Shown here: piece by piece, positions 1 to 64,000 of the stretch
How positions within the stretch are numbered: position 1 is the stretch's first letter
Layout of the letters: every line of letters begins with the position of its first letter
Source of the DNA: a virus
Reading direction: 5' to 3' (one strand)
Length of the DNA: 64,000 bases
Virus record (IMG/VR): IMGVR_UViG_3300009703_004110
Span: 268,271 to 332,270 of that record
The notes under the pieces: generated by a model
Database searches by the model: none
What the model saw: the letters and a program-made list of their open reading frames with translations, nothing else
Told to the model about the DNA's origin: nothing
Position numbers and translations under genes: made by a program

Positions 1-61
1 GTTGACCTCTTACGCCAAGAAATGTTACTTCTGGATTCTTAATCTTAATCTCATAGCCCAT
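1..61 (-). CDS. Partial hypothetical protein at window edge
   Basis: An ATG at 61 opens a minus-strand frame (MGYEIKIKNPEV...) that is still open when it leaves the window at base 1. It follows the next upstream gene by about 20 bases, in the same direction. Too little is visible to assign a function. Confidence 0.5.
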   Translation of the reverse strand, partial: MGYEIKIKNPEVTFLGVRGQ

Positions 62-83
62 AGAAGATGGGTTTCTTATTGCC

Positions 84-569
84 TTAAGAATACCTGGGTC
101 GCTCCACACTCTTTTCTTTTTTGCCGTCATCTGACCTCCGCTCTTCTTGATTATACAATCTTCTATAGCGAATAGTCAAAACATTTTTAATATGAGTTCT
201 TACCTTCTCTGATACATCGATCTTATCAATGATATCCCAAAAATCATTCTTGGTCAATCCCATCACGTATCGGCGCGTTTTATTACTTTCCATCTTTTCC
301 AATTCAACCATTAAATTGTTAAATCGGTTTATCAAACGCCCAGCTTTATTTGCTAAATACGGATCATTTATTTCATTTAGAATTCTAGCTAAATTAACTT
401 CTGCTCTTGCATTACCAAAAGTATAGTCCTCAAGACTTACTCTGTCCTGATCTAGGCTTTCTAATTCTTGCAAGCAGTCCTCGCAGGAAATAGCCGATTC
501 TATATCGGTCCATTTCCCACGAACATGAGTTGCTCCGCAGAGTATCCTCCCCTGTATTACATAATGCAT
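84..569 (-). CDS. Hypothetical protein with CxxC zinc-like motif
   Basis: A 161-residue protein of unknown function. The N-terminal part has one Cys near residue 11 followed by CEDC near residue 29, the same spacing seen in the neighbouring upstream gene (CELCGDC), so the two look like repeats of one small metal-binding unit. The rest is charged and probably helical. The ATG at 569 has AAGGAAAGG just upstream. It overlaps the 3' part of the 430-753 frame by 140 bases in another frame, which is unusual; see the finding there. Confidence 0.6.
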   Translation of the reverse strand: MHYVIQGRILCGATHVRGKWTDIESAISCEDCLQELESLDQDRVSLEDYTFGNARAEVNLARILNEINDPYLANKAGRLINRFNNLMVELEKMESNKTRRYVMGLTKNDFWDIIDKIDVSEKVRTHIKNVLTIRYRRLYNQEERRSDDGKKEKSVERPRYS

Positions 570-753
570 TAAACCTTTCCTTAGAGCTTAATAGAGCATA
601 CAAACAATCGCCGCATAACTCGCAATCCTTATACTTCCATAAGTCTCTGGTTCTATAGACACAAGGACTGCCGCCTATATTAATCGAGCAAAACATGGGT
701 ATAGGGCTATCAGGATCTTCTGATATATATATATATATATATATATATGCCAT
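430..753 (-). CDS. Hypothetical zinc-ribbon-like protein with (AT)n start
   Basis: A 107-residue frame starting 16 bases after the ileS stop. Its first codons run through 13 AT dinucleotides (723-748) and encode alternating Tyr-Ile. A second ATG at 696 would avoid the repeat but lacks an obvious ribosome binding site. The middle carries CELCGDC, like the following gene. The last 140 bases overlap the next gene in a +1 frame, so the real C-terminus may be elsewhere. No function is assigned. Confidence 0.5.
   Translation of the reverse strand: MAYIYIYIYISEDPDSPIPMFCSINIGGSPCVYRTRDLWKYKDCELCGDCLYALLSSKERFNALCNTGEDTLRSNSCSWEMDRYRIGYFLRGLLARIRKPRSGQSKS
723..748. repeat. (AT)13 dinucleotide repeat
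   Basis: Thirteen uninterrupted AT units lie between the ileS stop and the next small gene, inside its first codons. Such tracts change length by slippage, so the reading frame from the upstream ATG (751-753) could switch on and off. Confidence 0.95.
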
Positions 754-769
754 ATACCGTTATAGCCCT

Positions 770-3454
770 TTACCCATCCAAAGTTGAAAGACAACGCTTG
801 CATGTTCCATCCGAAAGATCAGAGTATCTCCAGCACTTGTCACACTTCTCACCTTGATGCCTGCCTACCTTTACTGAGAACTCATGCGAAGCTCCGCCCC
901 AAACATTGATACCCGAAACAATAAAAGCTTCTGTTAAATCTACATGCTTGGAATAAACAGCTTTTTCGATTTCGCAAGGAGGATCGTTAACCGGAAGGTA
1001 TAGTGTTACATCCGCCTCTAGAGACTTATTAAGAACTCCATTAGCTCGTGCCTTTTCAACTTCTTTATTAACAACTTCTCTCATTTCAAAGATTGCATTC
1101 CACCTTGGCACAAGTGCCGCATCAAGGTGAGTATCTTCAGCCTCAGCCCATCCCGCCTGGAACACAGAGTCCCCAAGAAACATCGAACCAAACGTATCCA
1201 TTTCTGCCCAAACTTCTTCAGATAGATACGAACATACTGGCGCGATCATTCTAACCATATCCTGTAGGTAATAACAAAATACAGTCTGGACAGATCTACG
1301 CGCTACACTATCTGATCTTTCGACATACAACCTGTCTTTTGTGATATCCAGATAGAAGGCAGATAGTTTTTGGCGAATAAAATCCATAAGATCACGGTAT
1401 GCACCATAGAAGTCATATTCGTCATAAGCCTGGTTAAAGCGTACTTTCAACTCTTCCAACTCATGAAGCATATATCTATCAACTTCATGCATATCTTCTA
1501 ATGCAACGGAATCTGTTTCGAAATTGAAATCGGATAAGTTACCAAGAAAGAACCTGAATGTATTACGAAGTCTTCTATAATTTTCATTAACCTGATTTAG
1601 AATTTCATCAGAGATTCTTACGTCAGTTTTGTAATCTACAGATACTGTCCATAATCTAAGTACGTCTTTATTGTACCTGCTAACAACATCGTCTGGAGAG
1701 ACCACATTCCCAAGAGACTTACTCATCTTACGACCCTTACCATCAACAACAAATCCATGAGTTACAACGGCCTTGTATGGAAGCTCACTATCGCTTGCTA
1801 CCGCAGTTAGTAAGGAGGTTTGGAACCAGCCACGATATTGATCGTGACCTTCTAGATATAAGTCTGCATTTGATTTGCCAACTGCTCGGTGTGATACACC
1901 AGAGTCGAACCAAACGTCCATGATATCCGTCTCTTTTTTGAGTGAATCTACAAGTGGGTTACCACGTAGATCATACTCTAAACCAAGGGATAATCTTTCT
2001 CCAAGTAATTCTCTTGGTGACCAAGTAAACCATACCTCTGTGCCATACTCTTCAAATACTTCGAGCAATCGCGCAAAGATTCTTTGATTATAAAGAGGCT
2101 GACCATCGTGATAAAAGACAGGGATTGGTACGCCCCAAGCTCTTTGTCGAGAGATACACCAGTCCGGTCTACCAAGAATCATCCCGATCATCTTATCTCT
2201 GCCATGGGGCGGATAAAATTCAACTTCTTTAAGCGAAGCCAATGCCATCACTTCTAAAGTATCTTCTACCTTAACAAACCACTGATTGGTAACTCGAAAA
2301 ACGATTGGCTTCTTCGTTCTCCAATCATGTGGATATGAGTGAGTAAAGTCTTCTTCATAGAGGACCGCATTTAGAGACGCACGCACGCGCTTGTCTGCCT
2401 TCATATAGAAGTCGCCAGCATATACTCCGGCGAGATCATTATAGTGACCTCTTTCATCTAAGATGCAATCACTTCCTAATCCGTGTTCTTGTCCGATCCA
2501 ATAGTCATCTTCACCGTGTCCGGGAGCGATATGAACCAATCCGGTCCCCATTGAGTCGGTAACATGATGCCCAACTACAACAGGACATAGTTCGTTAGAG
2601 AATGGATGATAGTATTCTAAGCCTTCAAAGTCAGTAAATGGCTTTGTACGATAAGAATCTATTTCAAGCTTATCTACAAACTCTGTATAAAGGGCCCTCG
2701 CCAATACGTAACTTCTTCCATCATCCAATGTAAGCAATACGTATGGAACGTCTTTGCCATAAGCAACCGCTCTATTGGCCGGAAGAGTCCATGGTGTTGT
2801 AGTCCAGATTACCAGCTTAACTCTTGCAGTAGTTTCCAACTCGACATAAACCGCCTTAGCGGTCACGTCCTTATATTCAAGCTCTGCTTCAGCTAATGCC
2901 GTTTCAGAAGATGGCGACCAATAAACAGGACGCTTACCTCTGTAAACATATCCGTTACGAAACATTTCATTAAAAACTCTAAGCTGCTCTCGCTTATATT
3001 CTTCATCTAATGTTTCGTATCTATGATCCCAATCAGCATGGATACCTAAGCTTTGAAACTGACGCTCTTGTTCGTCAACCCACTTACGAGCATACTTCCG
3101 GCAAGCAGCACGGACACTACTTCCGCTACTATCTGTGGCCTCTTCCGATGCCTTTAGTTCGATTGGAAGTCCGTGAGTATCCCACCCAGGAACAAACGGT
3201 GCATTATAACCCTGCATTCTCTTTCGCTTTAAGATTGCGTCCTTAAGAACCTTATTTAAAGCGTGGCCGATATGGATATTTCCATTGGCATATGGAGGGC
3301 CGTCATGTAGGATAAATGACTCCCCGTCTTTGTTTAATGAGAGATCATAAACTTCTTGTTCGCCCCATAACTCTTCGGTATCAGAAAAGCTCTGATCGCT
3401 TGGACGCATCCCAAAGTCTGTCTTAGGAAGATTTAGTTTGTGCTTCTTTGACAT
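770..3454 (-). CDS. ileS: Isoleucyl-tRNA synthetase
   Basis: Class I aminoacyl-tRNA synthetase that charges tRNA-Ile with isoleucine using ATP. The 894 residues are close to the bacterial length (about 940). Visible motifs are HIGH at residues 61-64 (PPYANGNIHIGH), WTTTPWTLPANRA of the editing domain near 217, DVWFDSG near 512, KMSKS at 576-580, and a C-terminal zinc cluster CDKCWRY...CKRC near 870-886. Two tRNA-Ile(GAU) genes lie at 40.9-41.1 kb. The start at 3454 overlaps the preceding gene by 32 bases, which suggests coupled translation. All hallmark residues of a working enzyme are present. Confidence 0.97.
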   Translation of the reverse strand: MSKKHKLNLPKTDFGMRPSDQSFSDTEELWGEQEVYDLSLNKDGESFILHDGPPYANGNIHIGHALNKVLKDAILKRKRMQGYNAPFVPGWDTHGLPIELKASEEATDSSGSSVRAACRKYARKWVDEQERQFQSLGIHADWDHRYETLDEEYKREQLRVFNEMFRNGYVYRGKRPVYWSPSSETALAEAELEYKDVTAKAVYVELETTARVKLVIWTTTPWTLPANRAVAYGKDVPYVLLTLDDGRSYVLARALYTEFVDKLEIDSYRTKPFTDFEGLEYYHPFSNELCPVVVGHHVTDSMGTGLVHIAPGHGEDDYWIGQEHGLGSDCILDERGHYNDLAGVYAGDFYMKADKRVRASLNAVLYEEDFTHSYPHDWRTKKPIVFRVTNQWFVKVEDTLEVMALASLKEVEFYPPHGRDKMIGMILGRPDWCISRQRAWGVPIPVFYHDGQPLYNQRIFARLLEVFEEYGTEVWFTWSPRELLGERLSLGLEYDLRGNPLVDSLKKETDIMDVWFDSGVSHRAVGKSNADLYLEGHDQYRGWFQTSLLTAVASDSELPYKAVVTHGFVVDGKGRKMSKSLGNVVSPDDVVSRYNKDVLRLWTVSVDYKTDVRISDEILNQVNENYRRLRNTFRFFLGNLSDFNFETDSVALEDMHEVDRYMLHELEELKVRFNQAYDEYDFYGAYRDLMDFIRQKLSAFYLDITKDRLYVERSDSVARRSVQTVFCYYLQDMVRMIAPVCSYLSEEVWAEMDTFGSMFLGDSVFQAGWAEAEDTHLDAALVPRWNAIFEMREVVNKEVEKARANGVLNKSLEADVTLYLPVNDPPCEIEKAVYSKHVDLTEAFIVSGINVWGGASHEFSVKVGRHQGEKCDKCWRYSDLSDGTCKRCLSTLDG

Positions 3455-3974
3455 GCTTTCTCTCTTTTACTTTCTTTCGTTTTAATTTTCCGAGAGCCGA
3501 TTTATTAGGAACAGATATCATCTGTTCTTCATCAATCTGGTCACCAAAAGAATAGTCTGCTGGTATAGCATTACACCAACTTACTTCTTTCTCGGCAATG
3601 CGATTCCATCTTTTGACCTTTATTAAGTCGCCATGTTCTGCACCACGTACTTGCTCTATGTTTTCGAAAAGTCTGGTAATTCTATCTGAATTTAATGCAA
3701 ATATAGGATCATTCAAAATTACCACGGAGGCGTTTGTACCCTCTCTGACCATATGCTTTGAGCCGTACCACCCATTATATGTAACAGTGTGAACACAATG
3801 CGAATAGTTCGAGCCGGCACCCTTGGTGATAGAGGTGACAACGCCGACATACATATTTCGCTCGCCCTGCCCCGCCTTGCTATAGGCAATTACCTGTCCT
3901 CTGACAAGCTCATTCCCCATTATATCAAGTACAGGTTTCTCTGAGTTTACTAGTTCATATATTTCATCACTCAT
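3423..3974 (-). CDS. Hypothetical protein, SH3-like barrel start
   Basis: A 183-residue protein without a recognised family. The first 60 residues (GNELVRGQVIAYSKAG...YVGVVTSI) have the pattern of small SH3-like barrels that also occurs in the 9175-9522 gene (VGDIVLYLEG...). The C-terminus is strongly basic (KLKRKKVKERKHVK), which could bind nucleic acid. Its 3' end overlaps the ileS start, so the two are probably made from one mRNA. Confidence 0.7.
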   Translation of the reverse strand: MSDEIYELVNSEKPVLDIMGNELVRGQVIAYSKAGQGERNMYVGVVTSITKGAGSNYSHCVHTVTYNGWYGSKHMVREGTNASVVILNDPIFALNSDRITRLFENIEQVRGAEHGDLIKVKRWNRIAEKEVSWCNAIPADYSFGDQIDEEQMISVPNKSALGKLKRKKVKERKHVKEAQTKSS

Positions 3975-4025
3975 TTATATATTACCCTCAGCTTTTTCTT
4001 TTTATGTCAGGTTTATATTCTCAAA

Positions 4026-4207
4026 TGGTAGGGGTTAGAAGACTCGAACTTCTTTGCGCCATAATAGTCCAACTCCAACTTCATGTTGCATATCGATCGC
4101 TTTGCAACTTCCATTCTTGCTGAAAACGAGCCGCCACATCACCCGTTCCTAGGTTGGGTATTGCGCACACTCTTATGGTTCGTTTTACACATATAAACTA
4201 AACCCCT
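4026..4207 (-). tRNA. Interrupted tRNA gene with about 106-nt insertion
   Basis: The ends make a good tRNA: acceptor AGGGGTT (4201-4207) pairs fully with AACCCCT (4030-4036), followed by A73 and an encoded CCA. The T-arm is AGAAG/CTTCT with loop TTCGAGT, and the D-stem is GTTT/AAAC. An anticodon stem CCATA/TATGG can form, but its strands are separated by about 110 nt instead of 7. The insertion has its own hairpin (GTTGCA/TGCAAC). The spliced anticodon cannot be read with certainty, so the isotype is open. It is shorter than a normal group I intron. Confidence 0.5.
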
Positions 4208-4210
4208 CAA

Positions 4211-4285
4211 TGGAGCGGATAACTGGATTCGAACCAGCGACATTTACGTTGGCAACGTAATGCTCTACCACTGAGCTATATCCGC
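4211..4285 (-). tRNA. tRNA-Gly(GCC)
   Basis: Complete cloverleaf: acceptor GCGGATA/TATCCGC, D-stem GCTC/GAGC, anticodon stem TTACG/CGTAA with loop TTGCCAA (GCC at 4251-4253), T-loop TTCGAAT, and an encoded CCA. It lies 3 bases upstream of the interrupted tRNA. Confidence 0.95.
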
Positions 4286-4321
4286 AAATGGGCCAGTCCT
4301 CATTTCTTTTTAAGTCTGACT

Positions 4322-4442
4322 CACCGCCTTCTTAAAATACCAGATTAGCAGTATTCTAAGCAATTTGTTCTGGCCGCAACCCAGAACACCGCCTTTAGTA
4401 ATAATTTGTCCACTCCTGATCAAATTGGTGGGACACCGCCTT
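4322..4442 (-). repeat. Three copies of AAGGCGGTG between hairpins
   Basis: Read on the minus strand, AAGGCGGTG occurs at 4434-4442, 4387-4395 and 4322-4330. The segments between copies contain small inverted repeats: AATTTG/CAAATT, GTTCTGG/CCAGAAC and AATAC/GTATT. A weaker copy lies at 4522-4529. No gene was found in 4286-4571 apart from this. The motif is one base from a perfect Shine-Dalgarno core, but no start codon follows the copies. Confidence 0.7.
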
Positions 4443-4571
4443 TTAAATTACAATACATATGTGAGGAAGATGTATCATGCGATTGGTTCATCGACAACGC
4501 TTTTTTAGCTGGCCTTGAACACACCGTCTATAAAAATATTAGCTTATCACATGACACACCTTCCTGTTTTA

Positions 4572-5750
4572 TTACTCTACAATACTGGTAACGTAACCGG
4601 CGCCGACAGTCTTGCCTCCCTCACGAATGGCAAAACGCATCTGCTCTTCCATACCAACAGGCTTCTGTAGACGGAAAGTAATATCCGCACGATCACCTGG
4701 GTTTACGATACCCACCTCTCCTACATCAATAGTACCAGTTACATCAGTAGTTCCGAAGAAAAACTGAGGACTGTAACCAGTTCCGAATGGACGGTGACGG
4801 CCGCCCTCGTCCTTAGTAAGAACAAGAACGTGAGCAGTTGCCTCAATGTGAGGAACAATAGCACCAGGAGCAGTAATTACCTGACCTCTCTGGACGCCAT
4901 CACGCTTCACACCACGAAGTAATAGACCAACGTTCATACCAGCTACTGCTGCATCAACATCCTTGTGGAAAGCCTGAGTACCAGTTACCACAGTGTCTTC
5001 GCCTTCGCTGTCAAGACCAACGATCTCAACCTTATCACCAACCCGTAGGGTTCCTCTTTCTACCTTGCCAGTAACTACGGTTCCACGACCCTTGATGTTA
5101 AATACATCTTCAATAGGCATCATGAAAGGAGAGTCATAGTCACGAGTAGGCTCAGGAATAGCATCCAAAGCTGTTACCAACTCTGTAATACAATTCAAAG
5201 CCTCGGCCTCGGCGTCTCCGGCGAGTGCGGCATTAAGAGCTTGTAGAGCGCTACCAAAGATAAAGGCCACATTGGTGTAACCATTGGACTCCAGTTGCTC
5301 TTCCACTTCCATCTCAACTAACTCAAGTAACTCAGGATCAGCTACGTCACACTTGTTAACGAAAACAACCATGTGCTCAACGCCGACCTGACGAGCCAAT
5401 AGAATGTGCTCAACGGTCTGCTTCTGTGGTCCTTGAGAACCATCGACAAGCAAGATTGCTCCATCCATCTGAGACGCGCCAGTAATCATGTTCTTGATAT
5501 AGTCAGCGTGACCCGGACAGTCAATGTGTGCATAGTGACGAGTGTCACTCTCGTATTCTACGTGAGAGGTATTAATGGTAATACCACGCTCCCTCTCTTC
5601 TTTGGCATTGTCAATCTCATCAAAAGACTTAGCCTTGCTTCCCTGCAATACTGCCTGTACCTGAGTAATAGCAGCAGTTAGAGTAGTCTTACCATGATCA
5701 ACGTGGCCGATGGTTCCTACATTTATATGGCACTTAGATTCTGTACTCAT
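4572..5750 (-). CDS. tuf: Elongation factor Tu
   Basis: Translation GTPase that delivers aminoacyl-tRNA to the ribosome. From the ATG at 5750 it has about 392 residues, like bacterial EF-Tu (394). G1 is GHVDHGKT at residues 15-22, and the switch I threonine region (RGITINTSH), [12 protein letters not shown] and GSAL follow, then domains 2 and 3 to the C-terminus ([10 protein letters not shown]). The longer frame to 5810 is rejected because ATG 5750 overlaps the stop of the HNH gene as ATGA and has GAGGG upstream. A phage-borne full-length EF-Tu is rare. Confidence 0.97.
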
Positions 5751-6316
5751 TTTATTTTCCCTCTTTCTATTGTTGTATATGAAATAATTTTTTTCATATG
5801 TTGAATCCACTCATCAAATGAATGAGAGCGCTTCATATAGTTGCAAGTTTTGCAACATATTTTAATATTGCTTAATACATACCCAACATCATTATTGGGT
5901 CTGTCAAGCCCTATTGTATCTATTTTTGAACCACAATATTCGCATGGTTTTTGCCACAAAGATTTAAACTCAATAAAAGATATACCAAATTTATATCCAC
6001 GTCTTTCAGCTTCGTTTTTATAAATAGTGTATTTACTGACCGGCGAATATCTGTGCCTATCTTTGCACGGTTTACAGTTGGGGTGATACCCATCCTTTCT
6101 GCTTGCTAATTTGTGATATTCAGCAATCGGTTTTTTAACATTACAATGCCCACAAACTTTTTCTGTTATAGCGGGCTTTGCCTTTGTTTTCATTTCTGAT
6201 TGAATTTTCTTTACGCAGTCCTTACATCTGGCCATCACACCCAATCGGCAAGTCTTGTTTTTATAAAACTCTGAAAGCTCTTTCACCTTACTACACTTAG
6301 TACATGTTTTCGTCAT
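5747..6316 (-). CDS. HNH homing-type endonuclease
   Basis: A 189-residue nuclease. The N-terminal half holds repeated CxxC units ([24 protein letters not shown]). The C-terminal half has CEYCG, then [11 protein letters not shown]...[10 protein letters not shown], the pattern of HNH enzymes with a zinc-stabilised fold. It overlaps the tuf start by ATGA, so it is co-transcribed with tuf and probably arrived as a mobile gene. DNA cleavage next to tuf is expected; the target site is unknown. Confidence 0.85.
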
Positions 6317-6358
6317 AATATATTCTCCTATAACGATTGTACCAAATAACTTTAGGAA

Positions 6359-6725
6359 CTATTGATTAATTTTAATCCCAAAATCTTGATCATTCTCTGA
6401 GGCTTTTAAGATCTCTATGAATGCATCAATATCTTCTTTACTAGGTGTATAGTCATCGCTACCAATATTTACAACAGTCACAGAAGATAAGTCCATAAGT
6501 GCGGCTAGTAAAATTTTTTCTCTAAGTGGGACACCATTACCATCTGTGTACGGTGAAGCTCTAGACCAGATGCGATCACCTGTCGCATCAAGCCTTCTGC
6601 TGATTTCACATACATTCCGGTCTAACACGTCAGAATATATTAGATATAGAATTGTTAGTGACGACTATTCGTGCAGGCATATCATTGACCTGCCCTTCCC
6701 AGATAACTTTCGGATATTCGCTCAT
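6359..6725 (-). CDS. Hypothetical protein interrupted by UGA, +1 frameshift candidate
   Basis: An ATG at 6725 with GGAGAGATA upstream opens a frame (MSEYPKVIWEGQ...) that ends at TGA 6630-6632. The +1 frame then continues without a break to the TAG at 6359. Read through UUC UGA C with a +1 shift it gives one coherent protein of about 121 residues (...NSISNIFDVLDRNVCE...). Alternatively the second part starts at GTG 6628 as a separate 89-residue protein. No family is recognised. Confidence 0.5.
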
Positions 6726-6783
6726 TATCTCTCCATATAAATAATCCTAACATAGCTTTTTAAGACTACATCAGGACATTGAA

Positions 6784-6871
6784 TCAAGACCTCTCCATTA
6801 CTAGATAGACAACGCTAACCAACTCAGCGCAAAAGAGTGTAAGTCTATAGTGGGTATTTCTACCGTCTTGA
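6784..6871 (-). ncRNA. Structured RNA candidate
   Basis: On the minus strand the segment is closed by TCAAGAC (6865-6871) pairing with GTCTTGA (6784-6790). Inside are a GNRA hairpin (GGTA-GAAA-TACC), a long helix of ACTATAGAC (6843-6851) with GTCTATCTAGT (6800-6810), and a D-arm-like hairpin (GCGC...TTGG...GCG). It is not a standard cloverleaf because no T-arm is present. It may be a processed small RNA or a decayed tRNA. Confidence 0.4.
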
Positions 6872-6875
6872 ATGA

Positions 6876-6984
6876 AGTCACCAAAGGGACTCGAACCCTC
6901 GATCTCAAACGGGGGAGGTCCACCCATCGATCGCGCCCAACCAATAGCCCCTTCCTCTCAGGACTAAAGACACCTGCTGATGAC
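6876..6984 (-). tRNA. tRNA-like element, T-arm intact, body abnormal
   Basis: The 3' end has T-stem GAGGG/CCCTT with loop TTCGAGT. Acceptor TGGTGAC (6877-6883) pairs over all seven positions, one G-U, with GTCATCA (6978-6984). The span is 109 nt, no ordinary anticodon arm precedes the T-arm, and CCA is not encoded. It may be a decayed or rearranged tRNA. Confidence 0.35.
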
Positions 6985-7011
6985 ATAAAAATAGGGTGCG
7001 TTTTGTTGTAA

Positions 7012-7092
7012 CGGTGTCCTACCATTAGACGATCACCCCATAAGATGGTGGGGCGAGTGGGATTCGAACCACACATTACCGGCTTTTCATGC
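7012..7092 (-). tRNA. Candidate circularly permuted tRNA-Phe(GAA)
   Basis: The 3' part of a tRNA (7046-7092: anticodon loop ATGAAAA, stem GCCGG, T-loop TTCGAAT, acceptor TCGCCCC, A73, CCA) comes before its 5' part (7012-7039: acceptor GGGGTGA, D-stem GTCT/GGAC, CCG) in the transcript, with TCTTAT between. Joined as CCG+GC, the anticodon stem CCGGC/GCCGG is perfect, and the acceptor pairs over 7 positions with one G-U. The joined RNA has 75 nt. The T-stem is poor (2 of 5 pairs). A normal tRNA-Phe exists at 23.5 kb. Confidence 0.45.
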
Positions 7093-7121
7093 TTAACTTT
7101 GGATTGCTGTTTACACCCTTA

Positions 7122-7197
7122 TGGCGGACTGTGGGGGTTACGATCCCCGTACTTCAGCGTGACAGGCCGATGTGTTACCAATTACACCACACAGTCC
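7122..7197 (-). tRNA. tRNA-Asp(GTC)
   Basis: Acceptor GGACTGT/ACAGTCC, anticodon stem TCGGC/GCTGA with loop CTGTCAC (anticodon GTC), discriminator G and encoded CCA. The T-loop reads ATCGTAA instead of the usual TTC start, so the T-arm is atypical. Confidence 0.85.
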
Positions 7198-7200
7198 ATA

Positions 7201-7254
7201 TTATCTTGCGCCTATTAATTTTTCAATACAGGCTTCTAACTCTTCTTCTTTCAT
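7201..7254 (-). CDS. Possible 17-residue peptide
   Basis: ATG at 7254 (MKEEELEACIEKLIGAR) overlaps the TGA of the preceding small gene as ATGA. It could be a coupled micro-gene, or the missing C-terminus of that gene after a frameshift. Low certainty because of its size. Confidence 0.35.
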   Translation of the reverse strand: MKEEELEACIEKLIGAR

Positions 7255-7418
7255 CTTTTTAATGCCATGTTGTGTTCCTTGGGAGTATCTCCCAAGCGAC
7301 GATCCCATTTGCAATGAGCCATATCACAACCATGATAACAAAAGCTATCAGAGCATGGTCCCATCCACTTATCTCGTTCTTCTGAGACTATCTTATATTG
7401 TTCAGATGGGAACTTCAT
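7251..7418 (-). CDS. Small Cys-rich protein
   Basis: A 55-residue protein starting at ATG 7418, which overlaps the stop of the phosphoribosyltransferase gene as ATGA. Four cysteines lie in a short stretch (PCSDSFCYHGCDMAHCKW), a pattern suited to binding one zinc ion. The upstream AAGGAG in the end of the previous gene can serve as ribosome binding site. Function unknown. Confidence 0.65.
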   Translation of the reverse strand: MKFPSEQYKIVSEERDKWMGPCSDSFCYHGCDMAHCKWDRRLGDTPKEHNMALKR

Positions 7419-7780
7419 ATGTTCTCCTTAATTTGAAATAATGCATTTATCCATTCCGGTGTAATACCCCTAGAGAATACTACCCATCCTATGACATTAT
7501 CTTCATCAATTAAAGCTCTCGCTTCTTCCATTGATTTACCAGTTGTTAAAACATCATCAACTATTAAAAAAGGCAACTTTGAATTTTCAGGTATAACATG
7601 AGCCTTTGCTAATGGTGTACCACCAGTTGGTACCCCATATACGCCTCTAAAGTTTTGATACTCGGAAATCATATATGCCAAAGTTTTCCAATCTTCATCA
7701 GTTAGGGCATCACACTCTATCTTCCAGCCAGCTAAACGTCCGGCATATGTAGTAAACTTTTTTCTTTCAAAGAGCGGCAT
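7415..7780 (-). CDS. Phosphoribosyltransferase, orotate-type
   Basis: A 121-residue type I phosphoribosyltransferase. The PRPP-binding signature is seen as LIVDDVLTTGKSMEEA near residues 73-88, preceded by GVYGVPTGGTPLAKA. These enzymes transfer ribose 5-phosphate from PRPP to a base. It is shorter than orotate phosphoribosyltransferase (about 210) and lacks much of the hood region, so the substrate is unclear. It overlaps the preceding gene by 14 bases. A structured leader lies upstream at 8.1-8.26 kb. Confidence 0.8.
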   Translation of the reverse strand: MPLFERKKFTTYAGRLAGWKIECDALTDEDWKTLAYMISEYQNFRGVYGVPTGGTPLAKAHVIPENSKLPFLIVDDVLTTGKSMEEARALIDEDNVIGWVVFSRGITPEWINALFQIKENI

Positions 7781-8066
7781 TTAGTCTTTCTCTCCAACCA
7801 ACTACAAATTCTTCTCCGTATGTATCACGAATAATAAACTCCAATTTATTGATTGTTCGATCAAGCTTCCAATTATGCTTAGTAGCATTTTTCAGAAAAT
7901 GAATCCAGTCTGGCATCATACCGTGTTCTTTTAGGGACCATACAATTGTTTCGAGATCAATCCCTTTCTCGCTTACAAATCTAAATGCGCCTCTTACAAT
8001 CTTTATACCGTCGTCAGTTTCGCCCACAATTTCAAAATGAGGCTTTGTCTTTTTCTTTCTACCCAT
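7767..8066 (-). CDS. Hypothetical protein upstream of PRTase
   Basis: About 99 residues starting at ATG 8066, chosen because GGGGG lies six bases upstream; the frame could open from a TTG at 8078. The start is basic (MGRKKKTKPHFEIV) and a WxxHFLKNATKHNWxL-like helical segment lies in the middle. No family was recognised. It overlaps the phosphoribosyltransferase gene, so the pair is probably co-translated. Confidence 0.65.
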   Translation of the reverse strand: MGRKKKTKPHFEIVGETDDGIKIVRGAFRFVSEKGIDLETIVWSLKEHGMMPDWIHFLKNATKHNWKLDRTINKLEFIIRDTYGEEFVVGWRERLNAAL

Positions 8067-8099
8067 GACGACCCCCAAGGATCGTACTTTGGATAGAGG

Positions 8100-8123
8100 T
8101 TAGGCTGCTTCCCGCTGTGTCAT
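8100..8123 (-). CDS. Possible leader peptide MTQREAA
   Basis: ATG at 8123 with AGGGAGAAGTT upstream encodes MTQREAA and ends at TAA. The GATAG ahead of its binding site can pair with CTATC just after its stop. Its place between a structured RNA and the gene pair at 7415-8066 suggests a short regulatory leader, not a functional protein. Confidence 0.35.
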   Translation of the reverse strand: MTQREAA

Positions 8124-8136
8124 AACTTCTCCCTAT

Positions 8137-8260
8137 CTAAAATTTTAGTCGCCAAAAACTCCCGGGCTTCTGTCGTGGCGGTCGATGCTGGGTCTCTCAC
8201 CCATCCAATTGAATCCCTTAATTTACCCCGGTAATGAGCACCTGCTTTCGCAGACTAAAA
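8137..8260 (-). promoter_or_regulatory. Structured leader RNA, riboswitch-like
   Basis: On the minus strand TTTTAGTC (8253-8260) pairs with GACTAAAA (8143-8150), enclosing about 100 nt that contain CTGC-GAAA-GCAG and TGGGT-GAGAG-ACCCA hairpins. The 3' strand of the closing helix is also part of a second palindrome, CTAAAATTTTAG (8137-8148), so two structures compete. It begins directly after the CCA of tRNA-Val and lies upstream of the leader peptide and the phosphoribosyltransferase genes. No known riboswitch class was recognised. Confidence 0.5.
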
Positions 8261-8335
8261 TGGTAGCCGATGACGGATTCGAACCGCCGACCTTCGCTTT
8301 GTAAAAGCGACACTCTCCCGCTGAGTTAATCGGCC
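8261..8335 (-). tRNA. tRNA-Val(TAC)
   Basis: Acceptor GGCCGAT/ATCGGCT with a G1-U72 wobble, D-stem ACTC/GAGT, anticodon stem TCGCT/AGCGA with loop TTTACAA (TAC), T-arm GGCGG/CCGTC, A73 and encoded CCA. Confidence 0.93.
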
Positions 8336-8384
8336 AGATACCATGATTTCTATTTCTACTAATAATACCAAAAGAAAGCAATTT

Positions 8385-9140
8385 TTAATTATCTATTTTT
8401 TCTTGGCCCCAATACCATGTGCTATGCGACTCTGCCTTGAACCGCTCTTTGCTTTTGCTATTTATATGATTAATTCTTTCGTTGTATAGATATTCTAAGT
8501 AACCCTTTGGATCTCTTCGACTATTATAACTTCTACCGGTAGTAGAAACTTTAGTAATGCCGCCTAGAACCATTGGCAAAACATTTTCTGGACAATTATT
8601 TATTGTATAGGTTATTACCTCTACGTTTTTTGATCTTGCAATAATATCCCATGCGCTGCCAGGAAGGTTGCCGGCTGCTAAGTTTCTATGAACCCAATCG
8701 CCATTACTTCCTGATGTAGCGTACGTCTTTATATAATATAGCTTACCCGAATCTGGTAGCAAATCTTTATCTAACGCCCTTATTGCAACACCCTTTCTAA
8801 ACTCGGAAGAAAAGCCAAAGCCTCTCTTCTTTGCCGCAAGGAATAGCTTATCCAAATAAGCCCTACAAACATCGGGATGAGAATCTAGCATTCTTGAGAA
8901 CATATCTAAGAATAGCCGCGAAGCACCATAGTGACCAGTGTCAGCTAGTAAGCCCTTGCGAATTAGAAAGTCTACACCAGGATCTTCTGGAACTTTCCAA
9001 TCATGCTTTAAGCTAATTTCCTTAGGAAAAGAATCAGTTAGTATCTTTGCGTCTTTCATCTCTCTAATGCCGATCATTAAGACCGCATTTATATTATCTA
9101 ACTGATCTTGCGTTAATTCAATAGATATTTTATCAGACAT
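8385..9140 (-). CDS. Hypothetical protein
   Basis: A 251-residue protein with no recognised family. It appears globular and mixed helical, with a hydrophilic C-terminus (KSKERFKAESHSTWYWGQEK). It lacks a signal peptide, membrane segments or known catalytic motifs. It stands between tRNA-Val and another unknown gene and is transcribed with them. Confidence 0.75.
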   Translation of the reverse strand: MSDKISIELTQDQLDNINAVLMIGIREMKDAKILTDSFPKEISLKHDWKVPEDPGVDFLIRKGLLADTGHYGASRLFLDMFSRMLDSHPDVCRAYLDKLFLAAKKRGFGFSSEFRKGVAIRALDKDLLPDSGKLYYIKTYATSGSNGDWVHRNLAAGNLPGSAWDIIARSKNVEVITYTINNCPENVLPMVLGGITKVSTTGRSYNSRRDPKGYLEYLYNERINHINSKSKERFKAESHSTWYWGQEKIDN

Positions 9141-9174
9141 TCTTCCTCTTGTTATTCGGCTAATATGCCGAGCC

Positions 9175-9522
9175 TTACAATGCTTTGCATATGAATCCTG
9201 ACGGCATCTTTTCGTTTTTTAATGCAAACTTTAAAATTGCAATTATAGAGGCACGGAAAGAAGCGTGAGAACCTTTTGGTATTTCATCTATTATATAGAG
9301 CTGTTGCTCCGATCGTTTTAAATTATGAGCCCTTCCGCTTTCAAAAATAAAGGTATTATTTATGTAATCGTATTTACCTGTTGCGGTGATGACTCTTAAT
9401 GACTTTGCATTTATTTTGGTAATTATAGCTGGATGATATGAGCAATTAGTTCTGCCCATAGCACCTTCAAGGTATAAGACTATATCACCTACTTGGATTT
9501 CTCTTCCAGTTACATCAGTCAT
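9175..9522 (-). CDS. Hypothetical protein, SH3-like start
   Basis: 115 residues. The N-terminal half (GREIQVGDIVLYLEGAM...) resembles small SH3-like barrels often found in phage accessory proteins and in the 3423-3974 gene. The rest includes GSHASFRASIIAILKF, probably one helix. No function can be assigned. Confidence 0.7.
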   Translation of the reverse strand: MTDVTGREIQVGDIVLYLEGAMGRTNCSYHPAIITKINAKSLRVITATGKYDYINNTFIFESGRAHNLKRSEQQLYIIDEIPKGSHASFRASIIAILKFALKNEKMPSGFICKAL

Positions 9523-9533
9523 GCTACTTCCTA

Positions 9534-9631
9534 TGGAGGCAGGCTGGGAGTCGAACCACGAGCAGCATAGGGTATGAACCTAGCCAGCCCAATCCCGAAG
9601 GATAACCGGGGCTATTAAGCTTTTCCTGCAT
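9534..9631 (-). tRNA. Unusual tRNA with CAT anticodon and extended D-arm
   Basis: Anticodon arm CTAGG/CCTAT with loop TTCATAC (CAT) and T-loop TTCGACT are clear. Acceptor ATGCAGG/CCTGCCT pairs at six of seven positions. Where the D-arm should be there is a long hairpin AGCCC...ATCC-TTCG-GGAT...GGGCT with a UUCG tetraloop, making the RNA 98 nt. The T-stem has two mismatches. It may be a tRNA-like RNA with another job, or a degenerate Met/Ile tRNA. Confidence 0.4.
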
Positions 9632-9667
9632 GGAAGCGGGTGCCAGAATTGAACTGATTCACCCACT
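9631..9667 (-). ncRNA. Acceptor/T-arm minihelix ending in CCA
   Basis: AGTGGGT (9661-9667) pairs with ACCCGCT (9635-9641), and between them sits a T-arm with loop TTCAATT. A T discriminator and CCA follow. This is the top half of a tRNA without D and anticodon arms, 37 nt long, right after the ClpP stop. Such minihelices are known RNase P substrates, so a processing role is possible. Confidence 0.45.
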
Positions 9668-9671
9668 ATAA

Positions 9672-10283
9672 CTATTTAAAATTATACTTAGCCTTAATCT
9701 CCAAATCAAGAGACGGTATACGAATATGCTGAATCATTCCGTGACTCTTTGCTTCTTCAGGAGTCAGCCACCAATCTGCGTGACCGCGATTGTGAGTCTC
9801 GGTTAGAAAATGCTCTTCATCTTTGCCACAGTTTCTTGCCATTCTTCTGTATACAAGCTGGTTAAGTCTTTCGGTTTCTGCGGCACCAGCTTTTATTTCC
9901 TCAACCTTACCCCATTCCATACTTGAAACATCATGAATTAAGACAGTACTATTGGGTCCGGCAAAACGCATACCATCCTGCCCACAAGTCAAGAGGATAG
10001 CTCCACAACTCATAGCCTTACCTTCAACAATTGTTGCTACAGGCAAAGAGGCTGACTTAATACAATCCATCATAGCAAGCAAAGAATATACTTGGCCGCC
10101 ATATGAGTCAATTACAATTGGGATAACAGGCTGCCCTGTGCCATGAGCCTCTTCCATACTTTCAGTAAATTTCTTAACCGCATCTTCATTAAATTTATTA
10201 ACGCGGATAATTACCGGAGGTATAACCAAATCTTTTGGCTTACGTACAGTTAAAAGAGGGTCAATCTTGCAGGTCGCTCTCAT
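9672..10283 (-). CDS. clpP: ClpP-like serine protease
   Basis: A 203-residue ClpP-family peptidase. The catalytic triad is visible: Ser92 in GKAMSCGA, His117 in TVLIHDVS, and an Asp near 170 in HADWWLTPEEAKSHG. ClpP works as a barrel that degrades unfolded proteins with a Clp ATPase. No Clp ATPase is recognised here; the AAA+ protein at 58.5 kb is a possible but unproven partner. Phage ClpP-like enzymes are also used as prohead proteases, but no capsid genes are nearby. Its start overlaps the gluS stop. Confidence 0.9.
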   Translation of the reverse strand: MRATCKIDPLLTVRKPKDLVIPPVIIRVNKFNEDAVKKFTESMEEAHGTGQPVIPIVIDSYGGQVYSLLAMMDCIKSASLPVATIVEGKAMSCGAILLTCGQDGMRFAGPNSTVLIHDVSSMEWGKVEEIKAGAAETERLNQLVYRRMARNCGKDEEHFLTETHNRGHADWWLTPEEAKSHGMIQHIRIPSLDLEIKAKYNFK

Positions 10284-11165
10284 CGCTTTCTCCCTTTGTA
10301 TTTTCTGTCAAAGCTTGCTAATTTTTGCAAGTCAATATTGGCAGGAGAATTCCTCATCTTCCCGCCATCAATAAATAAGTCTAATGCCTGATCTCTAGTG
10401 ATAATAGCCGTAGACTTATCATCTTTGCGCGGGCCCCATCCTAAGCGTAGAAGGAAGTTTAGCATAGCACCTGGATCGACTCCAGAGTCCATGTAACTAA
10501 TCATAGATGCAGCACCGTCCCGTTTTACTTAACTTCTTCTTATCTTTAAACAGAAGGCCGGTATGGGCGTATTGCGGGACTTTAATTCCTGACATTGGAA
10601 TAGTGCTCAAAAAATAATAAAGCACAATCTGCTTACCAGTATTCTTCTGGTGGTCAACACCGCGAATAACATAATTTACACCAATATCAAAGTCGATATC
10701 GTCACAGACATTGGCAAAGTTATATGTTGGCGATCCATTAGACTTAATTAAAACCATATTTGAAATATAATCAAAGTCTGATTGTCCAATCTTAATATCT
10801 CCAGCAATATTATCATGCCATGATTTGCAAGGAAAGTTGTCCCAATCCTGGAAATCTAAAACTACTGCTCCATCGTCTAATCGCTTTGCGAAACCGCCAT
10901 CAATCAGACACTCTGCTACGTGCTGATAAAGATCGAATCGGTTACTCTGATAAACGAGCATATCATAGTCAAGACTGAGCCAGTCCATAACTTTTAAAAT
11001 ATCATCAACTTTGCTTTGATCATTTCTTGCAATATCTGTATCATCAATTCTTAAGATGAATTTTCCGTCTGTAGCCCGAGCTGCCAACCAATTAAAGTAA
11101 GCGGTACGAGCCGTCCCCATATGCATATCACCCGTGGGGCTCGGTGCTATTCTTGTATTAAACAT
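10280..11165 (-). CDS. gltX: Glutamyl-tRNA synthetase-like, needs +1 frameshift
   Basis: Class I synthetase of the Glu/Gln group. The first frame (from about 11165) has RIAPSPTGDMHMG (HIGH region) and ends after KKLSKTGRCC. The +1 frame gives KRDGAASMISYMDSG, which restores the family motif KLSKRDGA and continues to 10280. Together about 295 residues, so the C-terminal anticodon-binding half of full GltX (about 470) is missing, as in GluQ-type enzymes. The shift point is AGU AAA ACG near 10528. Either a +1 frameshift signal or a sequence error explains the break. Confidence 0.8.
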
Positions 11166-11385
11166 GCCTACACTCATAATGAAAGTCATCCAAAGTCATA
11201 GCCTTATATTCTGTGAACTCCGAATCTTTATTTAATTTATGTGCAGCCAATACAGCGGTATCTTCTTTAAAGGAAGGACCAGCAGTAATGCTCCATAAAC
11301 CAGGGTCATTACTATAAGGATTGCGAGACCAGCTTGCTACAACCCATAGATCGTAAACGCTTACGTCAGCTTCAGGTATTTCCAT
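11158..11385 (-). CDS. Small hypothetical protein
   Basis: 75 residues (MEIPEADVSVYDLWVVASWS...), overlapping the start of the GluRS-like gene by a few bases. It has the size and arrangement of a short phage regulator, but no motif was recognised. Confidence 0.6.
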   Translation of the reverse strand: MEIPEADVSVYDLWVVASWSRNPYSNDPGLWSITAGPSFKEDTAVLAAHKLNKDSEFTEYKAMTLDDFHYECRHV

Positions 11386-11436
11386 TACCGCCTCTCTATC
11401 TGAGTGTTATAGATCTGTTTTTATTTGAATTAATTC

Positions 11437-11562
11437 CCATCTAGAGGCTCACGTCCTCTTACTCTTGCCTCTCACTGTGATCAAACAGTCCCGGGTGCTT
11501 TACTTCTATTAGATACGTCAGTCGGCATCTAAAGACCTTAAGCCGCTGGTAGCACCGAGGTT
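11437..11562. ncRNA. Structured non-coding segment
   Basis: Between 11386 and 11574 there is no gene. The segment has nested inverted repeats: GAGGC/GCCTC, ACTGT/ACAGT, GGTGCT/AGCACC with TTAGAT/ATCTAA inside. The strand is unclear: it could be the leader of the plus-strand gene at 11575, or a minus-strand RNA near the tRNA cluster. No known RNA family was recognised. Confidence 0.4.
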
Positions 11563-11574
11563 CGGTAATCAAAC

Positions 11575-11703
11575 ATGAATAAATATATTACAAAAAAATG
11601 TTTAAATTGTCAAAACGATTTTGACGCATTATTAGAAATACTTTGTCCTACTTGCCATGACGAAGAACACTATCTGAAACAAGACGGCAGATTTAATAGA
11701 TGA
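11575..11703 (+). CDS. Small zinc-ribbon protein
   Basis: A 42-residue plus-strand protein (MNKYITKKCLNCQNDF...) with CLNC and CPTC separated by about 15 residues, a classic four-cysteine zinc ribbon. GAGG lies 14 bases upstream. It runs against the direction of its neighbours, between a structured segment and tRNA-Leu. Function unknown. Confidence 0.6.
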   Translation: MNKYITKKCLNCQNDFDALLEILCPTCHDEEHYLKQDGRFNR

Positions 11704-11705
11704 TA

Positions 11706-11781
11706 TGGTAGCTCTGGTGGGAGTCGAACCCACACTGTAGCGGTTTTAAGCCGCTTGTCTCTGCCGTTGGACTACAGAGCC
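11706..11781 (-). tRNA. tRNA with TAA anticodon (Leu), class I shape
   Basis: Acceptor GGCTCTG/CAGAGCT (G1-U72), anticodon stem AGCGG/CCGCT with loop CTTAAAA (TAA), T-arm GTGGG/CCCAC, A73, CCA. The variable loop is only 5 nt, whereas bacterial tRNA-Leu normally has a long variable arm. Confidence 0.9.
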
Positions 11782-11896
11782 ATAACGTACTTCTTACGTT
11801 ACGAATAGATAAAAATCAAATTTCTACTCTATTCATTACCTTCTTGTTTTTATTTTTAAGTTAAGGCGTAACTCATACTGAATTATACGGTAAGCC

Positions 11897-11930
11897 AAGG
11901 TTTTGCCGCCGAAGCGGCTGCGGAGAACCT
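11897..11930 (-). terminator. GCCGC-UUCG-GCGGC hairpin
   Basis: Directly at the TAG of the 11929-13278 gene the RNA folds as AGGTT...GCCGC-UUCG-GCGGC-AAAACCT. A UUCG loop on a GC stem is very stable. There is no long U tract, so it may protect the mRNA 3' end instead of terminating alone. A similar GGCGGCAAAACCTTG end occurs at 60.4 kb. Confidence 0.6.
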
Positions 11931-13278
11931 AAAGGGTCTTTAGCAGGCTATCAGACTCAGTGGCTTCCGCCACATCATTATCATCAAGCCTTTCAAAATC
12001 CGCATCAGGTACTTCTACATATCCCTGACCGATCATGCTTCTAGAAACTAGATCAATCTCCATTTCTCCGCCGCACCATTCGCAAGCCCTCTCTCCCGAG
12101 ACATAATGGCTGCCGGTACTTTTCTGGCAGACTTCACAGATGGTCGCATAAGCAAGAAGCTGATCATCACCGTTATTATCCATTGGCTCAGGATCAACTA
12201 AGGTAAGTTGTGAGCCACTGGACTTTGTAGTAGTAATTGAAGACTTAGACCACTTCTCTCTATTCTCCTTATTGATTTCTGTTTCAATCTGGCGAAGACT
12301 CTTTCCATCTCCATCCTTAATCAACCAGAAGTCTGGAGTACTAGAGCCAGGATATTCCCTATACTTAGGTAGCACTAACGGCTTATTGTAAGTAATAAGC
12401 TCTTGTCGATCCATCTTAATAGACATATGCCAGCCATCGGCACTCATCTTGGATCTTGGACCAAAGTAGTTTGAGCCGCCATTGTGACCAACTGAGGTCA
12501 TACCAAACTGACGCATAGTAACGGCGCCCTTTAGAGGCTCATCAGCGCACTCAAATCTCCACATTGAAAACATTTTTTCACGCATTTCATCGCGCTTGCT
12601 TTCATCAGGAAACATCTTCTCCAGAGCTTCTTCGTTAGTAGTAGATCCGTCCACTAAGAAAAATGGGTTGCAGCCCAGAGAGGCAATAAACGGATGATAA
12701 TCTTCAAAGCGCCTTGTGTTTCTTGGAACTAGAATCCTGCTAATTCCGAGTCCATAAGGTTCGATTAATTGATGTAATACAGTAAATGTATACTGCTGTT
12801 GCAATCCATCTTTGGTGCACATATCATTTAACTTATACCACTCTCGGTCGTCTCTGTCCAGCTTCATTCCAAGCCAATGCTGCATATAATCATTGGTTGC
12901 ATTATACGCACAACAGGCAACAGTTCTGTTCTTAGTAATTCTATGTGGAATGTCATTAATATCCATAGCGATGGCAGGAATATACCCTTTTCCGTGAGCA
13001 TATTTCCATACCTCATCCTTCGGAGATAACGTAACTTTCCAGTGGTCAAAATTACCACGTTCAAAAATCTCACCCATTTTATATTCGCTGAGAATCTTTA
13101 TCTCTTCGAAATCGGGATCAGTTCTGTCCGTCATAACAATAGCGGCATATCCAGTCTTCTTTGGCGGGACATACTTCTTTGGCCTCGGTGTGTTACGAGA
13201 GGTGTTGCCATAATAGCCACCATACCCTCCATATCCTCCGCCTGAGCTACCTTGTGATCTACCGTTATTCATCTTCAC
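11929..13278 (-). CDS. Unknown protein of the E1/JAMM cassette
   Basis: 449 residues. The first 35 are low complexity, rich in Gly and Tyr. The middle is globular with CC at 'RTVACCAYN'. Near the C-terminus a zinc ribbon is visible (CEVCQ...CEWCG), followed by an acidic tail. It overlaps the end of the ThiF-like gene by 14 bases, so they act from one mRNA. By position it could be a substrate-binding or E2-like partner, but no E2 motif was recognised, so this is only a guess from context. Confidence 0.7.
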   Translation of the reverse strand: MKMNNGRSQGSSGGGYGGYGGYYGNTSRNTPRPKKYVPPKKTGYAAIVMTDRTDPDFEEIKILSEYKMGEIFERGNFDHWKVTLSPKDEVWKYAHGKGYIPAIAMDINDIPHRITKNRTVACCAYNATNDYMQHWLGMKLDRDDREWYKLNDMCTKDGLQQQYTFTVLHQLIEPYGLGISRILVPRNTRRFEDYHPFIASLGCNPFFLVDGSTTNEEALEKMFPDESKRDEMREKMFSMWRFECADEPLKGAVTMRQFGMTSVGHNGGSNYFGPRSKMSADGWHMSIKMDRQELITYNKPLVLPKYREYPGSSTPDFWLIKDGDGKSLRQIETEINKENREKWSKSSITTTKSSGSQLTLVDPEPMDNNGDDQLLAYATICEVCQKSTGSHYVSGERACEWCGGEMEIDLVSRSMIGQGYVEVPDADFERLDDNDVAEATESDSLLKTL

Positions 13279-13996
13279 TCCCTACATGAACAGGAAAGAA
13301 ATCATCATGGAGGAACATATCATCCATTTGCAACTGGCAACCATTAATGTCTATATTCCAACATGTCATAGTTCCTTCGTCCTCTGCGCCTTCAAGAATA
13401 TTCCAAGGATCAAGTCCGAAAAAGAATCCAGCAGCCTTTGCAATACCCTGGACCAGCATAACTCCCGCAGTACGGTACTTATACATTTCACACGGAGGCT
13501 CTTTAATATCCTGCTCCTTCAAGGTACGTCCACCAACAACATCCGGTCGGAATGGAAAGGTATCAAAGTTGGGAGAGGCCCAATTGATAATTCCCTGTCC
13601 TTGCCTTGAGATACCTGTATGCATACAAGGTCCAGAAACTCCAGCTAATGCGAAGCCCCAAAGTAACTGACGAGTAGGAATGTTATCTACACAGTCAATA
13701 ATCAGATCAGCGTCACTAAGCAGTTGCTTTGCATTAAAGGCCGTTAGCTTTTCAGTAACTGCCTCAGAAGTAATGCCAGGGTATGAACTGGCATAACGGG
13801 CACAAGTCTCAGCCTTCATAATTCCATCTTCTGCTTCAACGCCATCTACGTTTTGATTGGCCGCGTTTCTTCCTTCCCAGGTATCAAAATCAACGAACCT
13901 AAAGTTAGCTGATACGTCCTGAGAATAAAGAAGCTTCGGAATTTCATCAGCAACATGACTTCCAATGAAGCCACAACCAATTACTACAATATTCAT
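13265..13996 (-). CDS. ThiF/E1-like adenylyltransferase
   Basis: 243 residues with the Rossmann start MNIVVIGCGFIGSHV, the conserved Asp in RFVDFDTWEGRN, and NxxNQ further on, as in ThiF, MoeB and E1 enzymes. These adenylate the C-terminus of a ubiquitin-like protein or the substrate of a sulfur carrier system. Several cysteines follow (CVDN, PPCEM, MTCWN), one of which might form the thioester. It lies between a JAMM-like protease gene and the 449-residue unknown gene, a grouping typical of bacterial ubiquitin-like systems such as PRTRC. Confidence 0.85.
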   Translation of the reverse strand: MNIVVIGCGFIGSHVADEIPKLLYSQDVSANFRFVDFDTWEGRNAANQNVDGVEAEDGIMKAETCARYASSYPGITSEAVTEKLTAFNAKQLLSDADLIIDCVDNIPTRQLLWGFALAGVSGPCMHTGISRQGQGIINWASPNFDTFPFRPDVVGGRTLKEQDIKEPPCEMYKYRTAGVMLVQGIAKAAGFFFGLDPWNILEGAEDEGTMTCWNIDINGCQLQMDDMFLHDDFFPVHVGSEDE

Positions 13997-14016
13997 TTAT
14001 TTGCCTTGGTTAAATG

Positions 14017-15597
14017 TTATCGGCCCTGCATGGCGCGCATCTTATTCAGAACTGCTGCCTTGCGGTCCTTCTTCTTTGACTTATTACCAAAGAATACAAT
14101 TGGAGCTTCGGTGATCTGTAGATTGCATCGCTCTGCAAATGGTCCGGCAAGCCAATCCTCTAGTAACCAGTCGCCATTCTTCTGGTCGACTCTTCCTGTA
14201 GCCTTGGTCCACTTTGAAACTCTCTGACACCAAGCGGACTGCTGCATACGCATATTACCATCCTCATCTTCGAACACTACAACGTATCCTCGCTGAGAAC
14301 CTCTTACTCCAACAATGTTAGAGCCGTGATATGAAATAGCAATATTGAAATGAGTCCCCATCTTTCCGACACCGTAGGAATTCTTGTCCTTAACCCAGTC
14401 ATGAATCTGGGCAGAGTCCTTAAATCTAATTCCTACAGCCTCTGTGATCTTAAATCCAGGGAATCCTCGTGCAGCAAGATAGTCGTTAATCTTGCGCTTG
14501 AATACAGGACCAGCCTCTTTGGACAGAAGCTCTCTTGTGTGCGCATTATACGCCTTCTTGTTTTCTACAAGGCGTGCCTGCATTAGAGTGTGTGCTTCTT
14601 CGGCTAATTGATCAGAGCGTACAAAGGCCCCTGTCTCAATATCATAAGCGAGAATATGAAGAACGGCCTCGTAGGATCCAGTGTGATTATCTTTCATAAA
14701 TGACGGCCTACCAACAGCAAACATCGAATGACTATGAGACTCCAAATGGATAAATAGATTTACAGCCAATTGGTCCGAACCCTTGATTGCAGGTAGCACA
14801 AACTTAGTTGCACTTACAAGCTTTCGGTTAGCACCAAGATAATAAATATAATTCTTCTGACTACCCCAATCGCCAGAAGTGACGCTGTACGCTTGAACGA
14901 TAACTGGAATATATCGATTGTGCAAAACAGTATACTTAGCGTACTTATCATCTGCCTTCTCAGGTGCAGCCTCAAGAACTTTCCTGCCCTTCTTTACAGC
15001 CCTCTTTGGTAGCTCAATAAAGTCAAAGTTCTTAATTTCTTTCTGGATAGCCTTAAAGGCCGCAGACTTCTTGATTTCGGCTTCTGTCTCAACACCGTAA
15101 GGCATTACCTTCTTAAACTCAGACTGCATAATTGTAGCAAGTTCCGAATTATCAGTTGTCACATGAGCATTCTCTTGATCGATCTTAGGGCAGCTAAGAA
15201 GCTTGGGCAATCTGTCCATATAGATGCCTTTGCCGATAAACTTCTGACCGGTTCCTCGCATATACTTATAGATTCTTACCAAAGAGAACTTGCCAGCTTC
15301 AGGAAAGAATACGTATCTAAAGTTCTTTGCAGACTTCTTAATCATACTTGGAAGCTCATAAATACCGGGCTCATCAACTACGATACTCATACCCTCTCTA
15401 GAGGCGTCGCCAGGAAGACTTCCAAATGCCGCCGTGATTGGTGCGGGCATATAATAATAGCTATACCCACCTACATCAACATGCTGATAAGCATGAGCGT
15501 AGTGATTTGAATATCCATATCGATTCCTACGTCGACGAACCGAATTAATATCTTCAAGTGAGGTTTGTAAAGACGCAATTACTTCTACCGTGTGCAT
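14017..15597 (-). CDS. Large protein with JAMM-like metalloprotease region
   Basis: 526 residues. Around residues 285-320 it reads HLESHSHSMFAV...SFMKDNHTGSYE, which resembles the HxH...S..D zinc site of JAMM/JAB isopeptidases found beside bacterial E1 proteins. The spacing between Ser and Asp is one residue longer than usual, so activity is uncertain. The first 280 and last 180 residues match nothing I recognise. JAMM enzymes cut ubiquitin-like proteins from targets or trim their C-terminus. It is followed directly by the ThiF-like gene. Confidence 0.6.
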   Translation of the reverse strand: MHTVEVIASLQTSLEDINSVRRRRNRYGYSNHYAHAYQHVDVGGYSYYYMPAPITAAFGSLPGDASREGMSIVVDEPGIYELPSMIKKSAKNFRYVFFPEAGKFSLVRIYKYMRGTGQKFIGKGIYMDRLPKLLSCPKIDQENAHVTTDNSELATIMQSEFKKVMPYGVETEAEIKKSAAFKAIQKEIKNFDFIELPKRAVKKGRKVLEAAPEKADDKYAKYTVLHNRYIPVIVQAYSVTSGDWGSQKNYIYYLGANRKLVSATKFVLPAIKGSDQLAVNLFIHLESHSHSMFAVGRPSFMKDNHTGSYEAVLHILAYDIETGAFVRSDQLAEEAHTLMQARLVENKKAYNAHTRELLSKEAGPVFKRKINDYLAARGFPGFKITEAVGIRFKDSAQIHDWVKDKNSYGVGKMGTHFNIAISYHGSNIVGVRGSQRGYVVVFEDEDGNMRMQQSAWCQRVSKWTKATGRVDQKNGDWLLEDWLAGPFAERCNLQITEAPIVFFGNKSKKKDRKAAVLNKMRAMQGR

Positions 15598-15639
15598 TAT
15601 ATACTCTCCTAAGTCTTAATTTAGTATCATGCAAACATG

Positions 15640-15673
15640 AAACAGCGCAGGCTAACTAAAGTCTGCGCTGTTT
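15640..15673. terminator. 11-bp inverted repeat hairpin
   Basis: AAACAGCGCAG (15640-15650) and CTGCGCTGTTT (15663-15673) are perfect inverted repeats with a 12-nt loop, lying between two cassette genes. A-rich and T-rich flanks on both sides make it a plausible two-way or internal terminator that lowers expression of the JAMM-like gene relative to the upstream gene. Confidence 0.65.
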
Positions 15674-15708
15674 AAACAAAGTCCTGCTAAGTCGTTCTAA
15701 GGATCGGT

Positions 15709-16164
15709 TTATCGGCCCCAGGTACCCACGGCAGTAACGCGCCAGAAACGCTCGTCACCAACTTCCATAGGACCAGCGATGTTGATCGCATCCTGAGAGA
15801 TAACGTAACCGTCACCCTGATCGGTGGTGTTGTAGACGTGACCCTTCGGGCGAGTATCTAGAACCCAACGAACAACAGACTCAGCTAGAGCTTCCGCAGG
15901 AGGAACCTGACCAGAGGCCAGATATTCAGCGGTAGCATCAGCGAAAGCACCCTGCATTCTTAGTGCAGCCTCCGGATCGCTTTCCAGCAACTTAGTAAAA
16001 GCAGCGGTATCAAACTCCGGTGCCGCAACCTTAACGCCACCTTTGACACCAAGATCCGCAACGGAAACCTGCTCATTAAGCTCCACGGTGGAGAGAGAAT
16101 CCCTGCCGCGAAGTGTCAAACGAATAAGAACCTTATCGGTATCAAGTACATGTAATTCAGCCAT
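15709..16164 (-). CDS. Hypothetical protein, possibly abundant
   Basis: 151 residues, rich in Ala, Val and Glu (MAELHVLDTDKVLIRLTLRG...). Its DNA is visibly richer in G+C than its neighbours, as often seen in highly expressed genes. It precedes the JAMM/E1 genes but is separated by a strong hairpin. The N-terminal strands could form a beta-grasp, which would make it a ubiquitin-like candidate, but it ends in GTWGR and no Gly-Gly tail is seen. That idea is untested. Confidence 0.7.
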   Translation of the reverse strand: MAELHVLDTDKVLIRLTLRGRDSLSTVELNEQVSVADLGVKGGVKVAAPEFDTAAFTKLLESDPEAALRMQGAFADATAEYLASGQVPPAEALAESVVRWVLDTRPKGHVYNTTDQGDGYVISQDAINIAGPMEVGDERFWRVTAVGTWGR

Positions 16165-16196
16165 TTATTCTATCTCCTGATTGTTAATTAGACCGC

Positions 16197-16655
16197 TTAT
16201 CGGCCCTTGTTTCGTCTCATTCTACGAGACTCAAACTCTCTAAGTTTGCGCTCATATCGCGCCTCAAACATACTATTCCATGCCGCAGAAATCCTACTAA
16301 GAAATCCAACCGGCTCTGTCATATCAACGTCAAGATTTTCGGAACGTTCCATCCATCTATCAATTAATTTCTGGTCTGATGCCGACACCTCCTCTTCTAC
16401 CGTATCAGGTAGACTTTCCGAAGCTGTCATCCATCTTTCAATATCTGCCATATCAGACTGAGAAAGACCGGCCATTGGGTCCGTCTTAAGTCCTTCGTAA
16501 TAAGCAAGAGTGTGCTCAGAACCATCGCCTAAAGCATCAGCTCTACTATTCAGTTCCTCACTGTACGAACCACTTGAGTTGGTTACGAACCTGTCGTATC
16601 TACTATATACGCTGTCCATAAGCCCGCGAAAACTGCCGCGTCCTTCCTCTTTCAT
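16197..16655 (-). CDS. Hypothetical protein, acidic/helical
   Basis: 152 residues, mainly charged, probably helical. Contains a repeated pattern, DIERWMTASESLPD and LIDRWMERSENLDV, about 30 residues apart, which suggests an internal duplication. Ends RRMRRNKGR. It is upstream of the 15709-16164 gene in the same direction. Function unknown. Confidence 0.7.
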   Translation of the reverse strand: MKEEGRGSFRGLMDSVYSRYDRFVTNSSGSYSEELNSRADALGDGSEHTLAYYEGLKTDPMAGLSQSDMADIERWMTASESLPDTVEEEVSASDQKLIDRWMERSENLDVDMTEPVGFLSRISAAWNSMFEARYERKLREFESRRMRRNKGR

Positions 16656-16749
16656 TATTACCTCGCTTTATAATCGGTCGGCCTTTTCAACCTATTACCT
16701 ACCGATTTTTCTTTTTATGACAAGCAATACTCATGCTAATGAGTCTAGG

Positions 16750-17169
16750 CTATACTCTGTCGATGGTAACTGGTACATTACTTTTCTTGGCGATATTGAT
16801 CGTCATATATGTTCCAGAGTACCTTGTCTTTCCGGTCCAAAAAGCGTGCATCTTATCTACTGATGAAACTATAAGTTCATTTCTAACCCTATAGTCATTC
16901 TTACCCTCAGAGCCTTTTGGGGCGTTTATTCTAACATCGCTGTTCTTGATTGATTCCCAATCAACAGCCTTCCTATTGTATGGTACAACTGCAATAACAT
17001 ACAGTCCGCTCTCTTTAGCTTTCTTGGCGACCAAAGCATCGGCGCCTTCACATGCTCCGTGATATACAATAGCGTTATCCGGCAGAGACCTAATCCATGC
17101 CGTAATGGCATCATCTAATAACGGTGTGACTGTTCTTGTTCCGGTCATACCAAACTTAGGCCGTATCAT
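16750..17169 (-). CDS. SLOG-family protein (YspA/DprA-like fold)
   Basis: 139 residues. GMTGTRT near the start and HGACEGADALVAKKAKESG in the middle match the SLOG superfamily, whose members bind nucleotides or nucleotide-derived signals. Next is VVPYNRKAVDW. The family occurs in stress and immunity contexts, but the ligand here is unknown. It overlaps the next gene by 4 bases. Confidence 0.75.
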   Translation of the reverse strand: MIRPKFGMTGTRTVTPLLDDAITAWIRSLPDNAIVYHGACEGADALVAKKAKESGLYVIAVVPYNRKAVDWESIKNSDVRINAPKGSEGKNDYRVRNELIVSSVDKMHAFWTGKTRYSGTYMTINIAKKSNVPVTIDRV

Positions 17170-17531
17170 AATACATCCAAATGATACACAAGCTCTTCCT
17201 GTAGCTTTTTTGGAATATTCGCATGGAATATATCTTCTATCGGAATTTCTTCAAACCCAGGGGTTGACAGAGTATGTCCAGAAAATACAATTCCACTATT
17301 CTTCTTTTCTCTTAAGAGGTGTATTTTATCTGCTATATGATTATGGGCCAGCCACACTGACGTTCCTTTGATTTTGTATAAGCTTAACTTTAGAACCTGG
17401 TTTGGAAGTGCCCTATGTACTCTATGTATTTCCATAGGCTCACCCCAATTGGCATATCCGAAATCTTCTGAAACCTCATCAAACATATGTTTAATTATCT
17501 TTTGTTTTTCAAGGTTATTCAGAAGCTTCAA
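17166..17531 (-). CDS. FNLDLF-family protein
   Basis: About 121 residues from a TTG start at 17531 with GGAGATATAA upstream. The frame also runs on into tRNA-Trp, which cannot be coding. The C-terminus (IPIEDIFHANIPKKLQEELVYHLDVL) fits the motif of a family seen in at least ten other genes here (hydrophobic-P-x-E...h-x-LD-h-h). Function unknown. It is directly downstream of tRNA-Trp. Confidence 0.65.
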   Translation of the reverse strand: MKLLNNLEKQKIIKHMFDEVSEDFGYANWGEPMEIHRVHRALPNQVLKLSLYKIKGTSVWLAHNHIADKIHLLREKKNSGIVFSGHTLSTPGFEEIPIEDIFHANIPKKLQEELVYHLDVL

Positions 17532-17544
17532 TTTATATCTCCAG

Positions 17545-17620
17545 TGGCAACCGCCCAGGGAACCGAATCCCCGCAGCCCCAGGGTTTGGAATCCCAAGTG
17601 TGTCCCAAAGCACAGCGGCT
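17545..17620 (-). tRNA. tRNA-Trp(CCA)
   Basis: Acceptor AGCCGCT/GGCGGTT with G73, as in bacterial tRNA-Trp, anticodon loop TTCCAAA (CCA), encoded CCA end, 76 nt. The 31-39 pair is A-C, and the T-arm fits best with an 8-nt loop (ATTCGGTT), so the molecule is atypical. Confidence 0.8.
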
Positions 17621-17627
17621 ATATGCT

Positions 17628-18014
17628 TTATACGAAGAGATCTAAATTAAACAGAAAAGTTTCTTTATCTTTTTCATCAATAATTTGCTCAAGAATATCC
17701 TGAGCATCTAATGATCCTTCCCTTAGCCCGCAGTCCTGCTCAACTATTACGTGATACCACCGAATTCGTCCACCTTCTCGAACCTCTATCCAAATAGAGG
17801 GATCGCTTTTAAGCTCAATAGAGAACTTTGTCAGATGCATATAGAACTCATATACAAGATCGTTTTCTGACATTAATTCATAATCAAGTTCTGTTTTCAC
17901 TTTACTAGTGGAAACTCTGATACTTTTCGGATTGAATAAGCCGGTATCAAAATACCGGCTTATCTTTTTAATCTTGCCACAGGCACTATGAAACTTGGCG
18001 TCCCATAGCATCAT
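17628..18014 (-). CDS. FNLDLF-family protein
   Basis: 128 residues; the ATG overlaps the infC stop as ATGA. The C-terminal end (LEQIIDEKDKETFLFNLDLFV) is the clearest example of the family motif. The middle contains WIEVREGGRIRWYHVIVE, likely beta strands. Together with 17166-17531 it flanks tRNA-Trp. Function unknown. Confidence 0.7.
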   Translation of the reverse strand: MMLWDAKFHSACGKIKKISRYFDTGLFNPKSIRVSTSKVKTELDYELMSENDLVYEFYMHLTKFSIELKSDPSIWIEVREGGRIRWYHVIVEQDCGLREGSLDAQDILEQIIDEKDKETFLFNLDLFV

Positions 18015-18520
18015 CGAGGGACGAAAGTTAATGTCATAAAGCGTCCGCTCATTCTTGGCGGCTGGTCTACAACGGCAACGTCTTCCACTAACGCGATAAG
18101 ATCATTGCATCTTTCACGTCCAATATCAATGTGACGCATATCCGCACCCTTAAACTTCATAGCAACCTTAACTTGGTTTCCTTTGCTAATGAAGTTCTTA
18201 ATTTGGTTAGCTCGGACGTTTAAGTCTCCGTCAGCTATCCTCGGACTCATGCGAACTTCTTTCATCTTAACCCTTGTTGAAGATGCCTTTGTTGCCTTTT
18301 GCTTCTTCTTTCGGTCATAGACGTGCTTGCCCCAATCCATAAGCTTGCACACCGGGACTTGTGCATCTGATACTCTTACCAAATCTAAGCTTCTATCTGC
18401 TGCTAATTTAATAGCATCATCACGTAGAAACTCTCCCATCTTTTTTCCGTGCTCATCAATTACGAGCACCCTTCTTGCTTTAATGTTGTAATTGATTTGC
18501 TGAACATTTTTCTTGATCAA
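18011..18520 (-). CDS. infC: Translation initiation factor IF3
   Basis: IF3 binds the 30S subunit, rejects wrong initiator complexes and prevents 70S assembly. About 170 residues with both domains: INYNIKARRVLVID and VPVCKLMDWGK in the N-terminal domain, then a basic linker, and VKEVRMSPRI-like, GNQVKVAMKFKGADMRH in the C-terminal domain. The start is TTG at 18520, which overlaps the stop of the oxygenase gene as TTGA and has AGGGAG upstream. A longer frame to 18625 would lie inside that gene. Non-AUG starts are typical for infC and allow self-control. Confidence 0.93.
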   Translation of the reverse strand: MIKKNVQQINYNIKARRVLVIDEHGKKMGEFLRDDAIKLAADRSLDLVRVSDAQVPVCKLMDWGKHVYDRKKKQKATKASSTRVKMKEVRMSPRIADGDLNVRANQIKNFISKGNQVKVAMKFKGADMRHIDIGRERCNDLIALVEDVAVVDQPPRMSGRFMTLTFVPR

Positions 18521-19005
18521 ACTGGATTCTCCCTGAGAATTGTTGAAATTGTTATGGCATACTGAGTGCCATCTTTCATTGGATACATACAATACTTTGG
18601 GCCCATTGAATATCCATTTGTACACTGTTGAACAATGATATCTCCCGGCCTAATTTCTTCTACCGTCTCATCAAATTTATATTGACAAGATTCGAAGTTT
18701 CCCATAACTAATGTTACGGACTCTCCGACAGTATTTCTTGAATCAATATGTGGTATTACATAGTCTCCAACCTCAAGCTTCCTGATTGTTACAGTATTAA
18801 AATTCTGCTCTATTTCTAAGATATCAATTATAGCTGTGACAGCTTTGAAAACAAGTGGGTTAATATCTTCGTTGTCTTCATTATATCTAATAGCAGTATG
18901 TCTACCTTCCCAGCTTACACCAGTATATGTCAGGTCTTCTATTTTGGATATAACGTAATTTTGCTGTCTTGTGTTTAATTTGCTTCTTATAATTCTGTGC
19001 TTCAT
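18517..19005 (-). CDS. 2OG-Fe(II) oxygenase-like protein
   Basis: 162 residues. GDYVIPHIDSRN supplies the HxD part of the iron site, RPGDIIV follows, and the C-terminus ends in an ITIST strand, as in AlkB- and prolyl-hydroxylase-like enzymes. The distal His and the 2OG-binding Arg are not clearly in place, so activity is uncertain. It is translationally coupled to infC by a 4-base overlap. Confidence 0.6.
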   Translation of the reverse strand: MKHRIIRSKLNTRQQNYVISKIEDLTYTGVSWEGRHTAIRYNEDNEDINPLVFKAVTAIIDILEIEQNFNTVTIRKLEVGDYVIPHIDSRNTVGESVTLVMGNFESCQYKFDETVEEIRPGDIIVQQCTNGYSMGPKYCMYPMKDGTQYAITISTILRENPV

Positions 19006-19136
19006 AAAATGTCCATTTGTATAATATTAGATGTTAATTTTGCAGACCGATACATCGTATCCACTATGAATATTATACGTTTTTGAGAACACTTTTCCAA
19101 TCCCACAACAGGATATTACCTTCCCGATTTTCTTTC

Positions 19137-20090
19137 TTACTCGGCCTGCCATTCCCACTTGTAGCGGGTTTGATGGCTGCGGTAGTAACTGTATTCACCA
19201 TAGTGATTATTGTTACCGCGAGCCACCAAGTCTTCAAACGCCTGCTTGTCATCACGGTGGTCTCTGTAAAGCTCCACGAACATCATAACCATATGACATA
19301 GATGATGTTGATTAGCAGGATTCGGCAACCAAGCCTGAGTGTACTGCCCACGATAGTTTTTGCTATAGTGTTTACCATCACCCCTTATACTTACGGGCCG
19401 CCCATGTCTGTAGAAATCTAAAAACTTTTCTACGTTATGCACGCCAAGCAAAAGCTCTAGCTCGCCAGTTTTATGATACGGTACATACTTCATAGCAGAA
19501 GTAGATTCGCCATATAGCTTATGGGTTACTACTTCTTCGTAGACATACCAAGTAACGTACTTCTTGTGACGCTTTAGCATATCGTTTAGTTTACGATGTG
19601 CCCAGGAGTCTTCAAGTATTTCCTGCATTACTTTGCGAATATCGGCGGCGGCAAAAACTTCTCTTGTATCTCTATGGCGGTAACTGTATCTCCAGCTATA
19701 CGGGTTCTTATCGAAACCGTCTATCCACTCTAAATGAGAATAGGCGTGCTCAATAATTACGCCCTTACCTTTAATGACGCCTTTGATGTAGTCCATCTTT
19801 TCGCCATCGGGAATGTCTTTTGCCTTTACTTCTGCCCAATGACAGAAGTGATTGGTCTTATCAGCGCCACGTCTATCTGCAACGATCCAGCTTCTTTCGT
19901 GCTCGCCATCGTCCCAAAAATCAGTGTCGTCGTCCAACCAATCTTCTTCGCTTCTAATTTCACTCAATGCTTGACGTGCGTTTCTACGCAATCGTCTGTT
20001 TAATTTGGCCTTTCCTAAGCGGGCGGATCTGCGCCTACTGGAAGGTAAGATGCTTCTTACCATTTGACGTACTTTTTCGTCGCCGTACAT
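19137..20090 (-). CDS. Hypothetical protein, basic start
   Basis: 317 residues from ATG 20090, chosen because GGAGG lies 6 bases upstream. The first 40 residues are very basic (SSRRRSARLGKAKLNRRLRR), followed by an acidic run (DWLDDDTDFWDDGEHE), then a His/Tyr/Trp-rich globular part. No known family. The basic tail could bind RNA or DNA. Its leader contains a 10-bp hairpin. Confidence 0.75.
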   Translation of the reverse strand: MYGDEKVRQMVRSILPSSRRRSARLGKAKLNRRLRRNARQALSEIRSEEDWLDDDTDFWDDGEHERSWIVADRRGADKTNHFCHWAEVKAKDIPDGEKMDYIKGVIKGKGVIIEHAYSHLEWIDGFDKNPYSWRYSYRHRDTREVFAAADIRKVMQEILEDSWAHRKLNDMLKRHKKYVTWYVYEEVVTHKLYGESTSAMKYVPYHKTGELELLLGVHNVEKFLDFYRHGRPVSIRGDGKHYSKNYRGQYTQAWLPNPANQHHLCHMVMMFVELYRDHRDDKQAFEDLVARGNNNHYGEYSYYRSHQTRYKWEWQAE

Positions 20091-20108
20091 ACGATCCTCC
20101 AATCGTTC

Positions 20109-20153
20109 GTTCTCTTGGAGGAATTTCAGATATTATTTTATATCCAAGAGAAC
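20109..20153. promoter_or_regulatory. 10-bp inverted repeat in leader
   Basis: GTTCTCTTGG (20109-20118) and CCAAGAGAAC (20144-20153) are perfect inverted repeats just upstream of the gene starting at 20090. The loop is 25 nt and very A+T-rich. It may be an operator or mRNA hairpin. A second short palindrome, CACACTA/TAGTGTG, lies at 20166-20184. The stretch 20091-20220 contains no gene. Confidence 0.55.
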
Positions 20154-20220
20154 TTAATCATAATGCACACTAGTATTTAGTGTGTTAATCTTTGTCGTCT
20201 TAGATAGGTGTAAGCGCATC

Positions 20221-20463
20221 TTACTCTCCGTAAATTAGGATCTCATCGAAATCCTTATGAAACATTACGAGCCTGACTCCATCATACTTAATTACATAAT
20301 GTACGCCAGATTCTTCATCTGGATCAGGATCGATAGAATGTATTGGTAATTTTTCTGGCATTATAGCCAATAGATTGGGTATCTTAGAAGCGGTAAACTC
20401 AAGCATACTTAGCCACACTTTTAATTTAGGGACTAAGTATCCTAAAACTACATCTTCTTTCAT
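20221..20463 (-). CDS. Small hypothetical protein
   Basis: About 80 residues from ATG 20463, which has AGAGGAATCT upstream. The open frame extends into the tRNA at 20502 and is therefore cut here. Ends MFHKDFDEILIYGE. No known family. Confidence 0.6.
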   Translation of the reverse strand: MKEDVVLGYLVPKLKVWLSMLEFTASKIPNLLAIMPEKLPIHSIDPDPDEESGVHYVIKYDGVRLVMFHKDFDEILIYGE

Positions 20464-20501
20464 AGATTCCTCTGGTGGCTTTATAGCTGCAATTTTAAAA
20501 A

Positions 20502-20578
20502 TGGTAGCTCCGGTGAGATTCGAACTCACGATACACAGGATATGAACCTGCTGCCTTAGACCTCTTGGCTACGGAGCT
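20502..20578 (-). tRNA. tRNA with CAT anticodon (Met or Ile2)
   Basis: Acceptor AGCTCCG/CGGAGCT, D-stem GCC/GGC, anticodon stem GCAGG/CCTGT with loop TTCATAT, T-arm GTGAG/CTCAC, A73, CCA. Complete and regular. CAT reads AUG, or AUA if C34 is changed to lysidine; the sequence alone does not decide. Confidence 0.93.
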
Positions 20579-20614
20579 ATATATATCCAATAGTACTAAG
20601 GATGCGAAAGGGAA

Positions 20615-20920
20615 TCAACCCCAAGTTGCTGATACAAGATAATGTCCAGGTTCAAGGTGCCCCTTTTTAATCAAGGCCATTATCATCATATTTAAACTTA
20701 CAGTTCCGTCAGAATAGTCCGTCATTTCGGTGACAGCTTCGTCTACCCACTTCTGACGTGATTTAATTATATCACTCGTACAATCGAACAGAGTTTCTCC
20801 GCCGCTATCGTGCCCAGCAATTTCATCTTCATATGGTTCACATGTGAATCCGAAATGCTCCTTGGCTAATGATAGAATATCTTCTATATCCGTCCAATAT
20901 ACTTCTAGTCTCTTTATCAT
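20615..20920 (-). CDS. Small hypothetical protein
   Basis: 101 residues (MIKRLEVYWTDIEDILSLAKEHFGF...); its ATG overlaps the stop of the release-factor gene. Acidic and mostly helical. No recognised family. Confidence 0.65.
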   Translation of the reverse strand: MIKRLEVYWTDIEDILSLAKEHFGFTCEPYEDEIAGHDSGGETLFDCTSDIIKSRQKWVDEAVTEMTDYSDGTVSLNMMIMALIKKGHLEPGHYLVSATWG

Positions 20921-21603
20921 TTGTTTAATTCCCCAAGCTGGCCTCTAGAGTAAGCTTTGTACGTAATAGTTTTATCATTGATGTGATCATAAACTTTGCC
21001 AGCTTGAACTCTAATGGTTCTAATCTTTTCTTCGCCTCTGCCTCCAGAACCAACTTGTTGCTTACGCTTACTTCTTCTGTTCAAATAAGCCTCTCTGTCA
21101 GCTATGGCTTGTAACTTTGCAGAAATAACGCTGAGTGCATTTTCTTTATTCTGCTTTTGACTACGTTCAGATTCGCATCGCACAATAATCCCTGTTGGCT
21201 TATGCTTAATCTGAACAGCAGAGTCAGTCACATTTCTATGTTGTCCGCCAGCACCAGAACCTCGGGCAGTCTTTATTTCAAGCTCATCCTTTCTAAAGGA
21301 TAATTGTTCAGCCTTTTGAGATTCTGGCAGCACGGCGACAGTAATCGTAGAGGTGTGCACCCTTCCTTTACGTTCAGTAGGCGGGACCCTTTGCCACCTT
21401 ATAATTCCCGATTCTTTCTGAAATAACTTACCGGCATTTTTTCCGATAACTTTAAATATAATAATTCCATCCCTACATGTAATCAAATCTATATCTAACT
21501 TATTTCTTTTTGCATACTTACAATAAATTTTGAATTGAATCTTCACTAGATCTTTTGAATCTGATCCGCCTTCGCCCGCTCTTATTTCTATAATTAATGT
21601 CAT
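20917..21603 (-). CDS. prfA: Peptide chain release factor, RF1-type, without domain 1
   Basis: 228 residues covering domains 2-4 of class I release factors: EIRAGEGGSDSKDL at the start, codon-recognition loop RVPPTERKGRVHTS with PxT (PPT) as in RF1, which reads UAA and UAG, and GAGGQHRN with the catalytic GGQ. The N-terminal domain of normal RF1 (about 130 residues) is missing. RF2 would have SPF instead of PxT. A UAG-reading release factor in a phage that also has an amber suppressor tRNA means the two can compete. Confidence 0.88.
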   Translation of the reverse strand: MTLIIEIRAGEGGSDSKDLVKIQFKIYCKYAKRNKLDIDLITCRDGIIIFKVIGKNAGKLFQKESGIIRWQRVPPTERKGRVHTSTITVAVLPESQKAEQLSFRKDELEIKTARGSGAGGQHRNVTDSAVQIKHKPTGIIVRCESERSQKQNKENALSVISAKLQAIADREAYLNRRSKRKQQVGSGGRGEEKIRTIRVQAGKVYDHINDKTITYKAYSRGQLGELNK

Positions 21604-21662
21604 AATAATTCCTATGTAGTTGAAAATCTATTTTTATTTCTACAATATATAAAGGAGTTATT

Positions 21663-21800
21663 ATGAAACTAACTGAACGCCAAACTAAAATTATCAATGG
21701 ATTGATGCTTGGCGATGGAAATATCACTAAGCGTGGAAATGGGAATGGAAGACTTAGAATAAATCGTAGTTTCTCAACTTTATTTACTTATACTATATAG
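21663..21800 (+). pseudogene. LAGLIDADG endonuclease fragment
   Basis: A 45-residue plus-strand frame with a perfect AAAGGAG upstream: MKLTERQTKIINGLMLGDGN. GLMLGDG is the first LAGLIDADG helix of homing endonucleases. The frame ends soon after inside the 3' end of the opposite gene, so only the N-terminus remains. Confidence 0.65.
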
Positions 21801-22505
21801 CTTCTTCTCAAGCAAGGCCAAAAGTTTCTTATTCTTTGTCCCAAGTAAGAAAGGTAATTTATCCAGCGGAGCCCTTTCTATCAACATTTTTTGAACAACT
21901 ATAGCTCTTGACTTCCAAAATATCTCTAACTTATCCAATTCCTCATCTGCAATTAATGCCTCCATTACTTGGACCTTTTCTTTGCCAGAAAAATACCCTC
22001 TAAGAAACAGCTTAATTACATCTTCATCTTTGTGAAGATCGTTTTCTATGACCCAACCAATTAAGCCAAATCTACAATTGGTGTTGAGATTGCCTCTATT
22101 AGTTTTAAACTCCTTTGAAGTAACCAGGCCTAGTAAGTCTTTTATTGATTCGTGCTTTAAAGCAATATCGAATATTTCATCGAATACTTTTACTCTCTCT
22201 CCTTTTCCGTACCAGTCATATCTACCTTTTGCTTCCGTTCGATGCTTTCCCCATCCATAACCACCTTGATAATAATGTCGCTGGTTATCAATGTCAAGAG
22301 ATAGAATAAGAAGTCTTTCGGTAGCTCTATCAATATTGAATACGCCATCAGGAGCTAGGAACTCCTCAAGGCCGTCCACTGTTGGTATGGAGTAGCAACG
22401 CAACAAATGACCCAAGTCTTCCGGAAGCCACCCTTGACCATGATTATAATTTATTCGTCGTGCTAACTGGATGATGTGCTCTTCTGATAGAGTAAATTCT
22501 GTCAT
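21780..22505 (-). CDS. Hypothetical protein coupled to thioredoxin
   Basis: 241 residues, largely helical, no known motifs. The ATG overlaps the thioredoxin stop (ATGA), so it is probably translated with it. The C-terminus (LLGTKNKKLLALLEKKLYSISK) looks like a helix. The 3' end overlaps the plus-strand LAGLIDADG fragment by about 20 bases. Confidence 0.7.
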   Translation of the reverse strand: MTEFTLSEEHIIQLARRINYNHGQGWLPEDLGHLLRCYSIPTVDGLEEFLAPDGVFNIDRATERLLILSLDIDNQRHYYQGGYGWGKHRTEAKGRYDWYGKGERVKVFDEIFDIALKHESIKDLLGLVTSKEFKTNRGNLNTNCRFGLIGWVIENDLHKDEDVIKLFLRGYFSGKEKVQVMEALIADEELDKLEIFWKSRAIVVQKMLIERAPLDKLPFLLGTKNKKLLALLEKKLYSISK

Positions 22506-22816
22506 ACTATATAATGATCCGTTACAAAGTTCTCAAGACCTTGAGAGCCTGCGTGTCGCCCAACCTCTACTCCGTCCCTAAAGGCAATGATAGTTGGAAT
22601 ACTACGTATCCCTGCTTCTTTTGCAGTCTTTCTTGACACGCCAGTATCTGCCTTCAAGAAAGTTGCCTCTTCATATACTTCAGATAGCTCTTCATATTGT
22701 GGCGCTAATGCTTTGCACGGCCCACACCATTCGGCCCAAAAGTCTACAAATACTAGACCTTTTGATTTCGTTACTTTTACTTCAAAGGTTTTATCCGTTA
22801 CTGCTTCTACTGACAT
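22502..22816 (-). CDS. trxA: Thioredoxin
   Basis: 104 residues with the WCGPC redox site at 30-34 and the cis-proline stretch RSIPTIIAF near 74, the normal thioredoxin length and layout. It donates electrons to ribonucleotide reductase and other enzymes, and T7-type phages use host thioredoxin in DNA replication. Which role applies here cannot be told. Confidence 0.95.
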   Translation of the reverse strand: MSVEAVTDKTFEVKVTKSKGLVFVDFWAEWCGPCKALAPQYEELSEVYEEATFLKADTGVSRKTAKEAGIRSIPTIIAFRDGVEVGRHAGSQGLENFVTDHYIV

Positions 22817-22827
22817 TAATTTCCCTC

Positions 22828-23424
22828 TTATTGCTTGACGTTTTTATTTTGCCTGCAAAAAGTTGATGTTTGGCTATGGCAATTCGGACAAAGCAATCTT
22901 AAGTTACTTATTTCATTATTGTTTGGTATTCCATCTATATGGTCTAATTGCAATACTAATTTTTTATTCTGCCATTTGCTAATATTACACACTGAGCAGT
23001 TATATTTTAAAAGACCTGCCGTTAAAAGCCTTTTCTTCAAAGAGTCGCGACTTTTGTATGGGCTATCTTTGACCAAAATTTCACTTAAATTATACTTATA
23101 TGTTATACGATTCTTTTGCCAACTACCAAAATGCGATATATCGATATTTAGCTCGCTAATATAGCGATCTATTGTTTGAAAATTTCCAGACGCATTAGGG
23201 CTTAGTCCCAATTTTTTAATTACATCAGTTTTAGTTACAGATGCTTTCACTGCTTCGATTAAGTCATCATCAGTCCATGTTCTTTGCGCCCCACGCTTAT
23301 CTCCGCTCATTCCGTATTTTTTCAAATAAAATCTAACCGTAGAGTATCCCGCCCCCATTTTTTCGGCAATTTCTTTTATAGTCTTACATTCTTTCCTATA
23401 TTTCATCAAAGCTTGCTTGTCCAT
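22828..23424 (-). CDS. HNH endonuclease with N-terminal HTH
   Basis: 198 residues from ATG 23424, with GGGAG 8 bases upstream; the longer frame would enter tRNA-Phe. The N-terminal region (TIKEIAEKMGAGYSTVRFYLKKYG) is helix-turn-helix. The C-terminal region has CSVCNISKW, LQLDHIDG, LRLLCPNCHSQT, an HNH site with four zinc cysteines. Related to the HNH proteins at 62.2 and 63.2 kb. Sits directly downstream of tRNA-Phe. Confidence 0.9.
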   Translation of the reverse strand: MDKQALMKYRKECKTIKEIAEKMGAGYSTVRFYLKKYGMSGDKRGAQRTWTDDDLIEAVKASVTKTDVIKKLGLSPNASGNFQTIDRYISELNIDISHFGSWQKNRITYKYNLSEILVKDSPYKSRDSLKKRLLTAGLLKYNCSVCNISKWQNKKLVLQLDHIDGIPNNNEISNLRLLCPNCHSQTSTFCRQNKNVKQ

Positions 23425-23469
23425 ATTAGCTCTCCCTATATTAGCTAATATATTAATAGACGGGATATA

Positions 23470-23545
23470 TGGTGGACTGAGACGGAATCGAACCGCCGAC
23501 GCGAGGATCTTCAATCCTCCGCTCTACCGACTGAGCTATCAATCC
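23470..23545 (-). tRNA. tRNA-Phe(GAA)
   Basis: Fully regular cloverleaf: acceptor GGATTGA/TCAGTCC, D-stem GCTC/GAGC, anticodon stem GAGGA/TCCTC with loop TTGAAGA (GAA), T-arm GGCGG/CCGTC with TTCGATT, A73 and CCA. Confidence 0.96.
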
Positions 23546-23575
23546 ATACAAATTGTATTATTAACGGAGATTGAT

Positions 23576-24115
23576 ATGATTAGAGACTTTGAATTTATCG
23601 GCCTTGAGTTTGGCTGCGGAAATACTCCAGCTAAGCCAGAATATTACGGAGTTGATATCAGAGGCTTTGAAAGTGTTAAGTATGTATGTAACGCCTGGGA
23701 TATAACAGACCACGTTGAGCCTGAATCAATAGACGATATATATAGCAAACATTTTCTCGAGCATCTAACTTTTTATGATGCTAACCGAACTCTCGAAAGT
23801 TGGTATAAGATTTTAAAAAAGAAAGGTACTCTTCATGTTATTGTTCCTGACTTAATATATCATATAAATCAATTTTTAGATCCAAATAGAACCAGACGAA
23901 TGAAAGTCAAGAAAGGAATCTGGACCGTCGAAGATATGGCTGGATTTGGATTTTGGGGATTTCAAAGACAAGCTGAACTTGGAGAGACTTGGGATATACA
24001 CAAGTCTGGTTATGACTTTGACCTTCTAAAAAGAAAGCTTATAGAGCATGGGTTTCATAAAGTCACGCGACTTGAAGCCGGAAGGGAACACCTCTCTGTT
24101 ATCGCATATAAATAA
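23576..24115 (+). CDS. SAM-dependent methyltransferase
   Basis: 179 residues on the plus strand from ATG 23576 (GGAG upstream). FIGLEFGCGNTP is the SAM-binding glycine motif, GVDIRG the acidic strand, and HFLEHLT the post-strand 4 motif of class I methyltransferases. It is a paralogue of the protein at 34711-35289, which has the same pattern (LHLGCGPKK, VLEHF). Substrate unknown; phage enzymes of this type may modify sugars, tRNA or nucleic acids. It runs opposite to its neighbours. Confidence 0.85.
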   Translation: MIRDFEFIGLEFGCGNTPAKPEYYGVDIRGFESVKYVCNAWDITDHVEPESIDDIYSKHFLEHLTFYDANRTLESWYKILKKKGTLHVIVPDLIYHINQFLDPNRTRRMKVKKGIWTVEDMAGFGFWGFQRQAELGETWDIHKSGYDFDLLKRKLIEHGFHKVTRLEAGREHLSVIAYK

Positions 24116-24193
24116 TGGTCCGAGCGGCAGGAGTTGAACCTGCAATAAGCCTGCTTCCAAAGCAGGTAACCGCGCCACATGGATCGCGCCCGG
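24116..24193 (-). tRNA. tRNA-Pro(TGG)
   Basis: Acceptor CCGGGCG/CGCTCGG, anticodon stem CCTGC/GCAGG with loop TTTGGAA (TGG), T-arm GCAGG/CCTGC with TTCAACT, A73, CCA. The D-arm region is poor (ATCC/GGTT with a mismatch). Confidence 0.85.
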
Positions 24194-24238
24194 ATATGGG
24201 TGCGAAGTCGTCCTATTTCACTTTTGTCTTAAGGCAGG

Positions 24239-24303
24239 GGAAAGTGTTCCTTTCCCGAGAGGGCGACTCCTCACCTAATAAATCGCTCGCTGCTCGGGAA
24301 AGG
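24239..24303 (-). promoter_or_regulatory. Mutually exclusive hairpins
   Basis: CTCGGGAAAGG (minus strand of 24249-24259) can pair with CCTTTCCCGAG (minus strand of 24293-24303) over 11 bp, or with the adjacent CTTTCCC further downstream. The two folds exclude each other, as in attenuators. The first fold contains the stop of the small gene at 24271-24375. Confidence 0.5.
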
Positions 24304-24375
24304 TGCAAACTTAGCACTATGCGCCACATACTCTGCCTCGTATTTGATTCCGTTATTTATGATGTAATGCAACAT
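24271..24375 (-). CDS. Small hypothetical protein
   Basis: 34 residues from ATG 24375 with GGAGAACAACT upstream (MLHYIINNGIKYEAEY...). The start resembles that of the 84-569 protein (MHYVIQGRILCG). It ends inside a long inverted repeat. The rest of 24194-24450 has no other gene. Confidence 0.5.
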   Translation of the reverse strand: MLHYIINNGIKYEAEYVAHSAKFAPFPSSERFIR

Positions 24376-24450
24376 AGTTGTTCTCCATTGAGGCATAAGC
24401 CTGCTTTCACTTTCTATCTTACGCCCTCGAATTAAGAGGGTCAAGGGAAA

Positions 24451-24915
24451 TTATGATAATTTTTTAATCAGTCTATCTACTAGGTCTTTCTGTCCCACAA
24501 TTAATCTGAACTTAGCTACCTCTGCTGATACAAATTCACCACGATCAATTTCTGGCACTTGAATCATTGTACCAGAGCCACGCGGCCATTCTATTGTAGT
24601 TAAATTAGAAACGATGATTGGGTCATCTGGTGCTAAGTATCTAGCTCCCCACGCAAACACGTCTTTACGACTTTGTCTGGCTACACCAAGATTTATCAGA
24701 TTGTCGTAATTTAAATCACTAATGCCCGTCTCTTCAAGAAGCTCTCTCTTGGCCGCCTCTAATTGATCCTCACCAGCCTCAATCTTTCCTTTCGGAATTG
24801 ACCAGCGGTCTTTGTCGGGGCCTCTACCGTATGGTCCGCCAACATGACAGACTAAGAATTCTAAATTGTCATCCCTAAAACGATACAGAAGAATTCCGGC
24901 GCTTTTAGCTCTCAT
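24451..24915 (-). CDS. Nudix hydrolase
   Basis: 154 residues. The Nudix box is complete: GKIEAGEDQLEAAKRELLEE then TG, matching G-x5-E-x7-RE-x2-EE-x-G. WSIPKGK before the box and the overall layout resemble diadenosine-polyphosphate or mRNA-cap hydrolases. Substrate not certain. It overlaps the next gene by about 10 bases. Confidence 0.88.
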   Translation of the reverse strand: MRAKSAGILLYRFRDDNLEFLVCHVGGPYGRGPDKDRWSIPKGKIEAGEDQLEAAKRELLEETGISDLNYDNLINLGVARQSRKDVFAWGARYLAPDDPIIVSNLTTIEWPRGSGTMIQVPEIDRGEFVSAEVAKFRLIVGQKDLVDRLIKKLS

Positions 24916-25381
24916 TGAATTTCTCCATATTGAATAAGATTGTATCTACTAAGGCAGAGTTCTTGGTATTATTTAGAACCTCATCTGGTTCTATTTCATA
25001 ACATATATAATACAACTTATCAGAATGGAGAATAAAGTTAGGACTCTGAGCAAGAATACTGTCCAAAGCTTTAGAAACTTCTGCGGCTTTTTTCTCAGCC
25101 TTCTCTCTTCTTCCAATTGCCTTATGATGATTCTTCTTTTTTCTTTTACCATTTAGGTTGCGAACATTACGTAAAGCTTTCTCATGAGCTTTGCGTACTT
25201 CAGTTATTTTATGAGTATATCTATCTGCCCATTCACGATATGCTTCATGATTTCTGAAGATGCGCTTTTCAATTCTAACCCAATTAATCTCAAATAACTT
25301 ATGCCAGTAATAAGATTTCGTGTTGGCGATAATTATTCCGTGTTCATTAAAAAACTCGCATCCCTGCACGAACGATGGCAT
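24905..25381 (-). CDS. FNLDLF-family protein with basic coiled segment
   Basis: 158 residues. A basic, probably coiled-coil middle (KRKKKNHHKAIGRREKAEKK) is followed by a C-terminal end DTILFNMEKFNES that fits the family motif. Overlaps the Nudix start. Function unknown. Confidence 0.6.
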   Translation of the reverse strand: MPSFVQGCEFFNEHGIIIANTKSYYWHKLFEINWVRIEKRIFRNHEAYREWADRYTHKITEVRKAHEKALRNVRNLNGKRKKKNHHKAIGRREKAEKKAAEVSKALDSILAQSPNFILHSDKLYYICYEIEPDEVLNNTKNSALVDTILFNMEKFNES

Positions 25382-25453
25382 CCATAAGCTAGTCTTACCC
25401 CCTTATGAGGCTCTCCAGGTAGCTTTAAATGCTTTTCATGCCAACCGTTGTCC

Positions 25454-25939
25454 TTAAGAAGCTGAGTGAATTCCTGAATTGATATCATTTTTAACTCGCG
25501 TTAGAACTTCACCAAGCCAATTCTTTCCCTGCCAGGTGCTACGGCTTTGTGCTCGCTTATCATCCTTAGCTAATCCAATTCCCCAAATTTTATCATAAGG
25601 GCTGGCTTCAACCAAAATTTTATCACCTGTTGCCAATAGAATCTCTTTAAGCTTTTCATCCTGTGTAAATTTCGCCATGCTAGCACGATAAACAATATCT
25701 TTAGCAGCGCTCTGCCACTTGCCCACATTAAAGTTTTTAACTTTGCGGCCAAGGGCCTTTTGTTCTCTTGGACTATTTGTCTTCATAATCTTACGAAGAG
25801 ATTTAGCGTCCTTGAACATTCTGGCCTTCTCTGCCATCATATATTGTTCTGCGCAATTATACTTAACACCGTTAATTACAAAAGAAGATGGATGCCATTG
25901 ACTAAACGGTCCGCTCCAAAAGAATTCAAATTCTTCCAT
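25454..25939 (-). CDS. NADAR (YbiA-like) protein
   Basis: 161 residues. FWSGPFSQW, NCAEQYMMAEKA, DKIWGIGL and NWLGEVL are typical of the NADAR family. Members remove ADP-ribose from guanine bases, undoing DarT-type attack, or act on riboflavin intermediates. In a phage with NAD+ rebuilding genes an anti-toxin role is likely. Conserved Glu and Trp residues (AEQYM, IWGIG) are present. Confidence 0.9.
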   Translation of the reverse strand: MEEFEFFWSGPFSQWHPSSFVINGVKYNCAEQYMMAEKARMFKDAKSLRKIMKTNSPREQKALGRKVKNFNVGKWQSAAKDIVYRASMAKFTQDEKLKEILLATGDKILVEASPYDKIWGIGLAKDDKRAQSRSTWQGKNWLGEVLTRVKNDINSGIHSAS

Positions 25940-25948
25940 TTTAAATCC

Positions 25949-26431
25949 CTATATAAATTTGTCAAGATTGTAAACTATTGATTCCCCAGCCCTCTTTGGT
26001 ATTACCCCGAGAACATCTTCAATTGGAACCTCTACAATAAAGTCGTTGCCCTTATCGAAAGACATTTGGACAAAGACTCTTTTCTTTTCTTGTCTATTAG
26101 GATCTCTTTCTATTATATACAAAAAGTCTGTGCCACGTATATAATAAGCTTCTGTTCCGTTTAGAAATCCAATCAGTGGCATAAAACAATTAATATCTTC
26201 TGCTAATGGGTATTCTTTTTTAATTCGCTCTTTAACACGCGGATTGGCATAGGATAGGTAAAGATCATAATATGCCAGAGTTCTAATTAGAATGGTTATA
26301 AAACGTCTAATCGTTCGCTTTTGTAATTTATACATTAGCTCGTTTTTGTTCATTCTTTTAGTGGCCCTCTTATTGTGGGTTCTTATCACCTGAATCAGAA
26401 TCCATAAGATATTATATACATTAACTTTCAT
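25949..26431 (-). CDS. FNLDLF-family protein
   Basis: Up to 160 residues; a start at MNKNELMYKLQKRT is also possible. The C-terminus (VEVPIEDVLGVIPKRAGESI then VYNLDKFI) is a textbook example of the family motif. Ends with TAG, and the frame continues into the NADAR gene. Located downstream of tRNA-Gln(CTG). Function unknown. Confidence 0.65.
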   Translation of the reverse strand: MKVNVYNILWILIQVIRTHNKRATKRMNKNELMYKLQKRTIRRFITILIRTLAYYDLYLSYANPRVKERIKKEYPLAEDINCFMPLIGFLNGTEAYYIRGTDFLYIIERDPNRQEKKRVFVQMSFDKGNDFIVEVPIEDVLGVIPKRAGESIVYNLDKFI

Positions 26432-26450
26432 ACTATCTCATAGGAGCTTA

Positions 26451-26525
26451 TGGATGGGGTATTAGGACTCGAACCTAAAGTAGCAGGTCCAGAGCCCACT
26501 GTGTTGCCAATTACACCATACCCCA
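26451..26525 (-). tRNA. tRNA-Gln(CTG)
   Basis: Acceptor TGGGGTA/TACCCCA, D-stem GTG/CAC, anticodon stem GTGGG/CCTGC with loop CTCTGGA (CTG), T-arm TTAGG/CCTAA, CCA encoded. U1-A72 is typical of tRNA-Gln. Confidence 0.93.
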
Positions 26526-26559
26526 ATAGCATCTTTACTTATTACTGATTTGTTATAGT

Positions 26560-26844
26560 TTAAACAAACAGGTCAAAGTGAAAGATCACTTGTGATTTTA
26601 TATTTGGTGGAAGCATTTCGAAGAATTGCTCAATAGGAATTTCTACCCTGTCGCTATAAGCTTGTCCAAAATAATATCTTACTAAAGGACTCCCATCAGA
26701 ATTTATTCCGCATATTTCAATTAGTAAGTGTGTTCCATTGACTTTATAAAAGCCGCGATATATCTGAGAAAGAAAGGGCAAATGATGGGCTTCTTCGGCC
26801 CCATCAACTACGCCATATCTATTCGGTATATTCCTATAGCTCAC
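26560..26844 (-). CDS. FNLDLF-family protein
   Basis: About 94 residues from a GTG at 26844 that overlaps the stop of the HD gene as GTGA. C-terminus VEIPIEQFFEMLPPNIKSQV then IFHFDLFV. Upstream of tRNA-Gln(CTG), with another family member on the other side of that tRNA. Function unknown. Confidence 0.65.
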   Translation of the reverse strand: MSYRNIPNRYGVVDGAEEAHHLPFLSQIYRGFYKVNGTHLLIEICGINSDGSPLVRYYFGQAYSDRVEIPIEQFFEMLPPNIKSQVIFHFDLFV

Positions 26845-27389
26845 CTTGCTATAAGCCTCTCTAAGTATTCCCACATTTCTGCGGGAGCATTAGTTGAGCC
26901 TTGCAGCTTTGCCTTAAAGGCAGACCATTCCTTACGATACATGCCAAGGAGATTCTTTTTCTTAGTATGACAATGCTCTATGTTGGCAATTCGATCTGCT
27001 AACTTTAGAATGATTGCATCTTTAATCTCTATAATCTTGCCATGACTTTTGGCATGACGCTCCCTACGGTTCTTACCAGGCTCATTAGAGACGGCATAAA
27101 CAAGTAATGCCACGTCATCACCGAAGACTTCCGCAACCTCTTCTCTAGTCACATGAGTATCCTCAATAACATCATGAAGAATTGCGGCAAGAATCAGCCT
27201 TCTTGATCTGGCACGTTCATAGTCGTCTTCTAACCAGGGGCCAAATCCATAACGAACCAGCACTTGAGACACTTGTACAAGATGCATAACATAAGGCACA
27301 TTGCCATACATTTGATCGCCATGAGCATCAACAGCAAACTCAATTGCTTTTTGGTATTCACTATCAAACTCTTTAATACCAAACAACAT
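26841..27389 (-). CDS. SpoT/MESH1-like HD hydrolase
   Basis: 182 residues with the (p)ppGpp hydrolase pattern: YVMHLVQV (first His), ILHDVIEDT (HD and ED), KLADRIANIEH (late Asp and Asn). It has no synthetase domain, like small alarmone hydrolases. It may lower ppGpp during infection, or hydrolyse another nucleotide. A second protein of this type is at 47.3 kb. It is coupled to the following gene by GTGA. Confidence 0.85.
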   Translation of the reverse strand: MLFGIKEFDSEYQKAIEFAVDAHGDQMYGNVPYVMHLVQVSQVLVRYGFGPWLEDDYERARSRRLILAAILHDVIEDTHVTREEVAEVFGDDVALLVYAVSNEPGKNRRERHAKSHGKIIEIKDAIILKLADRIANIEHCHTKKKNLLGMYRKEWSAFKAKLQGSTNAPAEMWEYLERLIAR

Positions 27390-27436
27390 AATACACCTCG
27401 ACTATATTCTATTACCTGTCAGCTTTTCTTTCTAAG

Positions 27437-28906
27437 TTAGCCGCTAGTTCTCATGGTTGGAAATAAGATTACATCCCGGATAGAGGTTCGATTTGTTAAA
27501 ATCATAACCAGCCGGTCAATACCGATACCTTCGCCAGCCGTTGGTGGCATACCGAAAGTTAAAGCTCTAACGTAATCTTCATCAAAATACATTGCCTCAT
27601 CATCGCCGGCATTCTTCCTCACTACCTGAGCAGCAAAGCGATCAGCTTGATCCATCGGATCATTAAGTTCGGAAAAGGCATTTGCAATTTCCATACCAGC
27701 AACAAATAACTCAAACCTATCGGTCACCCGTGGGTCGTCATCATTACGTCTAGCAAGCGGGCTGATCTCTGTTGGATAGTGAGTTACAAACGTTGGATTA
27801 ATCAACTGATCTTCAATGTATGTATCAAAGATTAATGTAAACATTTCTCCAATAGAGTCTGGTAGCTCACTCTCATAAGCTGGATTAGCTGACTGCCAAA
27901 ATTCGTGCAAGTTTTGAATCGAATAAGGATCGCCCTCAACACCAACCTTTGTTAGCAACTCATCAAACCTGGCTTCGCCCCATTGGCCGAAGTCAATTTC
28001 AGTATCACCATACGGTCTAACTAAATTACTATAGCCAAACAAATCTCCAACCAACTCAGTAATCATATTCTGAGTCATCTTCATTAGATCACGATAAGTA
28101 GAGTGAGCCGCATAGAATTCAACAGTAGTGAATTCAGGATTGTGCTTGGTGGAAATCCCCTCATTTCTGAAATTCTTTCCAATCTCATATACACGATCTA
28201 GCCCGCCAACAATTAATCTCTTAAGATAAAGCTCTGGAGCAATTCTCATAAAGAGATCCATATCTAAAGCATTATGGTGCGTTACGAATGGCTTAGCTGA
28301 CGCTCCGCCAGGAATCGGCTGTAAGGTCGGGGTCTCTACCTCTAAAAAACCTCGATCTTCTAAGTGCCGACGTACTCCGCTAACAATCTTAGATCTTGTA
28401 ATAAAGACTTGCCTACTGTCATCATTGACTGCCATGTCTAAGTAACGCATTCGAGAACGTGTCTCTTGGTTAGTTAGACCGACATGCCTATCTGGCATAC
28501 CCGCAATATTCTTGGAATACAAATGAATCTCTGCTACATTTACAGTCAACTCACCCATGCGCGTGCGCATCATGGTTCCAGCGAACCAGACCCAATCACC
28601 AATATCCATCGCCTTCCATTCGGCAAACTGTTCTGCACCAACAGTCTTCTTTGATACCATAATCTGAATGGCAGCATCTTGACCATTTACGCGGCCAAAC
28701 CCAAGCTTACCAAGCTCATTCTTAAATCGCAATCTTCCAGCGGATGATACGGTCATATCATTCATGGCCGCAATAGAGTGCTCACTATAAGCAGTAACAA
28801 TGCTCTCAACGCTGGTGTCAAATGGTATATCATTCGGATATGGCTCGATTCCTTCTGCCCTGAGGCGTAGCGCCTTGTCTCTCATTTCTTCATTAAACTG
28901 AAACAT
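27437..28906 (-). CDS. lysS: Lysyl-tRNA synthetase (class II)
   Basis: 489 residues, the usual length. An N-terminal OB-fold anticodon domain is followed by motif 2 (FRNEGISTKHNPEF) and motif 3 (GEGIGIDRLVMILTN). Charges tRNA-Lys; no tRNA-Lys was found in this window. The start overlaps the preceding gene by 14 bases. Confidence 0.97.
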   Translation of the reverse strand: MFQFNEEMRDKALRLRAEGIEPYPNDIPFDTSVESIVTAYSEHSIAAMNDMTVSSAGRLRFKNELGKLGFGRVNGQDAAIQIMVSKKTVGAEQFAEWKAMDIGDWVWFAGTMMRTRMGELTVNVAEIHLYSKNIAGMPDRHVGLTNQETRSRMRYLDMAVNDDSRQVFITRSKIVSGVRRHLEDRGFLEVETPTLQPIPGGASAKPFVTHHNALDMDLFMRIAPELYLKRLIVGGLDRVYEIGKNFRNEGISTKHNPEFTTVEFYAAHSTYRDLMKMTQNMITELVGDLFGYSNLVRPYGDTEIDFGQWGEARFDELLTKVGVEGDPYSIQNLHEFWQSANPAYESELPDSIGEMFTLIFDTYIEDQLINPTFVTHYPTEISPLARRNDDDPRVTDRFELFVAGMEIANAFSELNDPMDQADRFAAQVVRKNAGDDEAMYFDEDYVRALTFGMPPTAGEGIGIDRLVMILTNRTSIRDVILFPTMRTSG

Positions 28907-29249
28907 CTGAGGCTCCGGCGTTTAAAATATCTTCTACTTCAACCATCATTCTGCCATAAGCATCATATGTGCCAGGCAACATCATCATGGTTTCGGCGGT
29001 AAAAAGATTATCTGCTGCACTTTCGTGAACACCGGACAGGTGATCCAAAGCTTCCTCTGTATCCATTCCGGTAATTGATTCAAGTAATTGTTCGTGAGCC
29101 TCTGCATATAAAGATCTGTATTCAGACGGATCTTCCGCAGAGTCATCAACAACCTTCTGTAATGTTTGTCTAAACCTATCAAGCTTTTCTTCCGCAGTAT
29201 TTCCGCGAACACGCCCTGGTCTAAAAAATTCTAATGGGTTATCCTGCAT
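28893..29249 (-). CDS. Hypothetical protein between def and lysS
   Basis: 118 residues, acidic and helical, overlapping both neighbours by about 10 bases. It has a Met-rich segment (AETMMMLPGTYDAYGRMMVE). No known family. Its place suggests co-expression with peptide deformylase and LysRS. Confidence 0.65.
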   Translation of the reverse strand: MQDNPLEFFRPGRVRGNTAEEKLDRFRQTLQKVVDDSAEDPSEYRSLYAEAHEQLLESITGMDTEEALDHLSGVHESAADNLFTAETMMMLPGTYDAYGRMMVEVEDILNAGASDVSV

Positions 29250-29808
29250 TTGCTCTCTCCATAAGCCTTTTGCTAATCTTCTTCAACTTCTTATTAAAAC
29301 GACTTCGTTTAAGACTGCTAGCGTGCTTAAGGAGAGTGATTCCATCTAAATGGTCAATCTCATGTTGGATAATAACTGCAACAAACCCTGTGAAAATTTC
29401 TTCTACAAAGTCGCCGGTCACTGTTTGATATCTGACAGATACTTCATCTGGCCTTGATACTTTGACGGCCATTGAGGGCAAGGATAAGCATCCTTCTTCT
29501 GACGTGATCTCTGTTTCTGATGCTTCAAGAATTACTGGATTGACGAGCTTTAATGCTCCTGAGGCATATCCTCCACCATAAGCTGATGCCGGAGAATAGT
29601 CTCCAACATGCCCTGTATCAATCACAATTAATCTGCGACTATCACCAACTTGTGGCGCAGCTAATCCCACACCATTGTTGCCGTACATAGTTATCAGCAT
29701 TTCAGACATATATGCGTCCAGATCATCTCCGAACTCATCTTCGGTTACATCACGAGCAACCTGATTCAAAATTGTACTGCCTGGAAATCCAGGAATTAAA
29801 ATTCTCAT
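29239..29808 (-). CDS. def: Peptide deformylase
   Basis: 189 residues. All three motifs are present: NNGVGLAAPQVG, EEGCLSLP and QHEIDHLDG (metal-binding Cys and two His, catalytic Glu). Removes the formyl group from new proteins. Longer than the smallest phage deformylases because of an insertion (GDYSPASAYGGGYASG) between motifs 1 and 2. Confidence 0.96.
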   Translation of the reverse strand: MRILIPGFPGSTILNQVARDVTEDEFGDDLDAYMSEMLITMYGNNGVGLAAPQVGDSRRLIVIDTGHVGDYSPASAYGGGYASGALKLVNPVILEASETEITSEEGCLSLPSMAVKVSRPDEVSVRYQTVTGDFVEEIFTGFVAVIIQHEIDHLDGITLLKHASSLKRSRFNKKLKKISKRLMERANAG

Positions 29809-29837
29809 AATTACTTTCCTTTATCCAATTTCTTTTA

Positions 29838-29924
29838 TGGCGGAGAGTACAGGATTCGAACCTGTGAGGCTGTTACGCCGACGAGTTAGCAACCCGTTCC
29901 CTTAAACCGCTCGGGCAACTCTCC
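29838..29924 (-). tRNA. tRNA-Ser(GCT)
   Basis: Acceptor GGAGAGT/ACTCTCC, anticodon stem ACGGG/CTCGT with loop TTGCTAA (GCT), long variable arm of 15 nt (CGGCGTAACAGCCTC), T-arm ACAGG/CCTGT, G73, CCA. A regular class II tRNA. Confidence 0.95.
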
Positions 29925-29929
29925 ATACT

Positions 29930-30223
29930 TTATTCTATATATTCAAATATGATATATTCACGAGACCATTCAGGAAAAGCTCTGCGTATCAGTTCTTTGA
30001 CTTTAAATTCTTTATTAGATTGCTGCTTATAGCTTTTAAACTTCTTACGCAATTTAACAGGAATAGTTAATCGCAATTGCTGGCCGCCACCTTCTGGGCA
30101 GACATAATATTCTAATCTAATGCGTTGACCAAATCGACTATAGCCGTTCATTACTTCGTGAGCAATTGATTCAATACGAGGCAGATAGTCTAAAACAATG
30201 TCGTGCGCTTTACTAGCTGTCAT
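29930..30223 (-). CDS. Small hypothetical protein
   Basis: 97 residues from ATG 30223 (MTASKAHDIVLDYLPRIES...), overlapping the end of the preceding gene by 11 bases. The middle is basic (LRKKFKSYKQQSNKEFK). No known family. Confidence 0.6.
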   Translation of the reverse strand: MTASKAHDIVLDYLPRIESIAHEVMNGYSRFGQRIRLEYYVCPEGGGQQLRLTIPVKLRKKFKSYKQQSNKEFKVKELIRRAFPEWSREYIIFEYIE

Positions 30224-30428
30224 CAGATACCTGCTTCTCAGCAATATCTTCCGGCATACTTTCAAGTCGCTTTAGCTCTAGCAGCCTATCATGCAGATAC
30301 TTTAGTCCGGTAAGTCTCTCCATGTGAAGCAGGTAAGGCACATTTTGCGAGACAACTAGTTGCTCTAAATCGCCCAACACAAGTTCCGCTTTTTCAAATT
30401 CTGTTTCAGCACTCATAATATTCTCCAA
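30213..30428 (-). CDS. Small hypothetical protein
   Basis: 71 residues, mainly helical (MENIMSAETEFEKAELVLGD...), first gene after the NAMPT transcript and the 13-bp hairpin. Stop TAG is followed directly by TAA. No known family. Confidence 0.6.
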   Translation of the reverse strand: MENIMSAETEFEKAELVLGDLEQLVVSQNVPYLLHMERLTGLKYLHDRLLELKRLESMPEDIAEKQVSDDS

Positions 30429-30436
30429 ATAGGTGC

Positions 30437-30484
30437 GGCAAAGATTAGGGATCCAAACCCCTTGAAAACAACCTAATCTTTGCC
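30437..30484 (-). terminator. 13-bp perfect hairpin after NAMPT
   Basis: GGCAAAGATTAGG (30437-30449) and CCTAATCTTTGCC (30472-30484) pair perfectly, with a further AGGT/ACCT extension and a 22-nt loop. It lies between the NAMPT stop and the next gene. No U tract follows, so it may act as mRNA protection or regulation and not as a simple terminator. Confidence 0.6.
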
Positions 30485-30542
30485 TACCTCTTTGAATAGT
30501 ACCATGCAGAGTAACTTCGTTCAGAAAAATATTCTGTCTTTC

Positions 30543-32213
30543 TTACTCGTATGCATTCATGCTGCCACTTTCAATCTTGGCTGCTTCGACTTCCAACTTC
30601 TCTCGCATCAGTGGGCTTAGAATATCACACTTAGCAGGACGCTTTGCCCAATCAGCATTAAGACGCTCACGCATTTGATCGAAGTCTTCGAAGACATAAT
30701 CAACAGGTCCACAGTCCCAGATGACCTCAAGCAAGTCTGTCTCCATACGATAATCTTCCCAGCTTGTTCCTGTTGCAGGATATACCTTCAACTCAGAACC
30801 AACGGAATTAACGATGGTAAGTCCGGGCAGGCTCATCTTGCTAAGGTCACGACTCGGCTTCTTCATAACATCACGAACCGTTCCGTCCGCATACTCGATA
30901 CGACAAAGCTTGGTTGCACACTTTAGTGTGTCACGGTTCTGCTTCTGTAGCAAACCACCGCCCATACCAAAGGCGACATTCTGAGCACTATAACCAGCAT
31001 TCAAAACGGCACGGAGAATAGCGGCAAGGATGCGAGCATCAATACCGTCTCCCTGGATTACAGCCGCTCCGTTAAGAACCTTGTAACCCTTGCTGTTAAC
31101 TGTCACACCGAATGCTGCCTCGCAAGCTTCCAGTCCATCTAGAACACATCTAACAGGATCGCCAGAGTCAGGACGTACTACGAATAGAATTCCCTGCTTC
31201 TGCGCCAGTGGTGCAATCTGAGGAAGAATCGTCCAAAGGAACGATGCTCGATCAGGATTATTATAGTTATAAGAATCAGCAACACAGCTAAGGATTGCTC
31301 CCTCAGGAGTGATTCCAATAAGATGCTCAACTGCGGCCATTTCCTTAGGCCAAGCTGTCATCACACTGTGCTCAGATGCAAGTACCGATTCACCAACCGG
31401 ACGACCTTCGTTCCACTTAGTTGCAAGCCAACCAGCAGTCATGGTATCAGTACCTTCAAAACTTAGAAGGTGACCGGCACCAGTAGTCATCGCAGTTTCT
31501 GCGCTCGATACTCCACGCGAACCAAAATCATGCAAACGGCTGGGAAGCAAGAAGTCAAGCTCTGCTTCAACAGACTCATCAAATGCGGCACGAATCAGAC
31601 GCCAAACATGACGGCTCTTAGTAGCAGTAACGGACGGGCTCCACAGACGCATCAACGCAGTCTCAAGCCAAGTCACCAGATACACAAACTCATCGTCTGT
31701 TAGATTATCTGTGCTTGCCGTAATTGTAAAGCAAGGAACATTCGGATAAACCACTGTTCCATCACGTAGCGCCTTAATCTTGATGGGAATATATCCACCA
31801 TTATCTACGACCTTCTGCCATAGATGCTTGGGCCAACTCATCGGAGTCTTTGCGACACCATGAGTCTTTAGATAGGTCTCTGCTTCATCTACTTCAAACT
31901 GCTCAATTCGATGAGAGATAACAGTTTCAAATAGGTAGCGCATACCAAAGAAAACGATTCGCTCGTCCTCTGCTGTGAGTGGGCCACGGAATGTAAAGTA
32001 CGCAGTCATTGACTTTGCGTCAGGATACATCTGCCAGTGTCCAGTCTTATAAGTATCCGTGTCCAGTAGGAACGGGATACGTCGAGGGTCGCTTTTTAGA
32101 ATGTCAATCTTAAGCTGTTCCATCAGATCCGCTAAGGCATCTGATCCTGCTGCGCCGTGTATCTGTAAGATATTACATTCTGCTTCTCTAATAATATCAT
32201 TTATATTTCTCAT
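30543..32213 (-). CDS. nadV: Nicotinamide phosphoribosyltransferase (NAMPT)
   Basis: Joins nicotinamide with PRPP to make NMN. 556 residues; the family is about 460-490, so the first 45 are an extension. DTDTYKTGHWQMYP, ASEHSVM (active-site His) and VVRPDSGDP (PRPP site) are clear. The product is used by the next enzyme, NMNAT-Nudix, two genes upstream. Together they form a two-step NAD+ rebuilding route like the phage NARP2 pathway, which counters defence systems that destroy NAD+. Confidence 0.95.
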   Translation of the reverse strand: MRNINDIIREAECNILQIHGAAGSDALADLMEQLKIDILKSDPRRIPFLLDTDTYKTGHWQMYPDAKSMTAYFTFRGPLTAEDERIVFFGMRYLFETVISHRIEQFEVDEAETYLKTHGVAKTPMSWPKHLWQKVVDNGGYIPIKIKALRDGTVVYPNVPCFTITASTDNLTDDEFVYLVTWLETALMRLWSPSVTATKSRHVWRLIRAAFDESVEAELDFLLPSRLHDFGSRGVSSAETAMTTGAGHLLSFEGTDTMTAGWLATKWNEGRPVGESVLASEHSVMTAWPKEMAAVEHLIGITPEGAILSCVADSYNYNNPDRASFLWTILPQIAPLAQKQGILFVVRPDSGDPVRCVLDGLEACEAAFGVTVNSKGYKVLNGAAVIQGDGIDARILAAILRAVLNAGYSAQNVAFGMGGGLLQKQNRDTLKCATKLCRIEYADGTVRDVMKKPSRDLSKMSLPGLTIVNSVGSELKVYPATGTSWEDYRMETDLLEVIWDCGPVDYVFEDFDQMRERLNADWAKRPAKCDILSPLMREKLEVEAAKIESGSMNAYE

Positions 32214-32243
32214 GAGTCTATTCTCCTATTTGTTTTGCGGGAT

Positions 32244-32453
32244 CTATTCCCTAATTATGATGATGGTTCTCTTTCCATCTTTAATGCCCCTTCCCTTAAC
32301 AGGCTTGGCATTTGTTGGGTTATCATAGTAACCGCCTCTTCCATCGTCTATCCACTCGCCTCTATTACAGTTGCAAGTCAATACAGGTCCGTCTCCGCAT
32401 CTACCATCATAGAGTGCTCCGGCACCACATACACTACACTTATAGTCTCTCAT
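32244..32453 (-). CDS. Small zinc-ribbon protein between NAD genes
   Basis: 69 residues with CSVCG near the start and CNCNRG in the middle, a likely zinc site. Between NAMPT and NMNAT and co-transcribed with them. Ends TIIIIRE. Function unknown. Confidence 0.65.
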   Translation of the reverse strand: MRDYKCSVCGAGALYDGRCGDGPVLTCNCNRGEWIDDGRGGYYDNPTNAKPVKGRGIKDGKRTIIIIRE

Positions 32454-32477
32454 ACTCCTTTTCCTTCGGGTCTATTC

Positions 32478-33611
32478 CTAGTATGCCATGCTTTCGATAA
32501 TATCAAGGTGATCCTCAAACAAAAGGTGTGGCATATCATTAATGACTTCGCTTAGAGCGAACCATTGTACTCTGGTTACTTCCCTCTCAAATCCACGCTC
32601 GGGCTTAAGTTGGGGAATCTTAAACCATGAAGGAACATCCCATCGAAACGCATGTGTGAGCACACGCCCACGCTGGCTTCTCTTTGGGTGATCGAAACGG
32701 TCTTCCTTAGTCAACCATTCGTCACGTACCTTCATTCGTGTCTCTTCCTGTAGCTCGCGCTTTGCGCCAGCAACAGCCGTCTCATCCGCCTCAAGGAATC
32801 CTCCTGGCAGAGCCCACAGTCCCTTGCCGGGATGTGAGCGACGACGAACAAGTAGAATGTTACCCTGATGGATAACTACATTATCTGTCGTCATAAACTG
32901 TAGCTTATGACCAGCGGGGCTAATTTGCCTAATCCTTTCTCCGGACTCATCAATGATCCAGAGATACTGATCTTTTGGCAACCCTTCTAATGGGTCATAC
33001 TTGCTTCGATACTTTAGAATATGCTTATGTCCAGCGGCCATGTTCTTGCCGTGCTCTGTGCCTATCCATTGGGACAGGAGCTCTGAAGTAGATGAGGCAA
33101 CAAGGCTCATCCAGTCATTGGACTCGTTCATATAAAGTCCGTGCATAATTTCTGCATATCGGCTTTCAATATCTTCAATAACCTCTACCTCAGAATTCCA
33201 TCGAGGGAAGCTATTTAAATAGTCAGTTTCTTCATGCCTTCTATCTACACCATACAAAGTGATATTGCAATCACTTAGTCGGTGATCTGGCCCATAGGCT
33301 GACTTAATTCCTTCTGAGACAGCCTCTTGAACCTTAGTAAGAAAACGTGTCTTATTATACCAGTAATCACGAGCCCTTCTGTATTCGACCTTGTGATAAT
33401 CTAAACCGTAATCTGCAAGGGCCTCATCAATCATGTTTGATCGTTCTGCCGCTACAAAGGGGTCTCTGGAGTCACGGGCTGTATCAGATGAGCCAAGGAT
33501 AACTACTACAATGTTATTATCACTAATGGCCGGGCTGAATAGCCGCTCAATTTGTTCTAGGGTCACAGGCTGAAATCGCCCAATGATTACGCCTACATTT
33601 GGATTCTGCAT
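32478..33611 (-). CDS. nadM: NMN adenylyltransferase-Nudix fusion
   Basis: 377 residues. The N-terminal half starts NVGVIIGRFQPVTLEQIE, the NMNAT fold that makes NAD+ from NMN and ATP. The usual FHxGH is replaced by VTLEQ, so the catalytic His is missing or moved. The C-terminal half has a Nudix box (GGFLEADETAVAGAKRELQEE then T), as in bacterial NMNAT/ADP-ribose pyrophosphatase fusions. Next to NAMPT. Confidence 0.88.
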   Translation of the reverse strand: MQNPNVGVIIGRFQPVTLEQIERLFSPAISDNNIVVVILGSSDTARDSRDPFVAAERSNMIDEALADYGLDYHKVEYRRARDYWYNKTRFLTKVQEAVSEGIKSAYGPDHRLSDCNITLYGVDRRHEETDYLNSFPRWNSEVEVIEDIESRYAEIMHGLYMNESNDWMSLVASSTSELLSQWIGTEHGKNMAAGHKHILKYRSKYDPLEGLPKDQYLWIIDESGERIRQISPAGHKLQFMTTDNVVIHQGNILLVRRRSHPGKGLWALPGGFLEADETAVAGAKRELQEETRMKVRDEWLTKEDRFDHPKRSQRGRVLTHAFRWDVPSWFKIPQLKPERGFEREVTRVQWFALSEVINDMPHLLFEDHLDIIESMAY

Positions 33612-33637
33612 AAGAGTCTATCTCCTAATTATATTAT

Positions 33638-33910
33638 TTACCACTTAACTACGACGTCGTCTCCCGAGTCGTTATCTCTCTGATCTGACTAAGTACTTCT
33701 GCTGACAGTAAAGCCGTTCTCTTCAAGGGCCGCTTTGATGCCCAAATAAACACGGCCTCTATAGCTGTAGTCTATTTTCATTAGCGACACGCTTACACTT
33801 GTTCTGCCGCTTGCGGCCGCCCGCCTAATCTTTTCGTAAATAGACTCGGGATCTAGCTGCTGTGTTGCCGCATATTTATCGTTTAATTCTTTTGCCTCAC
33901 TGGCTTTCAT
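33638..33910 (-). CDS. Small protein with in-frame UAG and 16-residue extension
   Basis: From ATG 33910 the frame codes 73 residues to TAG 33689-33691 (...GFTVSRST). Without a stop it continues SDQRDNDSGDDVVVKW to TAA 33638-33640. The extension reads like the last strand of a small phage protein (V-V-V-K-W). The domain itself (SLMKIDYSYRGRVYLGIKAA) is unknown. The amber suppressor tRNA lies 1.4 kb away. The short form is certain to be possible; the long form is inferred. Confidence 0.6.
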
Positions 33911-33947
33911 TTTATTCTCTCTTCGGCGTCTGTCGCCTATTTTTATC

Positions 33948-34256
33948 TTACTTTTTTGCGGAAAGAATATCTAAATAAAATAATATCTCCAAGTCATCGT
34001 CGCCAAGACCTGACATGAATTCTTCCCCATCGATTGTAGTCGCACAGCCTGTGTGATTAATTTTAACAAAAGTGACTTTGCCGTGATCTGATACAAAACC
34101 AACCTTATCAGAATCCATAATAACAACATTCATACGCCTTGGCGACGTAACTCTAACTTTTCGACTATTGATTAACGAAATATAAACGAGCATGGCCCGG
34201 CTCTTTTTCTTAGCACAATATTCTATAAAAGAAAGCTTCCGCCCAATCTTTATCAT
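33948..34256 (-). CDS. FNLDLF-family protein (divergent)
   Basis: 102 residues; start overlaps the Pth2 stop. C-terminus SGLGDDDLEILFYLDILSAK fits the family, with FYLDIL in place of FNLDLF. The N-terminus is basic. Function unknown. Confidence 0.6.
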   Translation of the reverse strand: MIKIGRKLSFIEYCAKKKSRAMLVYISLINSRKVRVTSPRRMNVVIMDSDKVGFVSDHGKVTFVKINHTGCATTIDGEEFMSGLGDDDLEILFYLDILSAKK

Positions 34257-34714
34257 AGCAAAGGAAGGTGGCCGGTAATCCTATCAACATCTTCAACAAA
34301 ACCTGGGCCAATTGCAACGGCTGTCTTTGTCGGAACACCATCAAACTCAGTGAATCCAGCGTCGGTGATTAAAGAGCACGGAAGATTAGCGGCCTTAGCC
34401 GCCTCATATAACTCCACTAACTCTTCTTCACTATCAACACTAACACAGATCTTAGCAAACCTTCCGGCAATCCAAGCACAGACACCCTGTAGCTTTCTGA
34501 TATAACTCTTAAGCCCCCTTGGACCGAAATGTAAATCTACTACCCCGTAAATCCCGCCTTCTTCCCAAAGACCTATATCACCACTACCCCAATCAATTAG
34601 ATCTAATAGTACAGCGCAAGAAGCATGAGCGCCTTGCGACACCATCTTACCTTTCCTCATATTAAGATCTTTTCTTATTATGATTACCTGCTTTGCTTTA
34701 TAATTTTTGGTCAT
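34253..34714 (-). CDS. Peptidyl-tRNA hydrolase, Pth2-type
   Basis: 153 residues. IIIRKDLNMRKGKMVSQGAHA is the Pth2 start motif and PTKTAVAIGP the C-terminal one. Releases peptides from stalled peptidyl-tRNA so the tRNA can be reused. A second Pth2 domain is fused to an HD domain at 36.4-37.3 kb. Start overlaps the methyltransferase stop (ATGA). Confidence 0.9.
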   Translation of the reverse strand: MTKNYKAKQVIIIRKDLNMRKGKMVSQGAHASCAVLLDLIDWGSGDIGLWEEGGIYGVVDLHFGPRGLKSYIRKLQGVCAWIAGRFAKICVSVDSEEELVELYEAAKAANLPCSLITDAGFTEFDGVPTKTAVAIGPGFVEDVDRITGHLPLL

Positions 34715-35289
34715 ATATTCCTCGGTGGCTTTACGGCCTCAACATTTAAACTAACCAAAGTTCCTTTGTGCCATATTTCATCTGGCAGCTCATTACCATC
34801 CTCATCATGCCTTGGAACATAATCCCTGCTCCAGTCTCTTACATTAGCATGTGAAGTTGTAAATGGATCATATCGTTTGATATTGACAAATCCCATTTCA
34901 GACAAATCTTTTTGAAGCTGGTTGAAATCCCATCCCCAACAGTGATAGTCGTAAGGATTTCTTTGGCCACCGAACATGGTGCCTCTTATCTCAGATAGAT
35001 CACCAGTCTCATTGTAGTGACGAATCAGCCCTTCAAAATCAGGAACCGAAATCCTTAGCATTCCGCCCGGTGCTAACAAATCAAGTAAGGTTGATAGAAC
35101 ATCTTTGTACTCGTGTCGTGAGAAGTGTTCTAAAACATGGCAAGCATAGATGTAATCAACACTGTTCTTTTCAAACTTTGTATGCAAATCTTTTATATCA
35201 CATATCAAATCAGTAGCGTCAGTTTCATAAATATCTATGTTTACAAAGCCTTCTATCTTTTTTGGTCCGCATCCTAAATGTAATTTCAT
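34711..35289 (-). CDS. SAM-dependent methyltransferase
   Basis: 192 residues. KLHLGCGPKKIEG (SAM motif I), NIDIYETDATD, CHVLEHFS and LLAPGGMLRISVPD show a class I methyltransferase related to glycan- or rhamnan-type enzymes. A paralogue of the 23576-24115 protein. Downstream of the amber suppressor tRNA, upstream of Pth2. Substrate unknown. Confidence 0.88.
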   Translation of the reverse strand: MKLHLGCGPKKIEGFVNIDIYETDATDLICDIKDLHTKFEKNSVDYIYACHVLEHFSRHEYKDVLSTLLDLLAPGGMLRISVPDFEGLIRHYNETGDLSEIRGTMFGGQRNPYDYHCWGWDFNQLQKDLSEMGFVNIKRYDPFTTSHANVRDWSRDYVPRHDEDGNELPDEIWHKGTLVSLNVEAVKPPRNI

Positions 35290-35305
35290 TTTCCCTTCAA
35301 TTTTA

Positions 35306-35381
35306 TGGCACGCTGTAAGGGATTCGAACCCTTGACGCGGAGGTCTAGAATCTCCCGCTCTGACCGCTGAGCTAACAGCGC
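35306..35381 (-). tRNA. Amber suppressor tRNA (CTA)
   Basis: Regular 76-nt cloverleaf: acceptor GCGCTGT/ACAGCGT (G1-U72), D-stem GCTC/GAGC, anticodon stem GGAGA/CCTCC (A31-C39 mismatch), loop TTCTAGA with anticodon CTA (complement of 35346-35348), T-arm AAGGG/CCCTT with TTCGAAT, G73, CCA. CTA reads UAG. Weak first pair and G73 are compatible with glutamine charging, but the amino acid is not certain. Confidence 0.93.
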
Positions 35382-35460
35382 AAAATGAAATAGAAAGCTT
35401 AGGCCGAAGCCTTTGTGTCCTCTCTATTTCATTACCCTTTGAATTTTGTTTTTAGCTTGC

Positions 35461-35835
35461 TTACTGAAGGCTTGCCGCATACAGCGCTGTCTTGGCTGAG
35501 TAGTTGCTGTTTGAAAGTGCCCAACTTCTCATCCAATCCCAATCACCCATCACATAGGCAGAGAATTGAGTTTCAGAAAGGTCAATCTCTGTGTCTACAG
35601 ACATTTCCTGCATTCGGATAATTCTATCGAAGGTTTTGACATGTGATTGCAGTTCTGCTAAGCTAAATTGCATATTAACTTTTTCGCCATTCTCTAGTTG
35701 GCGCAGCTTCTTCATTAAAATTCTCTTGGACTCTCGACGATAGCCCTCCATCACCTCTTCATACATTTCGATGTGCTCTTCTCGGTTAGTTCTTAGCGCC
35801 TCAAGAACATCTTTTCTTAATACTGTTACATTCAT
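35461..35835 (-). CDS. Hypothetical helical protein
   Basis: 124 residues, rich in Glu, Arg and Leu (EALRTNREEHIEMYEEVMEG), likely helical, ending NSNYSAKTALYAASLQ. The general make-up is like that of the 38151-38513 protein. No known family. Confidence 0.65.
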   Translation of the reverse strand: MNVTVLRKDVLEALRTNREEHIEMYEEVMEGYRRESKRILMKKLRQLENGEKVNMQFSLAELQSHVKTFDRIIRMQEMSVDTEIDLSETQFSAYVMGDWDWMRSWALSNSNYSAKTALYAASLQ

Positions 35836-35862
35836 TTCGTCACGGCTTCCCCTTATATTTCC

Positions 35863-36156
35863 TCACTTTGCATATACCTCGTTCAGAGGCCAGAATCCAT
35901 ATCCTGTACGGATCCCTTTGATTAATCTTCTTAAGATTGCAGCTTCCTCATTAGAAACTACACGAGACCAAAAGTGTCTTAAGAAATCTTCTCTATCTTC
36001 ATAGTCAAGATATTGGTTTGAACCAAATCCATAATGAAGTGGCTGATTAGATGGAATTTTGCTTTGTGCGTTATTCCACTCTTCTTCCTCCATTAATGCT
36101 ACTCCGCCAAGATTAAACTCATCAGCCCAATTATCATTAAAGTAAATTAACAACAA
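35863..36156 (-). CDS. Hypothetical protein
   Basis: 97 residues (MLLIYFNDNWADEFNLGGVA...), acidic N-terminal half, helical C-terminal half. No recognised motif. Part of a run of small genes upstream of the methyltransferase. Confidence 0.6.
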   Translation of the reverse strand: MLLIYFNDNWADEFNLGGVALMEEEEWNNAQSKIPSNQPLHYGFGSNQYLDYEDREDFLRHFWSRVVSNEEAAILRRLIKGIRTGYGFWPLNEVYAK

Positions 36157-36157
36157 T

Positions 36158-36385
36158 TCAATCTCCTTTGTTATTCAAAAATGAAATGAACACTCCAGAA
36201 CGTTCATCCCACCATGTAAATTCAACATAAATACTTGAAATAACATTTGCTGCACTACTTTTTTCAGTTACTCTCAGCCAAACTCCACCGGGCAAATTCA
36301 TGGCTGATGTAACAATGTCACCACTACCATAGCCACCATAAGATTTATCTACTCTTAACCACTTGCCCATTATGGGGTCGCTCAT
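36158..36385 (-). CDS. Small hypothetical protein
   Basis: 75 residues; begins MSDPIMGKWLRVDKSYGGYG, then strands with many Val, Thr and Trp, suggesting a small beta protein. No known family. Lies directly after the Pth2-HD gene. Confidence 0.6.
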   Translation of the reverse strand: MSDPIMGKWLRVDKSYGGYGSGDIVTSAMNLPGGVWLRVTEKSSAANVISSIYVEFTWWDERSGVFISFLNNKGD

Positions 36386-36388
36386 AAT

Positions 36389-37327
36389 TTAACCATTAAA
36401 AAGATGTTTACAAATAGCTCGACCTCTGCGATCGATCTGCTTCCACTTAATCTTAAAACTATCAGATTCTCTTCCGCCAAATATCTTGGCATTACTATGA
36501 ACCTCAGATAAGCCTGCAAGTAACAAAGTAATTGCAACGATCTTATTTCTACAGAACTCTTCAGCTTCTGATGCTTTGATAGTATGAATCTCCATATCTC
36601 TCAGAATAAGCTCTCCAATAATTGGGTCGCCATTAATTTTATTCCAAGTCTGATATGATATCTTTGCGTGATCAGGAAAATGAACACGGCCTTCTTCATC
36701 CATTTCTTTACAGTAAGGCTTGCCACAATCATGCATGGTAGCGTACTGCTGAATGATATCCGATGATAACAAACTATTTTTGATATCCTCTCTGTACCCT
36801 TCAAACCAAGAAGGCAGTTTCCAGTCTAGTCGCAACTCTTGTCCGTCCAGATAATGAAGCAAATCTTCATAATGCTTCCAGACGGATAGTCCGTGCTCGT
36901 AAATTGTTTGCCCTTTGGTCTGCTCTATATGCTTCATATCTCGTACCACTTTTTGGTACGGCGTCTCTGGCTGACTAAATTCTTTTAGTGCCAGCGGAAG
37001 CGAGCCACAGAATCTTCGACCTTTATCTCCAGGCTCAATTGCAAGTGCAGTAATCTGATTGTTAATGTCGGGCTCTCGAAAAACAGAAAATCTAATCTTC
37101 TTCTTTTCGGCTCGTGCAATCAGCTTGATTAGCTCGTCTTCATCCTTCGCAGATAGAATTGCGATATGATTAGAAGACTGATACCATTCCGATTCGATCT
37201 CAGAATGCTCTGAAATGAATTCACGAAATGCGTGAAGTGCCTGTGCAATTTGTGTGCCAGGATCTAAATCCTTGCGAGTAATAATATATAGCTTGTCAGT
37301 TGGACAGAGGCCCTAAGTGTGTTCCAT
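36389..37327 (-). CDS. Pth2-HD fusion protein with UAG at codon 5
   Basis: ATG 37327 has AGGAGAGGGAA upstream. The frame reads MEHT, then TAG (37313-37315), then runs open to TAA 36389. After the UAG comes a Pth2-like domain (KLYIITRKDLDPGTQIAQAL...FREPDINNQITALAIEP) and, from about residue 145, an HD domain with EHGLSVWKH, MHDCGK and HFPDHAKIS. There is no ATG, GTG or TTG between the UAG and the start of the Pth2 fold. Full product about 312 residues. Expression seems to need amber reading. The HD part could still be made alone from a later start near 36949. Confidence 0.8.
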
Positions 37328-37336
37328 TTCCCTCTC

Positions 37337-37744
37337 CTATAAGGTCTGTTGTATGCTATCCATATCTTCTATCTCTATTTCATCAAAGCCAAAGTCGGCT
37401 TGAAATGTGCGGACGCTAGTGCTATCTGTTTCATCAGAATGAATTGAGTGCCAATACTGCCCATCATATTCTGCGTTATTTACAAGATGCACATGATGCA
37501 CATGATAGACTCTTCCATTAATTTCTTTACTTAACCAAGTAGATAAAAGACGCTTATTCTTTCCCGATTCTCCAGCTTCGCCAGTAATATACCAGCCATG
37601 CCCAAATAATGAATCGGTGTTTCCAATGCCCCACTCATCAGAAGTTAAGTTATTATAAAGATGATTCATTCTATCTCTGTAGAAATCCCATTCTCCAATC
37701 CATAGAACATTATAACCAACATCTGAATAAGTATTCCTGCCCAT
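37337..37744 (-). CDS. Hypothetical protein upstream of Pth2-HD
   Basis: 135 residues, aromatic- and His-rich (VYHVHHVHLVNNAEYDG). It ends in TAG at 37337-37339. The frame continues EREMEHT to the second UAG and then into Pth2-HD, so suppression at both codons would fuse the proteins. No known family. Confidence 0.65.
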   Translation of the reverse strand: MGRNTYSDVGYNVLWIGEWDFYRDRMNHLYNNLTSDEWGIGNTDSLFGHGWYITGEAGESGKNKRLLSTWLSKEINGRVYHVHHVHLVNNAEYDGQYWHSIHSDETDSTSVRTFQADFGFDEIEIEDMDSIQQTL

Positions 37745-37748
37745 CTTA

Positions 37749-38027
37749 ATTCTCCCATGTGATATGCAGGCCGGTAGGCGGCAAAATCTTTATAGTCTAT
37801 TCACTCTCGTCAGCTTTCTCTTTCACTAATTTAATATAAGCAGTATAAGCAACTTGACTATATGCCATGTTAATTGAGGCGGACATTACTACCAGTGATA
37901 TACCAAAGATTGCTTCTTCATCTGTGCCATGCATCATATCATAAATGATATAAGCAAATTCCTCTGGTGTGTTTTGTTCAATTAATTTCTTACAAAACCG
38001 GGCTGGGTCGATTGACTCTAATAACAT
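37749..38027 (-). CDS. Small protein with in-frame UAG and 16-residue extension
   Basis: 76 residues from ATG 38027 to TAG 37797-37799 (...VKEKADESE). Beyond it the frame codes TIKILPPTGLHITWEN and ends at TAA 37749-37751. The extension has a natural protein-like composition. Short form sure; long form inferred from the nearby suppressor tRNA. Function unknown. Confidence 0.6.
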
Positions 38028-38043
38028 GGTTTCCTCGTAATTA

Positions 38044-38120
38044 TGGAGGCGACGGCAGGATTCGAACCTGCGAATAGACGAGTTGCAGTCGCCTCCCTTA
38101 AGCCTCTTGGGTACGTCGCC
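38044..38120 (-). tRNA. tRNA-Cys(GCA)
   Basis: Acceptor GGCGACG/CGTCGCC, D-stem CCC/GGG, anticodon stem GGCGA/TCGTC with loop CTGCAAC (GCA), T-arm GCAGG/CCTGC, U73 as in bacterial tRNA-Cys, CCA. Confidence 0.94.
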
Positions 38121-38150
38121 ATTATGGGGAGATTTCTCTCCCCAATTAGA

Positions 38151-38513
38151 TCAGTTCAAAAGTTCCTTCACACGTTCCAACGTCCAGTCCTTCCTTTCGG
38201 AATAACCTACGTGAGACTTAATGATGCTCAAAACCTCTTCCGCGTCAGGCGCCTCCTTGCAACTTGCTTCAATCTTACGATAAGCCATACCCCTAATGAG
38301 GCCATTGGCTACGTTAAGACTGCGAGCATAAGATGCCCGGTCAACACGAAGTGATGCTGCCGCATACGTAGTGTTGCCCCAATGCTTAGTCTCCTGAGAG
38401 TCTATCATCTTCTGCGCTGTTTGAAATAAAGTTCTGGCTCTTGCCTTCACCATACGGCGATGGTAAGCGGTTGACTTAAGTTCTGCTCTAAGTAGTTCAC
38501 GATACATATTCAT
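38151..38513 (-). CDS. Hypothetical helical protein
   Basis: 120 residues, basic in the first third, Ala-rich. 'YAAASLRVDRASYARSLNVANG' looks like helix pairs. No known family. Next upstream gene is the small UAG-containing frame. Confidence 0.65.
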   Translation of the reverse strand: MNMYRELLRAELKSTAYHRRMVKARARTLFQTAQKMIDSQETKHWGNTTYAAASLRVDRASYARSLNVANGLIRGMAYRKIEASCKEAPDAEEVLSIIKSHVGYSERKDWTLERVKELLN

Positions 38514-38529
38514 TTTGTTTTATCCTTTT

Positions 38530-38649
38530 TTAGTTTTTTTGAATTGCTGCCATCACAGCCGACTTTGTGTGGCACGATTTAAACGCTGTTATATCAACTC
38601 CAAAACTAAAAGGTGGACCTCTTGCATAAGTCTAACAATATTCTCGCAT
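38530..38649 (-). CDS. Small frame with UAG at codon 6
   Basis: ATG 38649 follows GGAGATAGTT. The frame reads MREYC, TAG (38632-38634), then 33 more residues (TYARGPPFSFGVDITAFKSC...) to TAA 38530. The arrangement copies that of the Pth2-HD gene. The protein matches nothing known, so this is less certain. No other gene was found in 38514-38714. Confidence 0.45.
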
Positions 38650-38714
38650 AACTATCTCCATATTAACAATATACCGAAGTGTACATTGTCGTTCAAAAAA
38701 ATTTAATTAGTTTC

Positions 38715-39482
38715 TTACAGAAACCTACTAACGTACTCTCTATCTTCTTTAAAGAGAGGAATCTCCCAGTCGATAGTCCATCTATTACGTTTGGCTATCA
38801 CAGTTTCTTTAGCCCCATGCTTCATAAAAGTCACAGGTTCTTCAAAGCTTTTACGAGTTACAGTAAATCCTTTTTGAAAATGACTTGGGACGTCTTCCCA
38901 CGGAGTACCATTATTTCTCAACATTTCTTTCATCTGCAAAACAGTTCTACCATTACATTCTTTATGAGAAAAATAATGCCTTGCATACATTGAAACAGAA
39001 TTGCGCAAAGCGTCTTGCTGTCTCCATACAAAAGCATTAACAACTTCATGCTCAGGAAGATTCCAGAACCTAGAATCAAATTTTGGTCTAGAGTCTGCAA
39101 GGCTTGGATCGCTCATAACTAATGCTGCATAAAACTCAACTGCTACAGCAGAAGCAATAACGCTATTCATCTTTCTGGTTTTATAACCAAAATAAGGCTG
39201 AGTCTGCTCTGATTCAGTATCAGTTATTAGAAAGGATATTTCATCAGACTGGACGTAAGCCATCTTACAACCTTGGATTTCTTGGCACCCAACAATGGCA
39301 CCTACAGCCATAGCCAAAACAAATTTTTCATTCCAAGGAGAATTAGCTTCTTTCTTTAGACTCTTAGTAAATTTACTAAAATTCTTTCCATCTACTCGGC
39401 CAATAACAGGAACGCCACTAACTAGCTTAAAGTTAGTTTGCTTCTCGTAACCCTTCATCCTATTTTCTAATGTATCAAACAT
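38715..39482 (-). CDS. Thg1-like tRNA 5'-end polymerase
   Basis: 255 residues. GRVDGKNFSKFT and YVQSDEISFLI carry the metal-binding Asp residues of Thg1 proteins, which add nucleotides 3' to 5'. Thg1 adds G-1 to tRNA-His; Thg1-like proteins repair 5'-shortened or mismatched tRNAs. Several tRNAs here have a G1-U72 first pair and could be substrates. Overlaps the RNase H gene. Confidence 0.9.
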   Translation of the reverse strand: MFDTLENRMKGYEKQTNFKLVSGVPVIGRVDGKNFSKFTKSLKKEANSPWNEKFVLAMAVGAIVGCQEIQGCKMAYVQSDEISFLITDTESEQTQPYFGYKTRKMNSVIASAVAVEFYAALVMSDPSLADSRPKFDSRFWNLPEHEVVNAFVWRQQDALRNSVSMYARHYFSHKECNGRTVLQMKEMLRNNGTPWEDVPSHFQKGFTVTRKSFEEPVTFMKHGAKETVIAKRNRWTIDWEIPLFKEDREYVSRFL

Positions 39483-39912
39483 CGGGAGCCTCTCCGCTCT
39501 TAGTTATCTGCTCAGCTGCCGCAATACCCGCCAGCTTATCAACCACTTCGTTATATTCATTTCCAGCATGACCCTTAACCCATTTAATATCAAGGTTTGG
39601 ACAGTTTTCTAATTTTTCTCTTATTGTTTTAACACGCTCGGTATTCTTCCTAGCAATCCAGTTCTTAGTAAAAAGTCCCACACAGTAACTTGAGTCGGTA
39701 TATATAACGGCCTCTTCCCAATTCCTGCCTTCTCTTATTAGATAATCTATGGCATACTCTATTCCGCTCATTTCAGCAACATTATTTGTCTCGACTCCAA
39801 TGTGGCCGGCACAATAGTGTATTACCTTATCATCTTCTAAAACTATAACGCCATATCCTGCTGGACCTGGATTGGTTGGCTTGCATGAGCCATCCGTATA
39901 TATTGAGATCAT
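39475..39912 (-). CDS. rnhA: Ribonuclease HI
   Basis: 145 residues. ISIYTDGSCKPTNPGPAGYG, NNVAEMSGIEYA, YTDSSYC and VKGHAGNEYNEVVDKLA give the D-E-D-D active site of type 1 RNase H, which cuts RNA in RNA-DNA hybrids. Likely for primer removal or nucleotide recycling. Confidence 0.96.
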   Translation of the reverse strand: MISIYTDGSCKPTNPGPAGYGVIVLEDDKVIHYCAGHIGVETNNVAEMSGIEYAIDYLIREGRNWEEAVIYTDSSYCVGLFTKNWIARKNTERVKTIREKLENCPNLDIKWVKGHAGNEYNEVVDKLAGIAAAEQITKSGEAPDV

Positions 39913-39932
39913 CTGTTATTAGACTCCTTAGG

Positions 39933-40544
39933 TTATGCTAGCTCCTCGTAAAGAGCCTCGTCATTTCTGCATCTTTTACGTAGTTCAGTATACCAAGCTT
40001 GATTCTTAACTTTGAACATTAAGACGCCAGGCTTCTTTGGATGCTTGGCTTTGCATACTACGCCTTCGAATGTCATCCCCGGTAACGTACCGTTTCTAAC
40101 TTGCTCTAAGAACGTGGCATTCGGCTTACCTCTATAGAGCATAGGTGCTATATCTAAATGTCCAAACAGCTTTAAGAATTCTTTGGGCGGAACCATTCCG
40201 CTCTTAAATAGATTGGCATCAAACAAGACTATTTGATGCTCTTCGGTATTGTCGTGCCATCCAAAAGATGAACTCTCTCCAAAGAATTCAAAGAACAATA
40301 CGACTTTATCGAGCCGTTGTTTTCTCATGATCTTGGAAACATCATCTTCGTACTTATTTCGGATAAGACCTATGGCTTCACCAAAGGTTTCGTCGTCTGC
40401 ACCAAGCATTCTCTTGCGAGTGCCAAACTTATAGAAGCCACGCTTCTTTGACCATTCGGCTCTGATGTTGGAACCATCTAATTTGTCAAAGGCATAAACA
40501 TCAAGATTAGATATCTCGCCTGTTATTGATGGATACTGTTTCAT
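39933..40544 (-). CDS. RNA ligase, Rnl2-like
   Basis: 203 residues. DKLDGSNIRAEW holds the nucleotidyl-lysine (KLDG). KFGTRKRMLG, FFEFFG, FEGVVCK and FKVKNQAW correspond to the later ligase motifs. The short form lacks the C-terminal domain of T4 Rnl2 (about 330 residues). It may seal nicked tRNA. Sits beside RNase H and Thg1. Confidence 0.88.
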   Translation of the reverse strand: MKQYPSITGEISNLDVYAFDKLDGSNIRAEWSKKRGFYKFGTRKRMLGADDETFGEAIGLIRNKYEDDVSKIMRKQRLDKVVLFFEFFGESSSFGWHDNTEEHQIVLFDANLFKSGMVPPKEFLKLFGHLDIAPMLYRGKPNATFLEQVRNGTLPGMTFEGVVCKAKHPKKPGVLMFKVKNQAWYTELRKRCRNDEALYEELA

Positions 40545-40545
40545 T

Positions 40546-40830
40546 TTATTTCCAGATGATTACCCTGTTCTCTCTTGAGTCTATAACATAAGAAAAATAA
40601 ACCGCGCCCTCTTTGGCAGGGTCTATTTTTTCATATACTTCTATAGCCGGACCAGTACTGTAATCAATAAAGTTTACTCTTTTAAGGTTGACAATACCTG
40701 CCTCATAAAACATATCACTATAATCGTATGCCTCTACCGGAACCAGCAAGAAGCCGTTCATAATTGTTCCAGCAACCTCTTGGTAGGCGCGCTCCTCGTT
40801 ATCTTCATCTACATATTTTCTTGTATTCAT
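40546..40830 (-). CDS. Small hypothetical protein
   Basis: 94 residues (start MNTRKYVDEDNEERAYQEVA). Ends in alternating strands RENRVIIWK. No known family. It ends next to the ligase start. Confidence 0.6.
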   Translation of the reverse strand: MNTRKYVDEDNEERAYQEVAGTIMNGFLLVPVEAYDYSDMFYEAGIVNLKRVNFIDYSTGPAIEVYEKIDPAKEGAVYFSYVIDSRENRVIIWK

Positions 40831-40851
40831 ATGCAACCTCAGCTTATTTTA

Positions 40852-40928
40852 TGGTAGCCCCATCAGGAGTCGAACCTGAAACCTTTCGCCTATCAAGCGA
40901 CTGCTCTAGCCAATTGAGCTATGGAGCC
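40852..40928 (-). tRNA. tRNA-Ile(GAT), first copy
   Basis: Acceptor GGCTCCA/TGGGGCT (G1-U72), D-stem GCTC/GAGC, anticodon loop TTGATAG (GAT), T-arm TCAGG/CCTGA, A73, CCA. The 27-43 pair is G-A. Confidence 0.92.
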
Positions 40929-40931
40929 ACA

Positions 40932-41007
40932 TTCATAATAAGTGGTCGTGTGGTTGCCCGCAGTCCCACACGACCTTACCCTAGGTCGTAACTTTACTTA
41001 TTATGAA
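40932..41007 (-). ncRNA. Nested 12+10 bp hairpin between two tRNA-Ile genes
   Basis: TTCATAATAAGT (40932-40943) pairs with ACTTATTATGAA (40996-41007), and directly inside GGTCGTGTGG (40944-40953) pairs with CCACACGACC (40966-40975). The whole is 76 nt, the length of a tRNA, and fills the entire space between two tRNA-Ile(GAT) genes. Possibly a processing element or small RNA. It has no T-arm or anticodon arm. Confidence 0.6.
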
Positions 41008-41008
41008 A

Positions 41009-41086
41009 TGGTAGGGGTAGTTGGATTTGAACCAACGGCCTTTCGCTTATCAGGCGGCTGCTCCAACCAAACTGAGCTATACCCCT
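41009..41086 (-). tRNA. tRNA-Ile(GAT), second copy
   Basis: Acceptor AGGGGTA/TACCCCT, D-stem GCTC/GAGC, anticodon loop CTGATAA (GAT), T-arm GTTGG/CCAAC with TTCAAAT, A73, CCA. Differs from the first copy over most of its length, so it is not a recent duplicate. Confidence 0.93.
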
Positions 41087-41500
41087 AAATACTTTATTGC
41101 TTCACGCAATCTATCAACATCATCTTCAAACATTCCAAGTCCAGTATTACAGTTGCTACAAAGCAGACCTCTTACTTTTCTAGTAGAATGGCAATGATCA
41201 ACGTATGGTGTTCCTTTAAAAGTTACTTTACAAATCCCACAAGAATTATTCTGAGCAGCTCTCATATCTTTAAAGTCTTCTAATGTAATACCATATTTAT
41301 ACTTCAACTGATATGACTTCTCAGTTGAATATTTATTTTCCTTCTTACTTTTTTGACGAGAAAGATTATAACACTGTGTCGTACAATATTTAGCCTTCCC
41401 TCGTCTAACCTTAATAGCTAAAGCAATGAAGTCTTGATTGCAACCCTGGCAAACTCTCTTAACCTTTTTTCCCGCCTCTACCTTTCGTATTATCTATCAT
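41077..41500 (-). CDS. Endonuclease VII-like protein, needs +1 frameshift
   Basis: ATG 41500 with GAGGGG upstream starts MIDNTKGRGGKK and would stop at UAA after a run of six A (41465-41470). In the +1 frame it goes on with a zinc finger (VCQGCNQDF...YCTTQC) and the endonuclease VII fold: CGICKVTFKG, YVDHCHSTRKVRGLLCSNCN. No start codon exists in that frame upstream of the zinc finger. The 3' end overlaps tRNA-Ile. Frameshift or sequence error. Confidence 0.7.
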
Positions 41501-41559
41501 AGTATCCCCTCTATGTATATAGTAATAGATTTTGGACTAGTGCGACAAACCGTATTCGC

Positions 41560-41631
41560 CTACTCTCCAAATAGAAACCATGTAACCATTGTAATAAAAA
41601 ATGCAGTGACTGGATCAATTCCCATACACAT
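41560..41631 (-). CDS. Possible 23-residue membrane peptide
   Basis: A short frame between argS and the nuclease gene, starting MCMGIDPVTAFFITM and ending in FLFGE-TAG. It would span a membrane once. No good ribosome binding site is present, so it remains doubtful. The rest of 41501-41661 holds no gene. Confidence 0.3.
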   Translation of the reverse strand: MCMGIDPVTAFFITMVTWFLFGE

Positions 41632-41661
41632 AAATAAAAAGAAAAAGAAGAAAAATGACAC

Positions 41662-42846
41662 CTATACCTCACTTACAATATTCATTCCAAGAAAAGTCAT
41701 GCCTAGTGCCAAGTCATCTAACATTGGCTGAAACAAAGCTTGTCCCTCTGGATTATTCTGAATTTTAACATCCATATAAAGTCCGTTAATTTTCTTTGCT
41801 AACTTAACCAGAGCCGTTAGTAAAGTCTTTGGATTAAGATCACTTTGTGATTTAATCAAAGCATAGATAAGCTCCGGAGACTTTAGCGCACCAGACTCTG
41901 GCTTTAGCCCGGCACTCTGTAAGCGTGCCAAAGTATAGCTCAAGTATAGGCCAGAAGATTGTTTCAGAGATTTAATCTGGTCCAAATCTAATTTCTTAGT
42001 ACTCTTTGGTGAGCTATTCAAAATGAAGCCAACTAATACATTATACGCCAAATCAGGGTTTGGAAACTCGTCAATCAGTAGATCATAAACCTCTTGGGCC
42101 ATGACGGTGTTGCCCTCCCTGCTTGACATCTTCTTCCCTTTAGCGATTACTAGTCCAAGCGGAACATGCGTAATTTCGCCCTCGGGAAATAGCTGTGCCA
42201 ACTTCTTAAAGTGCGGGCCTTGCTCCGAACCCGTTAGATATAACTTACTCTCACCATTCCAGGCTTGAGCTAGAGCGACGTCTTGCCAAAAATAGCTAGT
42301 ACTTCCATCGCTTTTAATTCCAACAACATACTCGTCGTCAGCTATAAAGCCTTTAGTACCTTCATACTTACCATTTCCGCTTACTAAAAGAGAATCGTCA
42401 TTCAATATCATATCTGATGCAAAGAAGACTGCACCATTAATATAGTAGTCAGACCACTTAAGCCATTCTTCTAGTTTGCTTAGGGCGTCTTCTTTGGAAA
42501 CATCACCATCTAATGTGTCCCCAAGGATGGCCACAAAGTCAAGGCCAATCCCCATGTTTTCAAATGCTTTGGCAATGACAAGGTTTGATAGGTGACCAAT
42601 ATGAAGGTGCTTATTTAGATTCGGACTAAACCCATCAACTATCGAATAAGCCTTAGGCTCTACAAACAGATCGTGTAGACTTATACTCTCTGGAATATTA
42701 ATGTTAGTAAACCTTCCAGACTTAACCAAAGTTAAGCTATGATAGTCTGCCCACTTACTGATCTCTTCTGATGGTTTGCCAAATACACATAAAGCAAAGT
42801 CCATCATCGGCGGCGTTGTAGCTACCTTTCCAATATCGATTTTCAT
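41662..42846 (-). CDS. argS: Arginyl-tRNA synthetase, short form
   Basis: 394 residues against about 570 in bacteria. SPNLNKHLHIGHLSN (HIGH), a middle with GSEQGPHFKK, KKMSSREGN (KMSKS equivalent, typical of ArgRS), and a DALR-type C-terminal helix bundle with YLSYTLARLQS. The N-terminal Add-1 domain that contacts the tRNA D-loop is missing. No tRNA-Arg was found here. Confidence 0.9.
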   Translation of the reverse strand: MKIDIGKVATTPPMMDFALCVFGKPSEEISKWADYHSLTLVKSGRFTNINIPESISLHDLFVEPKAYSIVDGFSPNLNKHLHIGHLSNLVIAKAFENMGIGLDFVAILGDTLDGDVSKEDALSKLEEWLKWSDYYINGAVFFASDMILNDDSLLVSGNGKYEGTKGFIADDEYVVGIKSDGSTSYFWQDVALAQAWNGESKLYLTGSEQGPHFKKLAQLFPEGEITHVPLGLVIAKGKKMSSREGNTVMAQEVYDLLIDEFPNPDLAYNVLVGFILNSSPKSTKKLDLDQIKSLKQSSGLYLSYTLARLQSAGLKPESGALKSPELIYALIKSQSDLNPKTLLTALVKLAKKINGLYMDVKIQNNPEGQALFQPMLDDLALGMTFLGMNIVSEV

Positions 42847-42868
42847 AACGACACCTTTGACATTTTAA

Positions 42869-42956
42869 TGGAGGAGGATAGAGGAATCGAACCCCGTGGC
42901 TTTTATACACACCCCAAGGGTTCAAGCCTTGTTTATCTCCGAGTGAGGTATCCTCC
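42869..42956 (-). tRNA. tRNA-Ser(TGA)
   Basis: Acceptor GGAGGAT/ATCCTCC, anticodon stem CAAGG/CCTTG with loop CTTGAAC (TGA), long variable region, T-loop TTCGATT, CCA encoded. The D-arm (CTC-ACTCG-GAG) is unusual and the T-stem has one mismatch. Confidence 0.85.
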
Positions 42957-42965
42957 GATTTTATC

Positions 42966-43892
42966 TTACCTGCGTCCGGGATCAAATCCTGGGACCAGCC
43001 TTAATGAGTTAGCAATCTCTGTTAGATTATCTGGATCAACTTCTATTCCGTAAAAGCCATAATGAGTACCAAACTTTCCAATAGCTAGCTTAACTCCCGC
43101 TTCCGTCTTTGTTCCCCACCATCCGTCAATATCTCCGACGGGGATTCCCATTCTATTGCAATGAGACTGGACAGCTCTAACTCTATCACGCCTCTTAAAG
43201 TTTACGTCAAGTAACTCAGGCATTTCACAGTGCGCCTTCATTTCAATATACTTTCTAATGTATTCCCAATTAAATGCAGGACCCGGATCAGACTTTCTGT
43301 GAGGTGTAACATGTTCGTGGCCAATTACATTCTCTGGAAGAATCTTATATTCCTTCATCCATTGCCATACCTGCCATGATACTGCTTCCATCTGAGGGTC
43401 CGGATATTTAGCCCAATACTTGTCATCCCAATTACCCCTATGATCGGTAAACTTTGCGCACTCTTGTCTGGTAGCAACTCTGACTTTGCGGCTCCTGTAA
43501 GATTCGTCTCGATACCATTCGTCTGGACCCTGAAATACTTCTGGATCAGACTTTGATCTGTTACGATAAACACCGTGCGGAGAGGGTCCGTCCATCTTTC
43601 CATCGGCCCAGCCAAAGTTTACAACTTCTATTCCGAAGCTATGATGGTTCATATTGGAGCGGCCACCCCATTGACCATAACCAGCGTGCCATCCTCTATC
43701 TCCATCCTTTAGATATCGATACAGTGTTCCGTCTCTTTCAATACAAAAGTGAACAGACAAGCCTCTCTTATTCAAAACCTTATAAGTCTGTTTGGCGGTA
43801 AAACCAGCAGTATAGTGCAGGACAATTACCCACGGTGTACGACTCCATCCTTTAGAATAGCCCTTTGTAAGTGGTTGCTCAATAATATTCAT
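42966..43892 (-). CDS. N-acetylmuramoyl-L-alanine amidase (endolysin)
   Basis: About 308 residues from ATG 43892 (GGAGGG upstream). An amidase_2 domain shows VIVLHYTAG (zinc His), GWHAGYG, NHHSFGIEVV and VIGHEHVTPHRKSDPG (zinc His and catalytic region). The C-terminal part (RVRAVQSHCNRMGIPVGDIDGWWG) is a peptidoglycan-binding domain. Cuts cell wall at the end of infection. No signal peptide. No holin was recognised nearby. Confidence 0.93.
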   Translation of the reverse strand: MNIIEQPLTKGYSKGWSRTPWVIVLHYTAGFTAKQTYKVLNKRGLSVHFCIERDGTLYRYLKDGDRGWHAGYGQWGGRSNMNHHSFGIEVVNFGWADGKMDGPSPHGVYRNRSKSDPEVFQGPDEWYRDESYRSRKVRVATRQECAKFTDHRGNWDDKYWAKYPDPQMEAVSWQVWQWMKEYKILPENVIGHEHVTPHRKSDPGPAFNWEYIRKYIEMKAHCEMPELLDVNFKRRDRVRAVQSHCNRMGIPVGDIDGWWGTKTEAGVKLAIGKFGTHYGFYGIEVDPDNLTEIANSLRLVPGFDPGRR

Positions 43893-43933
43893 AAGACCCT
43901 CCGAATACATTATACTATTAGTATTCGGAACTA

Positions 43934-44275
43934 TTAGTCTATATCATCCCAAGACTTACCTTTCTCAAAAAACCATTTTTGCCTTACTCTTATAAAATCA
44001 AACGGACGCTCTATCGTCACGCCCATATCAAGCAATCTAAGATCTGCTACAAACTGCGCAGCTTCTGGAGTATAATACTCAACCTCATCGGCAATCCACT
44101 TGAAATCTGAAAAATCATAGTAATTATATTTCCAAGTTTCTTTTATCAAATTGTCCGTTTCATAAACCTCAACTACAGTATGTGATCTAGGTATACCATT
44201 CAAAGTTGCCTTTCTTATGATAATGGGATAAGCATCAGCAAAGTCTTTATCTTTAATTTCCCATGCAGTTATCAT
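43934..44275 (-). CDS. Hypothetical protein
   Basis: 113 residues, acidic, rich in aromatic residues (WKYNYYDFSDFKWIADEVEYY). It meets the NAD kinase stop. No known family. Confidence 0.6.
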   Translation of the reverse strand: MITAWEIKDKDFADAYPIIIRKATLNGIPRSHTVVEVYETDNLIKETWKYNYYDFSDFKWIADEVEYYTPEAAQFVADLRLLDMGVTIERPFDFIRVRQKWFFEKGKSWDDID

Positions 44276-45009
44276 TAGTTTCTTCTATTAAGAATCTTTT
44301 CGACTAACCGCCGAGTAAAATTGTGACCAGCAAAGTATCCAAGCTTGAGAGTCTGCTCACCAAAAACTACGCGCACAACAGTCTCGCCATCATGGACGCG
44401 ACCATCAGTTACAACTCTTACAGGTCTATATTTGGTATCTTCCGCGCGAATGATGACTTCTGTGGTGCCCGGCAAAACAACAGATCTAAAGTTAGGGTGG
44501 TGTGCGTTGTTAGGCGTAACAACCATATTCTTATTCAGCGGGTGAATAACTGGACCTCCCGCAGAAAAATTATAACCTGTTGAACCAAGCGGTGTTGCTA
44601 CAATAACTCCGTCAGCTACCATCTTTTGAACCAATGACGCACCATCAACTGCAACAGAAATTCTAGCAGTTTGTCCCGATGCTCTTTCGATATAAACGTC
44701 GTTAATTGCGAAGTCAGTCTTGCCGCTTCCAAATTGCGCTTCAAGTGTATGAAACCCTTGAACAGTCCATTCCTGATAACGAATCCCATCCTTAATATCT
44801 GTAGATTCATTCATAAGGAAGCCAAGATGGCCGCCGTTAATAGGTATATAGGTTTTATCAAGCCCATGCTTGCTTGCCGATCCCAAGAGATATCCGTCTC
44901 CTCCAACGACAACAATAATATCTTTGCTTTCGATCAATTCTTCATCAGCCCAATTAAATACAGCTTTTGCCATACTCTTTGCATTAGGACTTTTTCCAAC
45001 TACAATCAT
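44275..45009 (-). CDS. nadK: NAD kinase
   Basis: 244 residues from ATG 45009 (GGGAGAGA upstream); the longer frame would enter a tRNA. VVGGDGYLLGSA contains the GGDG motif near 36-39, then NGGHLGFL, INDVYIERA and ATPLGSTGYNFSAGGP. Makes NADP from NAD+, so it extends the NAD+ route at 30.5-33.6 kb. Confidence 0.95.
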   Translation of the reverse strand: MIVVGKSPNAKSMAKAVFNWADEELIESKDIIVVVGGDGYLLGSASKHGLDKTYIPINGGHLGFLMNESTDIKDGIRYQEWTVQGFHTLEAQFGSGKTDFAINDVYIERASGQTARISVAVDGASLVQKMVADGVIVATPLGSTGYNFSAGGPVIHPLNKNMVVTPNNAHHPNFRSVVLPGTTEVIIRAEDTKYRPVRVVTDGRVHDGETVVRVVFGEQTLKLGYFAGHNFTRRLVEKILNRRN

Positions 45010-45034
45010 CTTCTCTCCCGTCTCTCGGGTTGTA

Positions 45035-45111
45035 TGGTCGTGTCGCAGAGGATTCGAACCTACATTGACCCGGCGATTAAACCCGGGAATGTCCAAGTGA
45101 TAGAGGGCACG
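45035..45111 (-). tRNA. tRNA-like element (TAA loop), degenerate
   Basis: T-loop TTCGAAT, CCA end and a strong stem CCGGG/CCGG around TTTAATC suggest a tRNA with anticodon TAA. Pairs are missing in the acceptor (5 of 7), at 31-39 (G-G) and in the T-stem. It may be a pseudo-tRNA. Confidence 0.4.
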
Positions 45112-45171
45112 CAGAGAGACTTGCTAATCGCAGCAAGATCATTTACCATTTTCACTACACGTCACGATATA

Positions 45172-45200
45172 TGGTAGGAAGTCTGAGATTCGAACTTCCA
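45172..45200 (-). pseudogene. 3' end of a tRNA
   Basis: TTCGAAT CTCAG ACTTCCT A CCA is a perfect tRNA 3' end, but no matching T-stem, anticodon arm or acceptor 5' strand lies upstream. Directly beyond it is a plus-strand HNH gene, so insertion of that gene may have destroyed the tRNA. Confidence 0.5.
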
Positions 45201-45241
45201 GTTTTCTATTACTATTCTACCTATAAATATAGGAGATCGTT

Positions 45242-45883
45242 ATGAAAATTTTAAATTGTAATAAATGTAATAAAGAATTTGAAAGGCGCACAGGAGAATA
45301 TAACCAAGCTATTAGGCGTGGTTATAGGCGTTTTTATTGCTCTAATGAATGTCGAAAGACTCACTGTAAAAAGATTACTAAGATAAATATATCTTGTACA
45401 AATTGTGATACTATATTCCAAAGGCGTCCGCGAGACATTGAAAAGTCTAACACAGGGCGCTTCTTTTGTTCACGAAGTTGCGCAGCTACTTACAATAACA
45501 AACTTAATCCAAAAAGAATAGCGCGACACAGAATTTGCCCAGAGTGTCTTAATAAATTTAAAGGGCAAAATAAATATTGTAGCGCCGAATGCATACCTAA
45601 AAAATCAAAAGAAGAATATAAAAGCGACCATAGAAATAATGTTTCTAACTTAAGAAAGAGAATGAAAGAAAAGGCTATATCTCTTATGGGCGGTGAGTGC
45701 CAGATTTGCAAATACAACAAGTGTTCTCGCGCCTTGCATTTTCACCATATAAATCCGGAAGAAAAAGACTTTAATATATCTCTTGCATCAAGCTGGGAAA
45801 AGGCGAAGTCTGAACTTGATAAGTGTGTTTTATTGTGCGCGAACTGTCATGCCGAAGTTCACGATGGACTTATTGATATATAA
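45242..45883 (+). CDS. HNH endonuclease with multiple zinc fingers
   Basis: 213 residues on the plus strand with AGGAG upstream. Three or four CxxC...CxxxC fingers (CNKCNKEF, CTNCDTIF, CPECLNKF) precede the nuclease end CQICKYNKCSRALHFHHINP...LLCANCHAEVH. Fingers of this type also occur in the 63212 protein and the endonuclease VII-like protein. It stands between a tRNA remnant and tRNA-His. Confidence 0.9.
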   Translation: MKILNCNKCNKEFERRTGEYNQAIRRGYRRFYCSNECRKTHCKKITKINISCTNCDTIFQRRPRDIEKSNTGRFFCSRSCAATYNNKLNPKRIARHRICPECLNKFKGQNKYCSAECIPKKSKEEYKSDHRNNVSNLRKRMKEKAISLMGGECQICKYNKCSRALHFHHINPEEKDFNISLASSWEKAKSELDKCVLLCANCHAEVHDGLIDI

Positions 45884-45888
45884 TATAA

Positions 45889-45964
45889 TGGTAGAGTACC
45901 TTGGATTCGAACCAAGAACGCCGACGTCACAGGACGGAATGATAACCAATTTCAACAATACTCC
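45889..45964 (-). tRNA. tRNA-His(GTG)
   Basis: Acceptor GGAGTAT/GTACTCT (G1-U72), anticodon stem CCGTC/GTCGG (one T-T) with loop CTGTGAC (GTG), T-arm CTTGG/CCAAG, A73, CCA. Bacterial tRNA-His normally has G-1 and C73; here 73 is A, so maturation may differ. Confidence 0.85.
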
Positions 45965-45967
45965 AAA

Positions 45968-46231
45968 TTATTGTATAAATAAATCTAAATTAAATAATAG
46001 AAAATCTTTAGCACAATTATTTATAATATCTTCATCTAATAGCCTCTCTAGGTTCATTTTAGTAGTATGACCCGTTAAAGTAAAAATTTCTCCCGGGAAT
46101 TGGCTATCTAATGTAAATGAAAACTTTGGCGATAGTTGGAAAATTACAACTAATATATGATCACGATCTTTAAAAATATAAATATTTTCATCTAGTGATG
46201 ATATAATACACAAAAATTTTTCAAAAGTCAT
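45968..46231 (-). CDS. FNLDLF-family protein
   Basis: 87 residues. C-terminus DEDIINNCAKDFLLFNLDLF then IQ, a close match to the family motif. Starts right after another family member and ends beside tRNA-His. Function unknown. Confidence 0.65.
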   Translation of the reverse strand: MTFEKFLCIISSLDENIYIFKDRDHILVVIFQLSPKFSFTLDSQFPGEIFTLTGHTTKMNLERLLDEDIINNCAKDFLLFNLDLFIQ

Positions 46232-46236
46232 ATTGT

Positions 46237-46683
46237 CTATACAAACAAATCCATGTTAAACATTATAAAGTCTTTGATAGACTCTGGACCAGAAATCATA
46301 ATCTCTTCTGTGGTTAATATTTGTGAAGTATCAACTATAGATTTATTGACACCAACTAGATAGGGCCATTCATCTGAATCTTGCCTTGCTCTTTCTAGTT
46401 CACGAAGCTGCTGATATTCCGGTACGTTGCCAAGCCTGTCAAAATTATACTTAATCCAAATGGGATTATCCTCCTTAAAGTGTCCAACTAAAACAAGATT
46501 TGTATGATTTACACCAAGGTAAAAATTGTGCGGCAGATTATGTCTATGCTTTCCATAAATCTTTATCCAGTCGAGCCCACTTGAGTAAGTTCTTCTATGA
46601 CTTATAGTCGATGGAATTAAGTTTGTAAACATACCGCTGTCTTTAGCAGTATGATACAACTCACTTATTCTATCTGGATTCAT
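46237..46683 (-). CDS. FNLDLF-family protein
   Basis: 148 residues from ATG 46683, which overlaps the HisRS stop as ATGA. Ends EEIMISGPESIKDFIMFNMD then LFV. The family motif is complete. Coupled to HisRS. Function unknown. Confidence 0.7.
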   Translation of the reverse strand: MNPDRISELYHTAKDSGMFTNLIPSTISHRRTYSSGLDWIKIYGKHRHNLPHNFYLGVNHTNLVLVGHFKEDNPIWIKYNFDRLGNVPEYQQLRELERARQDSDEWPYLVGVNKSIVDTSQILTTEEIMISGPESIKDFIMFNMDLFV

Positions 46684-47298
46684 TTCTTCCTTGCAATCAT
46701 TAGCCTTTCTAGACCTAAGGCCCATCCTGCGCCACCATCATAAGGGCCGCCCCCAAGGATCTGCTTCTTGGTTTTAACAGAAGAAATCTCAAAGGTCTTT
46801 CCTGAGTCATCATATAGATTCAAACCCCTCTTCGCTCCATCTTCTAGAGACCAAGCGTTAGAAGGCAGAACCTTTCTGAATAGCTTAATGGCATCACGCC
46901 TCGTATCTCTACGAGCGTCAAGCGCATTATCCATCAGAAGTTCTACTCCAATCTGTGTGAACTCTCTTAGTCGTTCTGCATCAGTAGTCGACTCATTTCT
47001 AAAGCATCGAGCAACATAGTAAACTTTGCTCGCTCCAAGCTTTTGAGCGCCCATTCCTCTGACATAGTTGGTGACCTCTGGAGTCAACACAACACCATTA
47101 CCTAAGTCAAACATTCTGTTCTCAGTTCCCTCTGTACAGGAAGCGAAAACTTCTTCTTTGGCCAGGATTGGGATTTCAATATAACGGTAACCCCATGCTT
47201 CCAGCCAGGCTGAAATCTCAGCGATGAAGTAACCTCCGGTCAAGACTCTCATTAGCAGAGTAGGCCCTGACACCTTGCGGCGTAATTAACTTAGACAT
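46680..47298 (-). CDS. hisS: HisRS-like catalytic domain, needs +1 frameshift
   Basis: ATG 47298 (GAGGG upstream) starts MSKLITPQGVRAYSANESLDRR, the N-terminal signature of HisRS/HisZ, but meets UGA at 47218-47220. The +1 frame continues EISAWLEAWGYRYIEIPILA, ENRMF, CFRNES (motif 2) and GWALGLERLMI (motif 3). About 206 residues, only the catalytic core; the anticodon domain is absent. Before the likely shift point CUU lies GGAGG at the spacing used by prfB. Reads as HisRS, with HisZ as the alternative. Confidence 0.72.
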
Positions 47299-47938
47299 TT
47301 TTCTTTCCCTCTGTTGTTTTAGCCATTTTGGCCTCGACTATCATTTGAATTAATTCAATCTGACCTTTCAGAGCGTGCTTAATATTCTCATAAGCCAACT
47401 CTTGGTCTGGAAAACGATTCCTTGCCGCTTTAAGCATCGGCAAGATATGCTGCTTGCATTCTTCCATATAAGCCACCTGCTTCTCGCAAGAGAAGACTCC
47501 TGGCATCGTTTGGAAGTTGTGTACTCTGTCGCATCCCTTTACTATAGATGCAATTGGATTGGACGCCATATCTTTGTAATACTGTGTTTGATCCTTCTTG
47601 TCACCGCGATACTTCTTCGTCAAAAGCAAGACACCATCTGCAACTTGCTCACCAAACATAACACGAATAGTTTCAATTGGTACTTCATAGTCTTCAACTA
47701 CATCATGCAAGAGGCAAACAATGAATGTCGCCTCTTCATCACGCAAACCAGTCAAGGTTCGTGCATAATGCGTAATTGATATCTGGTGATGAAACTCAGG
47801 AGTTACCTTATCTTTTCTCAGTCCGTTGTGATATTCCGATGCAAACTCAAGCGCCTCAACAGCCTTGAAGTATCCCTTTCCCAAAAGAAAGGCTCTAATT
47901 CGTTCGCGATGAATGATGAACTTAGAAACAGATGTCAC
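47291..47938 (-). CDS. SpoT-like HD hydrolase, second copy
   Basis: About 215 residues from GTG 47938 (GGAGG upstream); the longer frame enters tRNA-Gly. LLHDVVEDYEV and KGCDRVHNFQT follow the pattern of (p)ppGpp hydrolases, with ITHYART as the first His. It is longer than the copy at 26.8 kb. Substrate not proven. Confidence 0.8.
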   Translation of the reverse strand: MTSVSKFIIHRERIRAFLLGKGYFKAVEALEFASEYHNGLRKDKVTPEFHHQISITHYARTLTGLRDEEATFIVCLLHDVVEDYEVPIETIRVMFGEQVADGVLLLTKKYRGDKKDQTQYYKDMASNPIASIVKGCDRVHNFQTMPGVFSCEKQVAYMEECKQHILPMLKAARNRFPDQELAYENIKHALKGQIELIQMIVEAKMAKTTEGKKNV

Positions 47939-47964
47939 GACGCCTCCGTTAGTTATTTTAAATA

Positions 47965-48047
47965 TGGAGCGGGTGACGAGAATCGAACTCGCCATGTTTA
48001 AAACGCCTGCTTGGAAGGCAGGTTCCCCACCTTGGGGACTCACCCGC
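47965..48047 (-). tRNA. tRNA-Gly(TCC) with long variable loop
   Basis: Acceptor GCGGGTG/CACCCGC, D-stem TCCC/GGGA, anticodon stem CCTGC/GCAGG with loop CTTCCAA (TCC), T-arm GCGAG/CTCGT, CCA. The variable loop has 13 nt (CGTTTTAAACATG), unusual for tRNA-Gly. Confidence 0.9.
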
Positions 48048-48083
48048 ATATTATTCTTTATACTACTGACGCAGTATTTTAAC

Positions 48084-48524
48084 TCATTTTTTATTTTCGC
48101 CTAATGCGTAGATTGCCTCCATCGCATCTTCGTCCTTGGTTGCCTCAAACAAATCTTCCATTGAAGAAAACTTGACACCATGAAGATAGTATTCCTGAGA
48201 ATACCTATCTTCAACAGCAGGTCCATCAATTCTGTGAAGGCGGTCTTCTTCATCAAGATGAACAGCCACTCTCTGTCCATATTTTTCTTGGAAAGAAATC
48301 TTACTATCAGATTCCTCTGCAAAGTATAAGCCGTCAGTATTAATTGCGACCAACATACGATCTGAAAAGCAACGGACTAACGCCATTAGTCCGTCTGTAG
48401 TTTCTTGCAATAAAATAATTCTTCCGAAAGTAGGTTCTGACCGCGCAGCTATTCCGGGCTCCGCTCTCTTATTCTTATGGAACCAGACAGCTTTGTTCAG
48501 CAAATTTTCAACGCCATATATCAT
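48084..48524 (-). CDS. HRxDGPA-repeat protein
   Basis: 146 residues. The second half (EEDRLHRIDGPAVEDRYSQE, then YYLHGVKFSS) has the HRxDGPA pattern of phage repeat proteins of unknown role, and ends MEAIYALGENKK. It is a paralogue of the next upstream gene and overlaps it by ATGA. Confidence 0.75.
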   Translation of the reverse strand: MIYGVENLLNKAVWFHKNKRAEPGIAARSEPTFGRIILLQETTDGLMALVRCFSDRMLVAINTDGLYFAEESDSKISFQEKYGQRVAVHLDEEDRLHRIDGPAVEDRYSQEYYLHGVKFSSMEDLFEATKDEDAMEAIYALGENKK

Positions 48525-48943
48525 TTGACACCCAATTCGTAAATTGCATCCATTTCTTCGCCAGCTTCTTTTGCGGCATCAAACACAGCTTCTGCCGATC
48601 TGCATTGAACTCCTCGATAAAAATACTTATTTCCACCGTAATGCTTATGAGATATAAAGGCCGGCCCACCGAGTCTATGATAACGATCATTAGAATCTAT
48701 ATAAGCTTCAATCAACGGATTTTCACTATTCGTTAAGTGTCCATTATTTTCGCAACCTATATAAATTTTGCCTGCTATCGTATATGAATCAAGTTCACCA
48801 TTGTCAAATGACTGAACAATAATATTGGCCGGTCCCGCTAAACTATTTACACTTAGAATTCTTCCATATTTTGGAACAGTTCTAGTCTTATCATTAGGAT
48901 CTTTACCGTAGAAGAAAACGACTCTTCCTACTAAGACATTCAT
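48521..48943 (-). CDS. HRxGGPA-repeat protein, paralogue
   Basis: 140 residues with the same plan: SNDRYHRLGGPAFISHKHYG, then YFYRGVQCRSAEAVFDAAKE and MDAIYELGVK. Clearly duplicated from or with 48084-48524. Start overlaps the stop of the following family protein. Function unknown. Confidence 0.75.
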   Translation of the reverse strand: MNVLVGRVVFFYGKDPNDKTRTVPKYGRILSVNSLAGPANIIVQSFDNGELDSYTIAGKIYIGCENNGHLTNSENPLIEAYIDSNDRYHRLGGPAFISHKHYGGNKYFYRGVQCRSAEAVFDAAKEAGEEMDAIYELGVK

Positions 48944-49362
48944 GCCGTTACCTGCAAGATATCAAGATAGAACAAAATACTTTCCTTGTCTTTATTACCA
49001 AAAGCGATATCAATCACATGGTATCGGTCTGTCAGTCGAATGGAGTATTGATCGCCCTTTAGAAATAACATTAGAGTTGCCAAATATTACTCGGCTGCCG
49101 TCTCTACTCGGTCTTAATATAACATTAGAAGTTCCAACCCAAAAATCAAGGGACTTTTGCAAATGATTGTCAAAGAGTCAATCTCTACAAGCCTCTCCGC
49201 AAATCTGATATAATCACCCGGGCTATAGCTATTTACTGAACCACTAATCACTTCGGCATGTGTTCCACCAATCTGTGGGTGAATCTTACACTTACCTCTA
49301 CTGCACGGGTTCTTTGGCTTGCTATAGAAAAACTTTCGTAATATACTTCCTATAAGATCCAT
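48940..49362 (-). CDS. FNLDLF-family protein with two frame breaks
   Basis: From ATG 49362 the frame codes MDLIGSILRKFFYSKPKNP... and ...GDYIRFAERLVEID. A coherent stretch (NHLQKSLDFWVGTSNVILRP, then SRDGSRVIF) follows in the -1 frame, and the C-terminus (YHVIDIAFGNKDKESILFYL, then DILQVTA) is back in the first frame and fits the family. The stop overlaps the next ATG. Two compensating indels suggest sequence errors or decay. Confidence 0.5.
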
Positions 49363-49389
49363 CGACCTTCCGTGCGGCTATATGTTAAA

Positions 49390-49466
49390 TGGCTGGGGTA
49401 GTAGGGTTCGAACCTACAAACCTTCCGGTTCAAAGCCGGATGCTCCACCAGTTGAGCTATACCCCA
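49390..49466 (-). tRNA. tRNA-Gln(TTG)
   Basis: Acceptor TGGGGTA/TACCCCA, D-stem GCTC/GAGC, anticodon stem TCCGG/CCGGA with loop CTTTGAA (TTG), T-arm GTAGG/CCTAC, G73 as in bacterial tRNA-Gln, CCA. Confidence 0.95.
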
Positions 49467-49748
49467 TTAAGTTAGAAGATCCATTTCATAAATTAAGAAG
49501 CTTCTAATAGAATCAGGAATTGTATCCCAGATATCTGCCGCCCGCCCCTGGCATATTAAGCGACCTGCCATATCTCTAATTCCCAATCTAATCTGACTTG
49601 TAGTTGCCAGTATACGAATATGATAGTTGTCAAATATAAACTCTGATCTATTCTCAGATTCATAATGCAATTCACAATGCTCTTCCAGTCGTACAGTTAA
49701 TATTTCTTTCTTGACTTTGGACTCTACTGCTTCTGACCAAGTATCCAT
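49467..49748 (-). CDS. FNLDLF-family protein
   Basis: 93 residues. C-terminus ADIWDTIPDSIRSFLIYEMD then LLT matches the family. It fits exactly between tRNA-Leu(TAG) and tRNA-Gln(TTG). Function unknown. Confidence 0.65.
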   Translation of the reverse strand: MDTWSEAVESKVKKEILTVRLEEHCELHYESENRSEFIFDNYHIRILATTSQIRLGIRDMAGRLICQGRAADIWDTIPDSIRSFLIYEMDLLT

Positions 49749-49769
49749 TATTAACTCGCAACATAAGAA

Positions 49770-49845
49770 TGGTGAGGCTGGTGAGATTCGAACTCACACT
49801 GGATGGCTTCTAAGACCATTTTCTCTACCGTTGGAATACAGCCCC
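49770..49845 (-). tRNA. tRNA with TAG anticodon (Leu), class I shape
   Basis: Acceptor GGGGCTG/CAGCCTC, anticodon stem ATGGT/GCCAT with loop CTTAGAA (TAG, reads CUA), T-arm GTGAG/CTCAC, A73, CCA. Short variable loop (5 nt), again unlike normal tRNA-Leu. Confidence 0.9.
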
Positions 49846-49921
49846 AAATGTTGAATAGATGTAGTTACCTATTCAAACATTACTACTGAACTTTTCTTTT
49901 TAACTCAAGTTTTAATTTAAC

Positions 49922-50125
49922 TTACTGAGTTGCTAAGAAGGCTTCGCGTGCTCCGTGTCTTTCTCCTGTCTTTTCATCAACAGATATTTGGCGCCTTGCT
50001 TCAATGTATCTTTCACGCATTTCTTTAACTAGAGGGTTGTCGATTCCGTGCCTTTCATACAGATCTTTAAACATTTTTGCTAGCACTAAACTCTTTTGAT
50101 GATAGAAGGTGTCTTTGTTTTCCAT
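49922..50125 (-). CDS. Small helical hypothetical protein
   Basis: 67 residues (MENKDTFYHQKSLVLAKMF...), charged and helical. No known family. Confidence 0.6.
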   Translation of the reverse strand: MENKDTFYHQKSLVLAKMFKDLYERHGIDNPLVKEMRERYIEARRQISVDEKTGERHGAREAFLATQ

Positions 50126-50179
50126 TTATCTTCCTCTCTTACGCTCATCTTATTTGCCACCCTACCACCCTTTTGTTGT

Positions 50180-51154
50180 TTAGCCTTTCCAACCTGGAGG
50201 TGCTTTTGACGCCACCTTGTTTCCAGGGAATGGATTAGGCTTATTGACAGGCTTAGAGATAACGCCCCACTTTACCAGTTTAGCTCGTGTTGCATATCTA
50301 AAGCTTGTCAAACGATTTGGCTCAGAAGATTCTCTGGTGAATGATACCGAAGTAACTTTCATTGAGGTTTCCTTGCCATAGCCTGTTCCTATGTTTGTTT
50401 CGGGAGTAGCTTCAGAAGAAACATGATTAACATTTACAGTGCCTTTAGTTATTCTTCGACTAGAACTTCTGGTCGTAGTAGATGAGCTAAAGGTTCCGCC
50501 CATTGACTGCGATCCTGATCCGTAAACTATGTTTCCGCCAAGATTGTCATAAAAATTGTCCATAGGCCAAGAAGCATCCTTCAGCCAGTACTTGTAATCC
50601 TGTTTCTCGTTAAAGACCGCTACTCCAATTACGCCAACATTATCGGTGCCCTTACCCATCTTTGCTGAGTAGGACTCACCAGTCTTTGTAAACTCAAATG
50701 AAGCAACATCATCACTTGTTCTGCGCCATCCCTTAATATCTATTATACCGTATCCGCCGAGAATATACCCGCGCTTTTCGAAGGAGGCTTCCTCTCCGTC
50801 CATCACCGAAAGCCCGTCAACCGAGACTACAATTTCTTTTCTTTGATAGTCATTATTACGAACTCGGATTATATACTCTCCACTCTCTGGTGCCTCAAAG
50901 TACACCATTCCATCATGTGCGTGCTTGGTCATATTGCTACCAGCACTGATAATTTCTACTTCAACCATTTTCTTCTCCGTATTGATCTCTGGCTTTATTT
51001 GGTAGCCTAAAGATATCATATGATTTTTGATAACGGTATCCATAACACGAGATGTTTTTTCTTCGGTATAATACTTTTTAAGGGCCTCTACTGCCTCCAT
51101 CGCCGGTGGCGTTAATGTCACAGTTAGAAGTTTATTTTTTCTTTCACTTGCCAC
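50180..51154 (-). CDS. Hypothetical protein with ribbon-helix-helix-like start
   Basis: About 324 residues from GTG 51154 (GGAGGGAG six bases upstream). The start (LLTVTLTPPAMEAVEALKKY) resembles a ribbon-helix-helix DNA-binding arm. The centre (NDYQRKEIVVSVDGLSVMDG, GYGIIDIKGWRRTSDDVASF) is a domain seen in other phage and bacterial proteins of unknown role. Ser/Gly-rich C-terminal third. A palindromic site lies just upstream, so it may regulate itself. Confidence 0.7.
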   Translation of the reverse strand: MASERKNKLLTVTLTPPAMEAVEALKKYYTEEKTSRVMDTVIKNHMISLGYQIKPEINTEKKMVEVEIISAGSNMTKHAHDGMVYFEAPESGEYIIRVRNNDYQRKEIVVSVDGLSVMDGEEASFEKRGYILGGYGIIDIKGWRRTSDDVASFEFTKTGESYSAKMGKGTDNVGVIGVAVFNEKQDYKYWLKDASWPMDNFYDNLGGNIVYGSGSQSMGGTFSSSTTTRSSSRRITKGTVNVNHVSSEATPETNIGTGYGKETSMKVTSVSFTRESSEPNRLTSFRYATRAKLVKWGVISKPVNKPNPFPGNKVASKAPPGWKG

Positions 51155-51170
51155 AGGCGCTCCCTCCATT

Positions 51171-51217
51171 GAGTATAACACAGTTATCTATATCAATGTT
51201 ATACTCAAAAGTATAAC
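51171..51217. promoter_or_regulatory. Operator-like triple repeat of GTATAAC
   Basis: GAGTATAAC (51171-51179) and GTTATACTC (51198-51206) are perfect inverted repeats, followed by a third GTATAACC (51211-51218). They sit between the 51154 start and the 51229 gene. Evenly spaced repeats of this kind bind ribbon-helix-helix dimers. Confidence 0.6.
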
Positions 51218-51228
51218 CATGATCAAAA

Positions 51229-51432
51229 CTAATCTGAAATTATTTTAAATCTATCACCATCGCTAGGGAGCATGGCCAAAGCGGAACCGTTATCCCACTT
51301 GACATAAACCTGCATACCCATATCAAAAGGCATCATTGCATGACCTGTAATTATTCCGGTATCACCTGGCTTTAAATTTGTATAAGGATCTTTAGTGTAA
51401 ACCAACTTGATACGAGTACCTTCTTTATACAT
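51229..51432 (-). CDS. DUF4314-like SH3-fold protein
   Basis: 67 residues: RIKLVYTKDPYTNLKPGDTG, then a strand with YVKWDNGSALAMLPSDGDRF. This is the usual layout of DUF4314 proteins (PGDTG and WDNG). Found in many phages; function unknown. It meets the EF-G stop. Confidence 0.85.
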   Translation of the reverse strand: MYKEGTRIKLVYTKDPYTNLKPGDTGIITGHAMMPFDMGMQVYVKWDNGSALAMLPSDGDRFKIISD

Positions 51433-53501
51433 CAGCCTCTCCTGTTTGCTATAATATCTTCTGCAACGCTACGCGGAACCTCTGCGTAATGAGATAGCTC
51501 CATAGTATGAGTACCACGGCCGCTAGTCTTAGAACGAAGCTCTGTGGTGTAACTAAAGGTTTCTGCTAGCGGGACCATAGCTGTAATGATTGATGTTCCA
51601 CCCTTATCCTCCATGCCCTGGATTTCTCCACGACGAGCATTAAGGGTTCCAATTACTGTACCAAGATAATCCTTTGGAACAATAACTTCAATCGCCATAA
51701 TCGGCTCAAGAAGAACAGGCTTGGCGTTTCGCATGGCCTCCTTAAAAGCCATAGCTCCGGCTTGAGAATACGTTCGCTCATTAGCATCAACACTATGAGT
51801 TGAGCCATCAATTAGCCTGACCAAAACATCAACTACTGGATAATCAGCAAGGACTCCAGAAGTAAATGCCTCTTCGATTCCCCTAAAGACTGGCTGGATA
51901 TATTCCTTGGGAATGGCACCACCAACAACTTTATTAATAAGCTCATGACCGCTACCTGCTTCACGAGGTTCAATCTCGATCACAGCATGACCATAAGAGC
52001 CCTTTCCACCGGTATGCCTCCAGAGCTTCTTATCAGCACTAGCAGCCGCACGAATAGTCTCTCGATAAGAAACCTGTGGGCGTCCAACACTAATCCCGAC
52101 ACCAAAATCGTCACGAAGTCGGGTAGTTAAAACTTCAAGGTGAAGCTCTCCCATGCCAGCCATAATAGTCTGTCCGGTCTCTCGATCAGTCCAAACTTTA
52201 AATGTTGGATCTTCATTGGTAAGCTTGGACAAAGCAAGTCCGAGCTTATCTTGATCAGAGTTCTTATTTGGTTCAACAGAAACTTGAATCACTGGCTCAG
52301 GAAAAGACATAGACTCAAGTAGAATTGGATTACCACGAAGAGATAAGGTGTCTCCTGTAGTAGCGTCCTTAAGACCTACAAGAGCGACAATATCTCCAGA
52401 ACGCATTTCAGTTCTATCTGCTCGTTCCTTTGCGTGCATTTCAAGAATACGAGAGATTCGCACCTTGCGACCCTTGGTGGCATTATAAGCATTACTGCCG
52501 GATGCCATAACTCCAGAGTAAACTCTCGCATAAGCAAGGGAACCAAAGAACTTATCCGTTACAATCTTAAAGACAAGTGCACTAAATGCCTCATCATCAT
52601 TCAGCTGCAAAACGATCTCTTCTTCTGAATCATCAATAGCTTTAATTTCGCCAATATCAGCAGGAGAAGGAAGGTATCGTACAATTGCATCAAGCAAAGG
52701 CTGAACGCCCTTATTCTTATATGCAGAGCCACATAGTACAAGTGTCGCTTCATTACTCAGAGTAATTTCACGAAGTCCTGCAACAAGATTCTCAACTGAA
52801 ATACTATCTGTTTCTGACCACTCCTTAAAGTAATCATCATTAAGCATAGCAACCGCTTCAAGAATCTCACAGTGCATATCATATGCGTCATCGTACATAT
52901 CAGAAGGAATATCCGAGTCGACCATTTCTAGCCCCATCTTGTCCTTCCAAGTAATTGCCTTCATTTCCACTAGATCAATTACTCCCTTGAAATCAGGGCC
53001 AGAACTAATCGGTAACTGTAGCGGTAAGACTGTAGCTCCAAGGCGTTCAATCATTGAGTCTACTGCACTTTGGAAGTCTGCACCAATCGCGTCCATCTTG
53101 TTGATGAAAGCAATTCGTGGAACGCCATAACGCTCTGCCTGACGCCATACGGTCTCTGACTGAGACTCGACACCACCCTTCGCACAAAAGACTGCCACAG
53201 AGCCATCTAGGACCCTTAGGGAGCGTTCTACTTCCACAGAGAAGTCAATGTGTCCCGGAGTATCAATGATGTTGATAGTGTGACTATCCCATTCGACAGT
53301 TGTAGCGGCAGAACTAATGGTAATGCCACGAGCCTGTTCCTGCTTTCCATCATCCATTGTAGTGTTACCATCATGGACCTCACCCATCATATGGTTCTTC
53401 CCGGTATAGAAAAGAATCCTTTCTGTGGTTGTAGTCTTGCCCGCATCAATGTGGGCCATGATCCCAATATTACGGGTGTGACTAATTCGTTCGGTACTCA
53501 T
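51432..53501 (-). CDS. fusA: Elongation factor G
   Basis: GTPase that moves mRNA and tRNAs through the ribosome. 689 residues, close to bacterial EF-G (about 700). [15 protein letters not shown] (G1), [25 protein letters not shown] and GSAYKNKG are present, then domains II-V with [17 protein letters not shown]. Complete. The start is coupled by ATGA to the preceding family gene. A phage-borne EF-G together with EF-Tu is very rare. Confidence 0.97.
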
Positions 53502-53808
53502 GATTTATTCTCCGTAAACTTATCCATATTGTGGATAATTAAAATCTGCAAGCTCTTCGGCATTTCATCTAGACATTCTTCAATTTTTTTGCATGAAATA
53601 TAGTTCTATTTGGAAAGTCTGCCTCATAGAGTGAAAATAAAAGACCTTTTGCCTTTCCTCTGAAGCGCAATAAATATAAGTTATCTATAGAGTGATCAAA
53701 CCACCATCCTTCTTGATCAATAAATGGAAATCCATGTGTGTCAAAAAATACAGATATAAGTTTACTAGTTTCATGTGACTCATGTAGTAACTTCCATTTA
53801 CTTATCAT
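53498..53808 (-). CDS. FNLDLF-family protein, -1 frameshift candidate
   Basis: ATG 53808 leads to ...[11 protein letters not shown] at a run of seven A (53584-53590). In frame zero it stops soon after at TAG. In the -1 frame it continues [20 protein letters not shown] and DKFTENKS, a perfect family C-terminus, and its TGA overlaps the EF-G ATG. A AAA AAA is a classical -1 slip site; a one-base sequence error is the alternative. Confidence 0.65.
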
Positions 53809-53903
53809 AAGAACCTCAAGCTATTTTGGACTGACCACTAATTAAAGTAATCAGCCCATACATATTACAATAAAACTACGAACCGCCTTCCAAAAAAGTA
53901 TTT

Positions 53904-55085
53904 CTACTTATACGTCAGAGCATAAATGCTCTTTACAACTTCTTCAATCTTATCCATATCAGGTTCCTTTGGAACTACTGATTTTCCACTTCTCTCAATC
54001 TCATGAAGTTCATTCTTCTCGCGCTCGGCCCATTCAATTAACTTAGAATAAGACCAGTCGCCATTCCGAATTTCCTTCAACTCTTCTCTATCAGGTCTAT
54101 AAACCTGAACCACGCCTTGGGTCAGAACCTCTTTCCCCATACGGAGCAATCGAACCAAGTGCATGGCATGTTTGCAATCATAACCATACCTTGCTTCAAG
54201 TTCTGCCCGAGCAGGGTTTCGATTCTTCTTCCAGGACTGAAACGACTTCCATCGCTTCTTAGCAGCATCATACTGCTTTTCCTTTCTAAGTTCTGTCATG
54301 AAGTCATCACTAAAACCTAACCTAGAACCCATTGTATAGATTGCGGTGTCTCTAACTTCTATCCACTCGTCGGCGTCGATATCGTAGATGATACTAGCAT
54401 CTTCTGCTAGAAGCAAAAGCATGTTCGCTACGCCTTCCCAAAATGCCTCTTGATATTGATTGTCCGCATCTAATAGCCAGGGCGCAAGCTCCTGAATGTT
54501 TAGCTCAGCATAACGTAAAGCTGCGCCCATCTGATCGTGATGAATTCTCTTTGCAGGTGGCAGCCCAAAGTCTGCTCTGTCTGGTGGCGCTACCGGAGGG
54601 TTATCTAACCATCCCTTATGGGTTCGAATTCTTTTCAACTGAGACATGGCATAGCCACCGAACTTATATGCTGCACGACCAGATAGAAACAAGTCACGAC
54701 TATCTCGCAATAGTCCGCCAGCTTCTGTCATGTGGACGATGTGACGCTCATCAACATACAGTCCTTCAATGATATTAGGGTTGCAAGACGATGCCAGATT
54801 TACAAACTTATTAAAGCCGTAGATAACGCCCTCTTCATCTGCCTCTGGTAGTCCTGCTACCTCACTAACTCTTCCGCTCTTCTCTTCGCTCTTCCACATT
54901 ACTTGTTCGAATTTACGAAATGGAGATAGAATCTCAATCATAGGTGTAACTAAAACACCTTTAAAATCGGTATCAGAAGTAGGAGTATCAGTACCGTAAG
55001 ACTTAGAACCAGCTAATGTCAACAAGATAGTTGCATCTCTGATATCAAATCTTTGATTCTGAAATTCTGGCCAATTAAAATCCAT
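53904..55085 (-). CDS. Nucleotidyltransferase, YcgL/RNA-repair type
   Basis: 393 residues. LTLAGSKSYGTDTPTSDTDF holds the GS and DxD metal site of the polymerase-beta superfamily. The layout matches COG3541-type nucleotidyltransferases found in RNA repair clusters. Next to RNA ligase and kinase genes. Likely modifies or repairs RNA ends; substrate unknown. No gene in 53809-53903. Confidence 0.85.
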   Translation of the reverse strand: MDFNWPEFQNQRFDIRDATILLTLAGSKSYGTDTPTSDTDFKGVLVTPMIEILSPFRKFEQVMWKSEEKSGRVSEVAGLPEADEEGVIYGFNKFVNLASSCNPNIIEGLYVDERHIVHMTEAGGLLRDSRDLFLSGRAAYKFGGYAMSQLKRIRTHKGWLDNPPVAPPDRADFGLPPAKRIHHDQMGAALRYAELNIQELAPWLLDADNQYQEAFWEGVANMLLLLAEDASIIYDIDADEWIEVRDTAIYTMGSRLGFSDDFMTELRKEKQYDAAKKRWKSFQSWKKNRNPARAELEARYGYDCKHAMHLVRLLRMGKEVLTQGVVQVYRPDREELKEIRNGDWSYSKLIEWAEREKNELHEIERSGKSVVPKEPDMDKIEEVVKSIYALTYK

Positions 55086-55401
55086 CTATAACTCGCGCCT
55101 CAAAAGTCGTAAAAACCGCGTACCCACGCGCGTCTATACAAATTAAAAATTGATACATTGGAAATCTTTTGGAATCCGGAAACCAGCTTTTAATTACCTT
55201 ATAGATTCCAATATCTCTATTATCAGTAAGTTCAGTTGGCGTAATACACCCTATCTGAAAACCAAGGGTTTGTAGATCAACAATATCAGGAACCCCCTTC
55301 TCAGATGGCTCGCACAATACGGTCATTCCTGGCATATATTCGTTTGCCCACACCCATGTCATACTCTGTTGTATACGTATTCCCGGCCTAAACCTTGTCA
55401 T
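55075..55401 (-). CDS. Hypothetical protein
   Basis: 108 residues (MTRFRPGIRIQQSMTWVWAN...), overlapping both neighbours by a few bases. Mixed strands. No known family. Confidence 0.6.
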   Translation of the reverse strand: MTRFRPGIRIQQSMTWVWANEYMPGMTVLCEPSEKGVPDIVDLQTLGFQIGCITPTELTDNRDIGIYKVIKSWFPDSKRFPMYQFLICIDARGYAVFTTFEARVIDGF

Positions 55402-56087
55402 TTCTTGTTAGGCCAACACTCAACACAGTGGCCGCCAAGATAAGTTATGGGCCACTTACTGCGATCCATTCCATCATTATGCATAGCACGCTCACCATAT
55501 AGCCGATTACATTCGGCGCATACACCATGAGTACGCAATTTGATCTTTAGGCCGTCATCTTGAACATAGAATAGTTCATCACCAGAGATAGAACATACCT
55601 GGATTTCACCATCAGTGTCTCGTCGAGCATCCTTTAGCCCTTCGATATTCCATTCCTTAGATCCATGAAGCATGTGACGAATCTTTGCACGAGGCTCAGT
55701 AGATACAGTTTTGGTTGCAATCACTTCAGGCTCCACGGCTGTAATTTCTTCTGCTTCTTCATGCTTATTTTCAATTTCAGAACGAGCATCATCTAACTCG
55801 GTCCATTCGCCACTTGGCGTTCCCTTAATACCAATGAGATCATGCACCCACAGTTGGTCTGCATACTCTACCACATGATGCTCAGGAAGACTCGGCTCCA
55901 ATGCTAAGATTTTAATCTTACCATTATCAAACCTAGTCATTACTTCATCATGCGGAAGAGTCCCCTTGTAAACAGCCTCAACAATAAGACGTTCCTTATT
56001 GTGAAGCTCTTGTAGCGGAGGAGTTAGGAAGAGAGTCATTAAAAACTCTTGACCAATATCATAATCAACCGTGGGCACACTACTCAT
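55398..56087 (-). CDS. Hypothetical protein with C-terminal zinc finger
   Basis: About 229 residues from ATG 56087 (GGGAG upstream, overlapping the RNA ligase stop). A middle acidic stretch is followed by a C-terminal CAECNRLYG...GGHCVECW, a four-cysteine site. Between RNA ligase and nucleotidyltransferase, so perhaps an RNA-binding partner. This is only inferred. Confidence 0.65.
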   Translation of the reverse strand: MSSVPTVDYDIGQEFLMTLFLTPPLQELHNKERLIVEAVYKGTLPHDEVMTRFDNGKIKILALEPSLPEHHVVEYADQLWVHDLIGIKGTPSGEWTELDDARSEIENKHEEAEEITAVEPEVIATKTVSTEPRAKIRHMLHGSKEWNIEGLKDARRDTDGEIQVCSISGDELFYVQDDGLKIKLRTHGVCAECNRLYGERAMHNDGMDRSKWPITYLGGHCVECWPNKK

Positions 56088-57270
56088 TGGGAACTCCCTT
56101 GTCATCACCGTCAATATAATCAAAGGACTGAAGCCTTGCAGCCTCAATACCATTCACAGGAATCTTCAGCACTCGGGCTGCAATAAGATCCTTAATAGAA
56201 TCTAAGCCACCATCGAGATACTTAAAGCCAACAGACATGAGCTTCCTGTTAGAGCCGGATAGCTCCTTCAACACACGAGCCTGACCCTTACGAGTCGGTA
56301 GCTCAGCGACCTGACGCTCTTCCATCTCTTCAAGAAACTTAGTTACTTCGCTAACTACATCCTGCTTATCTTCCAAGAACTGTGTCATGAAAGGTTCGGC
56401 AAAGCTTGCAGACTCCCAATCCAAACCTCTTGCAAAGAAGAAGTCTCGCAACTCTCCGACTGAATTCAAGTCAGCAAACCATGCGATCTTACGAACGCGG
56501 TCTTCCGATAGATGAAACTTTAGTCGATGAATACGCAGGTATTCGTCTGCCTTGATCTTAATTAGCATAGCACCGTTACCACACCATGCTACAATACCTT
56601 CACTACCAATCCACGGAGCAATCTCGGCACGAAGCGCATTGATATCCATAGGTAGATCGTGGAATTGAACAGGGCGAGTCCCCGTAGTTTCTGCGACCTT
56701 TTCAATCAGGTGAGCAAAGCCAAAGAACTTCGGCAAAGTCTCATCATGATAAAGGTTCATATAACCAAGGAAAGTTAGCGCAGGTTCCCTGTACTCAAGG
56801 ACGATACGGTTGTTCGGAGAAGTATACTCAAAGAGCAGAGACTTGTCTCGGAACAAAGAAGCGTCTAGCAATGCCGGATACTTTTCGCGTACCAATTCCA
56901 TGACCGGGAAGCCAAAGCCATCAGCCAAAACATGCGAACCACGGGTACGAAAGTTAACGTGACCATCAATAACAGAACGAATGATCAGAGAGCCGTCCAT
57001 CTTTTCGGCAAAGCGTACTTCACCATTGTCAAGATAACCTTCAAACATCTTATCATGCTCTGGATTCTCGAAGAGATTGAAGAATTTTGGTAAAGATGCG
57101 CTTACGATATTTCCATTGGTATCAAGAAGTAAACTTCTTAAGTGTAACTCATCTAACGCCCACTTATGTTTAGATTTCTTCGGTACAATAAGAAAATAAA
57201 CTTTTCCATTCCAACTTCTCTCTGAAATCTTAAAGTCTTTTCTATTAATTTCTTCAATATTAATGTGCAT
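56080..57270 (-). CDS. RNA ligase, T4 Rnl1-like
   Basis: 396 residues. FAEKMDGSLI (nucleotidyl-Lys), FRTRGSH, LLFEYTSPNNRIV, EGIVAW and LIKIKADEYL are the ligase motifs in order. T4 Rnl1 (374 residues) reseals tRNA cut by host anticodon nucleases such as PrrC. With the kinase at 59.8 kb it could repair cut tRNAs. Confidence 0.92.
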   Translation of the reverse strand: MHINIEEINRKDFKISERSWNGKVYFLIVPKKSKHKWALDELHLRSLLLDTNGNIVSASLPKFFNLFENPEHDKMFEGYLDNGEVRFAEKMDGSLIIRSVIDGHVNFRTRGSHVLADGFGFPVMELVREKYPALLDASLFRDKSLLFEYTSPNNRIVLEYREPALTFLGYMNLYHDETLPKFFGFAHLIEKVAETTGTRPVQFHDLPMDINALRAEIAPWIGSEGIVAWCGNGAMLIKIKADEYLRIHRLKFHLSEDRVRKIAWFADLNSVGELRDFFFARGLDWESASFAEPFMTQFLEDKQDVVSEVTKFLEEMEERQVAELPTRKGQARVLKELSGSNRKLMSVGFKYLDGGLDSIKDLIAARVLKIPVNGIEAARLQSFDYIDGDDKGVPNE

Positions 57271-57290
57271 AGTAAATCCAGGAGGATTAA

Positions 57291-58082
57291 ATGAGGAGAG
57301 ACAACCGTAAATATACCGTAAATGATAATTTTCTTAAGGAGGTTGGCCCAGAGCAGGCTTATTTTATTGGCCTTATGGCCGCAGACGGCTCTATTGCCAA
57401 ATCACCAAAGGCAAAGCAAAATAAATTTAGATATTTAAAATTGAGCCAGTCTGGTTATAATGGTTTAAAAACTATAAAGTATATAACTAATTTATTAGAG
57501 TCAGATTGCAAAATCTATTCTGATCCAAAAATTAGTTCACACTCATTTCAAATAACTTCAATCTCAATTGTATCTGAGTTAATTAAAATTGGTGTAACTC
57601 CAAATAAAACACTAACACTTGGTTGGCCAAAAATAAGTCCATTGCTTTCAAATCATTTTATGAGAGGGTATATAGATGGTGATGGTTCAGTTGGAATTTA
57701 TAAACGCGGTGGTGGCACTTACCTTTCGCTTAGCTATGTTGGAACAGAAGAGTTTGTTAAATCCTCGATCCTATTTCTTCCTGTAAATAAGTATCACCTT
57801 AGAAAAGTTAAACGATGCAAAAATCTATATCAGATATATTTTAACGGACAAGCCGCAGAGATAATGTGCAAATGGCTATGGATTGATTCAAAATATAAAA
57901 GCTATAAGTATGATATATATAATAATTGGATGACCAATTATCATCCACCATATAGAAAATATACTAAGCTTAAACATCAAGCAAAAAAACTTTTTGATAG
58001 CGGTATGACACCTGTTAAAATTTCGAAAGAAATTAACATAGCTTTTCAAACTGTATATAAGTGGCGAAAAGAATGGATCTAG
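57291..58082 (+). CDS. LAGLIDADG homing endonuclease with C-terminal HTH
   Basis: 263 residues on the plus strand (AGGAGG upstream). Two LAGLIDADG helices, FIGLMAADGSI near 28 and FMRGYIDGDGSV near 123, make a monomeric endonuclease. The last 40 residues (KKLFDSGMTPVKISKEINIA) are helix-turn-helix. It faces the opposite way from the RNA ligase gene and was probably inserted. Confidence 0.93.
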   Translation: MRRDNRKYTVNDNFLKEVGPEQAYFIGLMAADGSIAKSPKAKQNKFRYLKLSQSGYNGLKTIKYITNLLESDCKIYSDPKISSHSFQITSISIVSELIKIGVTPNKTLTLGWPKISPLLSNHFMRGYIDGDGSVGIYKRGGGTYLSLSYVGTEEFVKSSILFLPVNKYHLRKVKRCKNLYQIYFNGQAAEIMCKWLWIDSKYKSYKYDIYNNWMTNYHPPYRKYTKLKHQAKKLFDSGMTPVKISKEINIAFQTVYKWRKEWI

Positions 58083-58092
58083 CCTTTATATA

Positions 58093-58287
58093 TTAAAAGC
58101 CTTTTCGCAAACTACTTAAATCACTAAGAGTTGCTATCTTAATATTAGCAATTAAAACAGAATATGAATCTTGCATATTTTGCTCTCCCTCAATATAAAT
58201 TATACAACGGTCTAAAGTTTGAGAGTGATATCCAAAGTCATAAATCGCATTTTTATAGACTACCTTCTGCCCACGCTTAAGTCGCAT
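58093..58287 (-). CDS. Small hypothetical protein
   Basis: 64 residues, SH3-like start (LKRGQKVVYKNAIYDFGY). Overlaps the end of the membrane protein gene. Function unknown. Confidence 0.6.
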   Translation of the reverse strand: MRLKRGQKVVYKNAIYDFGYHSQTLDRCIIYIEGEQNMQDSYSVLIANIKIATLSDLSSLRKGF

Positions 58288-58549
58288 TATCTTGCTCCAA
58301 TTTATCTTTTTTTTGTTTGGGCTTAGTCTCTTTCTCTGAGCTTACCCAAACCTTGTATCCAATTACAAATGTAGCTACTGAGATTATAACACAGTAAATG
58401 AGGGACATTTTCCCGACAAAGTAGGCTAAGGCAAAAATCCAAAATGGCATTACATATGGTGAGCTTATTAGCTTCATCAATTGAACGATGCCATAAGCGA
58501 ATCGCTCTACTATAGGGTGCCGATACCATTCATCGTGAAAATTACTCAT
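58277..58549 (-). CDS. Small membrane protein
   Basis: About 90 residues from ATG 58549, which overlaps the AAA+ stop as ATGA. Two hydrophobic segments (PFWIFALAYFVG and LIYCVIISVATFVIGY) and a charged tail (SSEKETKPKQKKDKLEQ). Coupled to the AAA+ gene. Function unknown. Confidence 0.75.
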   Translation of the reverse strand: MSNFHDEWYRHPIVERFAYGIVQLMKLISSPYVMPFWIFALAYFVGKMSLIYCVIISVATFVIGYKVWVSSEKETKPKQKKDKLEQDNAT

Positions 58550-59820
58550 GCTGGTGTCTCCGCAGTACATGGTGTATCAGATGAATCATCCTTAGGGCTT
58601 TTATCATTTGATTCTTCTTCACCGTTCTTTGGTGATGTATATAGAATACTTTTGATTTCCTGCTCCCAATTACCAAATCCATGCACCACTAATCTTCTCG
58701 CAACCTCGCCAAGATATGCACCAGATAATTGATCTGTTAGTTTTATGATTTCATCCCAATGCGGTATGACTTCTTCAGTATTCTTACCTAGATAATATCT
58801 AAGAATCAAATTCCTTTCTTCTTCATTTGGAAGATGAAAGGTTAAAACCTCATCAACTCTTCCCGGTCTCATTCCGGGGAAGTGCCAGTCACCAATTTTG
58901 GGTTCTTTATCAGGATCATCAGCGGAGCTTGTCATTACTGTTGCAATAACCAAGCACTCCGGATCTCTTAGCGCTTCCAGTAAAGAAAGGAACCCTTCCG
59001 TCTTTTCTGTATTACTTAAAGACAGATCATCTAAAAGCAGCACTGTTGGTTTAAACAAATGAACCATAGCGATTAACTGTTCGAAGCTACAATTACCCAA
59101 AACAGAAGAGGCTATCTTTAATGTCTTTGCATTATGACCTGCACTATACGAGGCCACATGCTTTGCAAAGACACTCTTCCCAACTCCCGTTGGTCCTCTT
59201 AGCAGAACAGTCCTAGGCTCTCGTCCATAACGTGCAAGCCTCTTAGCAAAAGATTCTGGATTGTGAACCATTCCAAGAAACGGTCCCGGCTCTTGCCCTG
59301 GGTTAACACCAAACTTATTACTACCGCGATAAGAATAGTGATCATTCTCTTTTGCACTAAGCATTAAGCTTGAGTCTTTTTCCCAAACAATCTCTTGCAG
59401 GATTCCAACAATATCTTCAAACTTTCCGTTCTCTAAATATGGCCCACCAGAATATTTATCTCCAGAGAAAATAGCTCCAATGTTAATATTTCCGCTGGTA
59501 AATACGTAAGCCTGATCAGTTAGGCTAGCTGCGACTAGTTGCCTTTCCAGATTGCTGCTCATTAATAATTCGCATACAAAACCATCAATTGCTGTATCAA
59601 TAGATTGGTAACCTCTGTTACCAAAATATGACCAAGGAGAATCTGACGGATAAAAGATATTAACTATTTCGCTTGTTGCTATTGCGCTGCCTAATAGTTT
59701 TGATATTGGTCCGCCTTCTCTAGTTGCATCGGACATCTCAACTACCTTTCCAGCAGCTTTAAACCACCTCTGCTTTCCTTTTATAAACCTGACTATTCGT
59801 GGCATCCTTTTACAGATCAT
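58546..59820 (-). CDS. AAA+ ATPase
   Basis: About 424 residues from ATG 59820, overlapping the kinase stop as ATGA. Walker A is LLRGPTGVGKSVFAK, Walker B PTVLLLDDLS, and RPGRVDEVLTFHLP the sensor 2-like part. The first 220 residues are unique. The fold resembles BCS1- or FtsH-type AAA+ modules. Partner unknown; the small membrane protein follows it. Confidence 0.88.
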   Translation of the reverse strand: MICKRMPRIVRFIKGKQRWFKAAGKVVEMSDATREGGPISKLLGSAIATSEIVNIFYPSDSPWSYFGNRGYQSIDTAIDGFVCELLMSSNLERQLVAASLTDQAYVFTSGNINIGAIFSGDKYSGGPYLENGKFEDIVGILQEIVWEKDSSLMLSAKENDHYSYRGSNKFGVNPGQEPGPFLGMVHNPESFAKRLARYGREPRTVLLRGPTGVGKSVFAKHVASYSAGHNAKTLKIASSVLGNCSFEQLIAMVHLFKPTVLLLDDLSLSNTEKTEGFLSLLEALRDPECLVIATVMTSSADDPDKEPKIGDWHFPGMRPGRVDEVLTFHLPNEEERNLILRYYLGKNTEEVIPHWDEIIKLTDQLSGAYLGEVARRLVVHGFGNWEQEIKSILYTSPKNGEEESNDKSPKDDSSDTPCTAETPA

Positions 59821-60332
59821 GACCTGTTGTCCTGCCACCTGTTAATCATGCGCCTAATTGCTTCAACCGGAACACCATGAGTGTTGCGCTTAGCAGCAAC
59901 CTGGGGCTTTGGGTGAGGAAGGGTAACATGAGCGACAATGTATCCCTGCTGCTCAGCCTCGCGAGCATACTTACCCCATTCCTTTCGCTGCGTATTGGTG
60001 TTGTCACAAATAACAATCGGGATCTCGTCCATCAAAGACTGACGAAATGCCTTGTAGTTTGCATTGTGAAAGATACCAAGCTGCTTAGGGTTAAACTTGT
60101 AAACTCCGTCCTTCATGAAGTATTCATCAGTAGAATGAATCGCGGCACAAATCTCTTGGACCTCTCCATCATATACATAGCCGAAGTACTGAACAGACTT
60201 TTCAGTCCAAAATACCCCATGATAACTCTGCATAGAGTTCTCTGACGCCATCCAGTTAGACTGAGCAATAGCACGCGCAGCACTGGACTTGCCAGAACCA
60301 GGGACTCCACCCATGATAAAACAAAGCTTCAT
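59817..60332 (-). CDS. Polynucleotide kinase-like P-loop protein
   Basis: 171 residues. MGGVPGSGKSSAARAIA is the P-loop; ICDNTNTQRKEW and the later Arg residues resemble the kinase half of T4 Pnk. Phosphorylates 5' ends of RNA or DNA. The phosphatase half of T4 Pnk is absent. Suited to work with the Rnl1-like ligase. Confidence 0.85.
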   Translation of the reverse strand: MKLCFIMGGVPGSGKSSAARAIAQSNWMASENSMQSYHGVFWTEKSVQYFGYVYDGEVQEICAAIHSTDEYFMKDGVYKFNPKQLGIFHNANYKAFRQSLMDEIPIVICDNTNTQRKEWGKYAREAEQQGYIVAHVTLPHPKPQVAAKRNTHGVPVEAIRRMINRWQDNRS

Positions 60333-60387
60333 AGCTTACCCTCCTTTCTTCCAATTCATTACCTGCACCATTTTCATTTTAAGCCAA

Positions 60388-60432
60388 CGAAGACAAGGTT
60401 TTGCCGCCAAGGGCTTTGGCCCCTGGATCTAT
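60388..60432 (-). terminator. Hairpin followed by GGCGGCAAAACCTTG
   Basis: On the minus strand after the stop at 60437, CCAGGGGCC-AAAG-CCCTTGG can fold, followed by CGGCAAAACCTTG. The same GGCGGCAAAACCTTG end is found after the 11929 gene. Likely a common mRNA 3' end signal. No gene in 60333-60436. Confidence 0.5.
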
Positions 60433-60436
60433 TCAT

Positions 60437-61099
60437 TTATCCAATTGTGATCACCGCCGGGTTGACCGTGCCAGTCTCACTTTCAACTCCATACTTTTTG
60501 TTATGCCATTGACGCAAAGTATCGCCATGCTCCCAAACCTGAGATAGAGTGTGAACAGCCGCACCATACATGAAGCCGGTAATTCCCTCATTATCTGCCA
60601 AGCTAGAGGTCCTCTTTGCAGAACTTTCAATTGACTCTCCACGACTCAACGCTGATTCCATTAGTCTTGCCCAACGCTCTGCATATGTAACTACCGCTCC
60701 ACCATAGGGATCGGTATTCTTATTCTTAAAGTCATCCCATGCATCAGAATCTTTTAGAGTCATATTGTCAGGAGCGGTAGCTAGAAGATCCTCAAGAGCG
60801 TTCTTTCGCTCGCTCTCCTTTCTTTCCGCTTCTTTCATCCTCTCTCGATATTCATCAGAAGCAAGATACTCTTCTCGACGTCTATCACTTTCTTCCCAAT
60901 AAACCTTAGCCAACTCAGGTCCCGCCTTAGAACCGTCCGCAATCAGCTCAATACCATTAAAGGAAAGAGCCTGGGTCTCGCCTGTTTCTTTAGCATAAGC
61001 AACCAAGTCATCGGCCGCGCCAGAGATGGTCGAACCGGGAGTCGCCTCTAGCTCTCCATCATAAATCCAAAGATTATCTGAAATATTTTCGTAACTCAT
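60437..61099 (-). CDS. Hypothetical protein
   Basis: 220 residues, acidic, with a charged helical middle (REEYLASDEYRERMKEAERK). Ends TVNPAVITIG. No known family. Near the kinase and AAA+ genes. Confidence 0.7.
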   Translation of the reverse strand: MSYENISDNLWIYDGELEATPGSTISGAADDLVAYAKETGETQALSFNGIELIADGSKAGPELAKVYWEESDRRREEYLASDEYRERMKEAERKESERKNALEDLLATAPDNMTLKDSDAWDDFKNKNTDPYGGAVVTYAERWARLMESALSRGESIESSAKRTSSLADNEGITGFMYGAAVHTLSQVWEHGDTLRQWHNKKYGVESETGTVNPAVITIG

Positions 61100-61124
61100 C
61101 TTTCACCTCTTAATGTAATTTTTA

Positions 61125-61268
61125 TCAAAGAAGGAGCGCAGCTAATGTAACCCAAGTACCTGCTGAAGCAGCAAAGACCCACGTTGCCAAAAGGTTCCAG
61201 TCGTTCTTTAGTCCGACATATCCAATGCCAAGACCAACAGTGCTTGCAAGTAAAACATAAGGAATCAT
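61125..61268 (-). CDS. Small membrane protein
   Basis: 47 residues from ATG 61268, overlapping the Nudix stop as ATGA, with GGAG upstream. MIPYVLLASTVGLGIGYVG and LLATWVFAASAGTW form two membrane segments. Possibly a holin-like or membrane-modifying peptide; not proven. Confidence 0.65.
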   Translation of the reverse strand: MIPYVLLASTVGLGIGYVGLKNDWNLLATWVFAASAGTWVTLAALLL

Positions 61269-61708
61269 ATGTCCGCTCCGTTGTTAATTAGCACTACCTT
61301 GAGTGCTTTGTTATAATCTTTGTAAGTTGAAGTGTCTGCACAGATTGAGTCGTAGTCAACCCATCTAACATATCCTTCGCCTTCTTTCTTTCCTTCCTTA
61401 ACCCAATCGGCATTAATATTACCGTAGTAAAGATAGGTAGAACAGAGGTTGCCATCACAATCTCGCATCCTAAAGATTTCTTCAATAGGTCTTTTGCCTA
61501 AACGAAAGCCGGTCTCTTCAAAAGTTTCCCGAGTAATTGCCTCACGCGGAGTTTCACCAGGATCAATCTTGCCACCAGGAAGGTTTATATCATTGTCATC
61601 ATGCTTACGAGCTACTGACAGGATCCTTCCGTCTTCTGAAAAGATTACGATTGTTACAGCAAAAAGATCATCTTCCATTTCAAGTCCCATGTTCTTCACA
61701 AAAATCAT
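61265..61708 (-). CDS. Nudix hydrolase
   Basis: About 147 residues; a later start at MEDDLF is possible. The Nudix box is NLPGGKIDPGETPREAITRE then TFEETG, complete. Typical of small nucleotide pyrophosphatases. Substrate unknown. Confidence 0.88.
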   Translation of the reverse strand: MIFVKNMGLEMEDDLFAVTIVIFSEDGRILSVARKHDDNDINLPGGKIDPGETPREAITRETFEETGFRLGKRPIEEIFRMRDCDGNLCSTYLYYGNINADWVKEGKKEGEGYVRWVDYDSICADTSTYKDYNKALKVVLINNGADI

Positions 61709-61716
61709 TTTGTTGC

Positions 61717-62202
61717 CTACCGTAATAATTTTTCAACATCATCAAACAAAAGGCTTCGCTCTCTATCTGTTAATGCTCTTAATTTTTCAGCAGGCTTTAT
61801 CGGCATGTCTCTGCCCCAAGGCTTACCGGATACCATGATTGTGATACAGGTTTCAAGTGGCGCGACATAGTGCCATAAGTTTTTGTCCATCATTTCATAA
61901 CAGCCTTCGTTCATAATTACTCTTGACATATTCTCTGGAGCGTCAATAGTTTCGCTATAACCGAATGCAGTTTGATACCCGCCGAATACCATAAAGGCAG
62001 CAGGCCAAGGGTGAGGATGAATCAATGCGTCACTTGGTTCGCATTTATGAAGTCTATGAATAGAAATTCTTACGTCTTCATAATCCATATAAAGTCTTTC
62101 AACTAATGGAGGATGATAATCTACATAAAGAGACTTCCAGTTTTCTCGGTCCGAAAGCAGAGCCGGAAGTTTTTCTTTTATATCTATTAGTTTCTTAATC
62201 AT
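61717..62202 (-). CDS. Cupin-like protein
   Basis: 161 residues. HPHPWPAAFMVFGG and a later His (NLWHYVAPLE) fit a cupin barrel with a metal site. Similar proteins are found in phages with unknown role. It overlaps the HNH stop by ATGA. Confidence 0.6.
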   Translation of the reverse strand: MIKKLIDIKEKLPALLSDRENWKSLYVDYHPPLVERLYMDYEDVRISIHRLHKCEPSDALIHPHPWPAAFMVFGGYQTAFGYSETIDAPENMSRVIMNEGCYEMMDKNLWHYVAPLETCITIMVSGKPWGRDMPIKPAEKLRALTDRERSLLFDDVEKLLR

Positions 62203-62675
62203 CTTGACTTTCCTTCTTTATATCTTTGTCTGCGAAGGAAGCGCCCATTACCTTTATTTTTAATTCCAAAAGTTGGCGTTTGGGCATGACAATTAGGACA
62301 GAGAAGTCTTACATTATTTAAACTACTATCTTCCGAGTTTCCATCTATATGATCTATTTGAATTGGAATAGGATTACCCATCCATTCTGATAAATCACAT
62401 GATGAGCATACATGACCAATTGTTTTTAAAAGATATTTTTTTGCTGTATGTGCAGTAAACTTTCCAGACTTAATTTTCATATCAAATTGATAATCCATCT
62501 GGCACCTATTAGAGCAGTACTTTCCTCTTGCTATTTTAATATCACATTGTATACAAAAATAATCTTTTCCATGACGCCTATTTCCCCTGTTGTTAAATTT
62601 TGCAGAACAACTTTGAGAGCAAAACTTTTTTGTTCGTGGGCCACGCTCTTGTCCGCACTCTTTACAAGTATTCAT
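62199..62675 (-). CDS. HNH endonuclease
   Basis: 158 residues. Two fingers (CKECGQERG...CSQSC, CIQCDIKI...CSNRC) then CSSCDLSEWMGNPIPIQIDH and LLCPNCHAQTP. Very similar to the C-terminal half of the plus-strand protein at 63212-64000, so the two are recent relatives in opposite directions. Confidence 0.92.
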   Translation of the reverse strand: MNTCKECGQERGPRTKKFCSQSCSAKFNNRGNRRHGKDYFCIQCDIKIARGKYCSNRCQMDYQFDMKIKSGKFTAHTAKKYLLKTIGHVCSSCDLSEWMGNPIPIQIDHIDGNSEDSSLNNVRLLCPNCHAQTPTFGIKNKGNGRFLRRQRYKEGKSR

Positions 62676-62744
62676 TTCGAACTCCTTACTGCTTTATAAT
62701 TTAAAAGTAATAGATAGTTCGAAATGTTATATGGTTACATCAGC

Positions 62745-63047
62745 TTATACTACAGTAGCATCTTCTGAGATTAACTTTCTATATTCAATAATCCATTCTT
62801 CAAGCTTATCAGCAAATTTGCCCATAGGCATATTCGGAAATCTTGGAGAGATCATCTGAGGTCCGGGAAATACTTTTTCACGAGATAGACGCGGAGCTTC
62901 CGGCATATCTAATCCAACGGCCTGAATTGTCATCGCTGTCCATATAATAGCAACTAGTTCACCATTATTTGTTGCGTACGCTTCTGGACACTTAATAACG
63001 CCGTCGAGAATCAGGTCTGCGATATCATCGTTCATATTACTCTCCAT
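62745..63047 (-). CDS. Small hypothetical protein
   Basis: 100 residues (MESNMNDDIADLILDGVIKC...), acidic start, Pro-rich middle. No known family. Between two HNH genes. Confidence 0.6.
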   Translation of the reverse strand: MESNMNDDIADLILDGVIKCPEAYATNNGELVAIIWTAMTIQAVGLDMPEAPRLSREKVFPGPQMISPRFPNMPMGKFADKLEEWIIEYRKLISEDATVV

Positions 63048-63105
63048 ATTTAATGGGGCCCTGTATAATATTCGGACCTTTTTGTGTATAGCGCAGTATA
63101 ATTAA

Positions 63106-63181
63106 TGGAGCACCATAACGGAATCAAACCGTTATCCCCAGAGTACAAAACTGGAATAATAAATCATTATACTAATGGTGC
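63106..63181 (-). tRNA. tRNA-Tyr-like (GTA)
   Basis: Acceptor GCACCAT/ATGGTGC and T-stem AACGG/CCGTT are perfect. Anticodon stem CCAGT/TCTGG (T31-T39) has loop TTTGTAC (GTA). The D-arm lacks GG, T56 replaces C56, and the long variable arm of bacterial tRNA-Tyr is missing. Possibly degenerate. Confidence 0.6.
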
Positions 63182-63211
63182 AAATTGATTTAATTAATGC
63201 AAAGGAAAAAT

Positions 63212-64000
63212 ATGAAATATACTAACAAAAACTTTAAAGACTGGCTTACACAATTCGGCTCAAGAGAGGACGTATTATTAGAGTGTGATTATTGTGATAA
63301 TACATTTACAAGAAATAAACATTCGATTATCCGATCCATTAACAAAGGTTATACGCACTCTTTTTGCTCCTCTCAGTGTAAAAGCCTATATAATGGTATT
63401 TCTATAAAGAAAAATTGTAAAACTTGTGATAAGGAATTTACCAGAAATACTAAATTAAATGGAACATTTTGCTCTCAAAGTTGCGCCGCCTCATTTAATA
63501 ACCTTGGAACTTGTAAAAATCCAAACGGTATTGGCCTAGATAAAGCCAGGAAATCACGTATTAAAAACTTAAAAGGATCTATAGGTAACAAAAAATATAA
63601 GCCTAAAAGGCAGTATCGTCCTCGACTAAGAACGAATAAATGTATAAATTGTGAAAACTCTGCATCAAAGAATGCCAAATATTGCTCTACTAGATGCCAG
63701 ATGGATTATCAATTAGAAGCCAGAATTGCCTCTGGAGAGTTTTCGGCTAGAACTGCAAAGCGATATCTTTTAAAACACAGCGGTCATATATGTTCTATGT
63801 GTGATTTATCTGAATGGAATAACCGGCCAATTCCTATAGAAATAGATCATATAAATGGAAACTCATCTGATAATTCTTTATCGAATTTAAGGCTTCTCTG
63901 CCCAAACTGTCACGCTCAAACAGTTACTTATAAATCAAGAAATAAGGGCAATGGCAGATATTACAGAAGGCAGAGATATAAAAATGGAAAATCTTATTAG
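63212..64000 (+). CDS. HNH endonuclease with zinc fingers
   Basis: 262 residues on the plus strand from ATG 63212 (AAAGGA upstream; ATG 63197 is less well placed). Fingers CDYCDNTF, CKTCDKEF...CSQSC, CINCENSA...CSTRC are followed by CSMCDLSEWNNRPIPIEIDH and LLCPNCHAQTV. Ends at TAG in the last three bases of the window. Lies beside the tRNA-Tyr-like element. Confidence 0.92.
   Translation: MKYTNKNFKDWLTQFGSREDVLLECDYCDNTFTRNKHSIIRSINKGYTHSFCSSQCKSLYNGISIKKNCKTCDKEFTRNTKLNGTFCSQSCAASFNNLGTCKNPNGIGLDKARKSRIKNLKGSIGNKKYKPKRQYRPRLRTNKCINCENSASKNAKYCSTRCQMDYQLEARIASGEFSARTAKRYLLKHSGHICSMCDLSEWNNRPIPIEIDHINGNSSDNSLSNLRLLCPNCHAQTVTYKSRNKGNGRYYRRQRYKNGKSY

Follow-up and report, generated by a model that had tools for sequence, protein, structure and literature searches.

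A phage gene for a protein with a peptidyl-tRNA hydrolase 2 (Pth2) domain and an HD domain has an in-frame UAG as its fifth codon, and with a probability of roughly 0.87 this codon is a gate that is opened by a dedicated suppressor tRNA. Comparison across phages demonstrates the putative gate to be conserved, to mark the polypeptide start irrespective of the domain order, to covary with the anticodon of the suppressor tRNA and to be followed by a base unlike that behind ordinary stop codons. Because of this conservation, the covariation of codon and anticodon and the bias in the next base, it is almost certain that the phage's own suppressor tRNA reads this codon.

Results

The analysed window, a stretch of 64,000 nucleotides, is part of the 332,270-base virus record IMGVR_UViG_3300009703_004110 and harbours the gated gene on its minus strand (Table 1). 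A sequence-only reading had described an ATG with a strong ribosome binding site, a UAG at codon 5 followed by about 307 open codons, the lack of an alternative start between the UAG and the Pth2 fold and a tRNA with the anticodon CUA, all of which is confirmed. The gene opens with the codons ATG GAA CAC ACT TAG behind the motif GGAGAGG, exactly 307 sense codons precede its TAA, the first in-frame ATG, GTG or TTG past the TAG lies 121 codons downstream and ARAGORN reads the anticodon of the tRNA as CTA. The frame is unbroken across the UAG, with a change of frame of the prfB type being absent. The gene upstream of the gated gene (37744-37337) ends in TAG too, in the same frame.

Table 1. Features of the gated locus and of neighbouring genes in the window
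Feature	Positions	Strand	Basis and remarks
Shine-Dalgarno-like GGAGAGG	37331..37337	-	Read directly; lies before the gated gene and shares bases with the TAG that ends the upstream gene
ATG start of the gated Pth2-HD gene	37325..37327	-	Sequence and ORF; ATG at the homologous place in 76/79 UAG-gated clusters
In-frame UAG gate, codon 5, next base G	37313..37315	-	Read directly; conserved in homologues
Pth2-HD body after the gate	36389..37312	-	307 codons 37312-36392, TAA 36391-36389
Pth2 domain, residues 7-97 after the gate	37022..37294	-	Pfam PF01981, Foldseek
HD domain, related to HD of bacterial tRNA nucleotidyltransferases	36392..36970	-	Residue pattern, hmmsearch, Foldseek
Suppressor tRNA, anticodon CUA	35306..35381	-	ARAGORN; strand of the gated gene, ~1 kb downstream of it
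RF1-type release factor without domain 1 (P-P-T tripeptide, GGQ motif)	20917..21603	-	Motifs; putative member of the system
Lysyl-tRNA synthetase, full	27437-28906	-	
Arginyl-tRNA synthetase-like fragment	41662-42846	-	
Nicotinate/nicotinamide phosphoribosyltransferase-like protein	30543-32213	-	
Thg1 homologue	38715-39482	-	
RNA ligase	39933-40544	-	

When the whole record was scanned for an ATG with a Shine-Dalgarno-like motif in front, a stop after at most 8 codons and no fewer than 60 open codons behind the stop, the Pth2-HD gene was the sole strong early-stop gate, the next best lags being 17 codons for TAG, 19 for TGA and 14 for TAA. Only one of the 25 tRNAs in the record has the anticodon CUA. 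The window encodes another Pth2 (34253-34714), whose gene is ordinary and has no gate.

The Pth2 domain matches PF01981 above the curated Pfam cut-off (E=5.7e-10, 39.9 bits versus 23), whereas the HD match to PF01966 stays below it (E=0.0064, 17.2 bits versus 22); both folds are recognised in the PDB, and the earlier assignment of a Pth2 plus an HD domain stands. In the AlphaFold model of the 307-residue product (mean pLDDT 96), the first half resembles archaeal and human Pth2 in a Foldseek search (target-normalised TM 0.70-0.79 for the best matches, 0.75-0.79 for 2zv3, 3erj and 1q7s), and the second half the HD part of a bacterial tRNA-processing nucleotidyltransferase (3wfr and 3wfp); the HD protein 4s1b is matched as well. 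The HD region matches 3wfp by hmmsearch with an E value of 0.0065 and keeps the pattern H...HD...H...D, with H19, H73 D74, H94 and D118 invariant in a 7-sequence alignment (A3). By their resemblance to tRNA-handling enzymes, both products look tRNA-directed. The jumbo-phage PTH2, which belongs to the same enzyme family, has been proposed to rescue jammed ribosomes by releasing the peptide of a cleaved tRNA (Iyer et al. 2021; PMC7824862), a paper that nowhere mentions stop codons or suppressors; the name translation-rescue protein, given to Pth2-HD beforehand, may be apt.

The first homologues inspected, which share 39-43% protein identity, all possess an early UAG. LR745206 starts with ATG AAC AAT TAG and pT24 with ATG AAA TAG, while CM1, RAS14 and XacN1, in which HD precedes Pth2, start with ATG AAG TAG and thus have the UAG at the HD start. 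Stand-alone Pth2 genes of CBB, XbC2, Arash, ME3 and the huge metagenomic phages LR756500/501/504 have it at codon 3 or 4, and in the mycobacteriophages Myrna, Phabba and ErnieJ it directly follows the ATG or GTG. Across proteins of about 40% identity it is hence the UAG and not a sense codon that is kept, and the Pth2-HD gene has no intact start just downstream.

On a larger scale, TAG is the nearest upstream in-frame stop for 141/165 Pth2 domains from IMG/VR and phages. A cluster counts as UAG-gated if it has an upstream start and if no ATG intervenes before the domain. By this definition, the 109 dereplicated Pth2 clusters, whose type-A loci were gathered mainly via an HD search, divide into 79 UAG-gated, 2 UGA-gated, 24 in which an ATG follows the stop and 4 other clusters, numbers that are not counts of independent events, the clusters being related to one another. 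The gate is found at codons 2-5 in 73/79 UAG-gated clusters, and UAA hardly ever serves as the gate stop. The PHROG families 34073 and 26054 look like Pth2 and HD pieces truncated by gate stops.

The 24 clusters in which an ATG follows the stop either lack a gate or are ambiguous; some of them have a CUA tRNA (L067, L074, L075, L079, L088 and L094, loci for few of which HD was located). At L026 (3930-4010) the Pth2 frame is shifted by one base behind ATG...CAG TAG G, which may represent a broken gate, a frameshift or an assembly error; among the 20 tRNAs found in this 165-kb record neither a CUA nor a UCA anticodon occurs. The Pth2 genes of RaK2 and Hallingskeid are ungated, and a pattern search found no CUA tRNA in either phage.

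The HD genes behave alike. The 83 HD clusters comprise 46 with a UAG start gate, 3 with a UGA start gate, 8 with an internal UAG and 6 in which HD follows a gated Pth2 as a fusion. The remaining 20 do not satisfy the strict rule, though several of them have a UAG slightly past the rule limits. As a separate gene HD usually has a gate of its own, and fusions in either order have a single gate at the polypeptide start. Because a separate HD is itself gated and fusions are gated once, the gate tracks the start of the polypeptide and not a residue of either domain, which argues for expression control. The residue inserted at the gate is probably irrelevant, the gate serving expression. The HD gene of L254 is ungated, and its whole 156-kb contig contains one tRNA, which is not a suppressor. 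In L256, an internal UAG interrupts the HD gene, and the 215-kb contig, which is filed under a Chloroflexi MAG, contains six tRNAs, none of them a suppressor.

Beyond the sequence-only reading, HD is gated separately when unfused, UGA gates occur and the system is widespread. A third family (MT#[SD]VKEAAE...HQQ.FAVA), which has no Pfam match, shows a UAG at codon 3 at L048:5965 and L057:5789, with a strong Shine-Dalgarno sequence upstream and several CUA tRNAs adjoining. The prediction that another early-UAG gene would be found in the Stenotrophomonas phage DLP5 (L306-L307), a relative of Summit which possesses a CUA tRNA, failed: no convincing case and no Pth2 or HD match was found there.

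A CUA tRNA is located within ~4 kb of 49/79 UAG-gated Pth2 clusters, and a whole-record pattern search together with ARAGORN recovered one for at least 9 further clusters. Counting the two annotated ones of XacN1, the total is at least 59/79, a lower bound as the pattern catches ~75% of known CUA tRNAs and many records are fragments. Nearby CUA tRNAs are without exception on the strand of the gated gene (60/60). In the loci L001-L177 the 31-39 pair of the anticodon stem is open in 37/96 CUA tRNAs (39%) versus 40/509 other tRNAs (8%; p=4e-13), and A37 A38 is present in 86/96 of the CUA tRNAs. According to a recent paper, readthrough of stop codons can be promoted by tRNAs whose anticodon stem has an open pair, although its bacterial examples concern opening at the other end of the stem (PMC13092985). 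The ordinary tRNAs that the suppressor tRNAs resemble most are mixed, with Met, Arg, Thr, Lys and others.

The few UGA gates offer a test of the match between codon and anticodon. In L086 both Pth2 and HD have UGA gates, and two tRNAs with a UCA anticodon are located after the tmRNA, where sister loci hold CUA tRNAs; no CUA tRNA is present in all 342,591 bases of the record. Although UGA is the commonest stop of this record, no convincing UGA gate was found in it besides those of Pth2 and HD. For the other UGA-gated records, L135, L137 and L045, a UCA tRNA had been predicted beforehand and was found in 3/3, with a CUA tRNA in 0/3, although it lay outside the initially fetched loci and was recovered from the wider records; the L045 record of 67,768 bases has a single tRNA, with a UCA anticodon. 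A UCA tRNA without a CUA tRNA is thus present in 4/4 UGA-gated records, and only these four are available. This covariation of UAG gates with CUA tRNAs and of UGA gates with UCA tRNAs supports the connection that had been drawn in the window between the UAG and the nearby suppressor tRNA.

After the gate UAG, the next base is a purine in 76/79 cases (59 A, 17 G) and otherwise C (3), never T. At ordinary TAG stops in these loci, a purine follows in 128/234 cases (69 A and 59 G, against 57 T and 49 C; Fisher p=1.5e-13, a value that overstates independence because the counts come from related sequences). A purine after UAG, above all A, favours amber suppression, while a following U favours termination. 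UAG serves as the terminator of 22/98 chosen ORFs of the window and, in related loci, of 152/1055 ORFs with a length of 120 aa or more.

With respect to termination, the phage encodes an RF1-type release factor of its own, which possibly competes at the UAG gate; a release-factor match is present in 12/31 other records tested. An RF2-type factor had been predicted for the UGA-gated phage, which failed, as the factor of G001 is of RF1 type (P-P-T). Several of these phages have RF1-type genes that lack domain 1 (loci L328-L338). The release-factor gene of L328, L329, L330, L336, L337 and L338 has an in-frame UGA near codon 40, and in L334 the frame changes between the two halves of the gene around GGAGGGGTCTTTGAG, a site that closely resembles the frameshift site of Escherichia coli prfB; the copy in the window has neither an in-frame UGA nor a frame break. 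A search for a pyrrolysyl-tRNA synthetase in the phage gave only a match to PF01409 below the cut-off, inside the lysyl-tRNA synthetase. Genes with repeated CPxHG...QTPKNH...CPKC motifs, which are homing endonuclease-like, are located near gated Pth2 genes in L089, L095, L117 and L122.

Discussion

In the proposed mechanism, ribosomes would start at the ATG and reach the UAG at codon 5, where translation would terminate after Met-Glu-His-Thr as long as the phage tRNA is missing. Once the CUA tRNA is made, matured and charged, an amino acid would be put in at the UAG and Pth2-HD would be produced. As the tRNA lies on the same strand, downstream of the gene, a common transcript would postpone opening by the time that maturation takes, and the RF1-type factor of the phage may push the gate shut. 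Readthrough would accordingly be expected during infection, and Pth2-HD may be made only when the phage's own suppressor tRNA is active, as had been suggested at the outset.

What the gate is for can be stated with less assurance. A lock-and-key switch, in which the charged phage tRNA signals tRNA supply and frees the tRNA-directed hydrolases while the RF1-type factor opposes, is a picture that we offer tentatively and at somewhat less than even odds. The purpose that we favour is a delay or an AND gate, such that the pair of tRNA-directed hydrolases is made only once the phage tRNA supply works, a conjecture which could readily prove wrong; peptidyl-tRNA or damaged tRNA would then be the class of substrate.

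As the main alternative, the same gate could provide negative feedback, with Pth2 and HD limiting the suppressor tRNA or clearing faulty peptidyl-tRNAs that arise from suppression, so that the remedy is made in proportion to suppression as in the autoregulation of RF2. UAG being a real stop in these phages, suppression would need limiting, both domains look tRNA-directed, and translation genes recur near gated loci, namely those for Thg1, IF3, YqeY and tmRNA, with a permuted tmRNA in 12/79 loci. Nothing, however, marks the suppressor tRNA as the substrate, and the ungated Pth2 of RaK2 and HD of L254, which occur without a suppressor tRNA, imply that the enzymes are useful without suppression; we regard negative feedback as unlikely.

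Constructive neutral evolution would dispense with a benefit altogether: after the origin of a suppressor tRNA, a UAG would have been tolerated, and dependence would since have preserved the pair. The mixed resemblance of the suppressor tRNAs and the drift of the gate over codons 2-9 fit such a lock-in, but random UAGs would scatter over genes and positions, whereas the same two families are hit repeatedly, at the polypeptide start, in both domain orders and with a biased next base, and the record scan yields one strong case. A lock-in of this kind is accordingly improbable.

Still harder to uphold is re-initiation, by which the ATG...UAG would be a leader minigene like infC or the lambda bar minigenes and translation would restart at a weak start such as AUU, with the suppressor tRNA being unneeded. 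AUU is indeed the codon after the gate in 36/79 clusters, a GTG directly after the UAG could be the start in the mycobacteriophages, and an ATG follows soon past the UAG at some loci. Yet in 43/79 clusters the codon is another one, among them AAC, GTT and ACC, and the near-absence of UAA gates is left unexplained, as is the joint change of gate codon and tRNA anticodon; it is this covariation of UAG with CUA and UGA with UCA that disfavours re-initiation and renders it very improbable.

Two further explanations are rejected as having next to no probability. Reassignment of UAG throughout the genome (code 15), with the gene being one of many, would account for the CUA tRNA, but UAG remains a normal terminator and one strong gate is found in 332 kb. 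A sequencing error or decayed gene, for which nothing speaks beyond the stop itself, is contradicted by the same UAG in many isolates and metagenomes in front of an intact and conserved body.

A putative gate that is opened by a suppressor tRNA has relatives among known systems. In the crAss-like and huge phages of code 15, a phage CUA or UCA tRNA likewise reads a stop inside phage genes, and a role of the suppressor tRNA in the timing of gene expression has been proposed. The phages considered here, in contrast, use the standard code, and the stop at the start of two gene families would act as an expression gate. An early in-frame stop (UGA) also controls the synthesis of a translation factor in the case of RF2, but prfB involves a +1 frameshift and senses its own product, whereas the Pth2/HD gate would employ a dedicated tRNA and no frameshift. 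Pyrrolysine (UAG) and selenocysteine (UGA) are likewise inserted by a dedicated tRNA at a stop codon, in a small number of genes and against the background of the standard code. What counts in those systems is a special active-site amino acid, whereas the present gate is located at the variable extreme N-terminus, its tRNAs are mixed and its codon is swappable to UGA.

CUA tRNAs are also present in the standard-code phages XacN1, RsoM2USA and Summit. The authors of the XacN1 genome read through amber stops and found no target for its two CUA tRNAs (PMC5852040), those of Summit sought targets of the suppressor tRNA and found none (PMC9022506), and for RsoM2USA several potential target genes are only suggested (PMC8504454). 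The HD-Pth2 gene of XacN1, with ATG AAG TAG at its start, is a candidate target. A prior description of a stop gate on Pth2 or HD was not found in the open-access literature, although absence there is not proof.

Cumulatively, the gate would give the suppressor tRNAs of standard-code phages specific targets where published attempts had failed (PMC5852040, PMC9022506). Earlier authors had sought readthrough where genes end, whereas the gates are located at their starts, where gene callers trim. Recognition of the gate corrects how Pth2 and HD genes are annotated in many phages and suggests tRNA-based control of gene expression, for which the match between gate codon and anticodon provides a clean test.
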